In this document: piece by piece, positions 1 through 64,000 of the stretch
Layout: every line of letters begins with the position of its first letter
Position numbering within the stretch: the stretch's first letter is position 1
Source: Pseudopyrenochaeta lycopersici
Lineage: Eukaryota > Ascomycota > Dothideomycetes > Pleosporales > Pseudopyrenochaetaceae
Length of the DNA: 64,000 bases
Direction: 5' to 3'
Assembly (NCBI GenBank): GCA_003313425.1
Contig: NHZP01000020.1
Coordinates: 186,001 to 250,000 of the forward strand
The notes under the pieces: generated by a model
What the model saw: only the letters and a program-made list of their open reading frames with translations
Told to the model about the DNA's origin: nothing
The model's database searches: none
Position numbers and translations under genes: made by a program

Positions 1-1638
1 CGAAATCCTATATCTGCTATCGTTCAATGCGCTGACGTAAGTTTCCCTCTCCCCAACCACATGATATCTGTCTAATTCTCCATTAGAGCATCATATCTTC
101 CCATAAAGCCTTTGAGATTCGAACAGCTGACCAAGAAGCCTATCAAAACATCTCCGACAGCACTGTTGACTCTGCAGAGACTATTGTGCAGTGTTCAAAG
201 CACATGAAAACCATCGTGGACGGTAAGTTAATACCTCCAGGTTTGCAATCGTTATGCAGAACACATCCCTCATTAATACTCCTAGATGTGCTCACGATGT
301 CGAAATTGGACTCTGGGCTTTTCGTCATGACTCCAGTCGATGTACAGCTGGAGTCAATCGCACGAGATGCCGTCAGAATGTTCGAGGGCGAGGCCAGATC
401 GGCGGGTGTAAACTTGGAATTCCGACTCGAAGAGTCATGCAAACGGATCCATATCGACTATGTCTCACTCGACCCAACCAGAGTGTTGCAGATCCTAATT
501 GTAAAGACACTTAGTTCTTATTGGTTGACCAGAGCTGACAACACAGAATCTAATCACCAACGCCATCAAGTTCACTCGACTTGAAAAGACTCGCCATATT
601 TCTGTCAGCCTAGGAATCTCCGTTGAGAGGCCAAGCTGCAATGCTGATGGGCAGGTACCCTTTATGTTGACATCTGAGCATTTGGAAGCAAGGACTCTGC
701 AAGCGGACTGGGAGGATGGAGAAATAGTTAGTTCCGACTTGTCCTACAACACATGGCTATTACTGATGAGGAAAGATTTATGTTATCTTCTCTGTGCAAG
801 ATACCGGTCGAGGCTTGAGCGATGCTGAACATGACCTCCTCTTTACCCGTTTCTCCCAAGCTTCGCCGCGTACACATATTGATTACGGTAATACACATAT
901 CCCCCGTTCGTGCTGGGTTGCCCCTCTAACTGTGACCATTCAGGTGGTTCTGGACTCGGCCTATTCATCTCGAGGCGGCTCACGGAGATGCACGGCGGCG
1001 CCATCGGATTCGAGTCGAAAGCCGGGGTTGGCAGTACTTTCTCATTCTATGTGAAAAGCCGGAAGGTCGAAGTCCCATTCCAAGGGAAGGAAGCGAATAC
1101 TACAGCCAGCTTTAGTATACGTGCTCAAGAGATGGTTCTCAGTAGTAGATCTCGTGACGAGGAAGATAAGCCGCCGGACCTGGATGCAAGACTCATCAAG
1201 AACGAGGTTCCAACCAATGATATTTATGTTCTCATTGTAGAGGACAATCTAGTCAACCAACGCGTGCTCGCCATGCAACTACGAAACGTTGGGATGCGAG
1301 TGGCTGTGGCGAATCATGGCGTCGAGGCTCTCGCATACCTACGCAGCACAAAGTATTGCGTCGAGGATGAATCTGCCAATGATCTTTCCATAATTCTGAT
1401 GGATTGGGAAATGCCTGTGATGGATGGGCTGACTTGCGTTCGAAAAATTCGGCAGCTCCAAAAGGAAGGACTTGTGCGAAGACATGTGCCCGTCGTAGCG
1501 GTCACGGCAAATGTCAGATTTGAACAAGTCGAGGTGGCGCTGAGGGCAGGAATGGATGATGTGATCTCGAAACCGTTCAGGATACCTGAACTCTGTGCCT
1601 GCATACAGAAGACGCTTCATAGTACAGCTATGAAATGA
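1..1638 (+). CDS. hybrid sensor histidine kinase, 3' part (5' end outside window)
   Basis: This is a two-component signalling protein that autophosphorylates on His and passes the phosphate to its own C-terminal receiver. Exons that keep frame are 1-36, 87-222, 286-500, 547-726, 776-887 and 944-1638. The five introns are 46-63 nt with normal GT-AG ends. The window opens inside the H-box (RNPISAIVQCAD); the phosphoacceptor His of the expected HE-RNP motif should lie just off the left edge. After it come the N-box (NLITNAIKFT), the G1 box (QDTGRGLS), the G2 box (GSGLGLF) and a receiver domain with acidic pocket (VEDN), phosphoacceptor Asp in LMDWEMPVMDG, and the conserved Lys in SKPF. The protein ends shortly after the receiver at the TGA of 1636-1638. 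Sensor domains lie outside the window, so the stimulus and HHK group cannot be given. The 223-285 intron is 63 nt and has no in-frame stop. Confidence 0.93.
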
Positions 1639-3604
1639 TCGCAAAATACGAAGAAATTGCAATGTAAGGCATCATTTGAGGAGAATGAACGGATCCTCTC
1701 TATGGTGTCTAGATACGCTGTAAAGACCTTCAGTAGTGACTTAACAAGTGCCCATGGGCGCCAGAGCAGATACCGAATACCCAAGTGTATTCACAAATAA
1801 TAGAGGTAAATAGTGGATTAGCTTTCTGTTAGACGCATACTTGCTAAAGTGATGAATGTTTGCTCTGGTTCTGATCCAAGAATTGGTTCGTAATAAGAGT
1901 GTGGCTGCATGATCGTAGTATAGCCGGCCACGTGTATTCTCCAGTTCTGACGAAAGGCCTTGCCCGCTCTTTATATCCCATTGAAACTGTGCTGCAGAAG
2001 TGCTATATGCTTACCGCTTGAGGCGGAGGTAGTATGTGTCGCCTGGTTAGTTCGTCACTGATGAAGTACTTGGTGAGGTTGAGAGTGATAAATATGAGCG
2101 ACACAGCGAATGGCAAAATATGTACCAACACCGTCCGAATGCGGCTGAGACACGATTTTTGATATTGCTTTGTTTGGGCTCTTTATTCGCCATGCAAGGT
2201 TTCAGCCAGAGATTGAGTCTGGTCAGTGCCTCGACTCTAATAGCGCGTAAGATGGGCGATAGAAAGGATTATGATAGTGAATTTTGGCAAGAAAAATACT
2301 GTCGAGGGGGATCTGCAGCTACACCCGGGCAGGCAAGCTGGCGCACAGCTTGCAGTGAACGACAGAGAGCATGTTCGAGTGTCGAAAGTCGGGAAATGTC
2401 AGTGGACAAGCCAATGTCCACCCTTACTTCGGCGCGGAAGGGCTAGGAAGCAGATGCATAAACTGGACGAGATACGCGTATATGCAAAGGACATGTCTCG
2501 TTCCCGGGTCTGACATTGATGATGGGTCTTCCAGATAGAGCCAGGGGAAGTTGTGAGGCGTTGATCCGAGTACGAATGCGTCGTATTTCGTTCAGTAGCT
2601 TATTTCTGCCATCCGTTCTTACCGGTCCATACCACATCCATTGAACAGGTCGATCTACCAATCGCGTGGACCTCTGGTTTTCACTAGCGCTAAATAATTG
2701 AGATGCCCTAATGATGGCCGTCTTTAGCACGTCGTTTATTGGGTGCAGTGCTGAGTTCTCTGAACAGACAGTCGCTTGCGTGGCTGTCTGCGCCTGCTCT
2801 ATACGCCGAGGTGTAAGATTACCTTGGTGCAACACGTCAGTGCCTTTAAGGTGTCAGACTGACTGCTAGAAGGGTTGAGCCTGGCATCGAAACCTCTTGT
2901 GCAAAACATAGGCAGATGTTGCGAAGACTTAGCAGGAAGCTTTAGAGCACAGAATGCGTCGTTGCTACACTTGTAACACACATTCCAAAGATTCAAGCGA
3001 TGACCACAAACAAATGGAAGTAGCACGACACCGCTGATGCTAGTGCTCGTCCTTCATTCGTCAAGTCGATGACCACAACCGTTGCCGAACAACCGATCTG
3101 CGTTTCGCAACGTAATCTGCCAGCCACTCCCTAGCGACACACTGAAGCGCCACGGTAGCGCCTAGGTAACCTTGGAAAGCCTGGCTACGGTGCATTTGCA
3201 GTGTCAGCAAACCCCACAGTCAGCAAAATAGCAGCAAGCTGAACCTGCTAGAGCGAGCAGTCGACTAGAATGTGGCTCATGACACAGCAATAGAGCCACA
3301 TTTGGGCAAAAGTTGGATGAGAAATCAGCCCAAAAATAACATGTTTACCATGCTCAGGGACCACAGCCACGCCAAGTCCCCCATCCCTACTCGTATGAGG
3401 TCAGAGATCCCCTAGCTTGTCCGGGCGTTTGGTGAGAAACGCATGTGGGCCATTCCGCAGCCTCCCGTCCAGGTAGCCAGCTCATTTAACTCTTTATCAC
3501 CTCACCACACTCGTTTATTTTATCTTACCCAGACGATTATTTTCATATTCTTCCCTTCTACACTTCTACTTGTTTTTGGCGTGGAATTACGCCCATTCAC
3601 AAGG
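1639..3604. other. intergenic region, no supported gene
   Basis: About 2 kb between the histidine kinase stop and the phospholipase B start. Only short open frames without recognisable domains or paired splice signals are present, the longest being 130 codons on the minus strand at 2443-2835. The last 150 bases are pyrimidine-rich, as expected for a promoter and 5' leader of the next gene. Confidence 0.6.
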
Positions 3605-5687
3605 ATGAAGTATACCTCCTTTTTGGCAGCTTCGGCATTCACAAGCTTAGCGAGCTGTACGTGATGAGGCGTTCGGTGCTGCAGGAACCCACTGACGCAA
3701 CATGCATAGCATCCACAATTGTCGCTCGAGAAGCTAGAGTCGCACCACCCTCCAACGCAGTCGAATCATGGAAACGCGCATCTCCCCAAGCTCCCAATGG
3801 CTATGCGCCAGCTGAAGTCGACTGTCCTTCGACACGCCCGAGCATTCGATCTGCCGACCGTCTATCCGACCAAGAAACAGCATGGCTTCAGAAGAGGAGG
3901 CCAAACACGGTCGATCCCATGCGCGAATTCCTCGTGCGCGCAAACATTACAGGCTTCGATGTCGGCGCATACATCGACAGCCATCGCGACAACACTAGCT
4001 CGCTACCAAACATTGCGCTTGCCTTTTCGGGAGGAGGATACAGAGCCTTGTTGAATGGAGCAGGTGCTCTCGCCGCTTTCGACAGCCGTACACCGGGTGC
4101 GACGGGCAGAGGCCAGTTGGGAGGATTGCTACAGGCTTCGACATATGCCGCTGCGCTATCTGGTGGGGGTTGGATGATTGGCAGCATCTACGCAAACAAC
4201 TTCACTACTGTGCAGGACATCATTAACCATGGCGAGAACTCTGCCATCTGGCAATTCCAGAACTCACTCTTTGTTGGTCCGCCACAGGGAAGCGTCCAAA
4301 TTCTTTCAACGGCCGACTACTTTTCAAATCTAGTCAGCACAGTCAGGTCCAAAGTCGACTCGCCGGCGGGAAGGTTCAATTCGTCTATCACCGATTTCTA
4401 CGGCCGTGGCCTCTCCTTCCAACTCATCAACGCCACCGATGGCGGGCCAGGTACATTCTATTCACATCCACTCGTTGATCTCTACTAACGCACTTAGCTT
4501 ACACATTCTCTTCTATTCAAAATGACAACGACTTCTCTAACGGCAATGCGCCGATGCCCATCCTCGTGGCTGATGAGCGCGCCCCTGGAGATACCATTAT
4601 TTCTCTCAACGCCACCGTCTTTGAATTTAACCCCTTCGAGATGGGGTCTTTTGACCCGACCACCTACGGGTTTGCACCTTTGAAGTACATTGGCTCCAAC
4701 TTTTCTAACGGTCGACTCCCGCAAGATCAAGGCTGCGTAGCTGGATTTGACAACCTTGGGTTTGTCATGGGAACCAGCTCCTCCCTGTTCAATCAGATCT
4801 TCTTGAACTTGAACAGCTTCACTGGCATTCCTGATATCCTCAGGACCGCCATCTCAAACATTTTGAGTGGCATTGGGGAAGATTCCAATGACATTGCTGA
4901 TTATACGCCTAACCCATTCCTCGGCTTCCATAACGATACGAACCCTAGTGCAGATAATCAGCGCCTTACACTTGTTGATGGTGGAGAAGACCTTCAGAAT
5001 ATTCCCCTCAACCCAGTCATTCAGCCTATGCGACAGGTTGATGTGATCTTTGCGGTCGACTCGTCTGCCGACACAGTCGAGGCTGATGATCCTTCCCAAA
5101 ACTGGCCTAATGGCACTGCGCTTGTCGCGACGTACCAGCGTGCCAACACAGACATTATGAACAAAACCACATTCCCTTATATTCCGGGTCAGGATACCTT
5201 TGTCGCCCTAGGTCTTAACAACCGCCCCACTTTCTTCGGCTGCAACAGCAGCAACGTTACTGAGGGCAACAATATCCCTCCGCTCGTTGTCTACCTTCCT
5301 AATTCTCCTTATGTTTTCTGGTCTAATCAGTCGACCTTTGGCAAGCTAGATTACTCTATTAGGGAGCGCAATGCCATGATACAGAATGGTTATGATGTTG
5401 CCACACAGGCCAACTCTACACGCCAAGGCGCTTCGAACTGGCCAACTTGCGTTGGATGCGCCATTCTTTCGAGGAGCTTGGAGCGAAACGGTGAGGCCAT
5501 TCCTGAGGTGTGCCAGCAGTGCTTCACCCAGTATTGCTGGAATGGCACGGTTGTCGAGGACTCTGCGCCCTACCTCCCGCAGCTGATTCTTGCTGCTGTT
5601 GACACGACCAGTGGTGTTGGCAAGTTTGTACCAAACGTCTTTGGTATTGCATTGGCTGCGGCTGTATCCGGATATCTGATAATGTGA
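3605..5687 (+). CDS. lysophospholipase / phospholipase B, secreted and probably GPI-anchored
   Basis: Phospholipase B removes fatty acids from phospholipids and lysophospholipids at the cell surface or outside the cell. Exons 3605-3656, 3710-4450 and 4498-5687 join in frame to a 660-residue protein, the usual size of the family. The first 17 residues form a signal peptide. The cPLA2-type catalytic module shows the oxyanion segment FSGGGYRALLNGAG (from about residue 123), the nucleophile in LSGGGW (Ser168) and the catalytic Asp in LVDGGEDLQNIPLNP (Asp425). Many N-glycosylation sites (NFS, NAT, NSS, NGT) and a final small-residue and hydrophobic tail (ALAAAVSGYLIM) suggest GPI attachment. An in-frame ATG lies upstream at 3443, but the 3605 ATG places the signal peptide first and is preferred. 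The family often contributes to nutrient scavenging and host interaction. Confidence 0.93.
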
Positions 5688-6004
5688 TCAGTTGTCGATA
5701 CACAAATCTTTCAGTGGTTGATCTTTTGGATCTAGGGCTGCATGCTGGCGTTTTCAAAATGATACCTCATTTCATTGTGTTTAGTAGTTTATCCATCAGT
5801 TAGTAAAGTCGGTTCACCGCGAAACACATTCTGCCCTATCATTGGTGAAATAATGCCTCTTACGAAGCTCGTACGTTGCGGCTCTGCGGGACGGCGTGCC
5901 CTGCACCACCGAGCCGTGCCCCGCGAGCAACCGCCACTCAAAAAAGTTTCTACCCCGCCACGACTCGGAAGACCACCAAATCGCATTCCAAACAAACAAA
6001 CAAA
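5688..6004. other. intergenic region between PLB and DPH2
   Basis: 317 bases between two genes in the same direction, holding the PLB 3' end and the DPH2 promoter and leader. The DPH2 frame is open upstream to 5876, but the leader sequence there is not protein-like. No other feature was seen. Confidence 0.5.
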
Positions 6005-7753
6005 ATGGCTGTGTCTGCTCTCGGATCTGCGCCTGTGCTCTCAACGCCCGATACACATATCTTCGAAGACCCTACACCTACCGTAGACCCTTCGAGCCTT
6101 CCCCGTCTTTCAGATGACCAGAGCACACTCACATACGAGATCGAACGGACAGTCAAGGAAATTAGGGAAGGAAGATGGAAAAGGATAGCTTTGCAGTTTC
6201 CGGACCACATGCTCACGGATGCGCCGAAGGTATATGAGCAGTTAAGTCGGGGGCTAGGAAAGGCGAGGAAAGCACAGCACGGTGACCAGAAGAGTAGCCC
6301 GTCAAATGGGATGACAGCACAGGAAGACCTGAGCGCAAATCTGGAAACAATAGCGATACGGGAGGAAAACAAAACAGAAGAAAGGTTGTTCATATTGGGA
6401 GACACATCATACGGTGCATGTTGCGTGGACGAGGTTGCGGCAGAGCACGTTGATGCAGATGTTGTTGTGCATTATGGGCGGTCATGCCTGTCACCCCCCT
6501 CGAGGTTACCCGTAATATATGTCTTCACAGAACAACCGCTAGATCTGGATCCAGTGGTGTCCACATTCAAAGAAACATATCCGGACAAAGGGGTCAAGGT
6601 GATCTTGATGGCAGATATCCCCTACTCGCACCTCATCGCTCCACTCCACGCACGCCTCCAGGGCGAAGACTATACCAACATCTACGCTACAGAAATTGTT
6701 CACAACCCCTCTTCGCTCTTACCAAATCGAACCATACCGCCTGAAGCCGACGAAGAGAAGACCCTGCTTGCTGACTACGCCTTATTCCATATCTCTGACC
6801 CACCAACCGCCCTCTTACTCACGCTCTCCTCTCGCGTTGCCTCAATACACATCTATCCAACGTCTGCCTTCACCTCCACGCCTTCCGCTTCTCTTGCCTC
6901 CACCGCCCAATCCCTCCGCCGACGCTACGCACTCTTGACTTCGCTCTCCACAACGCCTATCTATGGCATCCTCATCAATACGCTCTCTGTGAAGAATTAC
7001 ATGCACATTCTATCGCACGTGCAGCGCCAAATCACCGCTGCGGGTAAAAAGTACTACACCTTCGTTGTAGGCAAGGTGAATGCAGCCAAAGTTGCGAATT
7101 TCAGTGAGGTCGGCGGCTGGGTCGTGATAGGCTGTTGGGAGAGCAGTTTGATCGAGAGCAGAGAGTTTTGGCGGCCGATGATTACGCCATGGGAGCTGAG
7201 GGTGGCGCTCATGGGCGACGAGGAGAGGGTGTGGACAGGCGCATGGGAAGCGGATTTTGAGACTGTGCTGAGAGAAAAGAAGGATGAGCAGGTTGGAGAG
7301 AAGGAGAGTGGTGCACAGTCAGAGCAGCGGCAACAGGTTGAAGGGCAGGATGATTCGAATGGCGATGCAGAGGGTGAATATGACTCTGATGAAGAATCAG
7401 CCCCTCCTGAATTCGATCTTAGAACTGGCCGCTACGTCTCGCATTCTCGACCCATGCGCTCCGCGACACCCAAAGAGCCATCAACGGTTCAAAATGCACA
7501 GAAAAGTCCTGAGAGTACGGTTCTGACGAAGCGAGCGAATGGTGACATAGCAGCGGTTGGAGGTGTGGCCTCCCCTGGTGCTGAGTATCTGCGCTCGCAA
7601 AGAACATGGCAGGGCCTAGGTAGCGACTATCGGAACGAGGAAGAAGAAGAAGACGGGCATCCGAGTGTAAACAGCCATGCAGCTAAGATGGAAGAAGGCA
7701 GGAGTGGGATAGCAAGGGGTTACGTTGTTGGCGGGGAAGAAAAAAGACATTAA
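6005..7753 (+). CDS. DPH2: diphthamide biosynthesis protein 2 (DPH2)
   Basis: DPH2 partners DPH1 in the radical-SAM type [4Fe-4S] enzyme that starts diphthamide formation on the target His of elongation factor 2 in the cytosol. The gene has a single exon and encodes 582 residues. Family signatures are RIALQFPDHMLTDAPKVYE near the N-terminus, then LGDTSYGACCVDEVAAEH, VHYGRSCLSP and VIGCWESSLIESREFW. The candidate cluster ligands are Cys139 (or Cys140), Cys161 and Cys377; the 22-residue spacing between the first two is the spacing of the yeast protein. The ATG at 6005 follows an A-rich leader (ACAAACAAACAAA) and begins the conserved part. Upstream in-frame codons back to 5876 look untranslated. 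The last 150 residues are acidic and low in complexity, as in other fungal DPH2 proteins. Confidence 0.93.
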   Translation: MAVSALGSAPVLSTPDTHIFEDPTPTVDPSSLPRLSDDQSTLTYEIERTVKEIREGRWKRIALQFPDHMLTDAPKVYEQLSRGLGKARKAQHGDQKSSPSNGMTAQEDLSANLETIAIREENKTEERLFILGDTSYGACCVDEVAAEHVDADVVVHYGRSCLSPPSRLPVIYVFTEQPLDLDPVVSTFKETYPDKGVKVILMADIPYSHLIAPLHARLQGEDYTNIYATEIVHNPSSLLPNRTIPPEADEEKTLLADYALFHISDPPTALLLTLSSRVASIHIYPTSAFTSTPSASLASTAQSLRRRYALLTSLSTTPIYGILINTLSVKNYMHILSHVQRQITAAGKKYYTFVVGKVNAAKVANFSEVGGWVVIGCWESSLIESREFWRPMITPWELRVALMGDEERVWTGAWEADFETVLREKKDEQVGEKESGAQSEQRQQVEGQDDSNGDAEGEYDSDEESAPPEFDLRTGRYVSHSRPMRSATPKEPSTVQNAQKSPESTVLTKRANGDIAAVGGVASPGAEYLRSQRTWQGLGSDYRNEEEEEDGHPSVNSHAAKMEEGRSGIARGYVVGGEEKRH

Positions 7754-8005
7754 AGTACGATAAAAAGAACAATAAATATAGAGTACAGCTCTCTAAGAGC
7801 GCTACAGATGATCAACGTGGTATCCCTAATACAGCTTGGTGATTCTACCCATACACCGTTAGGTAGCACGAACCTGCTGAACAGGTTCAGAGCAGCTATC
7901 CCGTCCATGGAACACCGTAACATGAATTCGCGTACAATCGACAGACCACCTCAAACGCCATCCTCGAGTATTCTCTTCCTTCCTCACTTAGAGTAACGTT
8001 ATAAT

Positions 8006-11000
8006 CTATCCGCCGCCCTCAGCGATAGCCTTGAGCAATCCACCCATGTAATTCCTCAAAGTAAGATTATGACTCGCCACAAAACTTAATTGCTCCTTCA
8101 CCGGCGCAAAGACTCTCGCAACCCATCCCACACTCCGTGCTTCCTGCTCCTCCTTCTCTTCGTTTTCTCTGGCCTGTTCGCGCGCTAGCTCACCCGCGGC
8201 ATCGCTCAATCTTGGCTTCTTGCTGCTGGTCGAGCGTCGATGATCTGGGCTGCTTTCACTAAAGGTGCGCTTGTGCGTGGGTGAATCGGGAGCGATTTCA
8301 ATAACAGAGGAGGGCGGTGGTATTTTGTTGAGCTGCCGCGCGAGATTGCGAAGCACGAGGACAGAGGACAGTGGAAGACCGGCAGCGTCGTTCGCCTCGT
8401 CTGTGGCGGTGTTGTAGTAGCGGAAGTTTGGCGCTGGCTGGGGCTCCACTCCGTTATCCTTACTGCTTCCATTTCTACTAGCAGAGGAGCTTGAAGAGTT
8501 GTTGTATCGACCACCCATACCCAAGCTACCCAAACCCGCAGGCTGTCCAAACTGCGGTTGGAAGTTCTCACTTCTGACTTGTGCAGAGGACGTTGGTGGT
8601 CTAGATTCTGAAGGAGTGCGGTTATGTCTGGCATGAATGGCTTGTTTGATGCTGGTGTCCGGTAAATGCGTCTTGATATGCTGGCCAGCGTTAAAAGCAC
8701 TCTCCGTACCTGTTGGTGTAAAATGCGTACAGCCTCCCCAATGACAAAAGTACTTGGTCGGTTGGGTAGCTGAGACAGCGTCGCCGTTCTCCATATCGAT
8801 ATCGGGCTTAGGCTCGAGCAGCCACTGGCCAGTTTCTTGGTCGCGGGGTACTTTGAGATGCACGCTGACTACATGTTCCCACATCGCTCTGGCGCCAGAT
8901 GTGAACTCCCCGCATTCAATCTTGGGGGTTGTGTGTTTGGAGTCTGCGTGCCCATTTAGGAGACTTGGTGGATGCCAGCAGCATCGCATGTATGATTTCT
9001 TGGTGCTCGGGTCCACTGGTACTGACCGGGGCCTTATTCCTCGAATAGTGTACTTTGGTTGGCCGCCTACAGTCAGTACCTGAGCGGACGCACTGCCAAA
9101 CGTTGTAGATACATTCGTAATGAAATCTTTTGCTGGCATGAGCGCTTTGAACGCAGCTGGGTTAGACGCCATAGATTCTTGAAAGGCGGCGTTGTATGCC
9201 GACCAGAGTTGGATTTGTGTGATTTCTCCAGTGGCATCTTCCTCGAAGCATGTCTTGAGCCATTGCGAACTCCGCTCTGGTTCGTCAAGGGTAACGAGGT
9301 GGTCGATGATTGCAGACGATAATTTAGGTGCGCCTTCTGGTTGGGTTGAGGCTTTTGATGTCTTCGGCGTACTCCTACGTTCCTCGTAGGCGATAGCACC
9401 ATATTGTAGTAATCGAACCAGCTGGTTTACCACTCCTTCAATGTCAACTTCATGAGCAAGGATCTCAACGTTGTCGGGAAATCCGGTGAAGAGATAAAGG
9501 AAGTCCAAGCAGGCTATGCGCAGATCCTCGTCTTCCACAAGTAGCCAGTCGCATATTGACTTCAAAGTCTTGACTGGTACGTTTGACAGTTTATTTGTAG
9601 CCTCCAGATTCATAGCTATTCGCGCGAGTGCTCGCAATGACGTGATAATTCTGCCGCGATCATCTGAATCGACCCGATTTAGCAAAGAAAGATAAAGAGG
9701 GCTCTGTGAACTCAATATCCAATACTTTGTCAACTGTTCAGCAATCTCAAGAGCGTAATGCTGCAACTCAATCACTGTGGGGTGTTTCGGTAGATTGAGG
9801 ATGATGACGATCAGGTCTTGTATAGAAGGTATCATGGTAACGAAGTGAGCATTCTCCTTGAGCATGACCATGTTCCGGATGATAAGGGCAGCTTCGTTGA
9901 TCATGTTGAGAGAATTCGCCGTATCTTCCGGCAGTAGATCATCATGAACATCTAGTGTGTGTAGCGACTGGATCCGCTTCAGTAGGTCGCGGGTCCCGGA
10001 AAGGCCGTTGAGGACATGAGGTTGATCAAAGTCTTCCTCGACGTATGAGATCTCCCAGCTCACATCGAAGAACAATGAGCCGACATCGATGACTTTTGCA
10101 ATGAGAGCCTCCGCAAGACCAGGGAACTGGTCAAAGCGATACTTGTCACCTCGTTCGTGTGAGATTTTCACCAAGTGATGAAGTGCATATGCCTCCTCCT
10201 CGGGTTCCTTTGATCGCAGCGCATGAAGAGCGCGGATATAGATGTTTGGCCCGGGAAAGCCAGTACCAGGCAGCATCATGCCCTTGAGCGGCACGGGCCT
10301 GTTCTTCTTGTTGAGTATGTATTTCTTGCGCGACTGTATGTAGTTGTCGAGGCTGTTCGATGGGGTTACGACAGGTTTCATGGTTGCCGGCAGGGCGCTT
10401 CGTGGCTCGTAATTCGCGATTGTCATGGCTGCTCCGCTTGTGCCATAGCCATTGACTTGAGGGGAGTTTAAATGGCCCGTAGACTGACGCGTTTGTCGAG
10501 TCGAGACTTCAGGCTGGAAAAGCACGCGCTGGGGAGGCGCATGGCGCAAGGATCGTGTCGCCCGGCCGACACTGCCAGGGTCATCAACGTCCATTTTGTC
10601 GTCCTTGGGTGTCTTCTTGGCGTCGCCGTCTTCGTCTTCGTCCTCTGAGTCTTCCTCGCCGTTGCGTAATCGTTCAGCTTCGCGACTGCCGGGAGGGAAG
10701 AAGTTGTCGACGGTGCGGCTCAGCAAGTCTCCGCCTTTTGCGGATACGTCCTCGAGAATCTCTTTCGGCGGCGGTTCGCGCTTGTGGACGGTCGATATCT
10801 CGTAGGCCCTACATCATGCGTAAGCAAGTGCGCGACTACGCTGCAGCCTGAGACGCTTTACGTACGCAAGATTCTTGTAGTACGTTGTCTTTATCAGAAA
10901 CGCTTGGGTGGTAAGACTGGGACTTTGGGGAAGGAATTCGGAAGCAATTCTCCTCCAGGCAAGCTTGTTGCCCTTGGTATCTGAGACCTTGTCGTATCCG

Positions 11001-11232
11001 CCCTCCTCATTTACGCGTTTGTAGAGGCGCAATAAATCAATATGTCGGCTACCAACTTTTGGTTCGCGGTCCAGAATTGTTCTGCAGATTACATCAATAT
11101 ACGCTCATGTATCAACGCAAAGACATCTAGCACCCACCCTCGCTTTTCGTGGTATTCGGCCAAAGTGTCTAGGAATTCCTCATATTCTTGGGTATGGTCG
11201 ACGGATGGGTCTTTCGGTTTGTTTGGGGCCAT
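8006..11232 (-). CDS. Rsc9-like ARID subunit of RSC/SWI-SNF chromatin remodelling complex
   Basis: This is a nuclear DNA-binding subunit of an ATP-dependent chromatin remodeller. Minus-strand exons are 11232-11138, 11081-10866 and 10808-8006, with introns of 56 and 57 nt, giving 1037 residues. Exons 1-2 encode a complete ARID domain: TQEYEEFLDTLAEYHEKRG, then LDREPKVGSR, LYKRVNEEGGYDKVSD and the WRRIASEF helix. Exon 1 alone would be missed by simple ORF calling because it is 31 codons long. The middle is the helical Rsc9 region (LHALRSKEPEEEAYALHHL onwards). The C-terminal half carries a Cys/His cluster (YFCHWGGC with QHIKTHLP) typical of the RFX-like or zinc-finger part of fungal Rsc9. Acidic and KR-rich stretches sit at both ends. 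The gene is divergent from the Rec114-like gene across 342 bp. Confidence 0.87.
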
Positions 11233-11574
11233 GTTGCAGTTGGCGCATTTACCTGGGACTGCTTGGGCCTGGATCGCGAGACATCCACGTTGACAAATAG
11301 AGTGCCAGGCGCAATGGCAGTGCTAGTTCTGGTGAATGCGCGGCGCGCTTTCGTCGCGAAATGATGGATGAACACCAGAATGCACATCCCCAAGTCCCTC
11401 GCGCCGCACTATCTATTGGTCCGTGCGCGGTCACGTGCCCCACCCATTACGGCTTCCTTCCACATTCGTTCCAGCACTCACATTGCATCCAATCCTCACG
11501 CAGGGTAAATGTATGCCCATGAATCTGCATGGAGCATTTGATCCAAACTAACGGGCATCTTTCACTAACCCAGC
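11233..11574. promoter_or_regulatory. divergent promoter region between Rsc9-like and Rec114-like genes
   Basis: 342 bp separates the start codons of two divergently transcribed genes, so both promoters must lie here. It is GC-rich around 11330-11460, and no clear TATA box was seen in either direction. The assignment rests on gene layout only. Confidence 0.5.
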
Positions 11575-13294
11575 ATGCTGTCTCTTCCACTTGCTAAGCT
11601 ATCAATCGCTCGAGATGCTGACCCTACAGAGCAAAAATTCACCTGGCAGCATGAATCTCACGATATTTTCTTCATTCTCGATAGCTATGGTGCGCACGGC
11701 TCGTCTCAGCTTCTTAAAGTGGTGCAGGGCATACAAGTCCAAGTAAGACCTTCGACCCAACGACTCACTGCTTGGAAGCTCGATACAGGGGGTGTGGTCT
11801 GTGTACTGACGCATGGCGTCTAGCAAATAATCGAAATCGAACGACTGATCAACGAAGCACATGAAATAACGAGGTCAATGGCTCAATGTGGTGTTGACGT
11901 AAAGGCTGAAGAGCTTCCTGTTTCTGCCATGGTTCGATGCCCTCTATTGGCAATACGTTGGCAGCTACCCAACAAAAAGGTGAGCACACGTCAATTCCAA
12001 TGTTTCAAGAAGCTCATTGTATGTACAGATCCGCCGTGTCCAGTTTAAGTTCACATCGAGCGAGGGCTTTGAAACAGCACGCAACCATCTTGTTCGGTTG
12101 GGTCTGCGCATAACTTCGCCAAACGAAGGCCAAGCCCAGACACAGTTACCAAACCCTTTGCCAAAGCGAGCACCATTCTCATCAGCGAAGCCTGGCCTGG
12201 CGCATGCTGAAAATTCTCACAAGTCTACCAGCGGAGGCTTATCTTGCCCCCCATCAAAACTCGCAGAGATCTCCAGTCGACCTTACACCGCGATCAATAC
12301 CTCAAACACTCGTGAGTCCCAACTACAAGACGTCAAAAATGCTCGTCCATTATCTGCCCATGCTGGTTATAGCAATGGAAAATGCAGCTCGATGGGCTCC
12401 CTTGCCAACCCTCTTGTGCCTCCTGTGTACTTGGCCCGACCTACATTGGCCACATCAGAGTTCCTCCACGACGTTTCGAACGCTAGTATGTCTCAATCTC
12501 GAGACCATTCTATATCAACCATTGAAGAAATCCCAGGAGGGTTAAGCGAACGCACAGAGACTGCCACAATCTACAGCAACCGTCCGGATACTGCCGAGCC
12601 GATGCTGCCGCCTAGGCGGGAGCTCCCCTTTCCACGTTCGTCACTACCGCGATCATCAGGCAGTGATAGCACACGACCTTCCAGCCGACCGTTAAGTAGT
12701 TCGATGGGACCGCCTCCTTTGCCAGCTCGCGTAGCCAGTCTACGACCAAGCTCAAGTCTCGGAGTAAGTCATGAGGCCGAGTTACCTCCACTACCTGTAC
12801 CTACTGTTCTTGGTCCAACTGCATGCGGGGTATCAGCATTGCAACAATCTCCTCAAACACCTAATCAAAACCAGCGTATACTTACTCGTAGTTTGTCATC
12901 TTCGAAAAGCGACTATCAGCGGCCGTCGAGCTCAGGTTCAGCCACTTCACCCCTATTGGTCAAGAGATCAAGCTCAACCATGCTTCCAACATCGCGACCG
13001 TCTGAAACGCTCCGCAGTGTCGCTCAGGACTTGCGATGGACAATACCCAAAACGGATTCCCCCACTCTACCCTCGTCCGAAACTACTTACGAGGGTTCTA
13101 CTGTTCCTGGGGGTGCTGCCGAGCTTCAAACGGGTAGTAATAACAGCCTCGCATCATACGTAGCACAGTCCGAGGAGGAACGAAGAGCCGCACTCAACGA
13201 GTTTATCTTTCGACATCTCGAGAGTGATGACTTTCTTACACTCGTCGAGGACATGGAAACTTGTTGGGCTAGGGTTGCGCTCGGTATGAAATGA
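11575..13294 (+). CDS. Rec114/Rec7-like meiotic recombination protein (tentative)
   Basis: Exons 11575-11742, 11824-11979 and 12029-13294 all join at codon boundaries and give a 529-residue protein. The first 140 residues look like a beta-rich PH-type fold ending in RRVQFKFTSSEGFETARNHL followed by VRLGL. A long Ser/Pro/Arg-rich disordered middle follows, and then a short helical C-terminus (FIFRHLESDDFLTLVEDMET). That layout, a small N-terminal PH fold plus a disordered linker and a C-terminal helix, is that of Rec114/Rec7, which activates Spo11 to make meiotic double-strand breaks. The match is by architecture and by the PH end motif, not by search, so it is tentative. Otherwise it is a conserved Ser-rich hypothetical protein. 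Confidence 0.6.
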
Positions 13295-13518
13295 GGCATG
13301 CAAGAGATAGTGTTCGGAAAGACGGTGGAAAATCAGTGGTGGCCACTTTTTGACCGCAATGCGGGAGATGGAAGAGGCTTGCACGTGGCTTTATAGTACC
13401 TATGTGCCCTTTTTGTCTCACATAACACTTTTTACTCCCCAATCACGAACACAAGTGAGAAGACTTCATACTATCCATATGTTCTAAGGTAGTATCTTCG
13501 CAAAAGGCATCCAATGGC

Positions 13519-15597
13519 TCATTTTCCACCCTTTAGATAGTAGTCCAGTGGATACCCCAACCAAGCACATTGCTCCACATCCACATACCCAGCGCTCTTA
13601 CTCGGCCAGTCCAACAACCTGATCTCATCCCCTGCCTTCTTACTGCCATCTACCTGGCCCCAATGTCCGTACCTCTTCGCCCCCTCAATCACCTTTCCAT
13701 ATCCTCTCTGGTCGAGATACTGTAGGTTTGGGTTCGGATCACCGCTCCTCACAAAACTAGCAAAATAACTCGAAGTCAGCTGCACAGAGTAGAGATCTTC
13801 AGGCTCGCGGATCGTAGACAGTGTACCAAACACCCACGGCATATCTGCCCCATGGAATCGAAAGTAAGGGTTTTTGGGGTTATTGTCTTTCGGCTGCCCG
13901 AGGTTGTTAGGGCCGTAGCCGTTTATTGTGCGTTCCATTTGGTAGTAGTACGCTTTCTCAAATGCCTTTGTGGATGCACCGGCGTAGACAGTTGCTTGGT
14001 CAACACAGCGGAATGTCTTGTCCGTTGCAATTCTCTGCGAGACGTTGAAAGAGTCCAAAGTCAGATTGCCAGTGCTAGTTAGTGGAAACAGATTGGACTC
14101 AATGATGCGTTGTGCCCAGGTACTGTTGATGCCAAGTGCAACTTGCAGGCCTTGCGTGTGGTTTGAGATTGGCGTTTTGGGGTACGTGGAGAACGATGCA
14201 CCATCATCCCTTGTGATGCCAAAGATTACGGGAATATGAGCTGTACTCGCGTTGCGTGTTGAGACGATGAGATTCGATGTGTCCACATACTTCCCATCTT
14301 GCACCACATACCGTGCCACGGTTGAGAACCCAACGAGTTTCGAAGCGGGCACTTGCTCCAAGCAGGCGATCTGGGCAGAGATGTCGGTTTCGTTGCACCC
14401 AGCAGCAGTGAAAATTTGTGGTCCAGCGATGTTGTACGATTGCTCGATGGTGTAGTATGTCGAGTATGTCGTCCCGTAATCCCCATTTCTACCTAAAGTC
14501 ACACCCCCACCGAGATTCGACATCACAATCGCACCTTGATATTTGCCAATGGCTTGCGGCGAGCCGAGTAAGGTGCGAACAGATCCTGCGCCTGCGGATT
14601 CACCAGCGATGGTAATCTTCTTCGGATCACCACCAAAGGAGGCGATGTTTGCAATTACCCAGTCCAAAGCCGTAATCTGATCTGCGATACCGAAGTTACC
14701 TTTGATGTCTGTACCAGGGATGGCGAGGAAACCCAGTGTAGAGAGACGATAATTTATGTTTACCACAACTAAATCTTCTCTGGAAGCAAGATTGCCGCCA
14801 TCGGAGAGCGAGTCTGCTCCACTTCCGCCCGTGAAGCCGCCACCATGGATCCAGAATAGCACCGGCCTTAAATGCTTTTTGTTTCCAGTCTTAGGAATGT
14901 AGGGTGTTTGAATGTTTAAAAACAAGCAATCCTCACTCCCCGAGTTGCCTTGCGCGCATTGCGCACCGTATGCTGTTGCCTGAATGGTCTGGCCGGTTTT
15001 GGAGTACAAGGAAGAGTATTTGAAGCGTTGCGGTGTGTCTGCGTAGGGGATTCCCAAGAAACGGAAAGATTTTTGATTGCGGTAGCCGACGAAAGTGTTG
15101 TCGCCCGAAGCTATAGCAATCGTACTGCCATTTACAGGCCCAGCATTTGAAGCTCCATTATTGGCTGACTGTGTACAAAGAACCGGAAGCTCTTGACGCG
15201 ATGAGTTCAAGGTAGAGGGATAGCTAACTTTGCGACCCACAGATACAATACCACCCTCGATGTGATAGCCCCTCTCCGAGTCTTGATACTTTGCGTAGTC
15301 CTGATACGAAAGGGCATCATTAAAATCTGCTTCGTACTTTTGAATCGCAGCTTTTGAAAGAAGCCTCTCGTTGAGCAAGCCACATGCTGCCGCGGCATCG
15401 GCTTGAGGAACCGGGTCGAGAATGAGTGCTCCGATATGGTTCTTGTTGTCTGAGGCATTGAGATTGTTCTGATAGATGAGCGTCAACGAGGATTGAGCAT
15501 TCGAGGCATCACCTGCAGCTCTTGTGACAACAGGCGAAGACTGCGAAAACGCGACAAAGCTGGCCGTTACAGCAACGAAAGTAGCAAGGACCGTCAT
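13519..15597 (-). CDS. secreted type-B carboxylesterase/lipase
   Basis: This alpha/beta-hydrolase esterase of the cholinesterase/lipase family hydrolyses carboxylic esters outside the cell. It is a single exon. From the ATG at 15597 the product is 692 residues and starts with a signal peptide (MTVLATFVAVTASFVAFS). An in-frame ATG at 15657 would add 20 polar residues, but it lies only about 20 bp from the TATA-like box at 15677, so 15597 is preferred. Conserved features are the oxyanion loop (WIHGGGFTGGSG), the nucleophile in GESAGAGS (Ser334), the SEDCLFLNI motif and a C-terminal HGADMPWVFG with the likely catalytic His. About 165 residues precede the catalytic domain. It is followed on the plus strand by two other serine hydrolase genes. 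Confidence 0.9.
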   Translation of the reverse strand: MTVLATFVAVTASFVAFSQSSPVVTRAAGDASNAQSSLTLIYQNNLNASDNKNHIGALILDPVPQADAAAACGLLNERLLSKAAIQKYEADFNDALSYQDYAKYQDSERGYHIEGGIVSVGRKVSYPSTLNSSRQELPVLCTQSANNGASNAGPVNGSTIAIASGDNTFVGYRNQKSFRFLGIPYADTPQRFKYSSLYSKTGQTIQATAYGAQCAQGNSGSEDCLFLNIQTPYIPKTGNKKHLRPVLFWIHGGGFTGGSGADSLSDGGNLASREDLVVVNINYRLSTLGFLAIPGTDIKGNFGIADQITALDWVIANIASFGGDPKKITIAGESAGAGSVRTLLGSPQAIGKYQGAIVMSNLGGGVTLGRNGDYGTTYSTYYTIEQSYNIAGPQIFTAAGCNETDISAQIACLEQVPASKLVGFSTVARYVVQDGKYVDTSNLIVSTRNASTAHIPVIFGITRDDGASFSTYPKTPISNHTQGLQVALGINSTWAQRIIESNLFPLTSTGNLTLDSFNVSQRIATDKTFRCVDQATVYAGASTKAFEKAYYYQMERTINGYGPNNLGQPKDNNPKNPYFRFHGADMPWVFGTLSTIREPEDLYSVQLTSSYFASFVRSGDPNPNLQYLDQRGYGKVIEGAKRYGHWGQVDGSKKAGDEIRLLDWPSKSAGYVDVEQCAWLGYPLDYYLKGGK

Positions 15598-15676
15598 CTT
15601 GGAAGCCTCTCCTGTTGATCCTGCTGTTGAAGAATTGATCCGAAGCTGCAGACTCATAATCCTCCATCTTGAGCAT

Positions 15677-15683
15677 CTTTATA
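15677..15683 (-). promoter_or_regulatory. TATA-like box of the carboxylesterase gene
   Basis: TATAAAG on the minus strand, 80 bp upstream of the ATG at 15597. Its position supports the downstream start codon, because the ATG at 15657 would lie at or before the expected transcription start. Confidence 0.5.
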
Positions 15684-16928
15684 CAGCACCGGCAACCCGG
15701 ATGGCGTCGTTCATCTTAATTGAACAGCCGTGCCTCTAACCGCAACCAGCGATGCTCCATATGAGTTTATTGCGAACAAGCATTCTAGAAGGGACTGTTC
15801 CCTGGATTTCGAGGAGTAGATCGCTGGCTAGGCAGGGGCACTGGCTGAATGTTGTCCTGTGGAGCCTGGAGCTAGGTTGTTAAGCGGATGTTGATCGCTA
15901 ACTATTCTTTGCGGCGATTGTTCGAAGATGAACATTCTAAGATCATAGTTTAATTCAGCTGCTTCCCAGGCCGTTGCTTGGCGCCTAGCACCGACGTGTG
16001 ATGATGACTGATAAACCTCAAAAGAGCCTGCGTATTGTCATCTGTCCCATAGCAAGTGCTACATTCGCTCGTCGTCTGGCGGTGCAGGTTAGGGTTGTGG
16101 GAATTTAGCCGTTTAGGCATCAATGGCACCATCCCCCGGGCGTTTGTTCGGACAAATACATTCATTGACTGTTGACAGCCTATGCGTCCTGGGGGACGGA
16201 AATTATATGCGAGTATGCGGGTATAGGAGCGGGACGCTGTGGGGACGGACCATGAGGGTTAGGGTGGATTGAATCAAGCGGGGGACAAAATAAGCAAGCC
16301 TATCCCGACTCTGGTGTACTACATCGCCAGCTCTTCATTCATGTGTGGCGTAACCATAGCTGCAGAGTCTGTATTGCTCTTGTGCCTTGCGGGTTTGTTA
16401 AATAAATAGGGGTTACTAAAGACTATTGATAGGGGTTGAGATCAGTTCAGGGGCGCCCAATTGGTGGAGGGGACAATCGCAGGATTCAGGGATGTTCAAT
16501 TCTAAGGCGGCCCATATCTTTTCACGGCCGACGGCACAACGGCCATACTCAGCGCTTCTCGTTCCAAATGCCATGGTTATACTATATGTTAAATCTCAAG
16601 GTCATATGAACAACACGGGAGCTTATCATTTGTCAATACTTGAAGAGGGGTGTTTTAAACAACCCGAGACCTTCGCGATCAAAAACTACCGGTAGTCGAA
16701 TTCTAGTGTTCGTTCCATGCAGGACAACTCGGTAGGAAGTTGTTTTTGGTAGGCGGGCGACAGAGAAGAGCTAAGAGGAACGAAGGATCGGATTAGATTG
16801 GCAGGCGTCATTACACAGCCCGCAAGGAATACGATAGACAAGGATGTCGAACTTCATATCTTCCCGCGAATTCTCTCATCGACTCCACAAACCACCTCCA
16901 TACCATTTGAGTTGCTACAGTATCGAAA
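15684..16928. other. intergenic region between divergent hydrolase genes
   Basis: About 1.2 kb between the minus-strand carboxylesterase and the plus-strand hydrolase at 16929. It holds both promoters. Open frames are short (at most 89 codons) and show no domain; no repeat or RNA gene was recognised. Confidence 0.5.
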
Positions 16929-17930
16929 ATGTTTCGATCAGCGCTTGTACTGGCGCTTGCCATATCATCTGCGCTTGCCAATACCGTTATCCCACCGAGT
17001 TCTTGGAAATATTCTTATCCATGGCCAATCGCGTACCATAATATCACTTCGCAGCGATTGAATCTCTCGATGGCTTATATGGATGTCCACCCGACGAATA
17101 CCAGTTATGCAACGAACAAGACCATCGTGCTCTTGCACGGCAAAAACTTCTGTGGCGTGACATGGGAGGATACAGCCCGTCGCCTTTCTTCAAGTGGCTA
17201 TCGTGTCGTTATCCCTGATCAGATTGGTTTTTGCAAGTCATCCAAACCTCCGTCGTACCAGTTCTCTTTGCAGCAACTGGCACACAATACGCGTTCTTTG
17301 CTGGACAGCCTGGGTGTCGGTCAAACGTATGTACTCGGTCATTCTATGGGCGGTATGCTTGCGACGCGTTTTGCTCTTATGTACCCAAACACCACATCAC
17401 ATCTCATTGTCACGAACCCCCTTGGGCTGGAAGATTGGAAAGCGCTCGGGGTACCTTGGCGTCCTATCGATCTCATATACAAAGACGAGCTCGCGACCAC
17501 CTATACGTCAATTCGGAATTATCAGCAGGCCACATACTACGTCAACACATGGAAGCCTGAGTATGACGTTTGGGTCAATATGTCTGTTTCCTTGTATCAG
17601 CTGCCTCGCGAGAACGCCACTTTTGCATGGAACATGGCTCTCACCACAGATGCAATTTTAACACAGCCAGTCATCTACGAATTTGACTTGATAAAGGCAA
17701 AAACATTATTGTTGATCGGGACCAAGGATACGACTGCCCCAGGAAAGGCGTGGAGTCCACCCGCTGTGCAGGCTAAGCTGGGAAAGTATGCCGTCTTGGG
17801 CAAGGAGGCCGCGAAGAAAATTCCCGGTGCTGAACTTGTTGAGTTTGAGGATTTAGGACATAGTCCTCAGGTACAGGATAGTGAGAGGTATCACCAGGCG
17901 TTATTCAAATGGCTAGAGAGGTCGGCTTGA
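16929..17930 (+). CDS. secreted alpha/beta hydrolase
   Basis: Single-exon protein of 333 residues with an N-terminal signal peptide (MFRSALVLALAISSALA), so probably exported. The alpha/beta-hydrolase core is complete: the oxyanion segment LLHGKNFCG, the nucleophile elbow GHSMGG (Ser139), Asp267 in GTKDTTAPG and His311 in EDLGHSPQ. It resembles the epoxide hydrolase/haloperoxidase-like branch of AB-hydrolase-1 rather than lipases; the substrate cannot be read from the sequence. Several NXT/S sites fit secretion. It sits between two other serine hydrolases, 1.3 kb and 0.4 kb away. Confidence 0.88.
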   Translation: MFRSALVLALAISSALANTVIPPSSWKYSYPWPIAYHNITSQRLNLSMAYMDVHPTNTSYATNKTIVLLHGKNFCGVTWEDTARRLSSSGYRVVIPDQIGFCKSSKPPSYQFSLQQLAHNTRSLLDSLGVGQTYVLGHSMGGMLATRFALMYPNTTSHLIVTNPLGLEDWKALGVPWRPIDLIYKDELATTYTSIRNYQQATYYVNTWKPEYDVWVNMSVSLYQLPRENATFAWNMALTTDAILTQPVIYEFDLIKAKTLLLIGTKDTTAPGKAWSPPAVQAKLGKYAVLGKEAAKKIPGAELVEFEDLGHSPQVQDSERYHQALFKWLERSA

Positions 17931-18352
17931 TGGAAGCGATAGAGATCCGGACCTGTTTTAGCTCGGTTCTATAACTGCATACCGTTCGGTTACGGGATAT
18001 TGTGGTGCCGAGCAGCCCATGAGACATATAGGAGCCAACCCCGCCGCTGAGAGAACCCCGCAGAGGTAGCCTCCAGACCCCACATTGTGTAATTCCCCTG
18101 TCCCGAGGATATATCAATCAGCTACGCAACTTTACTCAAATAAGTTGACAATTCCAGCTACACATGAACATTTGCTAGATTCTCTACATACACTGCAAAA
18201 GGCTTTGAAGGTGCCCATTTCACGAGGTTACTTTTTCTAAGATCCTGATCCATTCAGGTTGATATAGTTGTCTTATTTGTATCGTATTGTGTGCTTCACT
18301 TAGTCGTCCACAGACGTTCAGCGATCAGATCCAACTCATTGTATCGTACATC
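17931..18352. other. intergenic region between two hydrolase genes
   Basis: 422 bases between same-direction genes. It holds the 3' end of the secreted hydrolase and the promoter and leader of the HSL-type esterase. No other feature was recognised. Confidence 0.5.
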
Positions 18353-19375
18353 ATGTCGAACCCCTCCATACCTCGCCCACTCTTTGATCCGGCCTATAAG
18401 TCCGCTGGTGGACTTCCGGGGATGAGTGAAACCATAGATGTGGAGCAGTTTCGTCAGATAATGGACATCACTACGGCAGAGGATGTTCTCAAGAAGCATC
18501 CCCATGTCAGTCATACCGACATTATCGTTCCAGCCGTTAAGGATTTCGGTAATCACTCCGTCACCGTGGCGTTGTTTCAGACCAAGGCTTCGAGTAACAA
18601 AAGTCGATCGGTTGTGCTGTATGTGCACGGAGGCGGACAAGTGGTTGGGAACAGGTTCTTCAGCGTAGACCAAATCCTCGACCTGGTCTGTCCTGTCAAT
18701 GAAGATCTCGTCTTCGCGTCTGTTGAGTACCGGCGTGCACCAGAGCACCGCGCTCCAGCTGGAGCACATGATTGCTATTCTGCCCTCGTTCATCTTGCAG
18801 AGAACGCTGTTGATCTCGGAATCGATCCTTCGAGAATTTTGGTCTATGGTATCTCTGGAGGCGCGCCCCTTGCGGCCGCAACGTGTTTGCTCGCCAAAAG
18901 TCGCAAGGGGCCTCGCGTTTGCGCTCAGTTACTTAACATTCCTATGCTAGATGATCGTGACCACTATCTGTCATGGAAGCAGTTCGAGACTGGAACCCTA
19001 TGGTCAGGAACGACGAATCGCCAGGCTTGGGATATGATATTGGGGGCTGACAGAGTCACATCAAAGATCGACGAGATACAGTGTCCAGGTAGAGCAACAG
19101 ACCTGACCGACCTGCCGCCTGCCTTCATCGATGTTGGTGAATGTGAGGTATTCCGGGATGGGGCGATTGCATTCGCGTCGCAAATTTGGAAAGCGGGCGG
19201 CTCAGCTGAGCTGCATGTTTGGCCAGGCATGTATCATGGCGCCGCATTCTTTGAGCCGGATGCCCCGATGTCAAAGGTTGCCTTGGCTGCGGGGCGTGAT
19301 TTCATCCAGAGAACGCTGGGATATCGGGGGGCATCGGCTGGTGCTGTCCAGGATGTATCGAAGGCCGTATTGTGA
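18353..19375 (+). CDS. HSL-type (alpha/beta hydrolase fold-3) esterase
   Basis: Cytosolic-type esterase of the hormone-sensitive-lipase family, 340 residues in one exon, with no signal peptide from the ATG at 18353. An upstream in-frame ATG at 18287 would add 22 residues. Family motifs are HGGG (in VLYVHGGGQVVG), YRRAPEHRAPAG and a C-terminal WPGMYHG (His295). Two positions differ from the usual pattern. The nucleophile elbow reads GISGG (Ser168) instead of GDSAGG. The acidic position that normally reads DPLRD reads EVFRD, so Glu265 probably replaces Asp, which is seen in some family members. The fold and triad appear intact, so an active enzyme is likely. Small-molecule ester, lactone or carbamate substrates are possible but not readable. 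Confidence 0.87.
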   Translation: MSNPSIPRPLFDPAYKSAGGLPGMSETIDVEQFRQIMDITTAEDVLKKHPHVSHTDIIVPAVKDFGNHSVTVALFQTKASSNKSRSVVLYVHGGGQVVGNRFFSVDQILDLVCPVNEDLVFASVEYRRAPEHRAPAGAHDCYSALVHLAENAVDLGIDPSRILVYGISGGAPLAAATCLLAKSRKGPRVCAQLLNIPMLDDRDHYLSWKQFETGTLWSGTTNRQAWDMILGADRVTSKIDEIQCPGRATDLTDLPPAFIDVGECEVFRDGAIAFASQIWKAGGSAELHVWPGMYHGAAFFEPDAPMSKVALAAGRDFIQRTLGYRGASAGAVQDVSKAVL

Positions 19376-19633
19376 TTCGCTATTCTCCTGTTATTCGCTT
19401 CTTGAATCATCTGTGCCCAAGCTACTGCGACGTATTCAATGCCAAGAGTGAGTTTGTGAGGTCACCCACTTCGTATAGAACGTTCTACGCTTTCCCCGCG
19501 GCCGGCGCACAGACCAGCTCATGTACTAAAGTAGCGAACCTAGGCCATCGCTTGAACCCTCGTCACAACGTCTTCATCAACAGCACCGTGTAGCGCGCTG
19601 ATTGCCCAGAAGCCTGGTTCTACGGCTTAAGTC

Positions 19634-22600
19634 ATGGCTCAGGAGGAGTTGAATGCCATAGCTTGCGAAAATTGCCGGTCAAAGAAGTGCAAATGCGACC
19701 GAAGACTGTCCGTTCTCTCCACCATCTGCACTCTGCCCTTTGTCGTCCACTTACGTCTACAGCCCATCATGCTCGCAGTGTCAGAGCTCCTCCACTATTT
19801 GTCGCTATCAGGAAGGCGGCAAGCGTGGGCTTCCGGCTGCATACATTGCCAGCCTTGAGAAGCGGCTTCAAGAGACTGAGGCCGCCTTGTGCGCGGCCCT
19901 GTTTGCTATACAGAACCAAACTCCAATCAATCTGCAAGACTCCCATTTGGTCGGATCATCTTCCGTCTCGCTCGGACGAGAACGCTCAAAAGCGTACAAA
20001 CAAGATGAATGGAAGCGACTACCTCTGCAAACGAATGAAGATCTGGCGGCATGGCTTCGGGCAAAGTATCACGAAAATACCTCATCTGAAGCAGTACGAG
20101 CTGATTTTCGACGACCAGAGTTTGGGGTGAACGCTCGGGGAAAACAGGAAGTGGGGCGCCTTGGTGAAGGCGATGCGATGACACCGCCCGGGCCTTTCTC
20201 TAGTGCGGAACGCGTCCAAGCACGTACTGAATTTCCACCAACATCAAAAGAACCAGCCATTGAGCAGCTTCAGAGTTGCATTCCACCGACCACGCCAAAC
20301 AGTACCCAAGTGCCTTTGCAATCGATTCGATGGCATGCCAATTATTTTTAGAGTCTTAATGTAAGCCATTTTCACACTGAAAATTTTACAATTGGGCTAA
20401 CTGGCAGTTAGGACTTTTGGTATTCATCTTGAACAGTCGAGTACCTTCAGTCGAGTACCCTGGCGCCTGTCAGAAGGCTATTTGTCGACGTCTCATGGCC
20501 TGCTGAGTCAGGCGAATAAAAGCGGGGTTTGTTCATCCGCATTTCTCAAGATTCGTCAAATTTCAAGCGCCGACCAGTAGCATAACGCATTATTTGCAAA
20601 CGCACCGATGGAGAGCAACGATGATAGATTCTCTCCATCTGATCTTGCGACGGATGATGGACAACCTTCTAAAAGACGACGAACGTCTCCGCGACCGGCA
20701 CGCGAGGTGGGCCTGATGCGTAGCATTCCTGGTGACAATTCCTCGGGGTTTGTTGGAAGTGCCAGCGGGATTTTCTTCATCAGATCCGTGTACGGTGCCA
20801 TTCGTCGTTCTCAGCCAACGGGGCCAGCTCACATGGAAACACCTGGGAGCGACATCGTTCCCGGCGAAGATGACCATTTACCATCAGTGCTTTCTGGCGC
20901 TTCGGGGCAGTTATGGAACGATGATGAAGTTGGCCAAAGACAAATGCTGAATGTCTCGTTTCAAGATCTCATTGAATGGAGCGGGAGCTACTTCGCTAAC
21001 TGGCACCCTGCCTTTCCGTTCCTCCATGCTCCCGCTGTGCTTGAACATTTTGATGAATTATCGCGCCATGGCCCATCACCACACGATGCTTCAGGGGATC
21101 TGCGAATGATTGTTATTCGATCCATCATGTCCATTTCCCTTGCAGATCGCCGGCAATCATCCAATTCAGGCGGCGCACACTATCCTGCCGACCTCGTTTT
21201 CCCATCCTACGATGCTGCAGTAGACAGCCTCCGACACGTTCTATCACACCCTGCGTCATTATCCTCAATACAGGCTGCTGTCAGCGTTCAACTATTCCTT
21301 GTTTCTATGCTTCGCTTGAATGCAGCTTCGCGTCTTGGAGGCCTTATCATTCGTATGGCCCTTCAGCTTGGTCTTCATCGCTGCCCTTCTCGCTTTCAGA
21401 CGTTTTCGCCTAGGGTCAAAGAACTCCGACAGCGTATATTCTGGTCAGTGTATACAATTGACCGGTTTGTGTGCCAGTCTATGGGGCTACCTCTCGGAAT
21501 ACATGATGATGACCTCGATGTGTGCTACCCCATCACTGAACGCCATTTGGACGCCCAGGATCATCGGCCAGGTATGTCAATAAAAATAACACAAAGAACG
21601 CTAATCTGATGATAAATTAGATAGCAGATTGCGGCTGCAGGACCTATTAGCTCGTCACGCGGAAATGCGAGGTGATATCATCGAATTGCGCAATAAATCA
21701 CTTCATTTCGTCCAAAAAGACCCAGATAGAGCTACAGCTATAGAAGCTAGACTTGCTCAGTGGTGGAACGATGTTGAAGAGTTTAGTGACACAGACGATA
21801 GCCAAGGTCCTTCGGCGTATCATTTGACTATTTTGACGGTCCTCAAGCATGAGTCGATTATCTCTCTGAATCGGCCAGCTTTAGCCGCATCCCGTCAAGA
21901 CGCATCATACGATGTGGCACTACAACTTTGCATCGGATCCGCGCGATCAATTATCACGACACTGCATAAAGCTCTCAAATCAAGAGAGAATCCAGAGCCA
22001 TTGACATTGTTATGGCCGTCTTGTACGTGGGCTGTATGGATTAGCACATTCATTATGTTTTATGCAGCTCATAGCAAGCACGTATCTCAAATCATCGTTG
22101 CTAGGTAATATCAATTATCTTGAATATTTGTGTATGGATGACTAACATACCAAGAATAGACTCGCCGATAGAAGTCTCGAGGTTCTCGAACATCTCGCGC
22201 GCAGGGGCTGTGCATGGCCGGAAGCAAGCGCTGCAGCTATCCGAGACTTGCGCTCGAGAATGATTGATCACGAGTCTGCGACGCTTGCTGGGGATCAAAG
22301 TACTTTAGATGAGGACCCCACTGGCGATAATTTCGGTCTGTCATCTAGCCATCAACGTTCAGGACCATCTCCGCAAGGCAACCCATCCGCAGCCCATGTT
22401 ATTCCAAACAGGCCTGCTGCAGATCACAACGTGGACAGTGCGGCTGCCAGCACAGGACTAGCTTTTGGGTCGGACTACAATCACTATCCGACAGTTGATC
22501 CTGGTGCACACAATAACCTCGACCATAGTGCTCTTGCCTTCGGTCTTGGGAATGACAATTGGAATAACTTCATGTATGCGAACGGTTCCCTGACCCAGAC

Positions 22601-22697
22601 TACAACGCTCGGAGAACACAATAACCCCGATCCGTTCTCTGGATTCGATATTCCATTCTGGTTCGAACAAGAACAGCATTGGGATATGCTCCTGTAA
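19634..22697 (+). CDS. Zn2Cys6 transcription factor (zinc cluster and fungal TF domain; internal join uncertain)
   Basis: Nuclear fungal transcription factor. Exon 1 (19634-19707) joins exon 2 (from 19763) to complete the zinc cluster: CENCRSKKCKCDR, then CSQCQSSSTIC, with ideal C-x2-C-x6-C spacing, followed by a coiled linker (ASLEKRLQETEAAL). The fungal-specific regulatory domain lies in 20608-21571, 21621-22104 and 22160-22697, with GSASGIFFIRSVYGAI, NWHPAFPFLHAP and LRQRIFWSVYTIDRFVC. The two halves do not connect cleanly: exon 2 meets a stop at 20349 and the regulatory part is closed upstream by a stop at 20578. Candidate signals in between are GTAAGC at 20361, CAG at 20407 and an acceptor at 20580. 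Either an intron pair was missed, or the gene is broken or split. A TATA-like AATAAAAG near 20514 keeps open a separate gene starting at 20608. It lies next to the dehydrogenase gene. Confidence 0.75.
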
Positions 22698-23197
22698 CCG
22701 GATCGACTATGCACAAGACATCGAACCACATTACATCGCGTTTCGAAGTAGTGCGCTGAGTCTCAGTGGCCTCACCAGACCATATTTTCTCGTTTATACT
22801 TCATCGAAGCTATCTATATACTCTGTCGGAAATTATTGATCACCACCACACACTTGGTGCTGCAGCAGCAGCTACAGAAACGATACTGTTCTTTCCGAAT
22901 CGGAGAAAGTTAGTGCGCAACTAGTGGCGATTACCCTCGAAGGTCATTGAACCGGCCTTTCTTTCTCCGCCTGCTCCCCGCATTTGTCCCCGCCAAACTC
23001 ATCAAACGCGAGCGCATTTCATCGAAGGTCACTGAACAATGGAACAAAACGTCAACGTCGGAGCTTTTAAGGCCGTAACATGCAAGGATCGAGAACCAAC
23101 ATGAACATATATATTGCAGGTGTGCCTCTTTACGTCCATCATCACACACTTTGATTCCGATCAATACCTTTTTCGCTAAGAGCCCAAGTTTTACACA
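22698..23197. promoter_or_regulatory. promoter region of the dehydrogenase gene
   Basis: 500 bases between the transcription factor stop and the dehydrogenase ATG. A TATA-like run (CATATATATT, about 23106-23115) lies roughly 85 bp before the ATG and is the best core-promoter candidate. No other feature was seen. Confidence 0.45.
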
Positions 23198-24458
23198 ATG
23201 TCTCCAATTGCAACAGCGCGCACACATTCCATTGCCACAATCGGAGCCGATGGCATTGGTCCGGAAGTCGTCGGTGCTGGTGTGCAAGTCTTGAAGAAGC
23301 TGGCACAGCTTGACGGTACATTTGGCCTCGAATTCCAAGATTTTGACTGGAGCTCAGAGACATACAAAAAGACTGGAAAATATATTCCAGAAGGTGGACT
23401 TGAGCAACTAAAGAAGCATGACGCCATTTTGTTTGGTGCTGTTGGTGCACCAGGTACCTTGATTCCACCGAAGCCCCAAGATTATGCTAATCATCATCCA
23501 GACGTTCCGGATCATATTTCTCTCTGGGGTTTACGTCTCGCCATTTGCCAACCGTTCCAGCAATATGCGAACGTTCGACCAACTAAGATCTTCCGTGGTA
23601 CTGAATCACCCTTACGAAAAGCACAGCATGGTGACCTAGATTGGGTAATTGTGCGTGAAAATTCCGAAGGAGAGTACGCTGGTCAAGGCGGACGTTCTCA
23701 CCGCGGTCAAGCATGGGAGACAGCTACAGAAGTTGCTATCTTCACACGTCATGGCGTGACACGTTTAATACGCTTTGCCTTCGAGACCGCGCAGAAACGG
23801 CCAAAGAAGTTTTTGACTGTCGTAACTAAGAGCAACGCGCAAAGAAATGGAATGGTGATGTGGGATGAGATTGCAGCCGAGGTCGCGAAAGACTTCCCTG
23901 ACGTTAAGTGGGATAAGATGCTGGTGGATGCTATGACTTGCCGAATGGTGCTCGATCCAAAGTCGCTAGACACTATTGTCGCTACCAATTTGGTAATTTT
24001 CGAAGACATGTTCTTTGTCAAGAAGTATGCTAATAAAAATAGCATGCGGATATCCTCTCTGATCTCGCAGCCGCACTGGCCGGTTCCATCGGCATCGCGC
24101 CCACCAGCAACCGTAAGTTTCACCCATTACTATTGAACAATAGGCATGCTAACAATGACCAGTTGATCCCACTCGCGAAAACCCTTCTATGTTCGAGCCC
24201 ATCCACGGCTCAGCCTTCGACATCACTGGAAAAGGAGTCGCCAATCCCGTAGGTACCTTTTGGTCAGCCTCGGAAATGCTGGCTTGGCTTGGCGAGGAAG
24301 AAGCGGCAGCAAAGCTGATGGAAGTTGTTGAAGCAGTCACAGAACGAGGTATTGCGACACGGGATCTTGGCGGAAGTGCAGGGACGCAGGAAGTTACCGA
24401 TGCAGTGTGTGCAGAGTTAGAGAAGGTATATGGCATTGTGCCATCGAAGCAACAATAA
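23198..24458 (+). CDS. tartrate / D-malate-type dehydrogenase (isocitrate-isopropylmalate dehydrogenase family)
   Basis: NAD-dependent beta-decarboxylating dehydrogenase acting on tartrate, D-malate or a related 2-hydroxy acid. Exons 23198-23992, 24043-24112 and 24163-24458 (introns of 50 nt each) give 386 residues. Signatures are IGADGIGPEVV at the N-terminus, the substrate loop with TESPLRKAQHGD replacing the isocitrate phosphate-type serine loop, VRENSEGEYAGQGG, and the metal/NAD region VDAMTCRMV plus ATNLHADILSDLAAALAGS. The C-terminus has EPIHGSAFDITGKGVANP. The middle 70-nt exon supplies the HADILSDL motif and is easily missed. There is no mitochondrial presequence. The neighbouring Zn2Cys6 factor could be its regulator; this is inference from position only. 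Confidence 0.9.
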
Positions 24459-24761
24459 ATAGGGCAGTAGTATGATAGGTTCCCTGGGTCTGAGAGGCTT
24501 TGTGCTTCTTTCGCACGAGAACAAAACTTTTGTTTCATATTTAACGAGCGATAGAATGGTCCATAGATGATCAATGTATTCACAAGATTGGTAAATTTAT
24601 CAATCGAAGCAGCCTAGGTGTATTCATGGTGTCAAGTAATTGATTTCTACTACCAAATACCTATGGTCAACACCCTAAACCCGTTTCACAATGCTCGGAC
24701 ATTCACACATGTAACTCAGATGGATGCCGCTAACTATCTCTGCTTACCCAAGGCTCACCCA
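24459..24761. other. short convergent intergenic region
   Basis: 303 bases between the 3' ends of the dehydrogenase (+) and thioesterase (-). It should contain both polyadenylation regions. Nothing else was seen. Confidence 0.5.
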
Positions 24762-25775
24762 TCAAAGCTTTTCCTTCTCCTTTGGCTGCGCCTTTGGCCT
24801 CAAAATACTCTGCTGGCTCATACACGCCACCGCCCTCCCCTGCTCGTCCCACACCCAGCTCTCACCATATGAGCGCCCTTCGCCGGCCGTTGCCGTATTC
24901 TGCTCTCTTAGATGCCATTTATTGACATCAAGTCCACCTTCCACCGCATCGTCCTTCCCATTCTGGAAGATGCGCAACGCGAAATCCAGACTGCTCATTG
25001 CAGACACATCGTCGAGGAATAAGTGGTTGAAACTCAATGCTAGGAAGGAAATGGCACCGTCGAGCAAGAAGGCCAGGCTCGCGGTTTGGTCGCCTGGCGA
25101 GGATAGACTTTGTTTGCACCGGAACCAATCTGCTGTCGTACGCTTTGGGAGCGGTCGATCGTCCTGGGAGTGAGGCAAATGCTTTGCCATTCCGAACAAG
25201 GTTTGCGCGAAGATGCTCGATGGAATACTTCTCAATTCGAACAAAGGGGGCAAGAGGCTGAAATTCTTACCATGCGCATCGATATCTGATTGGGTGATTT
25301 TGCCTTCCCGCAGGAGCTTTTGGGAGGCTTCTTGCTGTGTGGGACAATCCCTCCAGTTCGGATAGGTTTCGCTGGGAGTCCGGGAGTACTCGATTATCGA
25401 TGCCTTTTCTCTTACTTGAAAATCGGCAATGGCGATTAAACACACCCTCTTCTCACCGCCTTCCCTGCCTTGGCTTATTTCCACCTGTCGCGTGGCAAAA
25501 GTGCGTGTTTGTCGGACTACCTTGACGCTTGCGCGGAGCGGTAGGTCGGTGTATGCAGGGCTTATATAGTTGCCAAGCATGGAATATAGGTGGTACCCTT
25601 CTGGAACAGAAAGACATGCTGATTTGCAAGCGGTACCGAGAGCATAACCGCCGTATGCAATATTGAGTGGATTGCCCATACGCTGCGGTCTGTAGACTGT
25701 TTCGAACTCATTCTCGCCGAGCTCTTTCAAGGCGAATTGTTCGGTGAAGGGCAGTTCTGGCGAACTTTCCGCCAT
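24762..25775 (-). CDS. acyl-CoA thioesterase II (TesB-like, double hot-dog)
   Basis: Hydrolyses acyl-CoA to free acid and CoA, typically in peroxisomes. Single exon, 337 residues from the ATG at 25775; an in-frame ATG at 25808 would add 11. The N-terminal hot-dog has FETVYRPQRMGNPLNIAYGG and SMLGNYISPAYTDLPL, followed by RQTRTFATRQVEISQG, which is typical of TesB. The C-terminal hot-dog has ASLAFLLDGAISF, the NHLFLDDVSAMSSLDFALR segment and ESWVWDEQGRAVACMSQQSI. The protein ends in EKL, which is not a standard PTS1 signal, so peroxisomal targeting cannot be claimed. A TATA-like TATTTATA (25825-25832) about 50 bp upstream fits the 25775 start better. It may belong to the neighbouring catabolic set. 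Confidence 0.88.
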   Translation of the reverse strand: MAESSPELPFTEQFALKELGENEFETVYRPQRMGNPLNIAYGGYALGTACKSACLSVPEGYHLYSMLGNYISPAYTDLPLRASVKVVRQTRTFATRQVEISQGREGGEKRVCLIAIADFQVREKASIIEYSRTPSETYPNWRDCPTQQEASQKLLREGKITQSDIDAHGKNFSLLPPLFELRSIPSSIFAQTLFGMAKHLPHSQDDRPLPKRTTADWFRCKQSLSSPGDQTASLAFLLDGAISFLALSFNHLFLDDVSAMSSLDFALRIFQNGKDDAVEGGLDVNKWHLREQNTATAGEGRSYGESWVWDEQGRAVACMSQQSILRPKAQPKEKEKL

Positions 25776-26499
25776 GTTTAGACTTCTGGATGGTACAACA
25801 GTAATCACGTAGTAATCAAGACGATATAAATAGGAGCTATTCTTTCCAAAAAAAAAAGATTACTTACTGTTTCTTATGCTTATCAATCGGCGTCAAACGA
25901 GTGAGGTTTCCTGCGGAAAGTACCTCGGTACAACAGCAATGCTTCAATGGGCTAACGTACATCCCGGAAGCAGCACCGAGTGGTATCTTAGGATAGTAAG
26001 GGTGTGGGTCGTAACAACCCTCGCGGCTGCAGCTTGACTACTGAACTTCCTACATTTTCACTTTCTCCAAAGCTCTATTCACCAAGTATATTGGATACAC
26101 TTCCACATACAGTACACAAGTTCTTGGCGTGTGAGCATGATCCAAGGAAAACTTAACATATCAGCACTAAACAGGAGGGGGAGCTTATGGCTTGGCTACA
26201 CCTGGTGTTCTTGGTTATCTTGGAAATTGAGAAGGAGCTTCGATGACAGTAAGGGGTTGTACACAAGCAGACTCAGATTGATATAGATATATCCTAAATC
26301 TAACGTCATCTGGAACCGCGGCCTTACTGAGACCTTCTGGCTGTTGTGTATTACACTGCAGAATATTTGATAGCTACAAGGAGTATGTGGCCAAGTACCG
26401 ATTCCTCTTGATATGATCTTTGCATATTGAAAATCTCTGCTCAATTCATGACAATATGAGCAGGTTTCAAATCATGGCTTCGACTGATTTCACGGGGTG
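25776..26499. other. intergenic region with poly-A run
   Basis: About 720 bases between two minus-strand genes, holding the thioesterase promoter and the 3' end of the TAPT1-like gene. It contains a poly-A run of about 10 near 25850. No gene was recognised. Confidence 0.5.
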
Positions 26500-29434
26500 T
26501 TACCAAATCCTCTTCGCAACCATAGTATACCGGCTCACATGCCCAACACTCGTACCCTTCTCCCTCTCCTGTTCCTCTTTTCTCTTTCCCTTTTCGTCCC
26601 TTTCCCTCAATCTCCGAAAACTGTCCGGATCATCGTCATAGATTGTCCTCCTCTTTTCCTCGTCTACATCCACAACACCCCATCCTCCAATCCTCTTCCC
26701 ACCCGTCTCGACACTCATCATCTCCCGCTCTTTCATACCATGATATCGCTTTCGACTCACACTCAAGAGGAACATGCCGAGAATTAGCTTAAAGGCAAGA
26801 AACACGAGGTAGCCAACTAGGAAGACGATGAACATGGCAGAACCAGCGATTAAGTCGTCGAGCGTCCAAGAGGAGATGTGATACCAGGCTTGAGAAGGAA
26901 CACCGGCACCAAAGGAAGAGCGTCCAAGGGCACGACGAAAGACTTGGTCAATATGTGCGAAGGCGGCGGTTGTGGCGGGCGAAGATGTCGCGTCGGAGGT
27001 CAGTGATGTAGACATGGTGGGTAAAGGAGGTGGCATGTGCATGGCAATGAACATATGGTAGGTCTGAATAGCAGCACGGATGAAGAGGCAAGAGAGTGGT
27101 ATCACCGGCAGTCCCAAGCGCCTTGTTAGATTTGGGTCGACGAAGGCCTTTTTGAGGTTAGTGCTTTTGATAGAGTAATGGAACGGCAGGCCTTACATTA
27201 GAGTAGTAGTCTTTCGCCAGTACGTCGAAGAATTTACTATACACTTCTGGCTTGTATTGGTTAAATTTGGTAATATATGCGTGTTTCAGCCAGTCCACGA
27301 ACATCTCGCTTCCAATTACCAGAAGGAACGGATTGAGCACCTGAGCGATGTATTTCGGGAATATGGTGAAGCTCATCGGTATAATGTTTGAAGCTGTGAA
27401 GGCGGTCGCTGTGGTGGCATTACTATTCCCAGTAAACATTGCTGTCCACGATGTGTCGCTGCTTCGAATACTGAGGCCACCGACTTCTACGACATTGCGC
27501 ATGGCAATAATGAGAAGCATGAGCCACAGCTGGAAGCGTTCAACGACATCTGCGCATGTGATCTGGAACAAATTCTCTTTCTCAAATTTCTTGAACACGG
27601 TGCCCTTGATTTCGACGAATTGATTTGACATCAAAAGCGTCAGTAGCGCATTAGAATAGGAGTTGACTGCGACGTTGAGCGTAATGACCTGGTAGAACAA
27701 GGCAGTAGCATGTGCAACAGTGTACACAAGAGCTAGGGCGAACATGCCGAATGGACGGAGGACCTTACTTCGGCCATCAGGGTTTCGATCGAGTGTCTCA
27801 CGCGAGAACAAACATTCCAAAACATCTTGACCGACGGCTGAGAGCAAACGGTCGCAGACTTCTAGAACATTGTAGATGACGTAAAGTTTGATCGCTGACT
27901 GACCGCGAATACCGTGATACATGCGACTCGCATCGAACCGCATTAGTACGAAACAGCTTGAGATGACCAACAACCCTTTAAGGATGTCAGCTTTGTGGCT
28001 CGGGAGAAGCGTAGATGGCGTGGACTTTGTCCGGCGATGACGAAAGCGCGAGTTCCGCGTACGCCGTGGCTTTGGATCTTTCAGATCTGGAAATTTAAAG
28101 CTGGTCGACATCTGATGATTCTGCCTCGCCACCATACTGGCTGTTTGGACAATGGAGGAAGATGGCTTCCGCGATACTGAGGGTGGCTCCTCATCCGCCG
28201 GTGTCGGCAAGGGAGTCGGTGTTTCACTCTGATTTCTTCGCTGCCACAGTCGAGGGAGGCCGTAATAAACATAGGCCCAAAGGTCACGAAACTCCTTCAC
28301 GATGACTGAGCCCCACCATTTGACCAAGATAGCAATGGCAAGCAAGAAGCGAAGGGGCAGAATCGTCAAAACATGCATCCAAGCATCCAGACAGGCAAGA
28401 GCACCGAAGCCCAAGATACCCTCAATCTTGAGCGGTATCTTCAAGAAGTTGAGCAGCCGCTCGTACTTGAGTTGAGATGACTCGTAAGGGAAGTCGGTCG
28501 AGGCAGGTTGGTAGATGTACAGCGGAGAAGGGCGGCTCGCAGACAACTCGAGTGATAGGAAGGTTGGCATTGACAGTGGCGGCAGGGGTAGGGCCACTGG
28601 AGAAGCTGCGTCTCGCATATCACGGCCTTCCTTGTGTCTATCGTGCTGTAGATTCTTGGGCAGCCCGTCCTTGTGATCCAGAGTGAGCGGCGGAGGGACG
28701 TGTCGGCTGGACCTCCTCTCGTCTCCATCATGTGCTTGTGTATGCGCCCTTGATCTTGACCTCGATGTTGACGTCTTTCTCCGGACTAACGATGGGGTAG
28801 TGACCGATCTCGAATTCAACAATGGCCGGCCATGTCGCAGTTCAGTTGCAGGTGTTTTGACAAGGACAACCTCCTTTTCCTGGACGGCCTCGAGGTTCTT
28901 TAGGCCTTTCGGCCATTGATCTTCACTCTTCACACCGTTCAGTTCTATAGGCCGTTCCAATACTACGCCCAGGACCCTGTTGCTCTCCTGCCCATCCGTC
29001 TCCACGCCAGGTGTCTCATGTTCCAGTGCATCTTCGAGGATAGGAGTCGCTGCTCGAAGAGGCAGGCTTGCAGGCTCGCTTGTCAATTCCTGAATCTGCC
29101 TAGGACTGAGCTTGAGGATCTTCTCGTGGTCGGAGACGCTGCTCTTCCTCCTCACATCGCCGGGTCGCTTGATGGGCCTGATCTTCTCGCTCGTGTCCGA
29201 CAATATCGCCTCTTCATATATGCTGGTCTGCCTGCTAGTAGAGCTGACGCTGAGCGTACCGTTCGATTCCGCTTTGTAGACATTCGTTATGTTCTGCAGC
29301 GGCCCTTCGTTCTTCGCTTCCAGGTTGCGGCTCCCCAGGAAAACCACATCGTCCGGTTCTGGCGTAGGGTATGGCGGAGAGAACTGCTCTACCGTGTGTG
29401 CTTCACCGTTTGTCCGTGTATCTGCCCCGTTCAT
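26500..29434 (-). CDS. TAPT1/DUF747 family membrane protein (Emp65-like)
   Basis: Multi-pass membrane protein of the TAPT1 family, linked in yeast and animals to the ER or early secretory pathway. Minus-strand exons are 29434-27197 and 27147-26500, joined across a 49-nt intron at a codon boundary (KDYYSN to AFVDPNLTRRLG). The N-terminal 270 residues are disordered and Ser/Arg-rich. The family domain starts near EGILGFGALACLDAWMH and continues with hydrophobic segments including ILPLRFLLAIAILVKWW, DILKGLLVISSCFVLMRFD and RGQSAIKLYVIYNVLEV. Later come CLFSRETL, KFEKENLFQITCADVVERF and VDWLKHAYITKFN. The last exon adds more membrane helices and a charged tail. The ATG at 29434 is preferred; an in-frame ATG at 29578 adds 48 basic residues with no domain. 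Confidence 0.9.
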
Positions 29435-29960
29435 AGCGACCAGAGCTCGATGGTCTGCGGAATGGCATCGTGTGTGGTGCTTGCAAGGTCCTGAAGCGTA
29501 GCGACGTGTTGAAGCTTGGGCGTAGGGCTTAGCGTGATATCTGTTAAGCGGACCGCGGGGATGCTTCCAACATCCCACCCTGGCGAGCTTCTCTCCTGGA
29601 AATCAACTCCGCACTCACGGTGAATAATGTCCGAATATAGAGCCGAGCATCTGTGATCAACGGGGTGTAACAGATGAACCGTGACGCGTGGTTGGCTGAG
29701 AGCCCCGCAAATAATTGTCCGACTGATCAACCGCATCACAGCCAAGCTCAGGCAACAACGCTTGTCAATTATTTCGCAATGCAATAATAGACTTCCTCTC
29801 TAAACAGTCAAACTTTGGGTGATTTTACACGCTCTTATTCTTCTTGAATTGCCTTCACTCTCTGCGTAGACATCCGCATACTAACGCTCAACTACACCAC
29901 TGCAGCCGCAAGGCTGATGAAAAGGATAGCGATCACGTACAAGCAGAGAAAGAGCACAAC
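29435..29960. promoter_or_regulatory. divergent promoter region
   Basis: 526 bp between the TAPT1-like start (-) and the F-box-like start (+). The frames of both neighbours are open into this region (to 29578 on minus, from 29844 on plus), so the starts could lie further in. No clear TATA box was recognised. Confidence 0.4.
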
Positions 29961-31019
29961 ATGAGCAGAATGGAACATAACAGTATGATATTCTCTCGCC
30001 TATTGTCGCTACCGATGGAACTGCGTCTCGAGATATGGACATATGTCTTGACAGACCCCGCGATGAGCGAATTGGTTCTGTGTATACGCCGAAAGCAGTC
30101 AAGTCCCAGTACATCTGGCACGCGCTTCTCGAATTCTTTACACAGAGACAGTCATTACGAGATCCCAGAAGTCGAAACCTGCTTTGAAACGCCTCCAAAA
30201 ACTGCCCTTAACGTTGGCTTGCTTCGATCGAATCGTCTCATCTACCAAGAAGCACTTCCCATCCTGTACCATTCTGTCAATTTCCGCATAATGCATTTTG
30301 ACGGCATTTTTCCTTTATTCCTCGGTAATATCTCTTCCTTTGCGCAATCTCATATGCGCCATGTCTCGTTGTCTACCTACAATGCGTTTCATTGCGATGG
30401 CTCTTCCTTGTACTGGGCGCTTACATGTGCTCAAGTCGCCAAGCTGGGTGGTGCGCTACGTCAGATTGACATTGAGGGAGAGTGGCCGCTTTCAGGAATC
30501 TACGGAGTGAAACGTAGCATTCTATACCCACTGCTCAAGATCAAGGCCTCCAAGAAGTTTGTTCCTGTTGCACACGACTCTGAATTCCAACGGTTATTAG
30601 CTGGAGCTGCGAAAGAGATGGAGAGCAGGGTATTGATGCGCAGAGCATCGACTGCGGCAGATATTGAAGCACGGGAAAGACGAGAAAATATCCATCGTGC
30701 CGGTTGTGAAGAGCCATCGAAGGAGAGGCAAAAGCTACGCGACATTACCTACAGAGCACAACCAGCATTAGTCACCATCTCTCCAGTCGTTGACGAGGAC
30801 GACATAGTTCAACCTTTGAGCTCAGATTCACATGAACAGCAATTTGAGAGTGACCTCGAAGAATGGGATCTGGTCAGCGACAGGGGCTATTTGCCCAATC
30901 CGAAAAAGCGTACTTCCAGTATGTTCAACGACGACGAGACTTGGACCGATGTCGCATCGACTATTGTTGCCAATGAAGAGGACGACAAAGAGAGCGGGGA
31001 GTGGGAACTAATCCACTAG
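29961..31019 (+). CDS. F-box-like / 2EXR-type hypothetical protein
   Basis: Single exon, 352 residues from the ATG at 29961. The first 30 residues contain an F-box-like helix pair (FSRLLSLPMELRLEIWTYVL), as in many lineage-expanded fungal proteins that may recruit targets to SCF ubiquitin ligases. Next comes LNVGLLRSNRLIYQEALPIL followed by YHSVNF, the usual partner motif of these proteins. The C-terminal third is acidic and disordered, ending in a stretch rich in Glu, Asp and Trp. The frame extends upstream to an ATG at 29844, but the extra 39 residues (His- and Arg-rich) do not resemble the family start. The function beyond a likely protein-interaction role is unknown. Confidence 0.72.
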   Translation: MSRMEHNSMIFSRLLSLPMELRLEIWTYVLTDPAMSELVLCIRRKQSSPSTSGTRFSNSLHRDSHYEIPEVETCFETPPKTALNVGLLRSNRLIYQEALPILYHSVNFRIMHFDGIFPLFLGNISSFAQSHMRHVSLSTYNAFHCDGSSLYWALTCAQVAKLGGALRQIDIEGEWPLSGIYGVKRSILYPLLKIKASKKFVPVAHDSEFQRLLAGAAKEMESRVLMRRASTAADIEARERRENIHRAGCEEPSKERQKLRDITYRAQPALVTISPVVDEDDIVQPLSSDSHEQQFESDLEEWDLVSDRGYLPNPKKRTSSMFNDDETWTDVASTIVANEEDDKESGEWELIH

Positions 31020-32873
31020 TTCATGATACTTTTATCTGAACTGTTCCATGAACACGCACGTATGCTCTTCGCGTATAACGTAATCTCGTAACTCAACTAT
31101 ATGAGATCCATACATCTGGTCGAACACACGCAGACGACTTAATCACTACATTCAACAAACCTATTCAACAACAACAACTAAGCACCACATCCACATACTC
31201 TTCTCCACATCCCTCCACATCTTCCCGCAATCATCCGCACCCACTGCCGTCTTCCCAACACTACCCTCCCACCTCCCCACCATCACCCTGCCACACACGC
31301 CAGTAGCCCCGATCGCAACGCATCTCCACTCCTCTCCGCGAACCCACAAATTCCCATTGCCGCACGGCAAGACCCGCACGCAGCGAGCCTGCGGCTATCC
31401 ACACCCGCGATCTTTGACACGAGGGAGGGGGGGGGGGGAAAGTTGGCTCGTGCATTGCATAAAACTCTGATCTCGTACTCTGAGTCGAGCGAAGCGAGCC
31501 AGGAATTTAATCGATCGACAGAAAGGCGTGAGTGACGCGTGCGCGTGCATGGAACAAGGGAAGGGAAGGGAAGGTTTGCCGGTGTACCATGTACACATGT
31601 ACACATGGACTTTGGGGGTTTTTCGGAATAGAGCCCGGGGGGGATAAAAGAAAAATATTGGGGGCGTGTGCGATGTATGTGTTCGGGAATTGGGCAAGGC
31701 AGAGAGGCAAATAGTTTAATTGCCGGTGGGCTGGTTGGGGTCAGAGCGTTGTGATCGAAGTACAGGGAAAGGCGAGAGTGGGCATGGGTTGGTGCGAGAG
31801 TCAAGATAGAGTCGTGTAGGATGCTGCATCTGTCATGTGCAAAGTGGGGAATATGCCCGGGAGATGTCTGTTTCATTCTTTATCCTGCATAGTACTCGTC
31901 GTATTCGAGATTTCTCTACCATATATTCACCGACTGGTGGCCATCGAGGAGAGCAGGTTCGAACAAGCATTAGCAGCACCGTGCCGTGTGCGTGGCGTCT
32001 TGGAAAAAAAGTCTATTCCAGGCATGGGCTGGGCAAGGGAGCCTGTGGTAGAGTTGATGCTAGACTACCTTGGGACTTAACTTTCAAGGCAGATTCTGAG
32101 CTCCACACGAGAACTGTATTGTATGCAACATAACTCGGAGACTTTGACATTTTGTTGAAATGGCCGCAAGTCTAGAAGGCCCCACTGGAAGCTCCTTGAC
32201 GTCATGGACCTCGTCGTCGGGTTTTGAGATCGATTGTCACCTACTTGTCTGGTTTGATGGTTAAACATCGGACGTCTTTGCTTTCACCTTGGCTTGTGCT
32301 TGCTCAACCCATGTTCACCAGAATGAGCACCAGGGGTCTGTGGACGTAAAATTGGGAACATTGGAAAACTTCGAGTCATTGCAACGTGTCTGAAGAGTAG
32401 GAATTTGGGTATTCGATGTAACAATCAAAGAATTAAGATAGCCTCCCGCTCCGGCTCTTGCAATTCTATGCCACGCTTTCAAAGTATGCTTCCCGCAGTC
32501 TGCCTGTTTCCGAACACACTCAATGTACACAGCAGTCTTCCCACTTGAAGCTGCACGCTGTCCTCAGTCTATGACTTGTGACCTCCAAAACTATCGCGTG
32601 CAAACCCAGTTTGTACGCCTAGTATGCAAGGTCCCTCGCGTAAAATAGTAGGTCACCCAACAACGCCATCTCGCACACCGTAAAATGGTGGTGGTATATG
32701 CAAATATGCGGTGTAGAGAAAATCGCAGAACGATTCGAGTCCAAAAGTCGCGAAAGGTGGTATGATGTCGAACACGCCAGAACGCCGCGCAGAGAAATCG
32801 ATTTCGGGGAAAAGAAGTCAACGCAAAGGAATTCGTCAAGCCATAGGCGTAGCCAGGATGCTTTCAAAGTGAA
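31020..32873. other. intergenic region with simple-sequence tracts
   Basis: About 1.85 kb between convergent genes. It contains a run of about 12 G (31427-31438), GGGAA repeats near 31558-31573 and a TGTACACA repeat near 31590-31605. The minus strand is open for 197 codons at 31283-31876, but the composition is that of a pyrimidine-rich tract with no domain, so no gene is called. Confidence 0.55.
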
Positions 32874-34931
32874 TCAAGTATTGCTGATAATGACTCTCGC
32901 GCCCTCCTTGCCGAGCACACCCCTCTCCTTGGCCTTTGGACTCCTGTCTCGGCCCTTCTTACGGCTGAGGAATCCGAGCATGCCAGAAGGCTTTTCAGCT
33001 TGAGGGGCCTGTACGAGCGCGGAGCTCTGGTTAGCCATTTCGGTCCATGAGCCGGTCTCGTTGAGAACTACCTGTACGCCTCCGCCCATGCTGGTGCTGC
33101 GCTGCGAGCCTCGCGTGCGGCTGTTCATGGGGCGCGAGAACGAGGGTGTTGCAGTTTCGGAGCCGTCGGCAGGAAAGTAGTCGGCACGCTCGCCGCGTTG
33201 GGATGTGGGTGAGCCGGTATTGCCGGTCTGGTTGAGGTTGGCCGTGGCTAGCGGAGGGCTACCGTGGGGCGAGTGCGTTGTCGATCGGGGATTTGTGGTT
33301 GAGCGAGTTGGCTGGAGTTCGCAATCTTGAGACTTTGTTGTCGCAAGAGGCCGTCCCCATGAATCATGTTGCGAGGTCACCGATGCTGGCGTGTGCTCGC
33401 TATTGCTTTGATTGCTCGCCCTTGAACCACCAACTGAGTCTGTAGGATCTACAACAGCAACCGCGACGGGGCGTTGATCGGCAACAACTGTGTAGTTGAA
33501 CGGCTCAAACAGGGTTTCAATCATTTTGTGCAGCTCCTCTGCACGAATCTCTTGCTCGGTTGCATCATCCTTCAGCGCTTCCCTGGGCTTCTGCCTGCGA
33601 GCCCGAGCCTCGAGGGGTGCCTCTTCCAACAGCAGCTCCTCAAGATCGTAAGTCGCGTCGAAATTGGTCTTGTCGCTCGAGGGAACGAATACCGGCGGGA
33701 TCTCCTTCCGCTCTAGCGCGCCGAAATCAATGGGACGGAAGAAGGGATTGTCGGTGAATGACTCGAAGCCGATGGCGCCGATTCGCTGCTTCCTGTTCTT
33801 CTCCAGCAGCGAACTAATGGCATGTAAGCAGGGCATGGAGACTGGCGGATTGGTAACAGGATATGTGGGTTCTCCTCGAGAGATCTTTTGGGCTAGCGAA
33901 TCATGGCTGCTGGCCTCAAATGGTCGCTGTGCTAGTCAGCACATGCACGATGTAACACAGTTTATATTGCCCACCTTATTGTATATGCATTCGTAGAAGA
34001 GAACACCGAGTGACCACCAATCGACCTCACACGAGTATCCTTTGCCGTCGTACACCTCTGGCGCGAGGTAGGCGAGTGTGCCCGACTTACTCGTCAGTGG
34101 CTTGTGCGGTGTGAAGTCGGAGGCGACGTTCTGGTGATGTTAGCATAGGCTTGAGAATGACCCTAGGTTGCACATACGAAATCTGCTAGATGGACGTGGC
34201 CTTCAGAGTCCAAGAGTACGTTGTCTGGCTTGATGTCCCTGTGCACAATGCCCTGCTGGTGAATGTAGCGCACCGCGCAGCCGAGCTGTGCTATCCAGAA
34301 GCGAACGGCCTCTTCTGTGAAGGTCTTCCTTGAGATATGGAACCGCAGGTCACCGCCATTCATCAGATCTACGACGATATATCTAGCCCAAATTAGCCTC
34401 CCCCTATGCCGAGATTCAGCAGGTGCCGGTCCAACGTACAGATATTCGATGTCCTGAAAACTATAGCGCAGGTTGCAGAGAAACGGGTGGTTGAGATGCT
34501 CGAGCATGCGGCGCTCTCGAATGATATTGCGGACGCTCTCGGACCGTACGACTGTGACACAGCATCAGCATCGAGTCCCTGTAGTGCCTGCTAGTTCCGG
34601 GCTACGGTGTGCTGTGACATGGAGCCCAATCGTGGGTGGAGACGCACCTTCGTCTTTTCTTATGTACTTGAGCGCGAATGTGAGGCCGGTGTCCTTTCGC
34701 TCGACAATGCGCACCTTGCCGAAGGCGCCCTTTCCGACGACGCGCAGCAGCCGGAAGTGGTTCAGGTTGACTGGGGAGTCTTGTTAGCCATTGGGTCCAG
34801 GAAAGAGGGCCGGTATGGATTAGTGCATGTCGGGCGGGATGGCCATATGGGGGCCCATTGCCCAACCACGCGGGCGACTATGACGCACCTTGGTCGGTGA
34901 AGACGACGGGCTTGCCGTTACTCTGACCCAT
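32874..34931 (-). CDS. YANK-family (STK32-like) AGC serine/threonine kinase
   Basis: Protein kinase of the AGC group, YANK branch. Six minus-strand exons keep frame: 34931-34889, 34770-34648, 34551-34440, 34382-34178, 34130-33975 and 33926-32874 (563 residues). It begins [13 protein letters not shown], with a myristoylation-like Gly2. Kinase motifs in order are [18 protein letters not shown] (P-loop), ALKYIRKDE (ATP Lys), [24 protein letters not shown] (catalytic loop), LADFNVASDF, and [12 protein letters not shown] (activation segment end). The DFN in place of DFG is diagnostic of YANK kinases and not a defect. The C-terminal 250 residues after the kinase are disordered, Ser/Thr-rich and end with a basic patch. 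Introns are 47-118 nt. Substrates are unknown; the myristoylation is inference. Confidence 0.92.
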
Positions 34932-37900
34932 GGTGGGCTACAATGGCAGACTGCCTGTGGGATAAGGATGGCGTATTAAGTATGCATCAGCGAGCAAGTC
35001 TGGGGAAGTGCCAACAGGGCGGCTTTGGCGGCCTGGGGAGGGATTCCAAGGTTGGGCGGGGACAAAGGTCGCTTGACACGGGGGGGGGGGTGGGCAGCTA
35101 ACAGCAGGCGAGCGCGGATTAGGCGGGCACACGGGTATTATTAAGGCAGCGTCAACGACAGCGACAGCGTCAGCGTAGAGGAAGGGCCGAGAGAGCAAGG
35201 AGATTGTACGAAAAGGCTTGAAAGGAGGCCAGGAGTTTTGAAGCAGCACGTCTCGTCGGCGAGTTCCCAGGCCGGTTAGTGTGGGCGGGCGTGCTTTGGT
35301 GCCAGCGAGCCAGTTCGCAATGCAGCACGAGTTCCTAGCGCACCAAGGCGGGCAGGGATACCACGTTCTGCCAGCATGGGCGCCCGCGAGGGATGAAGAG
35401 CAACACGCCGCTAGTCTACGAAGACCGCCTCAGTCTGCTGCCACACACGGTGCACGGAGTCAGCAACCCTGCACTAGCATCTATCTCATGCTCGTACGGG
35501 CACGCCATTGATCTGTGGGAGACTCAAGGCAAGCGCGGCTGTCCTCTGTAGCAAGTCCTGGAGCCCTCGTTCTGCATAGCACGCATGGCCTGCCTGCAGC
35601 ACGTCTGCCTGGCGCTGGCCCGCATCGCAACCTCACCCATCCCGCACTGATTGGAGCGTAGAGCCGTTTGCATCTGCTGCACGCCTGCAAAAGGAAAAAA
35701 AAAACTTGGGGGCTGAGGTGCTAGTACGCTTCGCCCCTGCGCACCGCACTCCGAGAGAAAGACTCTCACCGTCAGCGATGCTTCATGCCCATCTGCACCG
35801 TGCCGGCCAAGTGGCCGGCGAACCCCAGCTTATCGCGAGACACCGGCCAAATACCACTGCTCACACGTCGTCTCGCTCCCGTCTGATCTGCACCAGCCCG
35901 GCGATTGTGAAACACTTTTCATCAAGGACCATCTGCACTCTGCGCGGCCGCCCCGCCCGACTTTGGCGTAGCCCAAATTATAATCTCTCCCCACTAATAC
36001 CGCTCCATGGCCTTGACAATTTTCCCTTCCACTCCAGCTTCACACTCTCGCCAGGTACGCGACGCCTCCACGTGGAGAATCGCAGCATGTCACTCTTGCC
36101 CGCAGCCCTGCCCGCCTGTCCTGATTTGCTGTGCTCTTACTTTTTCTTCCTGACCCACTTTGTCCGCTGCGTCTTCGGCCCGACCAAGATCAACGAAGAA
36201 CCACGCGCGGATCTTTCACCAAGCCGTCCGCTATATCCGGATCACAAGAGCCTCGTGGGCCATGCTTTCGGGATACCACGAAGGGAACGCCATCCGCTGC
36301 CTTTCTCTCGCGTTGCGCCTGCAACCACCGTCAGAGCGCGGTGGCAAGGCCTGCAAGACCATCTCTCCCCAATGGTCCAGATGGGCATCGCTGCAGCACC
36401 ATGTCCATCCTCACGTGCGAACCGCCCCAGACTACCCATGCCGCTATCCTTAACCTCATGCCTGAAACAAGGAAGGCACAGCTGTTCAGGCTCATTTCGA
36501 GCCAAATATGAAATCTTTCAAGATGCACCTCTCATGCAACTACTCAGGGGCGCCCGGCGCCAGTCTCGCAGCAACCGCGACGTGACATGTGCTTGTCTTG
36601 CTTAGCGCCCACAACTTCATACTCTCTCTTGTTTCCTTCCCTTCTCGTCCACTTCTCCTGACCTTTTTTTTTGTAATCCAACCTTTGCCACCCGGGACAT
36701 TCAGAGTCGATGCGATTCGCACGCACACAGCATGCCGTTACGTGCAACTGTCTCGTTTCGGAAACTACAACCTAAATTGCACTATTCTCGTTCCTTTTTA
36801 GGGCTTGCGTACAAACATGCGGTTACACCACAGCTCAACCGCCTCTTTGCGGCGAGCACCGAAACTCACCTTCGCGGAACCACTCCGCCGTTGGTGCTAC
36901 TCCTTAGGGCCCCTTGGGCCCCTAAAGTCTCTGTCAATCGGCTTTCATGGCATTTCGGCTGCCACCAAGCCGATAGGCTAAATGCGTGTTCTAGAAGACG
37001 TCCATATTTTCCGAGCGCCAGAGCTCACATTCACGCCAGACTACTGCATGCCCGAAACCCAGCGCACATGTCAAGGCGCGTGCGGATCGTTGCTTCTTCA
37101 GCCAAGTCACCTCTGTTGCTGGTCTGCATTGGATAATTCATCGGTTAATCGAACCTACTGACTAATACGACCTGACAGCGGCAACCCCGACATTTAGAGT
37201 TTTTGGGGCTTCAAGCAGGGCTACGAGAGGCGTGAAGCCTCAACTAGGTCCGCTAGATGCGTTTCCGCCAGCGTGAACCCATCGGAAGGCTGCCAGATTG
37301 GTTGTGGCACAGCAACCGGAAACGTAGCCTTCTCTTACTCATCCCACATTGCGCTAGAACAATGTCCATAGGACCCGGAACCCTGCCATCAGCGTCATAT
37401 GGGTATGAAGATAGCGTGTCTCCCAACAGAGTGGAGCATGACGGGTATCGATCGCTCCCATCCAAGTCTCTGGGCTGTAAGCCTCGGGAACGAGGTTCGT
37501 GATTGAATTACCTGTTGAGCTTGCAGGACACCTCATGCACCTATGCCCCGTGCGTTTCAATCGCACACCACTTGCGCCCTGATGTTGTGAAGCTCCTACT
37601 AATTACAGAATCGTTTTCTGCCGACTCTGGTCGGTGAGACCCCACATACTGCGAGTCATGGCGTGCAGCCTCATCCATCACCTGATACAGCAGTATGCTC
37701 TCTTTCGACCTCAGCCTTATGCGCGGGTCCCATCTAATCAACACCGGGAAAATCGTCCTGGCAGATTTTGGCACCCTACCGACGCCTTTCTGCATATCGA
37801 CATCATCTTCCCACCCTGAAACATGCCTTGCGAAAACTCCAGCTCAGCCAGACATTGTCCGACCGAATCTTCGGGCCTATTATTAGGTTCTTCGGGATTC

Positions 37901-39206
37901 AAGCACAAAAAGGCGAACTAGGCAGCTTACATCAGACCCGGAAGACGCCCACGAGGATGCTGCATGGGCCTCAACAACGACATCATGGCGTTGGTCTCGG
38001 TGCAGCCTCGATGCGAGGTTATTTTTACAGCAAACTGAGGAAGATGAACTCCGGGCCTGCAGTTGTGGCTCCTGTGGAAATGAGCAGGAGAGGCGTTTGG
38101 TAGGGAGAGAAGCATTGTCCCGAACGAATCGGGAAGCCACGACCCATACCGCCATGCAGCCTCACAACGCCTTGCTCGCAACACCAAAACGCCTTCATAA
38201 CTATATCGGTTGCATGCAACCTGCAAGTAAGCTGCAAATCATACTAGCAAACACGAGGCCATGGCAATCGTGCTGATCTCTATGCCGTCGTAAGCTGGGC
38301 TTACTGCGAAAATGTTCAATGCTGATCGCTGCACAACAGCCATGAAAGAAATTGGTAGCGATATGTCGTGTCTCCTTTCTGGAACTTGAGGGCTGGCAAC
38401 CAAGGAAATTGTGTATAATTTGGTGTTTAAGCACAGGGAAGAACCGTGAGACGGCCCACGTGGCACGACTCGTGTTACAACAATTGCGATGCGTGATCTC
38501 GACTTGTTGTGTTCTGATCAAGGCAACTAGACAAGATCGCTGCACCCCTGCCACTGCTATTGACTCCAACCTCATCCGCAGTAACGCAATAGCGCCCATG
38601 CAGCCTCCATCCTGGTCCTGAGAAGCTACCCTTGGTTGGCTTGGTTGCTCTTCTTCCACACAAGCCAACCACCACAACAAACCCTTCAACCACCAAACAT
38701 CCAGTTCCACCCCCGTCCACGCTGTGTAACCTTGCCCTCGTATCCTCACACACGGATCAGTACCACAGCGTCCCCAATGCATATACCCGAGCATGAGCGG
38801 ACATCCAACATACCTGCACCGTACGCCACTGACCTCTTCCAGCTGCTACATAATTGGAGGCGCTTGTTTCCCACCACGAAACGTATCATTCTACCACGAG
38901 CGGTACTTTGTGCTTCAAATAGAGGGCCTTGGCGCCGTCGCAATACAGCGCCAATCTATCTCTGCCAGATGGCTGCTCACGTGGCGTTGCGGATAGCCGA
39001 GCGCGCAGGGTAATATACGCCGTCGGCTCCCGAGGCCTGATGAGGATATCAAACATCGATGGCTGAATCTCGGTGTCCATCCCCTGAGTAAAGAGTTGGG
39101 ATTGTTCCTTTTAGGAGATAAGGATGAGTGGCCCTGGCGTACAGGGTGTACGTTCTGGATTACGTGTGTCTCGTTCTTCCCTTTCGAAGAGCGCTCCCAT
39201 GTCTTG
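34932..39206. other. gene-poor region, no supported gene
   Basis: About 4.3 kb upstream of the YANK kinase. It has a run of about 11 G near 35080-35090 and a near-perfect palindrome (TTAGGGCCCC/GGGCCCCTAA) around 36904-36925. Pyrimidine-rich leader-like stretches lie at 36600-36680. The largest open frame is 299 codons at 35706-36605 (+), with Arg/Pro/His-rich composition and no recognisable motif. It may be long regulatory or leader sequence or hold an unrecognised gene or non-coding RNA. Confidence 0.5.
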
Positions 39207-40830
39207 TCATCCCGGTGTCCATGTCGAAGCTGATCCTTTGCTTTTCGGAATCGTCTGCCGGCAACGCTCAGTATGTCTCATGCAATTGTCTTTGCGGTTG
39301 AACACTTTCCAAGGCGTTGCGCATCCTGAATTGGTGCATCGGAAGACGGTTTGTGGCTTATGGCTATCCTTATGCACAGTATGCTCGTGTCTTTGGAGGT
39401 CACTGCGAAGACCGAAGGCTGATCTGCACATCTTGCAGGAGTATCGGAGGTTATGCTTGCGGTTGTAGTGACTTCTGTTTCCGGTAGCGTCAGAAACAGT
39501 TTAGTCAAAGACATCACAGCAGGAACGTACCTGTTCTGCCCCGGGGTAGCAAATTTACGCTGGCACTTGGAGCACGCATATGGAAGGTCCGCATCCCTAT
39601 TGTTACCTGTGGTTCTGGTGGTTGCAGTGGATAGCGAGGCCATCTCGGGCGGGTGCGTCAATGCTGGCGCAAGGGGCGAGCCGGTTTTGCCTGTTCCCCC
39701 TGTATCGTCGTTGGTAGGCGGATACTTTGCGTTATCTGTCGTTGACGGTAGATTACCACACCCTGGAATCATGGCGCCTGTCTGCCCAGCTAGAGCGGCG
39801 TAGAGTAACATTGGAGGAAACTCAAACATGCTCTTGATTGCTGGTTTATCACAACCTAGTCCTTTTTTTTATGGCTCGCCTACTTCTTTTCGGCACTGCT
39901 GGAGTATTGAGAGACGGTAAAAAGGACGGACGATCGCTATTCTCAAAACTGGCAGATACCATGGAGCTTGAACAGCTTTCTAGTGCATCACCACTTGGTG
40001 ACGTCGATGAGGAGCTGCATGAAGTTCTCTCTGTACTTGTGGACATTCTCGAGTCGCTTTCTGAGCACGACTGCGACGCGACAGGTTCAGAATCGTCACT
40101 GTGCCACTGGGTGCTCTGCCAGAAAAAGTTATCAGGATCACCAGGCGGGGGCAGATGGATTGCCATCTCGCAAATGTTTCGCGAGTTCTCGGACGGCCTG
40201 TCTGTTATCGGTTCCTTGCCTTTGGAGTTGTCAGTAGTCTCGGGTTCCGGAGAAGGACTTGCGTCTTGCCAGTGTGAGATAGGCATCTCGGATGCGTTCA
40301 GCTCGTAATTCGGGCGATAGTCACTGCGAAAGTCAGATGCCAGTGAAGTCACCTCTTGATCCCTTAATGCTTGAACGATGTGCGCTTCGATGACCGGATT
40401 AGGACCTTTTTCTACGTCTCGGGGATGTACGTAAAGACCTGGCGAACCCAGTTCGGCCGCCGAGTTGACATCTTCGATACCCTCAACACTTAATAGAGCA
40501 ACTGTAAGATTTGATGACTGCTCGACTGACATGTGTTAGCTTAACCTTCGTGAGTCTCTTGCTAGAACCTTCTGGAGTGGCATTACCTTCGTAAGTTGGC
40601 AGCTCTTGCAAAAGCGTCCGTTTGTCAAGCCCAAGGATTTGTTCCGGAGTCAATTGCTTGGCCGTACGATGCGATGAAGCGGTCGTTATTGGCGTTGATA
40701 CATCTGCGGTTATATTCGGCAAAATAAGATTTTGACTCGCGTATAGTGCTCGTTTGGCACTGTGGGGTCTCGTACAGACTAAGAGAAAACTTACAAAAGT
40801 AGTGATAGTTATCAAATCGAAAAATGCCAT
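39207..40830 (-). CDS. C2H2 zinc-finger protein (three fingers, N-terminus uncertain)
   Basis: Probable DNA-binding protein. Proposed minus-strand exons are 40830-40587, 40525-39884, 39840-39531 and 39474-39207; all joins keep frame. The last intron (39475-39530, GTACGT...CAG) splits the first finger, so the fingers are only seen after joining. Finger 1 is YACSKCQRKF... to HYNRKH, finger 2 is YSCKMCRSAFGLRSDLQRH, and finger 3 is FRCTNSGCATPWKVFNRK with RHTERC (a CCHC variant). Upstream of the fingers the protein is Ser/Pro-rich and acidic. The 40526-40586 intron (GTAATG, GCTAAC branch, TCAG) is convincing; the 43-nt intron 39841-39883 is short and less certain. The start at 40830 is a guess, since the hydrophobic first 20 residues are odd for a nuclear protein. 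Confidence 0.66.
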
Positions 40831-42261
40831 AGCTATAAGATAGTCCCAGGACGCTCTCCCAATGGTTTAACTATGAACTTTGGTGGTTGAAATAAAGTGT
40901 TCCTCGTTGACGCCGTAGCTCTGGGTAAAACAGCCATGGCTTAGGGTAAGAGTCGCGGTCCTTTGCGAACCTTCAGGTCGTTTTTACCAAGTTGTAGAGT
41001 TATAATGCCGATACAAGCTCATCAGGCTGAGAGAGGCATACCGATGATCTTGGCAATGATTATGGTCGTCCAATCATGGGTGCAAGCGGCTTACTGGTAT
41101 GCCTCTATGACCGTAAAGGCCAGCCGTGGCCCTGCATTAAAGTACACGTTTAACACGACAGCATAGCCTCTCTTTTCACTTACGAAAGTGTGATTACAGA
41201 CAACGAGAGGGCAGGAATATTTCTTGGAGATATTGTCAGAGCCATGATAAAATTCGGGCCTTGATACGGACTACCACAAGGCTGGCGAGCACTTCTATTC
41301 GGTGGGATTGATCCATTCTAATGCATTAACGATGATGAAACGGAACTGCCAGCACATTCAGACCCTCGATCTCAGGTCTTGATGTATATTTTTGGCGATT
41401 CGGCATAGAACGAGGCTGGAGACGGTCTGAGGCGTACCGATATGGTTTCACAAATACTCTCGACTTTGGTGGACGCTCATGGCAAAGGAGATTACAGCCA
41501 TGCTCGGGAATTAATTGAGTTTAGCTGCGAGATGTCACTGGTCAGCTATGAATAAGAATGACGATGACTTCACGCATAATGTATGGTCTCTAGGTGATGA
41601 CTAGCCCGTTCCTCGACTCGTGCTTTCAGCCTCACCCTCGTCAGACTAACCGTGAACCCTGGCTTGGCTCTGCACAAGCATTCTCCAAAAGCTTGTCATG
41701 AGGCCTTGTTGGCGAATGAGTTCGCTGCGAATCTGTATGTACTTCTTCTACGTTTGCCAGAGCAATGCTACGGTTTGTCAGTATATTAGCTCTGATCACG
41801 CAGGCACACTTGTCCAAGACTTGACACGGATCGATTACAGAAATCAAGGAAAGAAAAAGATAATAATGCTGAGGTTCAGGAGAAGAAATGAACTTAGTTA
41901 TACCGCAGTGCCTCTTTCATTTACTACAATAACGATAGAGGGCGAGCCCAAACTCAATACGCGTCCCTACGAACCACTGAATTTTTAGGAGCAGGAACTG
42001 CCTCCAGTTGCTGAAATCTACTCCCTTCTCCAGTTTCCAGCCGTGCACTCAACCAAACACTGACCATGAGGATCCTATCCATTTAGAAAGCCTAAACTTT
42101 GACCGTGCACAATTCGAAGAAAGAGGCGGACCAGACAAGCGTTTACTCTAGTGACCGACTTTGTTCACAAAATTGACCGGCCGAAACGGACAGACTTCCC
42201 CATTCTCCTTTATCCCGGTAATTCGAATAGTAAACTGAGTGCACGGTGCTTATTTCAAATT
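40831..42261. other. intergenic region, no supported gene
   Basis: About 1.4 kb between two minus-strand genes. Open frames are below 100 codons and carry no motif. It should hold the promoter of the zinc-finger gene and the 3' end of nothing recognised on the plus strand. Confidence 0.5.
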
Positions 42262-43992
42262 CTAAGCATGCCCGGAAGGTGGAATCGGGAATGTTTCACC
42301 AGGAACCGGATAGCATTGTGGAACATACGTTGAATAGCCTCTATACGGCATCACTTGATAGTCCGGGGTCACAGCCTGATTCCCGATTGATCTGATTGCC
42401 GGATGCCAACCCTGGTTATCCCTCTGAGCAAGCGCAGAAAACTCTTGTCCTGAAGGAGTATACATGACCTTCGGCTCATGATTACTTTGCGGAACTCTAT
42501 GTCCGAAGCCGCCATGCCACATTGTGAGAATTTGGTGGCGGATAGGAGCTAGAGGGTAGAGGTGTTTTGCAAGAGCTTCAATGTCATGCCAACTTGCAGA
42601 GAATCCAGGCGCGATGCGGGAGCTGGGCATGGCAAGCAGGAGTTGTGCCTCATTGAAACCCATATGATGGTCGGGAAAGCCATTAATAATTGGTCTGAGA
42701 ATGATAATTCTGCCTGGTAGGATGTAAATCTGACCCAAAGATGTGTTGAAAATCGCTAGGCATGGAGGATATGCTGGGGCAGGGCTAGAAAGGGGTCGGG
42801 TGGCTGGCTGCAACGCATCATCCTTGGCGAAGCCAATGACTTCGGTTGATCTTGAAGGTGGGACTGAACATAGTGGGCGGCCATCAGTCTGTTGAACTTC
42901 AAGCTGCGAAAGAGGCACGATATTCGAACTATCTGGGCGAAGTTCGAGGAGCCGTGGGTCGATAAAATCAGGTAGAGTACGACAATCAGTCGATTCGTGT
43001 ATGGGTGTGATACTCTCGTGTAGCACAACGGAAGAATCTACTGGATAAGGCTCGTATGATCCTACGGAGGCGTCTCGGTTCCATGAGATTGTTGACAACG
43101 GCTGTTGATCTTGATGGTCTGCATTAACGAGGTCCGACAAGATGCCAGGATACAGCTGCTGATAGCGTTCGTTCTCAACAATTCCATGATCAGACTCGGT
43201 AGACAGAGTGCAGAATCCTGAAGGTGGGCAGTCTTCTGTGTCACTTAAATCGAAGGGAGATGAGGTTTGTAACATAGGGCCGCAAGTCGGCTTACGCGCC
43301 ATCTCGCCGATATCTAATCGTGGTTTCTCACTCTTTTCAATAGACTCTGATAGCAACTTGCGCCTTGCAATCTCAACACGATACTCTTTCTTGCTCATGC
43401 CCGCTCTGATGCCTCTGTCCATGCGCTTGTAGGTATCCTGGGCACCTTTTGGGCGACCTCTGCTATTTCTTGATAAATTTGGAGAATGTTTCCTTGGACA
43501 GCCTGGGCGGCGCTTCTGTGGAGGTTGACGGTAGCTGATGACATGCGTGGGCCATACAAATTCGTAGACAGGCCTCGCATCTGGCGATGTGGCCGCCACG
43601 GTAATGCCAGACGCACCTTCACAGAAACCACTGTCGTTAGAGAATCCTCGTTGCCGAGCTTCAATTGATTGTGCTTCGAAGCCTTCGCCAATACACCAAA
43701 AGCTTGAAGGATCGGCAACAGGAGTAGTCAGAGCGCTGGGGAAATCCTGGTATGGTGCCTTTACCGACGTGGAGACAACCACCTCCGTGGTATTCCAATC
43801 CAGAGGGTGGAGGGGTCTACCATGGTTGTCCCCGCCGCCACGCAGCCACAATACTTGCCGCTGGGGTGCTGTTGATAATGCAGTCTGAATAGTGTCATAG
43901 CATGGTGACGTGGACGAATCTTGGGACGATGAAATTGTTGATATTTGGGTATCCCGTATCTGACTGAACGCCGCAGTTACACCCTTCTCCAA
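42262..43992 (-). CDS. hypothetical protein with AT-hook-like basic motifs
   Basis: Single long exon, 576 residues. I do not recognise a family. Around residues 157-190 a basic patch contains RRPGCPRK and RGRPKG, which resemble AT-hooks that bind the minor groove of AT-rich DNA, followed by a charged helix (SKKEYRVEIARRKLLSES). The rest is Pro/Ser-rich and probably disordered. A hydrophobic stretch near residue 420 reads IYILPGRIIILRPIINGFPD. The C-terminus has an ordered-looking segment (HDIEALAKHLYPLAPIRHQI). A nuclear, DNA-associated role is possible but is inference. The ATG is only 71 bp after the stop of the Swp73-like gene on the same strand, leaving little room for a promoter; the true start may lie further downstream, or transcription may read through. 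Confidence 0.68.
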   Translation of the reverse strand: MEKGVTAAFSQIRDTQISTISSSQDSSTSPCYDTIQTALSTAPQRQVLWLRGGGDNHGRPLHPLDWNTTEVVVSTSVKAPYQDFPSALTTPVADPSSFWCIGEGFEAQSIEARQRGFSNDSGFCEGASGITVAATSPDARPVYEFVWPTHVISYRQPPQKRRPGCPRKHSPNLSRNSRGRPKGAQDTYKRMDRGIRAGMSKKEYRVEIARRKLLSESIEKSEKPRLDIGEMARKPTCGPMLQTSSPFDLSDTEDCPPSGFCTLSTESDHGIVENERYQQLYPGILSDLVNADHQDQQPLSTISWNRDASVGSYEPYPVDSSVVLHESITPIHESTDCRTLPDFIDPRLLELRPDSSNIVPLSQLEVQQTDGRPLCSVPPSRSTEVIGFAKDDALQPATRPLSSPAPAYPPCLAIFNTSLGQIYILPGRIIILRPIINGFPDHHMGFNEAQLLLAMPSSRIAPGFSASWHDIEALAKHLYPLAPIRHQILTMWHGGFGHRVPQSNHEPKVMYTPSGQEFSALAQRDNQGWHPAIRSIGNQAVTPDYQVMPYRGYSTYVPQCYPVPGETFPIPPSGHA

Positions 43993-44063
43993 GAGAATTT
44001 TCCAAACAGTACGCCGCAGAGTCCTGAGCCTAACGAAAGAGACATATTAGCCCAACACAAGCA

Positions 44064-45818
44064 CTAGTGGGTCTTGATATTTGATCTGGCCAACCATAGC
44101 GCCACACTCTCCTTCGCAACCTCGCTACCCCATACGCCATCAGCACCGCCTCGTCTCCACTCTTCGCTAGACGCATCCTCGCCACCACCGCGGGTAGCCT
44201 CGCCAAGGAGCACCTCTAGATCCCGCTTCTGGCTGGACAGCCAACGCTTGAAGAAGGCCACAGGATCCTTGGACATGCTAGTGAAGAAAGCATGCTTGGC
44301 CTTCGACTGGCCAATTGCGCCCATTAGAAGCACAAGCTGCTCGTCGATCTTCTGGATCTCCTGCAGTGTCTGGATGCTGTCTGGTCGTCGCAGGATGTCT
44401 GCGAAGAGCGGTTGCATGGGATCTTCAAGTGCGACCTGAACGTCGTAGATGGTGGGCTCCGATGCCATCTTCCCCGAATCAGCAGCAGGTGAAATGTAGT
44501 CCTTGTCCACCCGAATAGTATACTGCAGTTGGATAGGCGGGAGTGTGGTGAGATGTGGCTTGATGAGCTGTGGCAGGTTTGGGAAGTAGAACGAGTCCTG
44601 TCCTCCAAAAAGGGCTTTTAGCTTAGCGTCGCAGGCAAACTTGCGCTCGTCATCGTCTTGTTGCAAGTGCTGCGACCGTGCGTATTCCCAAATGCCCATC
44701 AAGACGCCAGCACGGTCCTCCTCGTCCGTATCCAGGAGCTCAGCGAGGGGCTTGCTGAGGCGGAAGACTTCCGGATTTTGATAACGCTGCAGATTCACTG
44801 TGACGTTGATGTTTTCGTCGCCCTTGCGCTCGAATTCCAACTCACTGAAATTGCTTTCCTTTGCGGTGGGGTTTTCGGGTCGTTTCCACTCGATCTGTGT
44901 GAAATTATCGGGTTGTAAGCTTTTCGCGCGATCAAACTCGACAGTGATGGCCGTGAAGTAATGTGAGAAGACCTTCGGTTTCGCGGCTGGCTTTGACTCA
45001 GCCTCGGTCTCGTCCCTGTTGGAGGACAGTCAGCATATATTCTCAAAGTGTTTAAAGCTTGGAAAGTCCTTCACGGCCGCAAGCAGAACGAAATTTAGCA
45101 GTTCTGGAGCTTCGCGAAACACCCCAGCCATGAATGAAGACATACATTGCGTCTTCATCTCTCAAATCCTCATCCTCGTCCTCAAGCCCCTCGTCGCCCT
45201 GATCATCTAGCAGACGGCCTTGGATCTTGACGCGATAAGTGGCATTGGTATCGCTCTCAAAGTCAAAGGCGTCAGCATCGATACCACTGCTTTGCCAAGG
45301 CTGATTTTCAACGGTATTGGAGATCCATATGCGCATTGTGCCGTATCGTGAGGCGCGTGAGTGGTGCTTCGAGTCCATAACATCGAGTTTTTTGCGCATC
45401 ATGGTCGCATCCAGCGTGCGCTCGACCTCACGCAGCTCCTTGTAGCGAGCTACACCATCACCAATACAGATCTCTTCAACGCCCTCGGGGATGTTCTTGT
45501 CGGTCGGGTTCTTCGCGATTCGGCGCATCTTTTCGCGGCGCTCGGCTTCGGCACGCTGCTGGGCCTGCATGTTGGCGTTGCTGTACTGCTGCGCCGCTGG
45601 GTGTTGCGGGTGCACTACGGGGCCTGGTTTGCGGAAAAAGTGATCCAGGTCAGTCCTACTTATCATATTTGTTTATGCGCACAAGCAGAAGTAGCAATGG
45701 GGTTGGGGCACAGGCGTCGTGGGTATCGTGCGGGATCTGACGTACCGGGCCCTCGTCGGGCAGGTGTAGCAACATTGTGCTGCGGCGGATAATTATATTG
45801 CCGATAGTTCGGTTGCAT
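44064..45818 (-). CDS. Swp73/BAF60/Rsc6-like subunit of SWI/SNF-RSC complex (SWIB domain)
   Basis: Core subunit of the SWI/SNF and RSC chromatin remodellers (S. pombe Ssr3 type), nuclear. Minus-strand exons are 45818-45746, 45623-45146 and 45015-44064, giving 500 residues; introns are 122 and 130 nt, long for this window. The first exon (24 codons, MQPNYRQYNYPPQHN) is joined through an acceptor with a clear CTGAC branch point; without it the frame begins within the intron. Conserved segments are EICIGDGVARYKELREVERTLD, TMRIWISNTVENQPWQ, VFSHYFTAITVEFDRA and FSELEFERKGDENINVTV. The SWIB core is PEVFRLSKPLAELLDTDEE and IWEYARSQHLQ. The long C-terminal helical tail is as in the family. It is divergent from the amidohydrolase gene across 524 bp. 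Confidence 0.92.
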
Positions 45819-46342
45819 TTTGGGCAAGTGCGCGACTGGAGCACGGCAGCGACGATGGGGGAAGCGACGTTCACGATGAAAGCGCGCAAGGTTGAGATGG
45901 AAAGTCGAAGGTTTGGGAAGACGCGTCAAGGAAGGTACAGCTTTGACCACAGATACTGATAGGTCCCCTTTTCATCCAGGGCGGGGCAACGGTCGGCTGG
46001 AGACCCCACGAAACACCTGCACTTGAACATCATGGCATACAAGGTGCAAGCTTCCTCAGATGAGGATGCATCTATGCGAGCAGTGTACAGTCCACTCGCG
46101 GAACGCCCTGGTCGCGCGGATTCCTTCAATTCACTGCTCCAGTGCATGCCGCTTGGCAATCCGCGACCCGACGTGCACGAGGTACTATGTGGCTAGCATT
46201 CCCTAAACTCGTCAAAACGTCATCATCAGTCAATTCATTCTCCTGACTGGGACTCGTGATCGATATCAGCATCAATCAGGGAGCCGCTCGGTGACCTTCA
46301 AACAGCAAGACCAGAGACCGAGCCAAAGAAAAGCCGCACATC
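45819..46342. promoter_or_regulatory. divergent promoter region
   Basis: 524 bp between the start codons of the Swp73-like gene (-) and the amidohydrolase (+). Both promoters must be here. No clear TATA box was recognised; the assignment is from layout only. Confidence 0.5.
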
Positions 46343-47718
46343 ATGTTGAAGGTTATCACAGCCGTGCGCATTCCTAACCAGCTGTCATCCACGTTGTGGG
46401 ACATTGCAATCGAGGATGGCAAAATTGCATCAGTACAACCTCACTCCTCCACTTCCCCAGCTGCCCATGTTGCACACATACTCGACGGCGGCAACCGCCT
46501 TATTGCCCCTTCGCTCTGCCACGCTCATATCCACTTGGATAAGTGCTTTCTGCTTCAGGACCCAAAATACAGCGACCTACAGATTGAGAGCGGCGACTTT
46601 AACGAAGCTATGGACATGACTAGTAAAGCAAAGTCACGATTCGATGAAGATGATCTGCTTCGAAGGGGCAGGCAGCTCATTGAAGAGAGCATTCAGTATG
46701 GTGTGACTGCCATGCGAGCGTTTGTAGAAGTGGACGGCACAGTGCATCTGAAGTGCCTTGAAGCCGGTCTAACACTGAAAGAAGAGTTCAAGAATAGGTG
46801 CGAGGTGCAGATTTGTGCATTTGCACAGCTGCCGCTGTTTTCCGGCCGGGATCAGGGCGCAGAAGTTAGAAGCCTAATGACTACTGCAGCATCTTACGAG
46901 AGTGTAGAGGTACTAGGCAGCACCCCATATGTAGAGGATAATGAGTCGAAATCGAAAGCCAACGTTCGCTGGCTTACCGAATTGGCACTCGCGCAGAAGA
47001 AGCATTTGGATCTACACCTTGACTACTTTTTGGACGAGGACAAACAGCCTCTGATTTGGGATACTGTCGGCATACTAAAAGAGCTAAATTGGATGAAAAA
47101 TGGAGCCAACAAACAAATCACCCTGGGGCACTGTACCCGATTGACCAGGTTTCGGCCAGAAGAGTGGACACGTCTGAGACAAGAAATTGGCGAGCTTCCA
47201 ATATCGTTTGTTGGGTTACCAAATTCTGATCTATTCATTATGAGGACGCCCGATAACAGGCGGGGAACGCTGCCAGTCATCGAACTCATCGACCAGCATG
47301 GGTTCAATGCCGCCATTGCGGTTAACAACATAGGCAATGCTTTCACGCCACACGGGAACTGCGATCCTCTGTCCATAGCAAGTCTAGGAGTTGGTCTGTA
47401 CCAAGCCGGTACAAAGAAAGATGCAGAGCTTCTATATGTAAGTAGCCTTCATACAGTAGTGCACTCCTGCACCCTTCCACTTTGGGCTTTCCGACTGACG
47501 CCACCATGCAGGAAACCGTCTCATCTCGGGCAAAGACCGCAATTGGCTACCATCCAACGTCTCTGAGCCTGGAACCTGGGCAGTCTGCCGACTTTGTGCT
47601 GTTTGATCGGATGGACAGCGGATGGCGGTGTAGGAAGAGTGTTGTTGAATTGGTGTACGATGCTGGGCATGCTCGGCAAACGGTCTTCCGAGGAAGAGTT
47701 ACCACCGCGATATCGTAA
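46343..47718 (+). CDS. cytosine deaminase-type metal-dependent amidohydrolase
   Basis: TIM-barrel amidohydrolase related to cytosine deaminase (CodA type) and other nitrogen-ring hydrolases. Exons 46343-47437 and 47512-47718 join at a codon boundary (74-nt intron) to 433 residues. The N-terminal strand plus metal site reads APSLCHAHIHLDKC with the HxH pair. Further candidate metal ligands are the His of LHLDYFLDE, the His of LGHCTRL and the Asp of PHGNCDPL. The C-terminal beta-sandwich resumes after the intron (SLSLEPGQSADFVLFD). Dropping exon 2 would remove this part. The substrate is not readable. A role in using nitrogen heterocycles, or in detoxification, is inference. Confidence 0.87.
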
Positions 47719-48140
47719 ATGGTTAGTATGACACAGTTCAAAATCACCGTTGTAAATGCGATAGAGCAGGAGCAAGCGCGCCGGTATTGTATGATCATGG
47801 CGGTTTCTCGCATCTTGTGATAGGCCACCCTGGGGTTGCTGCCGTTTACGTGCATCAACAATTTTGCTTGTCATACGCCGCACAAACGAAGTCTCAATAC
47901 GTCAATATGCGGAATCCTGGGTAGTAAATTAACGTTTGAAACTCAGCCGCTGAGTTAAGCGGAAGGGTGCTTAGTGGGCCCAGTTCCGCTGCTCACGTGT
48001 GGTTCATTCACTTTCACCTACAAGCGCACCTGCCATTAAGCTTCGTCTATCAAACGAACCGAGCGCCTTCCAGAGACATCTGAAGTTGTCAGTCATATAA
48101 TGCAACCTCATCACGTTGCCGATCAATGTAAATCCGCCAC
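47719..48140. other. intergenic region between amidohydrolase and zinc-finger-like gene
   Basis: 422 bases between two plus-strand genes; contains the 3' end of one and the promoter of the next. No other feature was recognised. Confidence 0.5.
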
Positions 48141-50253
48141 ATGGGAGAGTCGCAACTCAGTATGGAGCATACACAAACCCAGTAAGTCAACTGTGCGACT
48201 CTTGTCAAGCACCGGCTAACCTACCTGTAGAGAATCTCATGATTCACTCGAACTTTCGGACCGAGACAATGTGAATGACACCATAATGGCTACCTCTCAA
48301 GCTGATGAAGCACTTTCGGATGATCAATCGCCAACAATGGACGAACTGGTGCATAGGTTTCTACAGAACGTCAAGGTAAGCGATGCCCTGAACCACTATA
48401 GATGGTGTTTATTCCCTTCGTATACTTATGCAATACAGCTTCGATTCGGCGGACAATCCTTCGAGGTGAGCACCATCAATGGCATTCTCAACTCGTTTCA
48501 AAAGGCAGAGATGTCCAAAAGGGATGCTCTTTCCTCTATTAGCCTCACGATTAAATCTCATGAAGATCTAAAACAAGACTTAATGAACATCCTTCTCCAT
48601 AAAGATGCGAAATGGGGTGACGGAGACTTTGACTTCGACCAGCTTGTCGTGGTATCCTGCCCCCAGTTCTTGCACCCTTCTCATGAGCCCCAAGTGAACA
48701 TGCCACCTGTCTCTCCATTATGGTATCCAAGCCACCAGACTGCTCAGCCAATCAGTCCTGCTGTCTTAACTGGCTACGGTGGTTTTGAGAATCACGGCTA
48801 TCAGGTCTGTTGCGAGCCTATTCATCCGCAACATGGCAATAAGAACTGGCCGTTCTTTGCTGAACTACCGTCTTTGCCCTTCGTCCAATTGCCGAGTCAA
48901 TTCGCGTCACCATCATCCATCCTGGAAAATCCCGCTAGTTTTCCGCATTACGCCGCTGCAATCGGTGGAATCAACGTGCACCAGCTGCACCATGACCTCT
49001 CGAACATCACACAACAGGCTCAACTTCACGGACTTTGGGGAGGAACATACCACGGTGACGGGTTGGCTCCTACTAGACTGGATGCCTTACCCAAGCGCCC
49101 ACATACGCCTATTGAAAATCTGTTTCAATCGCCTGTTCCTTTGCACGAGGCTCCCAGCTTCCAGCAGTCATCTTCTATGAAAGAAGTCTCAGCAGATGCG
49201 AGCCCTTCTGTACTCGGCAATCCATTTGCAGTACCAATCGGCCAGCCCGCCATCGACATACCACCACCTGCAAGAAAGCGAAGTTGCAAGGGATTGGCCG
49301 TCCATATCGAAACCGAGGAAGAGCTCGATGAAGCTAGTATTGATATGGACAGTACTATAACTCCTTCAGTCAAATATTCTATAAAAGGCAAGCAAGCGAC
49401 CCGCCGGGTGATCCCGTCACGATCCGAAGGAGGCCTGTTCATGCATGGGATCTGTGGCAAGGGCTTTGCCAGCCGCGCGAAGGTCAAGAAACATCATTGG
49501 GGCGCTAAGAACGGCGATCTTGAGACAAGAACTGGTTGCTGGGCGAAGCACAAAAAGCCGAATCTGGGCTGGGACGATCATCCTAGCTGCAGGGAGGATA
49601 TGCCGGCACCGCGCACAGCTAACAGGGTCTCTTCTCGGCCAATACCGATGCAAAGAATGTGTAATCAGCAAGCCTCGGTGGCTTCATCGATGAGTTATAG
49701 TCCTAACAAAGACCTGGTTTCCCCTGCACTTCATAACATTCCACAGCCTGTGGCGAAACCCCTTGCTCCGCAACCTCTGAGTCAATTTACTTTTGACGAT
49801 GTAAAGTCAACATACTCCCATCGGCCTCCTTTTCAGGGTAGTTTTGACAGCCTGTTGACTGCAGTCAATATTGCCTCTCATATCGAAGCGCCAAAGCCGC
49901 AAGGACGCAATGATTCTGTAGTGTCTAACCTAGACGCCCAAGCGGTCGCTGCAGAACGCAGTCGCCAAAGTGTTCCATCTTGGATCAGCTCCCCTCATAC
50001 TTATGAAGAAGTTGACTGCGCTCACGACCGCCCTCCAGTAACCAATGAAGGACTGGGCGCCAGCTACTCGAGCGGGGAGACGCAGATGTCAACGGGCATG
50101 ATTCATCCCGCATGGACTAACAACGACGATTATGATCCTCTAATCTCCTCCATGGATGCTAACTTGAGCAACAACCATTCCCTCAATCCTCTGAAGCGCA
50201 ATCAAATGACTTTCAGGTCATGTGCTTCACCAGATCTTGGGACGAAAAGGTGA
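48141..50253 (+). CDS. hypothetical protein with a degenerate C2H2-like finger
   Basis: Exons 48141-48181, 48231-48375 and 48439-50253 give 666 residues. The first intron (49 nt, GTAAGT with CTAAC branch) adds an N-terminus (MGESQLSMEHTQTQ) ahead of the long open frame. The second (63 nt, GTAAGC...ACAG) is in frame without a stop, so it is easily read through. The N-terminal 100 residues are helical and ordered-looking (LRFGGQSFEVSTINGILNSF, EDLKQDLMNILLHKD). The middle is Pro/Ser/His-rich. Near residue 390 a finger-like unit reads GICGKGFASRAKVKKHHWG, missing one Cys of a standard C2H2, followed by NLGWDDHPSCRED. I do not recognise the family. A role in transcription is possible, by analogy to other fungal finger proteins, but is unproven. 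Confidence 0.7.
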
Positions 50254-51585
50254 AAGGCCTTTGATGAGCAAGATCTTTCTAGAAATTGAAGACAGTCCGG
50301 CAATGGAACAAAGGCCGTCAAAACACATAGTAGGACATGATCTCGAATCAATATGTCGAATAATTGAAGGAACGGAGCTCAGTCATTGCCTTCACATATC
50401 TACTGGCGTTTTATAGATTAATCAAATCCTATGTGGACAATGCGGAACGAACGATAATTGTATGTACGTAGCATGTTCATGAGCAGGTAGAGGAATAGAA
50501 GCATATGTACTTAATTGTGCATGGAGTCCGTGATCATAATGCTGAAGAGTGGAGCATTCGATCCTGGTCATTGCACGCAGGTTTTGACATGTATGCCAAA
50601 TCCTCTGTATGCAGAGCACAAGTCCACAGGGGTCTGAAAAGACGCTCCAAAAGAATGCAAGGGCGTTCTTACCCAATGATTATCATACGAGACATTTCTC
50701 TGGAAACACAACCTGGAAGGAAGAAAAAGAGCATCCGGCAGTATTGCTGATTATAGTATCCCTTCCTCTAGATTTGTTTTTACCTTGCGGCTCTAGTGGC
50801 GTGGTCAAGCTTCTCCGCCTCCCCGCAGGCAAGCTTAACGACAGGGATGACCTGCAAGCCCAAGCCGTCTTTGAGCAACATATATCGGCCTTTTGCCCAT
50901 GACCCTGCCCTGCCACCGCGGTGCGCATTGAGTAATTTCCGCGAATCGCGAACATTATTCTAATATCTTGATCTCACGGCTTTAATGGAGCGGGCTGGTT
51001 CAGAATGTGCTCTACCGAATTGTGAGATTTGATGCATGGTCTCCAGGGTGGGACGTCCTTTACCCCAACGAGCTACATGCTGTCGAACGCGAAAGAGCAA
51101 CGTCAGCGCGGGAGAACAACAAACGTACAACAGGGTGCAGAAAACCTCCCAAGGAATCAATTGACCGAAGAGGAAGGTGTTAAAGCAATTTGCAAGTTTA
51201 CTGGTGTATGAATATAATACCCCAACCAAGCCCATGCGCACCCTGACCAAAACCGACGCGTGCATGACCGGGACGGAGGGAAAATGCGTGTCTTGTCCTG
51301 GACGAGCTCTGCTCCACGGCCAAAACGCCGACCTCCACCGCCGAACGGCGTCATTTCGTCATAGCTTGTGTTCCTGGAAGATCGACATGGGAGTGTGTTC
51401 TGCGGGGAAACGCACGTCCGTTGCCCACCTTAGCCTTCACCCGAGAACCCGCTTTTCCCCATCAAGTGTAGTCCCGCTAATACCGTTACCTGGTCGTAGG
51501 TAGGAGTGAGGGAAAAAAAAGGACAAGAACCTGGAATACGGGGCCCGTGAAGTGGTAGATGCGTACGACAGCGGTCTCCGCACTG
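50254..51585. other. intergenic region, no supported gene
   Basis: About 1.3 kb between two plus-strand genes, ending at the aldose epimerase core promoter. Open frames are around 100 codons or less, apart from a minus-strand frame at 51430-51915 that overlaps the epimerase gene. No domain was seen. Confidence 0.5.
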
Positions 51586-51592
51586 TATATAA
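51586..51592 (+). promoter_or_regulatory. TATA box of the aldose epimerase gene
   Basis: TATATAA, 97 bp upstream of the ATG at 51689, in a pyrimidine-rich leader context. It is the clearest TATA box in the window and suggests strong or inducible expression of the secreted enzyme (inference). Confidence 0.6.
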
Positions 51593-51688
51593 TCTCCCTT
51601 CGTCCCGTACCTTCGGCGCGTTTGTTCTCCACACCATATCACTCCAATCACTCCACTTTTCAGCTCAACCGCGATTGATAAGTGCACG

Positions 51689-52968
51689 ATGTGGTCTCCA
51701 ACCTTCCTTCTTTTGCTCGCTACGACTGCGCTCGCGCAGTACGGCTCGTCAGGAAATGACACACTTGGACCCGACAAGAACGGCAAGTATGAGATCTCCG
51801 CCGAGGGCATTCGAGGGCTATTCATCCCATACGGCGCGTCGGTCTCGAATCTCTTCGTCAAGGGCAAGGATGGTGTTGAGCGCGACATCGTCCTAGGCTT
51901 TGATGACGCGGCCACGTACGAAGGCGAAGTGCATCCTCATCTTGGAGGTGTACCTGGCCGCTATGCCAATCGCATCAAGAACAGCAGCTTTGTAATCGAC
52001 GGCCAAGAGTATAACATTGTACCAAACGAGCATAACAACAATAACACTCTACATGGTGGTCCGGACGGCTGGGATTATCGAAACTTTACCGTTGTCTCGC
52101 ATACGAAAGATTCGATTACTTTCTCTATCGTCGATCCTGATGGCAAAGAAGGCTTCCCAGGCGAGGTTATAAGCTACATCACCTACACCATGACTCCAAA
52201 CACCTGGAAAATCAAGATTGTAGCGCTTGCAACTACAAAGAAGACTCCGATCATGTTAACCTCTCATGTAAGTACACCATGCTGACAGCTATGTTAAGCA
52301 AGTGGAATTGACGTGACAGGTCTACTGGAACCTCGACGGCTTTGCCAATCCTGAAGATGCAACCGCCCTAAATCACACCTTACACATGCCCTACTCCGGT
52401 CAACGTGTCAGTGTTGACGGTATCCTCATTCCAGATGGCATCATCCTCCCCAATGAGCAGTACTCAATCAATGATTTCTGGTCAGCCCCGAAGAAGATTG
52501 GTGCTAATCACACTGCACCTGAACTTCTCGGTAACTGCGGTACCAACTGCACCGGATACGACAACTGCTACATTGTCAACCGTGCCCAGAACGGTCCCTT
52601 CGATTGGCGCCATTCCGGCCCTGTTGCCTCGCTTTCGAGCGAGTGGTCAGGTATCAAGATTGATATCTTTTCGGATCAGGATGCTTTCCAGATGTACAGC
52701 TGCGGCGGCCAGGATGGTAAGTGGAAATATATGGCGGATGCTTTCAAGGTGCTGACGATTTACAGGTACTCTCCCCATTAAGTCTACTCAAGGTCTTGAG
52801 GGTCGTGCTCGATTTGTTCAACAATACGGCTGCATTGTTATGGAGGTACAAGACTGGATCGACGCTATCAACCACCCCGAGTGGCAGCGCGAGAAGAAGC
52901 ACATATTCGGACCTAACAGCCCAACTTACACGCTAGAGGCTGACTATGTCTTCTCTACGACCTCTTGA
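51689..52968 (+). CDS. secreted aldose 1-epimerase (galactose mutarotase family)
   Basis: Interconverts alpha and beta forms of aldoses. Exons 51689-52267, 52320-52716 and 52766-52968 give 392 residues; the introns are 52 and 49 nt. A signal peptide (MWSPTFLLLLATTALA) shows it is exported, unlike the cytosolic Gal10-type enzyme. Family motifs are LGGVPGRYANRI, the NTLHGGPDGWDYRNF loop with the first catalytic His, TSHVYWNLDG spanning the first intron (second His), and a C-terminal ADYVFSTTS. The catalytic Glu usually lies in the last exon; several Glu residues are present there and I do not choose one. Several NXT/S sites fit secretion. A TATA box lies 97 bp upstream. Confidence 0.92.
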
Positions 52969-53395
52969 TGACTTGGATGGGCTACTGATTGTCGGTTGGA
53001 GCCGCAACGGCGCGGATGTACTTAGAAGCCAGCGCGACAAGAGTTGGATAGTGAGATATGATACCATGGTAATGGCTTAGCTAGGCACCTAGCTGCGTTT
53101 TAATAATGGTAATGAGGCTTTATCCTCTTTCAATTCCTCACTCACCTCGGGTTTCCCGCTCCTGCCACAACAACCTAGTAACGTGATCGATAATAATTAT
53201 TTGTGATTTTTTTCCCACCACAACGCGGTCCCTACCTCCCATCCTATACATATTCTATTCCGTAAATTTTCTATCTATCAACGCCTTCACATCTCGACTG
53301 AACTAGAGTTTTGCCGATTGGAGCGTCCCTACTTACGTATCGTGCAGAGCTACTCACCTTCACATTCACGCTGAGTCCAAGTACGCACTTTCACC
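52969..53395. other. intergenic region
   Basis: 427 bases between two plus-strand genes; includes an AT-rich stretch near 53190-53280 before the next gene's leader. No feature beyond the expected 3' end and promoter was seen. Confidence 0.45.
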
Positions 53396-55765
53396 ATGTA
53401 CATGTCTCGCGTCCGCAAGAAACGCTCCAAGCACAGAATTCCAGAACCTACAAACAATGCTGACCTCCAGACTCCTCTACACCTCGCCGATCTCGAAACA
53501 CCAGATTCGGTTTCCTCGCTCACATGTTCACCGAGCGACCTCACGCCTCCAGTGGCTGCACTGCGAAACATCTCATTAACATCGCCGAGCGACCCTTTGT
53601 GCGCAGAAATAACAGCTATGAAGCCTTTTGACGACACTGTTAACTACGTACACTTTGCGCCCTTCCCGTCGGACATTCCGCCGCCCGACCTCCATCGAGC
53701 TCAAGTTCAAGGTGAGACTCCGCGCTATAGCCGGACTGAAGCGTTGAAGGGCTTCAGCCGTACATTCAGCGCAAGTAAGAAACTTCAGCAGATGATGGGG
53801 TTGCAGGATCCGGAGCCATTTGTCACGCCGCCGCCGATACCGAAGAATCTAGAGCTAGCTTTCGCCGACGAAATGCAAGAGTGCGGAATCGATTATAAGA
53901 GAAATGAGATGACGCCAGGAGACAAGCGGAGTGGAGCTGCTGGAATGCGAAGGAAGTCGGAGAAGTCGAAGCTGCCAGACATTAGCGAGGAGATGGAGAG
54001 TCCTAGTAAGACTACCTTCATGTATGCTGAGAACATCGGTACTTCATCAAGTGAAGGACTCACTAGTACTCCTTCGATTTGGCCATCTAACGCTCAAGCT
54101 ACAGCTGCTCCGTATACAATTCGAGCTTCCACATCTTATGAAAGGGACATGGGCAATGACGTCGAACGTGGAGACGTTACCCTAGGTCACGACGGCCCTT
54201 ATGCTGAATATTTCGGTTCCAGTGTAGCTCTCCCAGAGAGTCAGTCGTTCCGTCCTGGCAGGCCCACAGACGCACCTCACTCTTTCCCTGTCCCAAATTC
54301 CGGAAGAGCGACCAGTTCTGCATATTACGATTCGTTAACCCGGGCTATCAGTATTGGCGGTGAGTATGGCTGCATTGGTGCTGGCTACCGACCTCCTCAA
54401 CGGTCTACAAGCTTATTCGCTCTAACAAGGAGCAGTCTTGATAGTGTACCGACTGAGGCACCCGAAGCTTGCAACAATCACGATTTCCAGTTTCTATCTT
54501 CTGAGCACGGCAACGCGCTGCGGCGATCAAGTTCCACCCCTGTTGTCCTCTTCCCATCTCCGCGCGTGGAACAACCACCTCGCGGCTTTGTCCAGACAAA
54601 TGCTGAGCTCCCTCCTACTGGGATAGTTTCTGGTGCCCATGTTCCTAGTGGACCATTCAACACGCGAGTTGAGTTGCCAGAAGGGCTTTTCAGTCGCCCT
54701 CGTATTCCGAATATTCCTCAAATCAAGGTTCAACCACCATCACCAAAGAAGATGCCAGTGTCGAAGAAGCGAGCAGCTTCCTCGTCATCACAGGAGATGT
54801 CCGGTCCCCCCCTCACCCGCACTCGTGAAGGAAATAATACGGGTCTTCCCATCCTACCTATTGCATCGGAGGCGCTATGGAAGTTCCACTTCCCAGGAAA
54901 CACACCTGCGCTGTTGACGACCCTACTGACCTGGTCTTACACGATGCAATCCATATACAATAGCTCTCCCAATCCAAAGGCTTTCTCGTACAATGTCTCA
55001 TTTCCGTGGCCTATGAAACCACCAGTCTACCAGCAGCTCATCTCTGTCAGTTTCTACGACACAAGTGTTACCCCTCACAAAGAGATCCGTTTCCTCGGGC
55101 CCGGCGATGTTGCAGAAATTGTCTATGGTGAGGTTGACACATTCAGAAGCGAAGAAGACTCGGAGGCTTTTCAAGAGCAGCAGAAGCATAACTGCAAGAT
55201 TGAAGCTATGAGGAAGGCGCTGGGACTTGGAACTAGCCACCAGAAAGAGAGCCGATATATGGCTTCTCATCATCGCGCAGCAACAGGCGAGGGAAGATGG
55301 GCATACATACTCATCAAAGCTCATGAGAGTACTAACGTGGAAACACCACCACACCTAATGATTGCTTTTCACATCTCCGCTGTCACCGACGAGTCGATGT
55401 GTTTGCACACGATCCTCCCCGACGACTATTTCGCACCGTCATCATTGTCGTCCCGACCACCGCCTAGTCCACCACTAAAGCGCTTCAGCTCTCTCCAAAA
55501 CATCTTCAGCGCGTCACGCAATCCGCTTCGTCTACATCAAGCCCTCCGTTCAGCAAGCAGTTCGGAGTTACCCCGAGTCAATGTGATCGACACAGCGCCG
55601 CAAGAAGGTGCAATCACGTTGCAGCGTACGGTGTTGAAGATGGAGAAGGCAGGTACAATTCCGCTGATTGAGGGGCATAGGGTAGATGTGGGTGCATTCA
55701 GAGGGTGGCTGGATGCTGCGGCTAGGGGAAGCGGGAAGATAATGATGTGGAAGGAGAGGGAATAA
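53396..55765 (+). CDS. conserved-looking hypothetical protein with disordered N-terminus
   Basis: Single exon, 789 residues. I do not recognise a named family. The N-terminal 480 residues are Ser/Pro-rich and disordered. An ordered C-terminal region of about 250 residues starts near ALWKFHFPGNTPALL and includes LLTWSYTMQSIYNSSPNPKA, SFPWPMKPPVYQQLISVSFY and ISAVTDESMCLHTILPDDYF. The alternation of strands and helices suggests a folded domain. It has no signal peptide or membrane segment; a cytosolic or cortical protein is possible. Basic start residues (RVRKKRSKHR) could act as a localisation signal. An ATG at codon 3 (MSRVRK) is an alternative start. The function is unknown. Confidence 0.75.
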   Translation: MYMSRVRKKRSKHRIPEPTNNADLQTPLHLADLETPDSVSSLTCSPSDLTPPVAALRNISLTSPSDPLCAEITAMKPFDDTVNYVHFAPFPSDIPPPDLHRAQVQGETPRYSRTEALKGFSRTFSASKKLQQMMGLQDPEPFVTPPPIPKNLELAFADEMQECGIDYKRNEMTPGDKRSGAAGMRRKSEKSKLPDISEEMESPSKTTFMYAENIGTSSSEGLTSTPSIWPSNAQATAAPYTIRASTSYERDMGNDVERGDVTLGHDGPYAEYFGSSVALPESQSFRPGRPTDAPHSFPVPNSGRATSSAYYDSLTRAISIGGEYGCIGAGYRPPQRSTSLFALTRSSLDSVPTEAPEACNNHDFQFLSSEHGNALRRSSSTPVVLFPSPRVEQPPRGFVQTNAELPPTGIVSGAHVPSGPFNTRVELPEGLFSRPRIPNIPQIKVQPPSPKKMPVSKKRAASSSSQEMSGPPLTRTREGNNTGLPILPIASEALWKFHFPGNTPALLTTLLTWSYTMQSIYNSSPNPKAFSYNVSFPWPMKPPVYQQLISVSFYDTSVTPHKEIRFLGPGDVAEIVYGEVDTFRSEEDSEAFQEQQKHNCKIEAMRKALGLGTSHQKESRYMASHHRAATGEGRWAYILIKAHESTNVETPPHLMIAFHISAVTDESMCLHTILPDDYFAPSSLSSRPPPSPPLKRFSSLQNIFSASRNPLRLHQALRSASSSELPRVNVIDTAPQEGAITLQRTVLKMEKAGTIPLIEGHRVDVGAFRGWLDAAARGSGKIMMWKERE

Positions 55766-57500
55766 AATGTCGATGCATGAAGGGAATTTGGGATTCTGGA
55801 TATGGAATTGAGAAGAAAATACTGTATATTTCAAGGCTATGAGGCAAGGTAAGAAATGTTTGCCTTAATTCATGGCCGGATGGCTATGTCCCATTTACAC
55901 GATGGGATAAATCAGCTTTTTAGAAAATCTAACAGAATCCCCGTTTGTAAGCCAAAGACGCCGAACATTTACACAATGTGCCAAGAACAAGCATTCAGCC
56001 TCCATCCCTGGGTGGCTTTGGATCATCATTACCACCTAAAAGACCCGTTTGCGTCGCTCTTATTCTTGAAGCTGGTCGTTTCCGATTACTTGGATGTTGA
56101 TCTTGTGGGGTCTTGGGCGAACAAAGACACGGGCGCCATGGCTCGTCCCGGAACGACTCTGTGAGCCATCTCTGGGTTGGAGTTGCTTGTGACAATGGTG
56201 CTTTTGTAACTGATTCGTAGTCGGCGTATATCGACGCGCGGTCATGTGACGACGTGTTTCTGAAGTCTGGACGAAGGTCGAAGAGTAAGCGGTCAGATCG
56301 ATTCGACACCTCGAACTTGTTTGGAAGCTGGATGCTTTTCGATGCCCATTTTCCGACATGAGTGAGGACAGACGACTCGTGGGTCTCTGGTGAAAAAGCC
56401 ATGGGGTGGACTGCGATTATAGAGACGAGACGTAGTAGACTGGACGATGTAGTATACGTAGCCGTCGTCGGTCACGCAGATTGAGCAATTTGACTGTGAT
56501 GTAACGAGACAGACCCGAGACCCCGAGCATTTATAGTGAGTATTGGAAGCAAGAACGCAGAGTCATTTCAGGTGGATATGCGCAGATATACGCGCGGAAC
56601 GGGCAATTGTGCATTTACGCCAACTTGCACATCCGCTGTACCGAGGAACGCAAAGATCATTGCCTGAGGTTGAAAATTGCCAGGGCGTACATTGAGATGA
56701 ATACTGAGGCTGTGCAGCTCCTCATGTGATTGAGGAAGTGCACTTCTGAGCTGCGGCGCAGATAGTAAAACCTTTCAAGGTTACAATTGCCTTTACGATA
56801 TCATTCGGTCTGGATGTAGTCTTTGCGAGACTTTGTGCTTGAAAAGCATGCTGAAGTCGTTGGTCAGGTTGGGTGTGGGCGTTTTTCATTCGAGTTTTGC
56901 GCAGTTGCGCAGAAGTCTTCCCAGATTTGCACACCGGAACTCGCAGCCTTTGCGATGAAACAATCTTAGCCCCCTGATATTTGCACAATGCCTTAAAAAG
57001 AGAGGATGCATTATGCTATTGGTGCTTCGACAATGCGTTTGTTGGTGTATGAGTCTTCCAAGGTTGTATAATGAAGGCATACCTTTAGAATGTCCTAGGC
57101 GATTGTGCTTAAAACAGGGCTGAAATACGTGGATATTTTATGGAGTGCGAAAGGGGCACGGGCAAAAAGAAGGGTTGGTAACAAGACACTATTGCAGGTC
57201 ACTTGTCGTTATGGGTTGTGTCTTGCACTTGAGTCACGCCGTTGTTGCACCTCAAACTCCTCGGCGCCAAAGTCTGGCTGGTGCGAATCGTGTTGGCGGC
57301 TGCAGAACGCAAGGTGGTTGGTTCCAGCAGATTTCGCCTAACAAGACAGTGTCCACATACCCCACATTCCGGCCCATCAATAATGCATGACTCTTTCGAA
57401 CGGACCGACGAGCTATCGCTTGCTCATAACATATTAAAGTACTAGTATTAATCAAAATCCATTTTTGCCATCAATCATCTCTTCACAGAGTCATGACTCC
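55766..57500. other. intergenic region upstream of the tRNA gene
   Basis: About 1.7 kb. A minus-strand frame of 135 codons (55995-56402) has no domain and is not called. The region becomes more AT-rich towards the tRNA gene. No repeat or transposon end was recognised. Confidence 0.5.
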
Positions 57501-57536
57501 GGCCTGATGGTCTAGTGGTATGATTCCTGCTTTGGG

Positions 57537-57567
57537 ACATCTTGGTTTTCCAAGAACATGCCTATTC
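57537..57567 (+). other. canonical tRNA intron (between positions 37 and 38)
   Basis: 31-nt insert starting just after G37 of the anticodon loop, the standard site for nuclear tRNA introns cut by the tRNA splicing endonuclease. It can form a hairpin CTTGG-TTTT-CCAAG (57541-57554). The loop is a TTTT run, which in some systems is a weak Pol III stop. Confidence 0.82.
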
Positions 57568-57584
57568 TGCAGGAGGCCCCGGGT

Positions 57585-57637
57585 GTAAGTTCACCCACAA
57601 TGGTTCGATAACGAACGTCTTTCTAACAGGCGCACAG
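57585..57637 (+). other. GT-AG spliceosomal-like intron inside the tRNA T-loop (between 54 and 55)
   Basis: 53-nt insert with a 5' GTAAGT, a CTAAC branch point (57623-57627) ten bases before a 3' CACAG. It looks the same as the protein-gene introns of this window in length and signals. Exact removal joins T57584 to T57638 and restores the T-loop TTCGAAT between perfect CCGGG/CCCGG stems. Inside are a B-box-like GGTTCGAT (57602-57609) and a perfect hairpin GTTCG-ATAA-CGAAC (57603-57616). GGGTG/CACCC (57581-57596) can pair across the 5' junction. I see no bulge-helix-bulge at the borders, so a tRNA-endonuclease route looks less likely, though it cannot be excluded by eye. Confidence 0.78.
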
Positions 57638-57664
57638 TCGAATCCCGGTCAGGCCCCATCTTTC

Positions 57665-57670
57665 TTTTTT
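57665..57670 (+). terminator. RNA polymerase III terminator
   Basis: A run of six T, nine bases after the tRNA 3' end, followed by a second run of six T at 57674-57679. This is the normal termination signal for a Pol III tRNA gene and suggests the locus is a working Pol III unit. Confidence 0.8.
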
Positions 57671-59249
57671 GACTTTTTTGCAACTTTGCTCTCGACAGTC
57701 CGTTCATTGCATAATAACTCGAATATTTTTTACCCAGATAATAAACATATACAAAGAAAGGCAACATCAGCAAGCTTTGCTATCAAGGGCGCATGTTGCC
57801 TTATGCTATATAGGCGATTCAAGCATTCCAACGTCTCTCACAACAAATCGATCACGGCATCTGTTTCTATCCGCACAATACTAAGCACCTAATTTTCTCT
57901 GTGATCCTCTTCCATAACGGTCTAGGCTTTAGTGCGCGTGTTGCAAAAGAATTCTACAAAGTCTTTATCATACATGTTAAAACCTTTGGAGTCTTTTGTA
58001 CCCTCGTAAACTGGTACGTTGAGCGTGCCGACCGCAGTACGAGTCCCGGCTGAATTGGTCGCATCAAACAATACTGCAGAATTGTCCAGAACTCATTCGT
58101 CAGGAATTATATGCACAGTGAATTGAACCAGAAAGTTTTCGTGGCCCATGGCTGACGCATAAAACAAGAGGGAGATCTCTCACAACCCATGCCCCTCTTG
58201 CCTTTATTGGAGGAGACGAGAGTTAAAGTGACAATGTGCCAAAAGTGTTGAATTTTCTGCAATAGCCCATAAAGTGTTTGCTGAAGCCTGGCCATAACAA
58301 GCGACGAAGCCAGTATTCTACCGTTGATGCTAAAGACATGGACAGGCCAGTGAATGGTAATTATTTATCTCAAATGCGCTAGCTGTGTCTTTCATGAAAG
58401 TCTCAAATGAAAGCGCCATGTTGCGTGTGCCCCCAAGGTAGAGACAGTGTTTGATTTCTTGCCTGCGCATCCGCGTGGCGGCTGTTGCTGCTCTTGAATA
58501 GAATACGTTAATGGGTCGTCTTACAAAGTCTGAGATTGCGCCACTGGCCAAGAATCGTGAGGTGCCAGAAATTATACCGAAGTATGAACTTTGCGACGTA
58601 CATTCGGCGAGGGCAGCAAAATGCTCATTACAGAAGTGAGAAACAGAGTTGATGAAGCCTTCGGATGAGACATTGTATATTCTGTTGTGTGAAACATCAC
58701 TATCTTAGCAAGAGGCACGAAGTTTGAAAAGCTTGCCGATTGCTATATATCAACATACAATCCAAGAAACATCCATGCCCCAGCGTTCGAACTAGGTAGA
58801 AGCCCAGCTCGGACACACAGGATACAAATGCCATGCACCTGCGATTCACCAACCCAGTGGTAAAGATAACAGGGTATAGTCGCGTTGACGTAGGGTATCT
58901 TGAAATTTGGTGAATTCCCCAATTCTATGCCCGTCAACGCCGTAGCTTCGTGAGTCTGAAAAAAGGAAATATTTCTAGTTTGAAAACGGTACGCATGTCT
59001 TGTACGCTGATTACCGTACGGATACAGCACAGGCGTAGAGGTGATACAAAGACAGCGTGAAGCGAAGAGGAAATGGCTTAAATATTATGCAAATATTCTT
59101 CATTCCATAACAAAAGCTGGATTTGTGAGTGGCCGAGCCGTGACTCTTGCCAACCACATCTTTCGTGGGGGAGCATCCGCGACGGCGACGGCGTTTACTC
59201 TACCAGTGGCCCACAAAGAAACAGGTTCCAAACGGATAGAAGAGGGCAT
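57671..59249. other. intergenic region downstream of the tRNA gene
   Basis: About 1.6 kb, AT-richer than the rest of the window, with open frames under 100 codons. No gene, transposon end or other RNA was recognised. Confidence 0.5.
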
Positions 59250-60293
59250 CTAAGATTTCTGGAGGGCTTTCTTGATGGAACCCTTAGCAGAGATATGCGA
59301 AGGAGCCTTAGGCACTTTGGGTGTCTTGGGCTTCCTCGAGGGCTTTGGAGTGCGGGGTTTGGCTGTATTCTTCTTCGCAGATGTGGCCTTGCCAGGGAGC
59401 TGAGGGAGGAACTCGATGGAAGGGACTTGGTCAGTGTCTTTACTCTCAAGCATCTGAGAGATGACGTCAACGATATCTTTCACCTGTTTGGCGGACTTGC
59501 CCTTGCCAAGGTATTGGTCGAGCTCACGAAGGACGTCGATAGAGGCCTCAAAGTGTTTGCCAGACTTGGGCGCGACAGTATTTGCGGACTTCTCGCTCGC
59601 CATGCCAGCGGTGACCTGGCGTGAGTACTGGTTGAGGCGTACTTCCTCAGACTTTTTGAAGTGAACATCGTACGTCGTACCGGGAAACTGCTTTTCGATT
59701 TTGTCGATTTGGCGTACAATCAGCTTGACCTTGCGGACCTGCCAAAGTTCTTTGTTGTAGGTCGCGCGCTGGTAATGCTTACGGCAAAAGAGAGGCCAGT
59801 CAGTGATGTCGCGAGTACAGGCCTTGTTGCGGCCGAAGTGATCGGATATGACCTTGCGGGCGAGGTCCCTGGTGTACTGGCCGGTATAACACTGCGTGAA
59901 CTCGTCGTTCATACACGTAAACTCGCGAGCGGCATTGTGGACAACCTCGCAACCCCCATCGGCAGACTCGTCTGTGTCCTCCAGCTCGGTCAAATCTGAC
60001 ATGACGGTGTCAGGACTACTGACCTTCTCCAGCGCTGGGGTTGTTGTAACCTTGGCGGGAGTAGAGGGAGAAGTAAGCACGGGTGATATGACAGTAATTT
60101 TAGGAGTCGAGGGAGCAGTAAGTGCAGGTGGATCGACAGTGACGTCGGGAGTGGTGGAGGTGGGCGTGGTGAGAAGGTTGGCGAAGCTCATAGTATTGCG
60201 GATACTTTCAGCTTGAGCGATCTCAGCCGTGTCGCGATTGCTGAGTGCAGTGGTAGTCGACATGTCGACTGTTGGTGCAGTGAGGAGTTTCAT
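59250..60293 (-). CDS. ORP1-like fungal protein (tentative name)
   Basis: Single exon; 347 residues from the ATG at 60293, which is preferred. The frame extends upstream to an ATG at 60563, but those extra 90 residues are low in complexity, and a further in-frame ATG exists at 60263. The conserved-looking core is FTCMNDEFTQCYTGQYTRDL with the following segment FGRNKACTRDITDWPLFCRK and HYQRATYNKELWQVRKVKLI, rich in Cys, His and aromatic residues and perhaps binding metal. I associate this core with fungal proteins annotated ORP1-like, but from memory and without a search. The C-terminus is a basic Lys/Pro-rich tail (PKPSRKPKTPKVPKAP) similar to chromatin or DNA-associated tails. The function is unknown. 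Confidence 0.72.
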   Translation of the reverse strand: MKLLTAPTVDMSTTTALSNRDTAEIAQAESIRNTMSFANLLTTPTSTTPDVTVDPPALTAPSTPKITVISPVLTSPSTPAKVTTTPALEKVSSPDTVMSDLTELEDTDESADGGCEVVHNAAREFTCMNDEFTQCYTGQYTRDLARKVISDHFGRNKACTRDITDWPLFCRKHYQRATYNKELWQVRKVKLIVRQIDKIEKQFPGTTYDVHFKKSEEVRLNQYSRQVTAGMASEKSANTVAPKSGKHFEASIDVLRELDQYLGKGKSAKQVKDIVDVISQMLESKDTDQVPSIEFLPQLPGKATSAKKNTAKPRTPKPSRKPKTPKVPKAPSHISAKGSIKKALQKS

Positions 60294-62103
60294 GAATGAT
60301 ATGGCCAAGGTAGAGATGGTGAGTAGGTGAGTAAGTTGAGCCTTTAGTTGATATGCTGCGGTGGAGAGGGGGAGTGATGTTGAGCGTCTGGGGGTGGAGG
60401 AGAGGATCTCGAGGGATGTGAGCGGATGATCTTTATATGCAGAGGAGCAGGGCGATTGCGGGCTGGTGAGAGGTGAAGCTGAGGCCCGAGGTGACAATTC
60501 GCCGTTGGGAGCGTTGCCTGACCAACTGCTTGTCACCGAAGACCAGGAAGGACTACCGCACACGCACCTGCCTATTGTCCGTGATTCACCTCAACGAGGT
60601 ACAATAGCACGCACGGCTGCCCGACACCGCTTGAGTACCGCTGAACGACTGTCTGCCTAGCAGTGGGAGCCAATTGCAATCCAGTGAGCTTCACGTCAAT
60701 GCTGTCCTGCCGTCCAAATGACAGCCAAGCTAGCTGTTCGTGCGAGTTAAGGCCATACAACATCCCTTGGAGGGGCCTATGACCCTGGCTGTGAATAGGA
60801 ACAGGCCTAGCGCCGACACATGAGCAACAATCTGTCTGGCTCAGCACTGCGGGGGAGGCAACGGAGACAATCAGAGCTGGTGGGGCAGGTCATTTGCCCT
60901 CACCGTTGGACATCAGACCGCGCAGCCAAGTCGACAAGTAAAAGCGAGCTATTTGCACAGAACTGGGGGGTGAGAAAACAGAAGCGGTGCCTTCAGAGGT
61001 AAGAGAAAGGATACACGACAGTCGGATTAGATGCACCGCAACAGGACTGCAATATGCAAAACGCGCACGGTTTCTCCAAGGAGATGATTGACAAGAGATT
61101 GAATCACAGAGACTGAATCAGAGAGACATGATGCGTGACAGTATCAGCAAAGGAATCAGGTGACGGCATACGCAATATGTTCGCAATCACCTCACTTCAT
61201 GACTGCAATGTGTAATAACCATTGAGCCAGACCAGAACAGCCAAGGTAGGCCGCCACTTGCAATAGACGCAACTAACTAGAACGCCGTACCGTATGCAAA
61301 CAACATGCATTGCCGGTACAAAGCGTTCCAGGTCCAACGATACACTGCCGCAGATGCGAGTATGGAAGCATGGATCGTGTTTTACCTAACGGCTACCATC
61401 AATTGCATCAATCACTTTGGCGGCAATGGTTGGGATAATGCCAGCCAGCCGCTGAGTCTTCAAGGTGTATCTCGTCAATGAATACCGGCTGATGCAGGGG
61501 TCCACGGAACTGTCCTAGAAACGTATCAACTCCTAGGACTGGATCACTTAAAACCCTGCTCTGTGAGTACCTAACAATAATGAAATACCGGTGACGCCTC
61601 ATCCCATAGCCAGTTGCCATCAGCGCCGGCCGACCTTCTTCAAGACAGCTTACAGGCTTGATTGGCGCTCGGCTTCGCCGAGGGGCTCAAACAGGATAAG
61701 GAAACTAAATTCGGGATAACGTTATCCTCACAGTCTGTCCATCAGAAAAATTTGGACTTGGGAACTGTTCTGGACACAGATATAAAGCCTTGAGGTTGAG
61801 CAAGGCTTAGTCACTTATCGGGCAATCTCACGCCGATAACCGGGCACGTGCCGAAGGGTTCAGTTCAATTCCGTCAATTGCGCTTGGCGTACGCGCTTGG
61901 AGAGTGAGGAGCTCCTGCTCGCCCTCTCCCACCTGCAGGACACGCAAATCGCTGGAAACGCCAGCAAACCTCTGCTTTTTGCTTGAAATGCCCTCACACG
62001 TCATTGCTATCCCGCAACCCCATTCTGCCTACGTCAATCTGCGCTGACGCCCGCCGCTCCTCTCTTCACGCCTTGCTACCAGCGCCGCGCCCGTCGAGCC
62101 ATC
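60294..62103. promoter_or_regulatory. divergent intergenic region
   Basis: About 1.8 kb between the ORP1-like gene (-) and the ING gene (+), holding both promoters. Pyrimidine-rich leader-like sequence precedes the ING ATG. No other gene was recognised. Confidence 0.5.
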
Positions 62104-64000
62104 ATGCCTCCAACGACGGGCACTCGAACGTCGACTCGACAAGGTCGAGCCACGGTCCGACCTACAAATTACTATGCGCGCACTTTTGCCGGACGGCTCG
62201 CCGCGAGCGGGCTGGAACAGACGCCGGAAGCTTCCAACGGCGCGCCTGGCTTCCTGCCGGCGCTCACTCACTTCACAGGCGCCGTCGATGCGTTTCCCAA
62301 GGAAATAATCAAGCACTTCTCAATGTTCAAGGAAGTTGAGGCAAAGCTGCATGATCCAGAACAGATGCTCAAGGAGCTGCTCGACGAGATCGCGAAGCAG
62401 CCTACCACAACCAAGGCGCAGCTACTTGCAGCAGAGCAGACCGCTGGTGCAACTGAGAATAGCGCAAATGTAAGTTTAGACGGTCTGCGTCAGAGAACTA
62501 GCATCTCACCATTTGCAGCTCGCCCCGCCGAACCGCGAAAGTCTCTCACCCGACGAGCAAGCTGCCATTCAGAAGCGCCAGCTCTTCTTCCGGCTTCGTA
62601 TGCTTATCGCAAACATGCTTCCAACGCTGGATGAGAAGCTCGTTGTGCTTCAGGGCGCGAAAGCTACCAAGGAGAAAGGGCTTGCGCGCATGCATCATTC
62701 GTACTCGCAGCTCGACAATGAAATCAGCGAAGAAGCGCGATACGGCAGCCTCACGCACTGGGCATACGCGGACAAGGAAGAAAAGAAGAAAGGCGCGCCC
62801 TCACACGAGCGGCAGAGGCGCGAGGTTGCTTCTGCCAATAATTTGGCTGCAGCAGCTCAGCATGTGCATGACGTCGACTCCATAGCCGCGAAAAGCGAAG
62901 CTCGGCGCGAGGCTATGATGGCGAATAAGCGTAACCGACACCAGCAGGTCGATTCGGATTTCGATGACAGACCAGCGAAGAAGCCGCAGAAGCGGAAGGC
63001 TGTCCCAGCAGAGTTGACAGCGACAGACAACCGAAACGTTGGCTTGGGTATTTCAAGCAATGGCGTAGTACCGCATGGCAAGCGGAAGAAGACTGAAAAG
63101 GCCCTTGCAGCAGCGGCGGCAGCGGCAGCAGCGGCAGCACCCGCAGCCTTGGCCATGGAGCGATCCTTAAGCAGCGTTCTAAAGCCTGGCGGCACAGGCG
63201 GACGGAGTGGATCGAGTCCAAGGGGAACTCCAGGTCCAGAAAATGGTGCTGTCGCCAAACGGAAACCAAGAGCAGCGCCTGTGCCAGCTCCACGCAAAAG
63301 CCTTGTTCCACCGTATTCGCCTCCACTTGCTTCTTCACCCCTTGCCGCGAATTTCGCCATAAACAAAGCTATCGCCGCGACTTCGGAACGTCCGTTGTCG
63401 GCTCGCGCAAGGAAGAACTCGACAGCGAACTCCGTTGCATCGATCAATGCTCAAGATGTTCAATTCGGCCGCCGCCCGTCGTCTTCTCACTCTGTACAAC
63501 AGGTTATTGGAAGCAATACGATGACTGAGCTCGAGCACGCAACAGCCACCGGGCGTGATCATGCCTCCGTCAAAGTTGCACCATTACCACGAGAGGTCAT
63601 AGATGCACCGCAATCGTTCGAGACTTCGACCATGAAGGTAGAAGATCTAGGACAGACAGAGCCCGAGAAAATGGATATCGACGCACCGACACTGGCCCCC
63701 ATCACAACTAGAGCAGGTCGAACTTCCAAAACTGCGACACCCGTTGTCGGTGCCTTTCCTGAGATACCCATGGCACGAAGTCGTAGCACTCGACACGCAA
63801 ACAATGGGAACTCTAATTCCAATACTTCGTCGGAGAATAATAGCACAATGACTGGTACAGTCTCAAAGCGCGGGCACAAGAAGAACACACAATCAGTCAC
63901 CAACGCTGCTCTTGCCTCACCCGCACTGAAGCCCGTTCCGAATGCGAAATCGAACCCTCCGTCCTCTGCCGCAAGCTCGATCGCCCAAGAACAAGAATAC
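62104..64000 (+). CDS. ING-family chromatin protein (3' end outside window)
   Basis: Inhibitor-of-growth family subunit of a histone acetylase or deacetylase complex (yeast Pho23, Yng1 and Yng2 relatives), nuclear. Exons are 62104-62469 and 62519 to the right edge, with a 49-nt intron (GTAAGT...GCAG) at a codon boundary; the frame is open to the end. The ING N-terminal helices are FPKEIIKHFSMFKEVEAKLH and, after the intron, RLRMLIANMLPTLDEKLVVL and ARMHHSYSQLDNEISEEARY. A basic NLS-like region follows (KRNRHQQ, KKPQKRK) and then an alanine run (63107-63139). The middle is Ser/Thr-rich and disordered. The C-terminal PHD finger expected to read H3K4me3 must lie beyond the window. The long linker is more like Pho23 than Yng1, but that is only a hint. 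Confidence 0.9.
63107..63139 (+). repeat. GCA/GCG microsatellite encoding polyalanine
   Basis: Eleven successive Ala codons (GCA and GCG mixed) in the linker of the ING protein. The mixed codons suggest a moderately stable repeat rather than a recent pure expansion. Confidence 0.85.

Follow-up and report, generated by a model that had tools for sequence, protein, structure and literature searches.

The window, by which we mean the whole 64-kb stretch of DNA that was analysed, contains a tRNA-Pro(UGG) gene that is interrupted at two positions (Table 1), and direct reading of its letters gives the first exon as GGCCTGATGGTCTAGTGGTATGATTCCTGCTTTGGG. The original prediction, made from the letters alone, had described a 37/38 intron together with a second, 53-nt insert lying exactly between T54 and T55, with GTAAGT at its start, a CTAAC ten bases from its end and CACAG at its close. 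All of these elements were read in the window; the 37/38 intron measures 31 nt, the insert contains one CTAAC only, and its boundary fits a single register. The accompanying claim that exact removal restores the T loop and a 5-bp T stem and leaves the other stems intact was borne out by a scripted count on the gene minus both introns, which gave 7/7 acceptor pairs, 5/5 anticodon-stem pairs and 5/5 T-stem pairs (D stem unscored), with TTCGAAT as the T loop and TGG as the anticodon. ARAGORN reported no tRNA gene in the window and Rfam no match at its gathering cut-off, and the gene was also missed by Rfam at E values up to 0.05.

Table 1. Features of the window gene tRNA-Pro(UGG), a predicted protein-gene intron of the window, and inserts in other tRNA genes of the same genome. 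Window coordinates are given for the first features, contigs for the inserts; insert positions in tRNA numbering were assigned by eye.
Feature	Location	Strand	Basis or remark
tRNA-Pro(UGG) exon 1 (nt 1-37)	57501..57536	+	acceptor 5' strand, D arm, anticodon TGG; direct reading, stem parse
37/38 intron, 31 nt, predicted tRNA splicing endonuclease substrate	57537..57567	+	position, restored anticodon stem 5/5
tRNA-Pro exon 2, nt 38 to T54	57568..57584	+	script parse
53-nt GT-AG insert at T54/T55, predicted spliceosomal intron	57585..57637	+	single register
GTAAGT, 5' splice-site-like	57585..57590	+	script parse of insert
Candidate B-box-like motif GGTTCGATAAC	57602..57612	+	within insert; 1 mismatch vs GGTTCGANNCC
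CTAAC, branch-point-like	57623..57627	+	ends 10 nt from insert 3' end; script parse of insert
CACAG, 3' splice-site-like	57633..57637	+	script parse of insert
tRNA-Pro exon 3, T55 to nt 72	57638..57655	+	C73 discriminator at 57656
Six-T run, Pol III terminator-like	57665..57670	+	direct reading, downstream of gene
DUF747 gene, predicted intron, 49 nt	27148..27196	-	GTAAGG; CTAAC nine bases before AG
Pro(CGG), 51-nt insert at 10/11	C12		T-arm pattern
Pro(AGG), 51-nt insert at 11/12 and 55-nt insert at 26/27	C15		T-arm pattern
Ala(CGC), 51-nt insert at 26/27	C8		D-arm pattern
Thr(UGU), 58-nt insert at about 21/22	C10		long-gap A-box/B-box pattern
Arg(ACG), 57-nt insert at 55/56	C16		long-gap A-box/B-box pattern
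Trp(CCA), 55-nt insert at 53/54	C16		long-gap A-box/B-box pattern
Gln(CUG), 55-nt insert at 19/20	C1		TAGT version of the pattern

The proteins encoded in the window are closest to those of Pleosporales. The diphthamide-synthesis protein at 5876-7753 has a best match of 83% identity, and is 81% identical to its counterpart in Pyrenochaeta sp. MPI-SDFR-AT-0127 and 75% identical to those of two Neocucurbitaria; a second protein agrees with this placement.

The assembly of the same genome (62,731,430 bases in 188 contigs) was searched for further interrupted tRNA genes, revealing eight more GT-AG inserts in seven other tRNA genes and thus at least nine inserts in eight genes. Eight of these nine inserts were found through tRNA-motif patterns that contain no splice signal, and every insert outside 37/38 that surfaced in this way (8/8, in seven genes, by eye) was of the GT-AG type, as is that of the window gene. 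The D-arm pattern, with up to two mismatches, identified six places, including the window gene, two uninterrupted Pro(AGG) genes and the Ala(CGC) gene on C8; one of the six was not a tRNA by eye. The T-arm pattern identified 13 places, among them Pro(CGG) and a third Pro(AGG). The long-gap A-box/B-box pattern returned 27 rows against 14 in a reversed control, and six of the 27 corresponded by eye to five tRNA genes, of which three carry a GT-AG insert and the other two a long 37/38 intron. Its TAGT version gave five rows, one of them a tRNA, with 41 in the control, and the TAGC version gave seven matches, one of them a tRNA with a long 37/38 intron. No tRNA was recognised from the first 80 letters of each of the 21 matches to the TGGC version or the 18 to the TGGT version. 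An ordinary-gap A-box/B-box pattern returned 27 rows comprising 14 tRNA genes, none of which, by eye, has an insert outside 37/38. The survey is a sample of about 59 nuclear tRNA genes that surfaced, by reading, and not a census; 36 of them came from 61 matches of one scan, in which 63 of 2106 candidates were scored, and the rest from the patterns. Inserts located between the A box and the B box were more likely to surface in these searches.

The two GT-AG inserts of the Pro(AGG) gene on C15 enclose an exon of 14 nt, and with its 37/38 intron this gene carries three introns. A 37/38 intron, 10-31 nt long, is likewise present in all eight interrupted genes. Once the inserts and 37/38 introns are removed, the cloverleaf is complete in all eight genes at the acceptor stem (7/7) and the T stem (5/5), the D stem being unscored. 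The anticodon stem is paired 5/5 in six of the eight. It is 4/5 in Trp, as it is in the uninterrupted Trp copy, and 4/5 by script in Gln, where shifting the 37/38 boundary by one base gives 5/5 by eye. With the 37/38 intron cut as chosen here, both Trp genes have A facing C at 31-39 of the anticodon stem. Position 21 of a tRNA is usually A; in the spliced Thr(UGU) it would be C, a point against the spliceosomal reading.

The nine inserts (53, 51, 51, 55, 51, 58, 57, 55 and 55 nt) share a common anatomy. All begin with GT and end with AG, and the features that define a U2-type intron recur throughout: an extended donor (GTAAG in six, as GTAAGT in three, GTAAGC in two and GTAAGA in one; GTGAGT in two; GTACGT in one) and a CTAAN branch-like motif (CTAAC in seven, CTAAT and CTAAG in one each) that in 9/9 stops 9-11 nt short of the insert's last base. 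The boundary register is unique in five of the nine inserts and ambiguous by one base in four. The original prediction had judged a chance coincidence of such signals unlikely, and the combination of GT, AG and CTAAN at 8-12 nt, present in 9/9 inserts, was obtained in 11 of 199,998 shuffled inserts.

This anatomy was compared with that of protein-gene introns in the window, of which a scan restricted to lengths of 43-74 nt and a branch motif at 6-15 nt predicted eight, against none in the reversed control. These introns are 47-53 nt long, with one of 73 nt, and their branch motif, at 6-13 nt from the end, is CTAAC in four of the eight and CTGAC or CTGAT in the other four. One of the eight, 54360-54432, lies within a frame that is open without splicing and may be false. 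The predicted DUF747 intron is a good model, and the clearest one locally, for the ordinary introns of this genome. At a median of 55 nt against 49 nt, the tRNA inserts slightly exceed the predicted protein introns of the window in length (p 0.036). A weaker first scan for protein introns, with six matches against three in its control, was replaced by the one described here. A motif-only scan of 264 kb, including the tRNA loci, gave 164 matches against 239 in its reversed control, and its only signal in the expected direction lay in its 50-60 nt and 9-10 nt peaks.

Taken together, these observations indicate that the insert of the window gene is very probably a U2-type spliceosomal intron in a Pol III tRNA gene, excised by the spliceosome. 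Spliceosomal excision is favoured because the nine inserts share spliceosomal signals, spaced much as they are in the genome's own introns, and the spliceosomal-type reading first proposed for the window insert alone gains strong support from the sequence-level recurrence of such inserts, eight more in seven other tRNA genes. The 53-nt insert would be removed by the spliceosome from what is likely a Pol III precursor, and the 37/38 intron by the tRNA splicing endonuclease. The spliceosome would act before the endonuclease, RNase P and RNase Z, since these three enzymes read the folded tRNA body, which the T-loop insert would disturb. Pol III transcription, spliceosomal excision and this order of processing are steps that we infer from the sequence. 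When the unspliced strand of Pro(UGG) is folded at minimum energy, the donor lies inside a GGGTG/CACCC hairpin, a modelled structure that could be an obstacle to easy access by U1.

Extra introns outside 37/38 are known from other tRNA genes, where a different enzyme removes them. In archaea, nucleomorphs and Cyanidioschyzon merolae, they are described in the D, anticodon and T arms, with up to three per gene (PMC4090602, PMC9602550). The non-canonical introns of archaea and the red alga are of the bulge-helix-bulge (BHB) type, and the nucleomorph tRNA genes are reported to carry short inserts of unknown splicing, comparable inserts elsewhere being suspected pseudogenes (PMC4090602, PMC8450103, PMC4033280). 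The inserts described here could be ectopic introns of the archaeal or red-algal type, cut by the tRNA endonuclease at a BHB. This is a reading to which positions lend some weight: archaeal BHB introns are described at 53/54, 56/57, 25/26 and elsewhere, and non-canonical introns are listed for nucleomorph and Cyanidioschyzon tRNA genes (PMC4090602). Yet the 4-bp central helix of a BHB, sought in strict register, formed in none of the nine inserts, the best reaching two of four pairs; in the opposite orientation, three of four pairs formed in two of eight inserts (Gln being outside the eight) and four of four in none. Moreover, BHB introns need neither GT, AG nor CTAAC, whereas all nine inserts have GT, AG and CTAAN. 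Unlike the endonuclease-removed introns of archaea, nucleomorphs and Cyanidioschyzon, which are BHB-type where known, the present inserts thus fail the strict form while carrying splice and branch signals. We rejected strict BHB introns on the absence of the central helix in 9/9, a comparison that concerns the strict form and leaves relaxed motifs outside it, and consider endonuclease cleavage of these inserts very improbable.

A second question is whether the interrupted copies are functional at all. They could be dead tRNA genes with an intron-like insertion, other genes supplying the cell; uninterrupted copies do exist for Arg(ACG), Trp, Ala(CGC), whose paralogue on C3 is without the insert, and Pro(AGG), and short insertions in the D and T arms of eukaryotic tRNA genes are viewed mostly as pseudogenes in PMC4090602. 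The exons argue in the other direction. Compared with their uninterrupted paralogues, the exons differ at 0/71 positions in Pro(AGG), 0/71 in Ala, 0/71 in Arg and 1/71 in Trp (G57 to A), which amounts to one difference in 284 positions over the four pairs. In three of these pairs the 37/38 introns have diverged, with 10 differences in 41 aligned positions, whereas the exons beside them show 1 in 213 (Fisher p 4e-8; the Ala intron pair was unalignable and left out, and a single gap in the Pro alignment was disregarded). This paralogue test covered Pro(AGG), Ala, Arg and Trp; for Pro(UGG), Pro(CGG), Thr and Gln, of which no uninterrupted copy surfaced, the assessment used stem pairing alone. Decay at the locus, named in the original prediction as an outcome that would speak against it, was looked for and none was found. 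In addition, the assembly yielded no intact copy of Pro(UGG) or of Pro(CGG) free of an insert. Tested as an explanation, tRNA pseudogenes were rejected on the absence of exon decay in the four pairs, and we regard dead copies as highly unlikely.

The proline genes bear most directly on whether splicing would be required. Five tRNA-Pro genes were found, three with AGG, one with UGG and one with CGG, and both the UGG and the CGG genes are interrupted. A 14-nt D-arm pattern allowing one mismatch identified 20 places. The five exact matches are the five Pro genes; of the remainder, two are Ala genes and 13 lie elsewhere. Inspection by eye of 12 of these 13 revealed no tRNA-Pro, and the thirteenth, C3:846400, is without a match to the T-arm pattern. 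That pattern is exact in four of the five Pro genes, the fifth being the window gene. A genome search with the window gene gave one match, itself, and no second copy of its insert. As to the other tRNA-Pro(TGG) genes raised in the original prediction, the five Pro genes thus include no uninterrupted copy, and neither the D-arm nor the T-arm pattern yielded an uninterrupted Pro(UGG) or Pro(CGG) in the assembly, a result that depends on assembly completeness, which may fall short. Inosine-34 of Pro(AGG) cannot read CCG, a codon that accounts for 115 of the 526 Pro codons in 12 ORFs of the window. Decoding of CCG should therefore be confined to the Pro(UGG) and Pro(CGG) genes; as the only genes found that should read CCG are interrupted, their inserts must be removed, provided that the assembly lacks no such gene and that none has diverged too far for the patterns.

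Some inserts also fall within internal promoter boxes. The B box is split in Pro(UGG) at 54/55, in Arg at 55/56 and in Trp at 53/54, and two genes, Pro(CGG) and Pro(AGG), have a split A box. All three T-loop inserts contain a B-box-like motif of their own, TGTTCGATACT in Trp and AGTTCGAATCC in Arg besides that of the window gene, and GTTCRA is absent from the six inserts outside the T loop. This count of 3/3 against 0/6 is biased, in that Arg and Trp were found through the motif and the window gene alone is unbiased: the long-gap pattern demanded GTTCGANNC at a distance of 77-107 nt beyond the A box, a requirement that the intronic motif satisfied in Arg and Trp. GTTCRA occurs in 2.5% of shuffled T-loop inserts, so two chance finds would need a large pool of motif-less T-loop inserts. 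Motifs of the quality of that in the window insert number 19 on both strands of the 64 kb, against 13 expected, and 12 of 100 shuffles reach 19. Where the B box is split, the intronic B-box-like motif would take over TFIIIC binding, and part of the promoter would thus lie in sequence that is later discarded; on these sequence grounds we propose the motif as a candidate replacement for the split B box.

The split B box is also what gives some substance to a further alternative, namely that the inserts are spliced only from longer Pol II transcripts running across the loci, with no tRNA made. Pol II transcripts are the usual substrates of spliceosomes, and the B box of the window gene is interrupted by the insert. 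Against this, the insert boundaries restore a tRNA in 8/8 genes, the exons are constrained wherever a paralogue permits the comparison, and each of the three T-loop inserts holds the B-box-like motif; we consider this very improbable, and the least probable of the alternatives. We lean slightly, on balance, towards a wider reading of the main explanation in which the spliceosome is an essential maker of tRNA in this fungus, decoding of CCG needs both splicing machines, since all the genes found that can read this codon are interrupted, and the split B box has been relocated into the intron, with the polymerase recruited by sequence that splicing discards.

The insert of Pro(CGG) on C12, at 10/11, ends in CAG, and CAG|TCTAGTGG re-forms the greater part of an A box where intron meets exon. 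By eye, the closing CAG takes the place of R9-G10, and in the DNA of this gene the A box would be largely reconstituted.

Among the matches listed in searches of the open-access PMC literature, none reported spliceosomal introns in nuclear tRNA genes, which agrees with the original statement that no fungal tRNA with a GT-AG intron was known. Introns of nuclear tRNAs are conventionally assigned to the endonuclease. The tRNAscan-SE 2.0 paper gives a maximum of one intron per eukaryotic tRNA gene (PMC8450103), and a 2026 review states, where it treats the matter, that the spliceosome is not used for tRNA splicing (PMC13149111). The intron type is itself known; as far as our literature search reached, tRNA genes as its home are new. 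The U6 snRNA gene of fission yeast, also a Pol III gene, is interrupted by an mRNA-type intron (PMC10484740, citing Tani and Ohshima 1989, 1991). However, U6 is itself spliceosomal and its intron is thought to derive from reverse splicing near catalytic nucleotides, a link that tRNA does not have, and in the present genome many genes and positions are affected. Ribosomal DNA is a multi-copy Pol I gene. In fungal nuclear rDNA, spliceosomal introns are likewise described in a structural RNA gene, that of 18S (PMC11889510, citing Cubero et al. 2000). Here, in contrast, tRNA genes are concerned, two of them without any uninterrupted copy found.

Introners are copies of one another. Introner-like elements have been described as a source of spliceosomal intron gain in Dothideomycetes, the same fungal class (PMC4457414), whereas the nine tRNA inserts are not mutual copies above control. 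Introner copies were rejected as an origin: beyond the splice signals no similarity between inserts exceeded the control, the best pair among the nine scoring 23 against a control 99th percentile of 23.8. A pattern built from the exons of the window gene had no match in other genome contigs or viral contigs.

If spliced, these genes would allow a direct test of the spliceosome on Pol III tRNA transcripts and on a 14-nt internal exon, would tie splicing to codon decoding, and would document how introns were gained in genes for which the constraint on every base is known. They also bear on annotation: the Rfam tRNA model found one of the eight interrupted genes (Ala) and missed two of six uninterrupted ones, both Pro(AGG), and tRNA gene counts by standard tools can run low in such genomes.

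Two further observations concern the tRNA loci of this assembly. The interrupted Arg(ACG) gene on C16 (676438-676575) is followed on the same strand by a tRNA-Gly(GCC) gene starting at 676591, about 15 nt downstream; the spacer is without a run of four T, and the two genes may therefore form one transcript. Contig C107 (45,414 bp) appears mitochondrial by its tRNA set. Its tRNAs repeat about 32.6 kb apart, suggesting that the mitochondrial genome is close to that size. The contig probably represents a circular molecule read more than once round; for the relative Coniothyrium glycines, a mitochondrial genome of 98,533 bp is given in PMC6221350.
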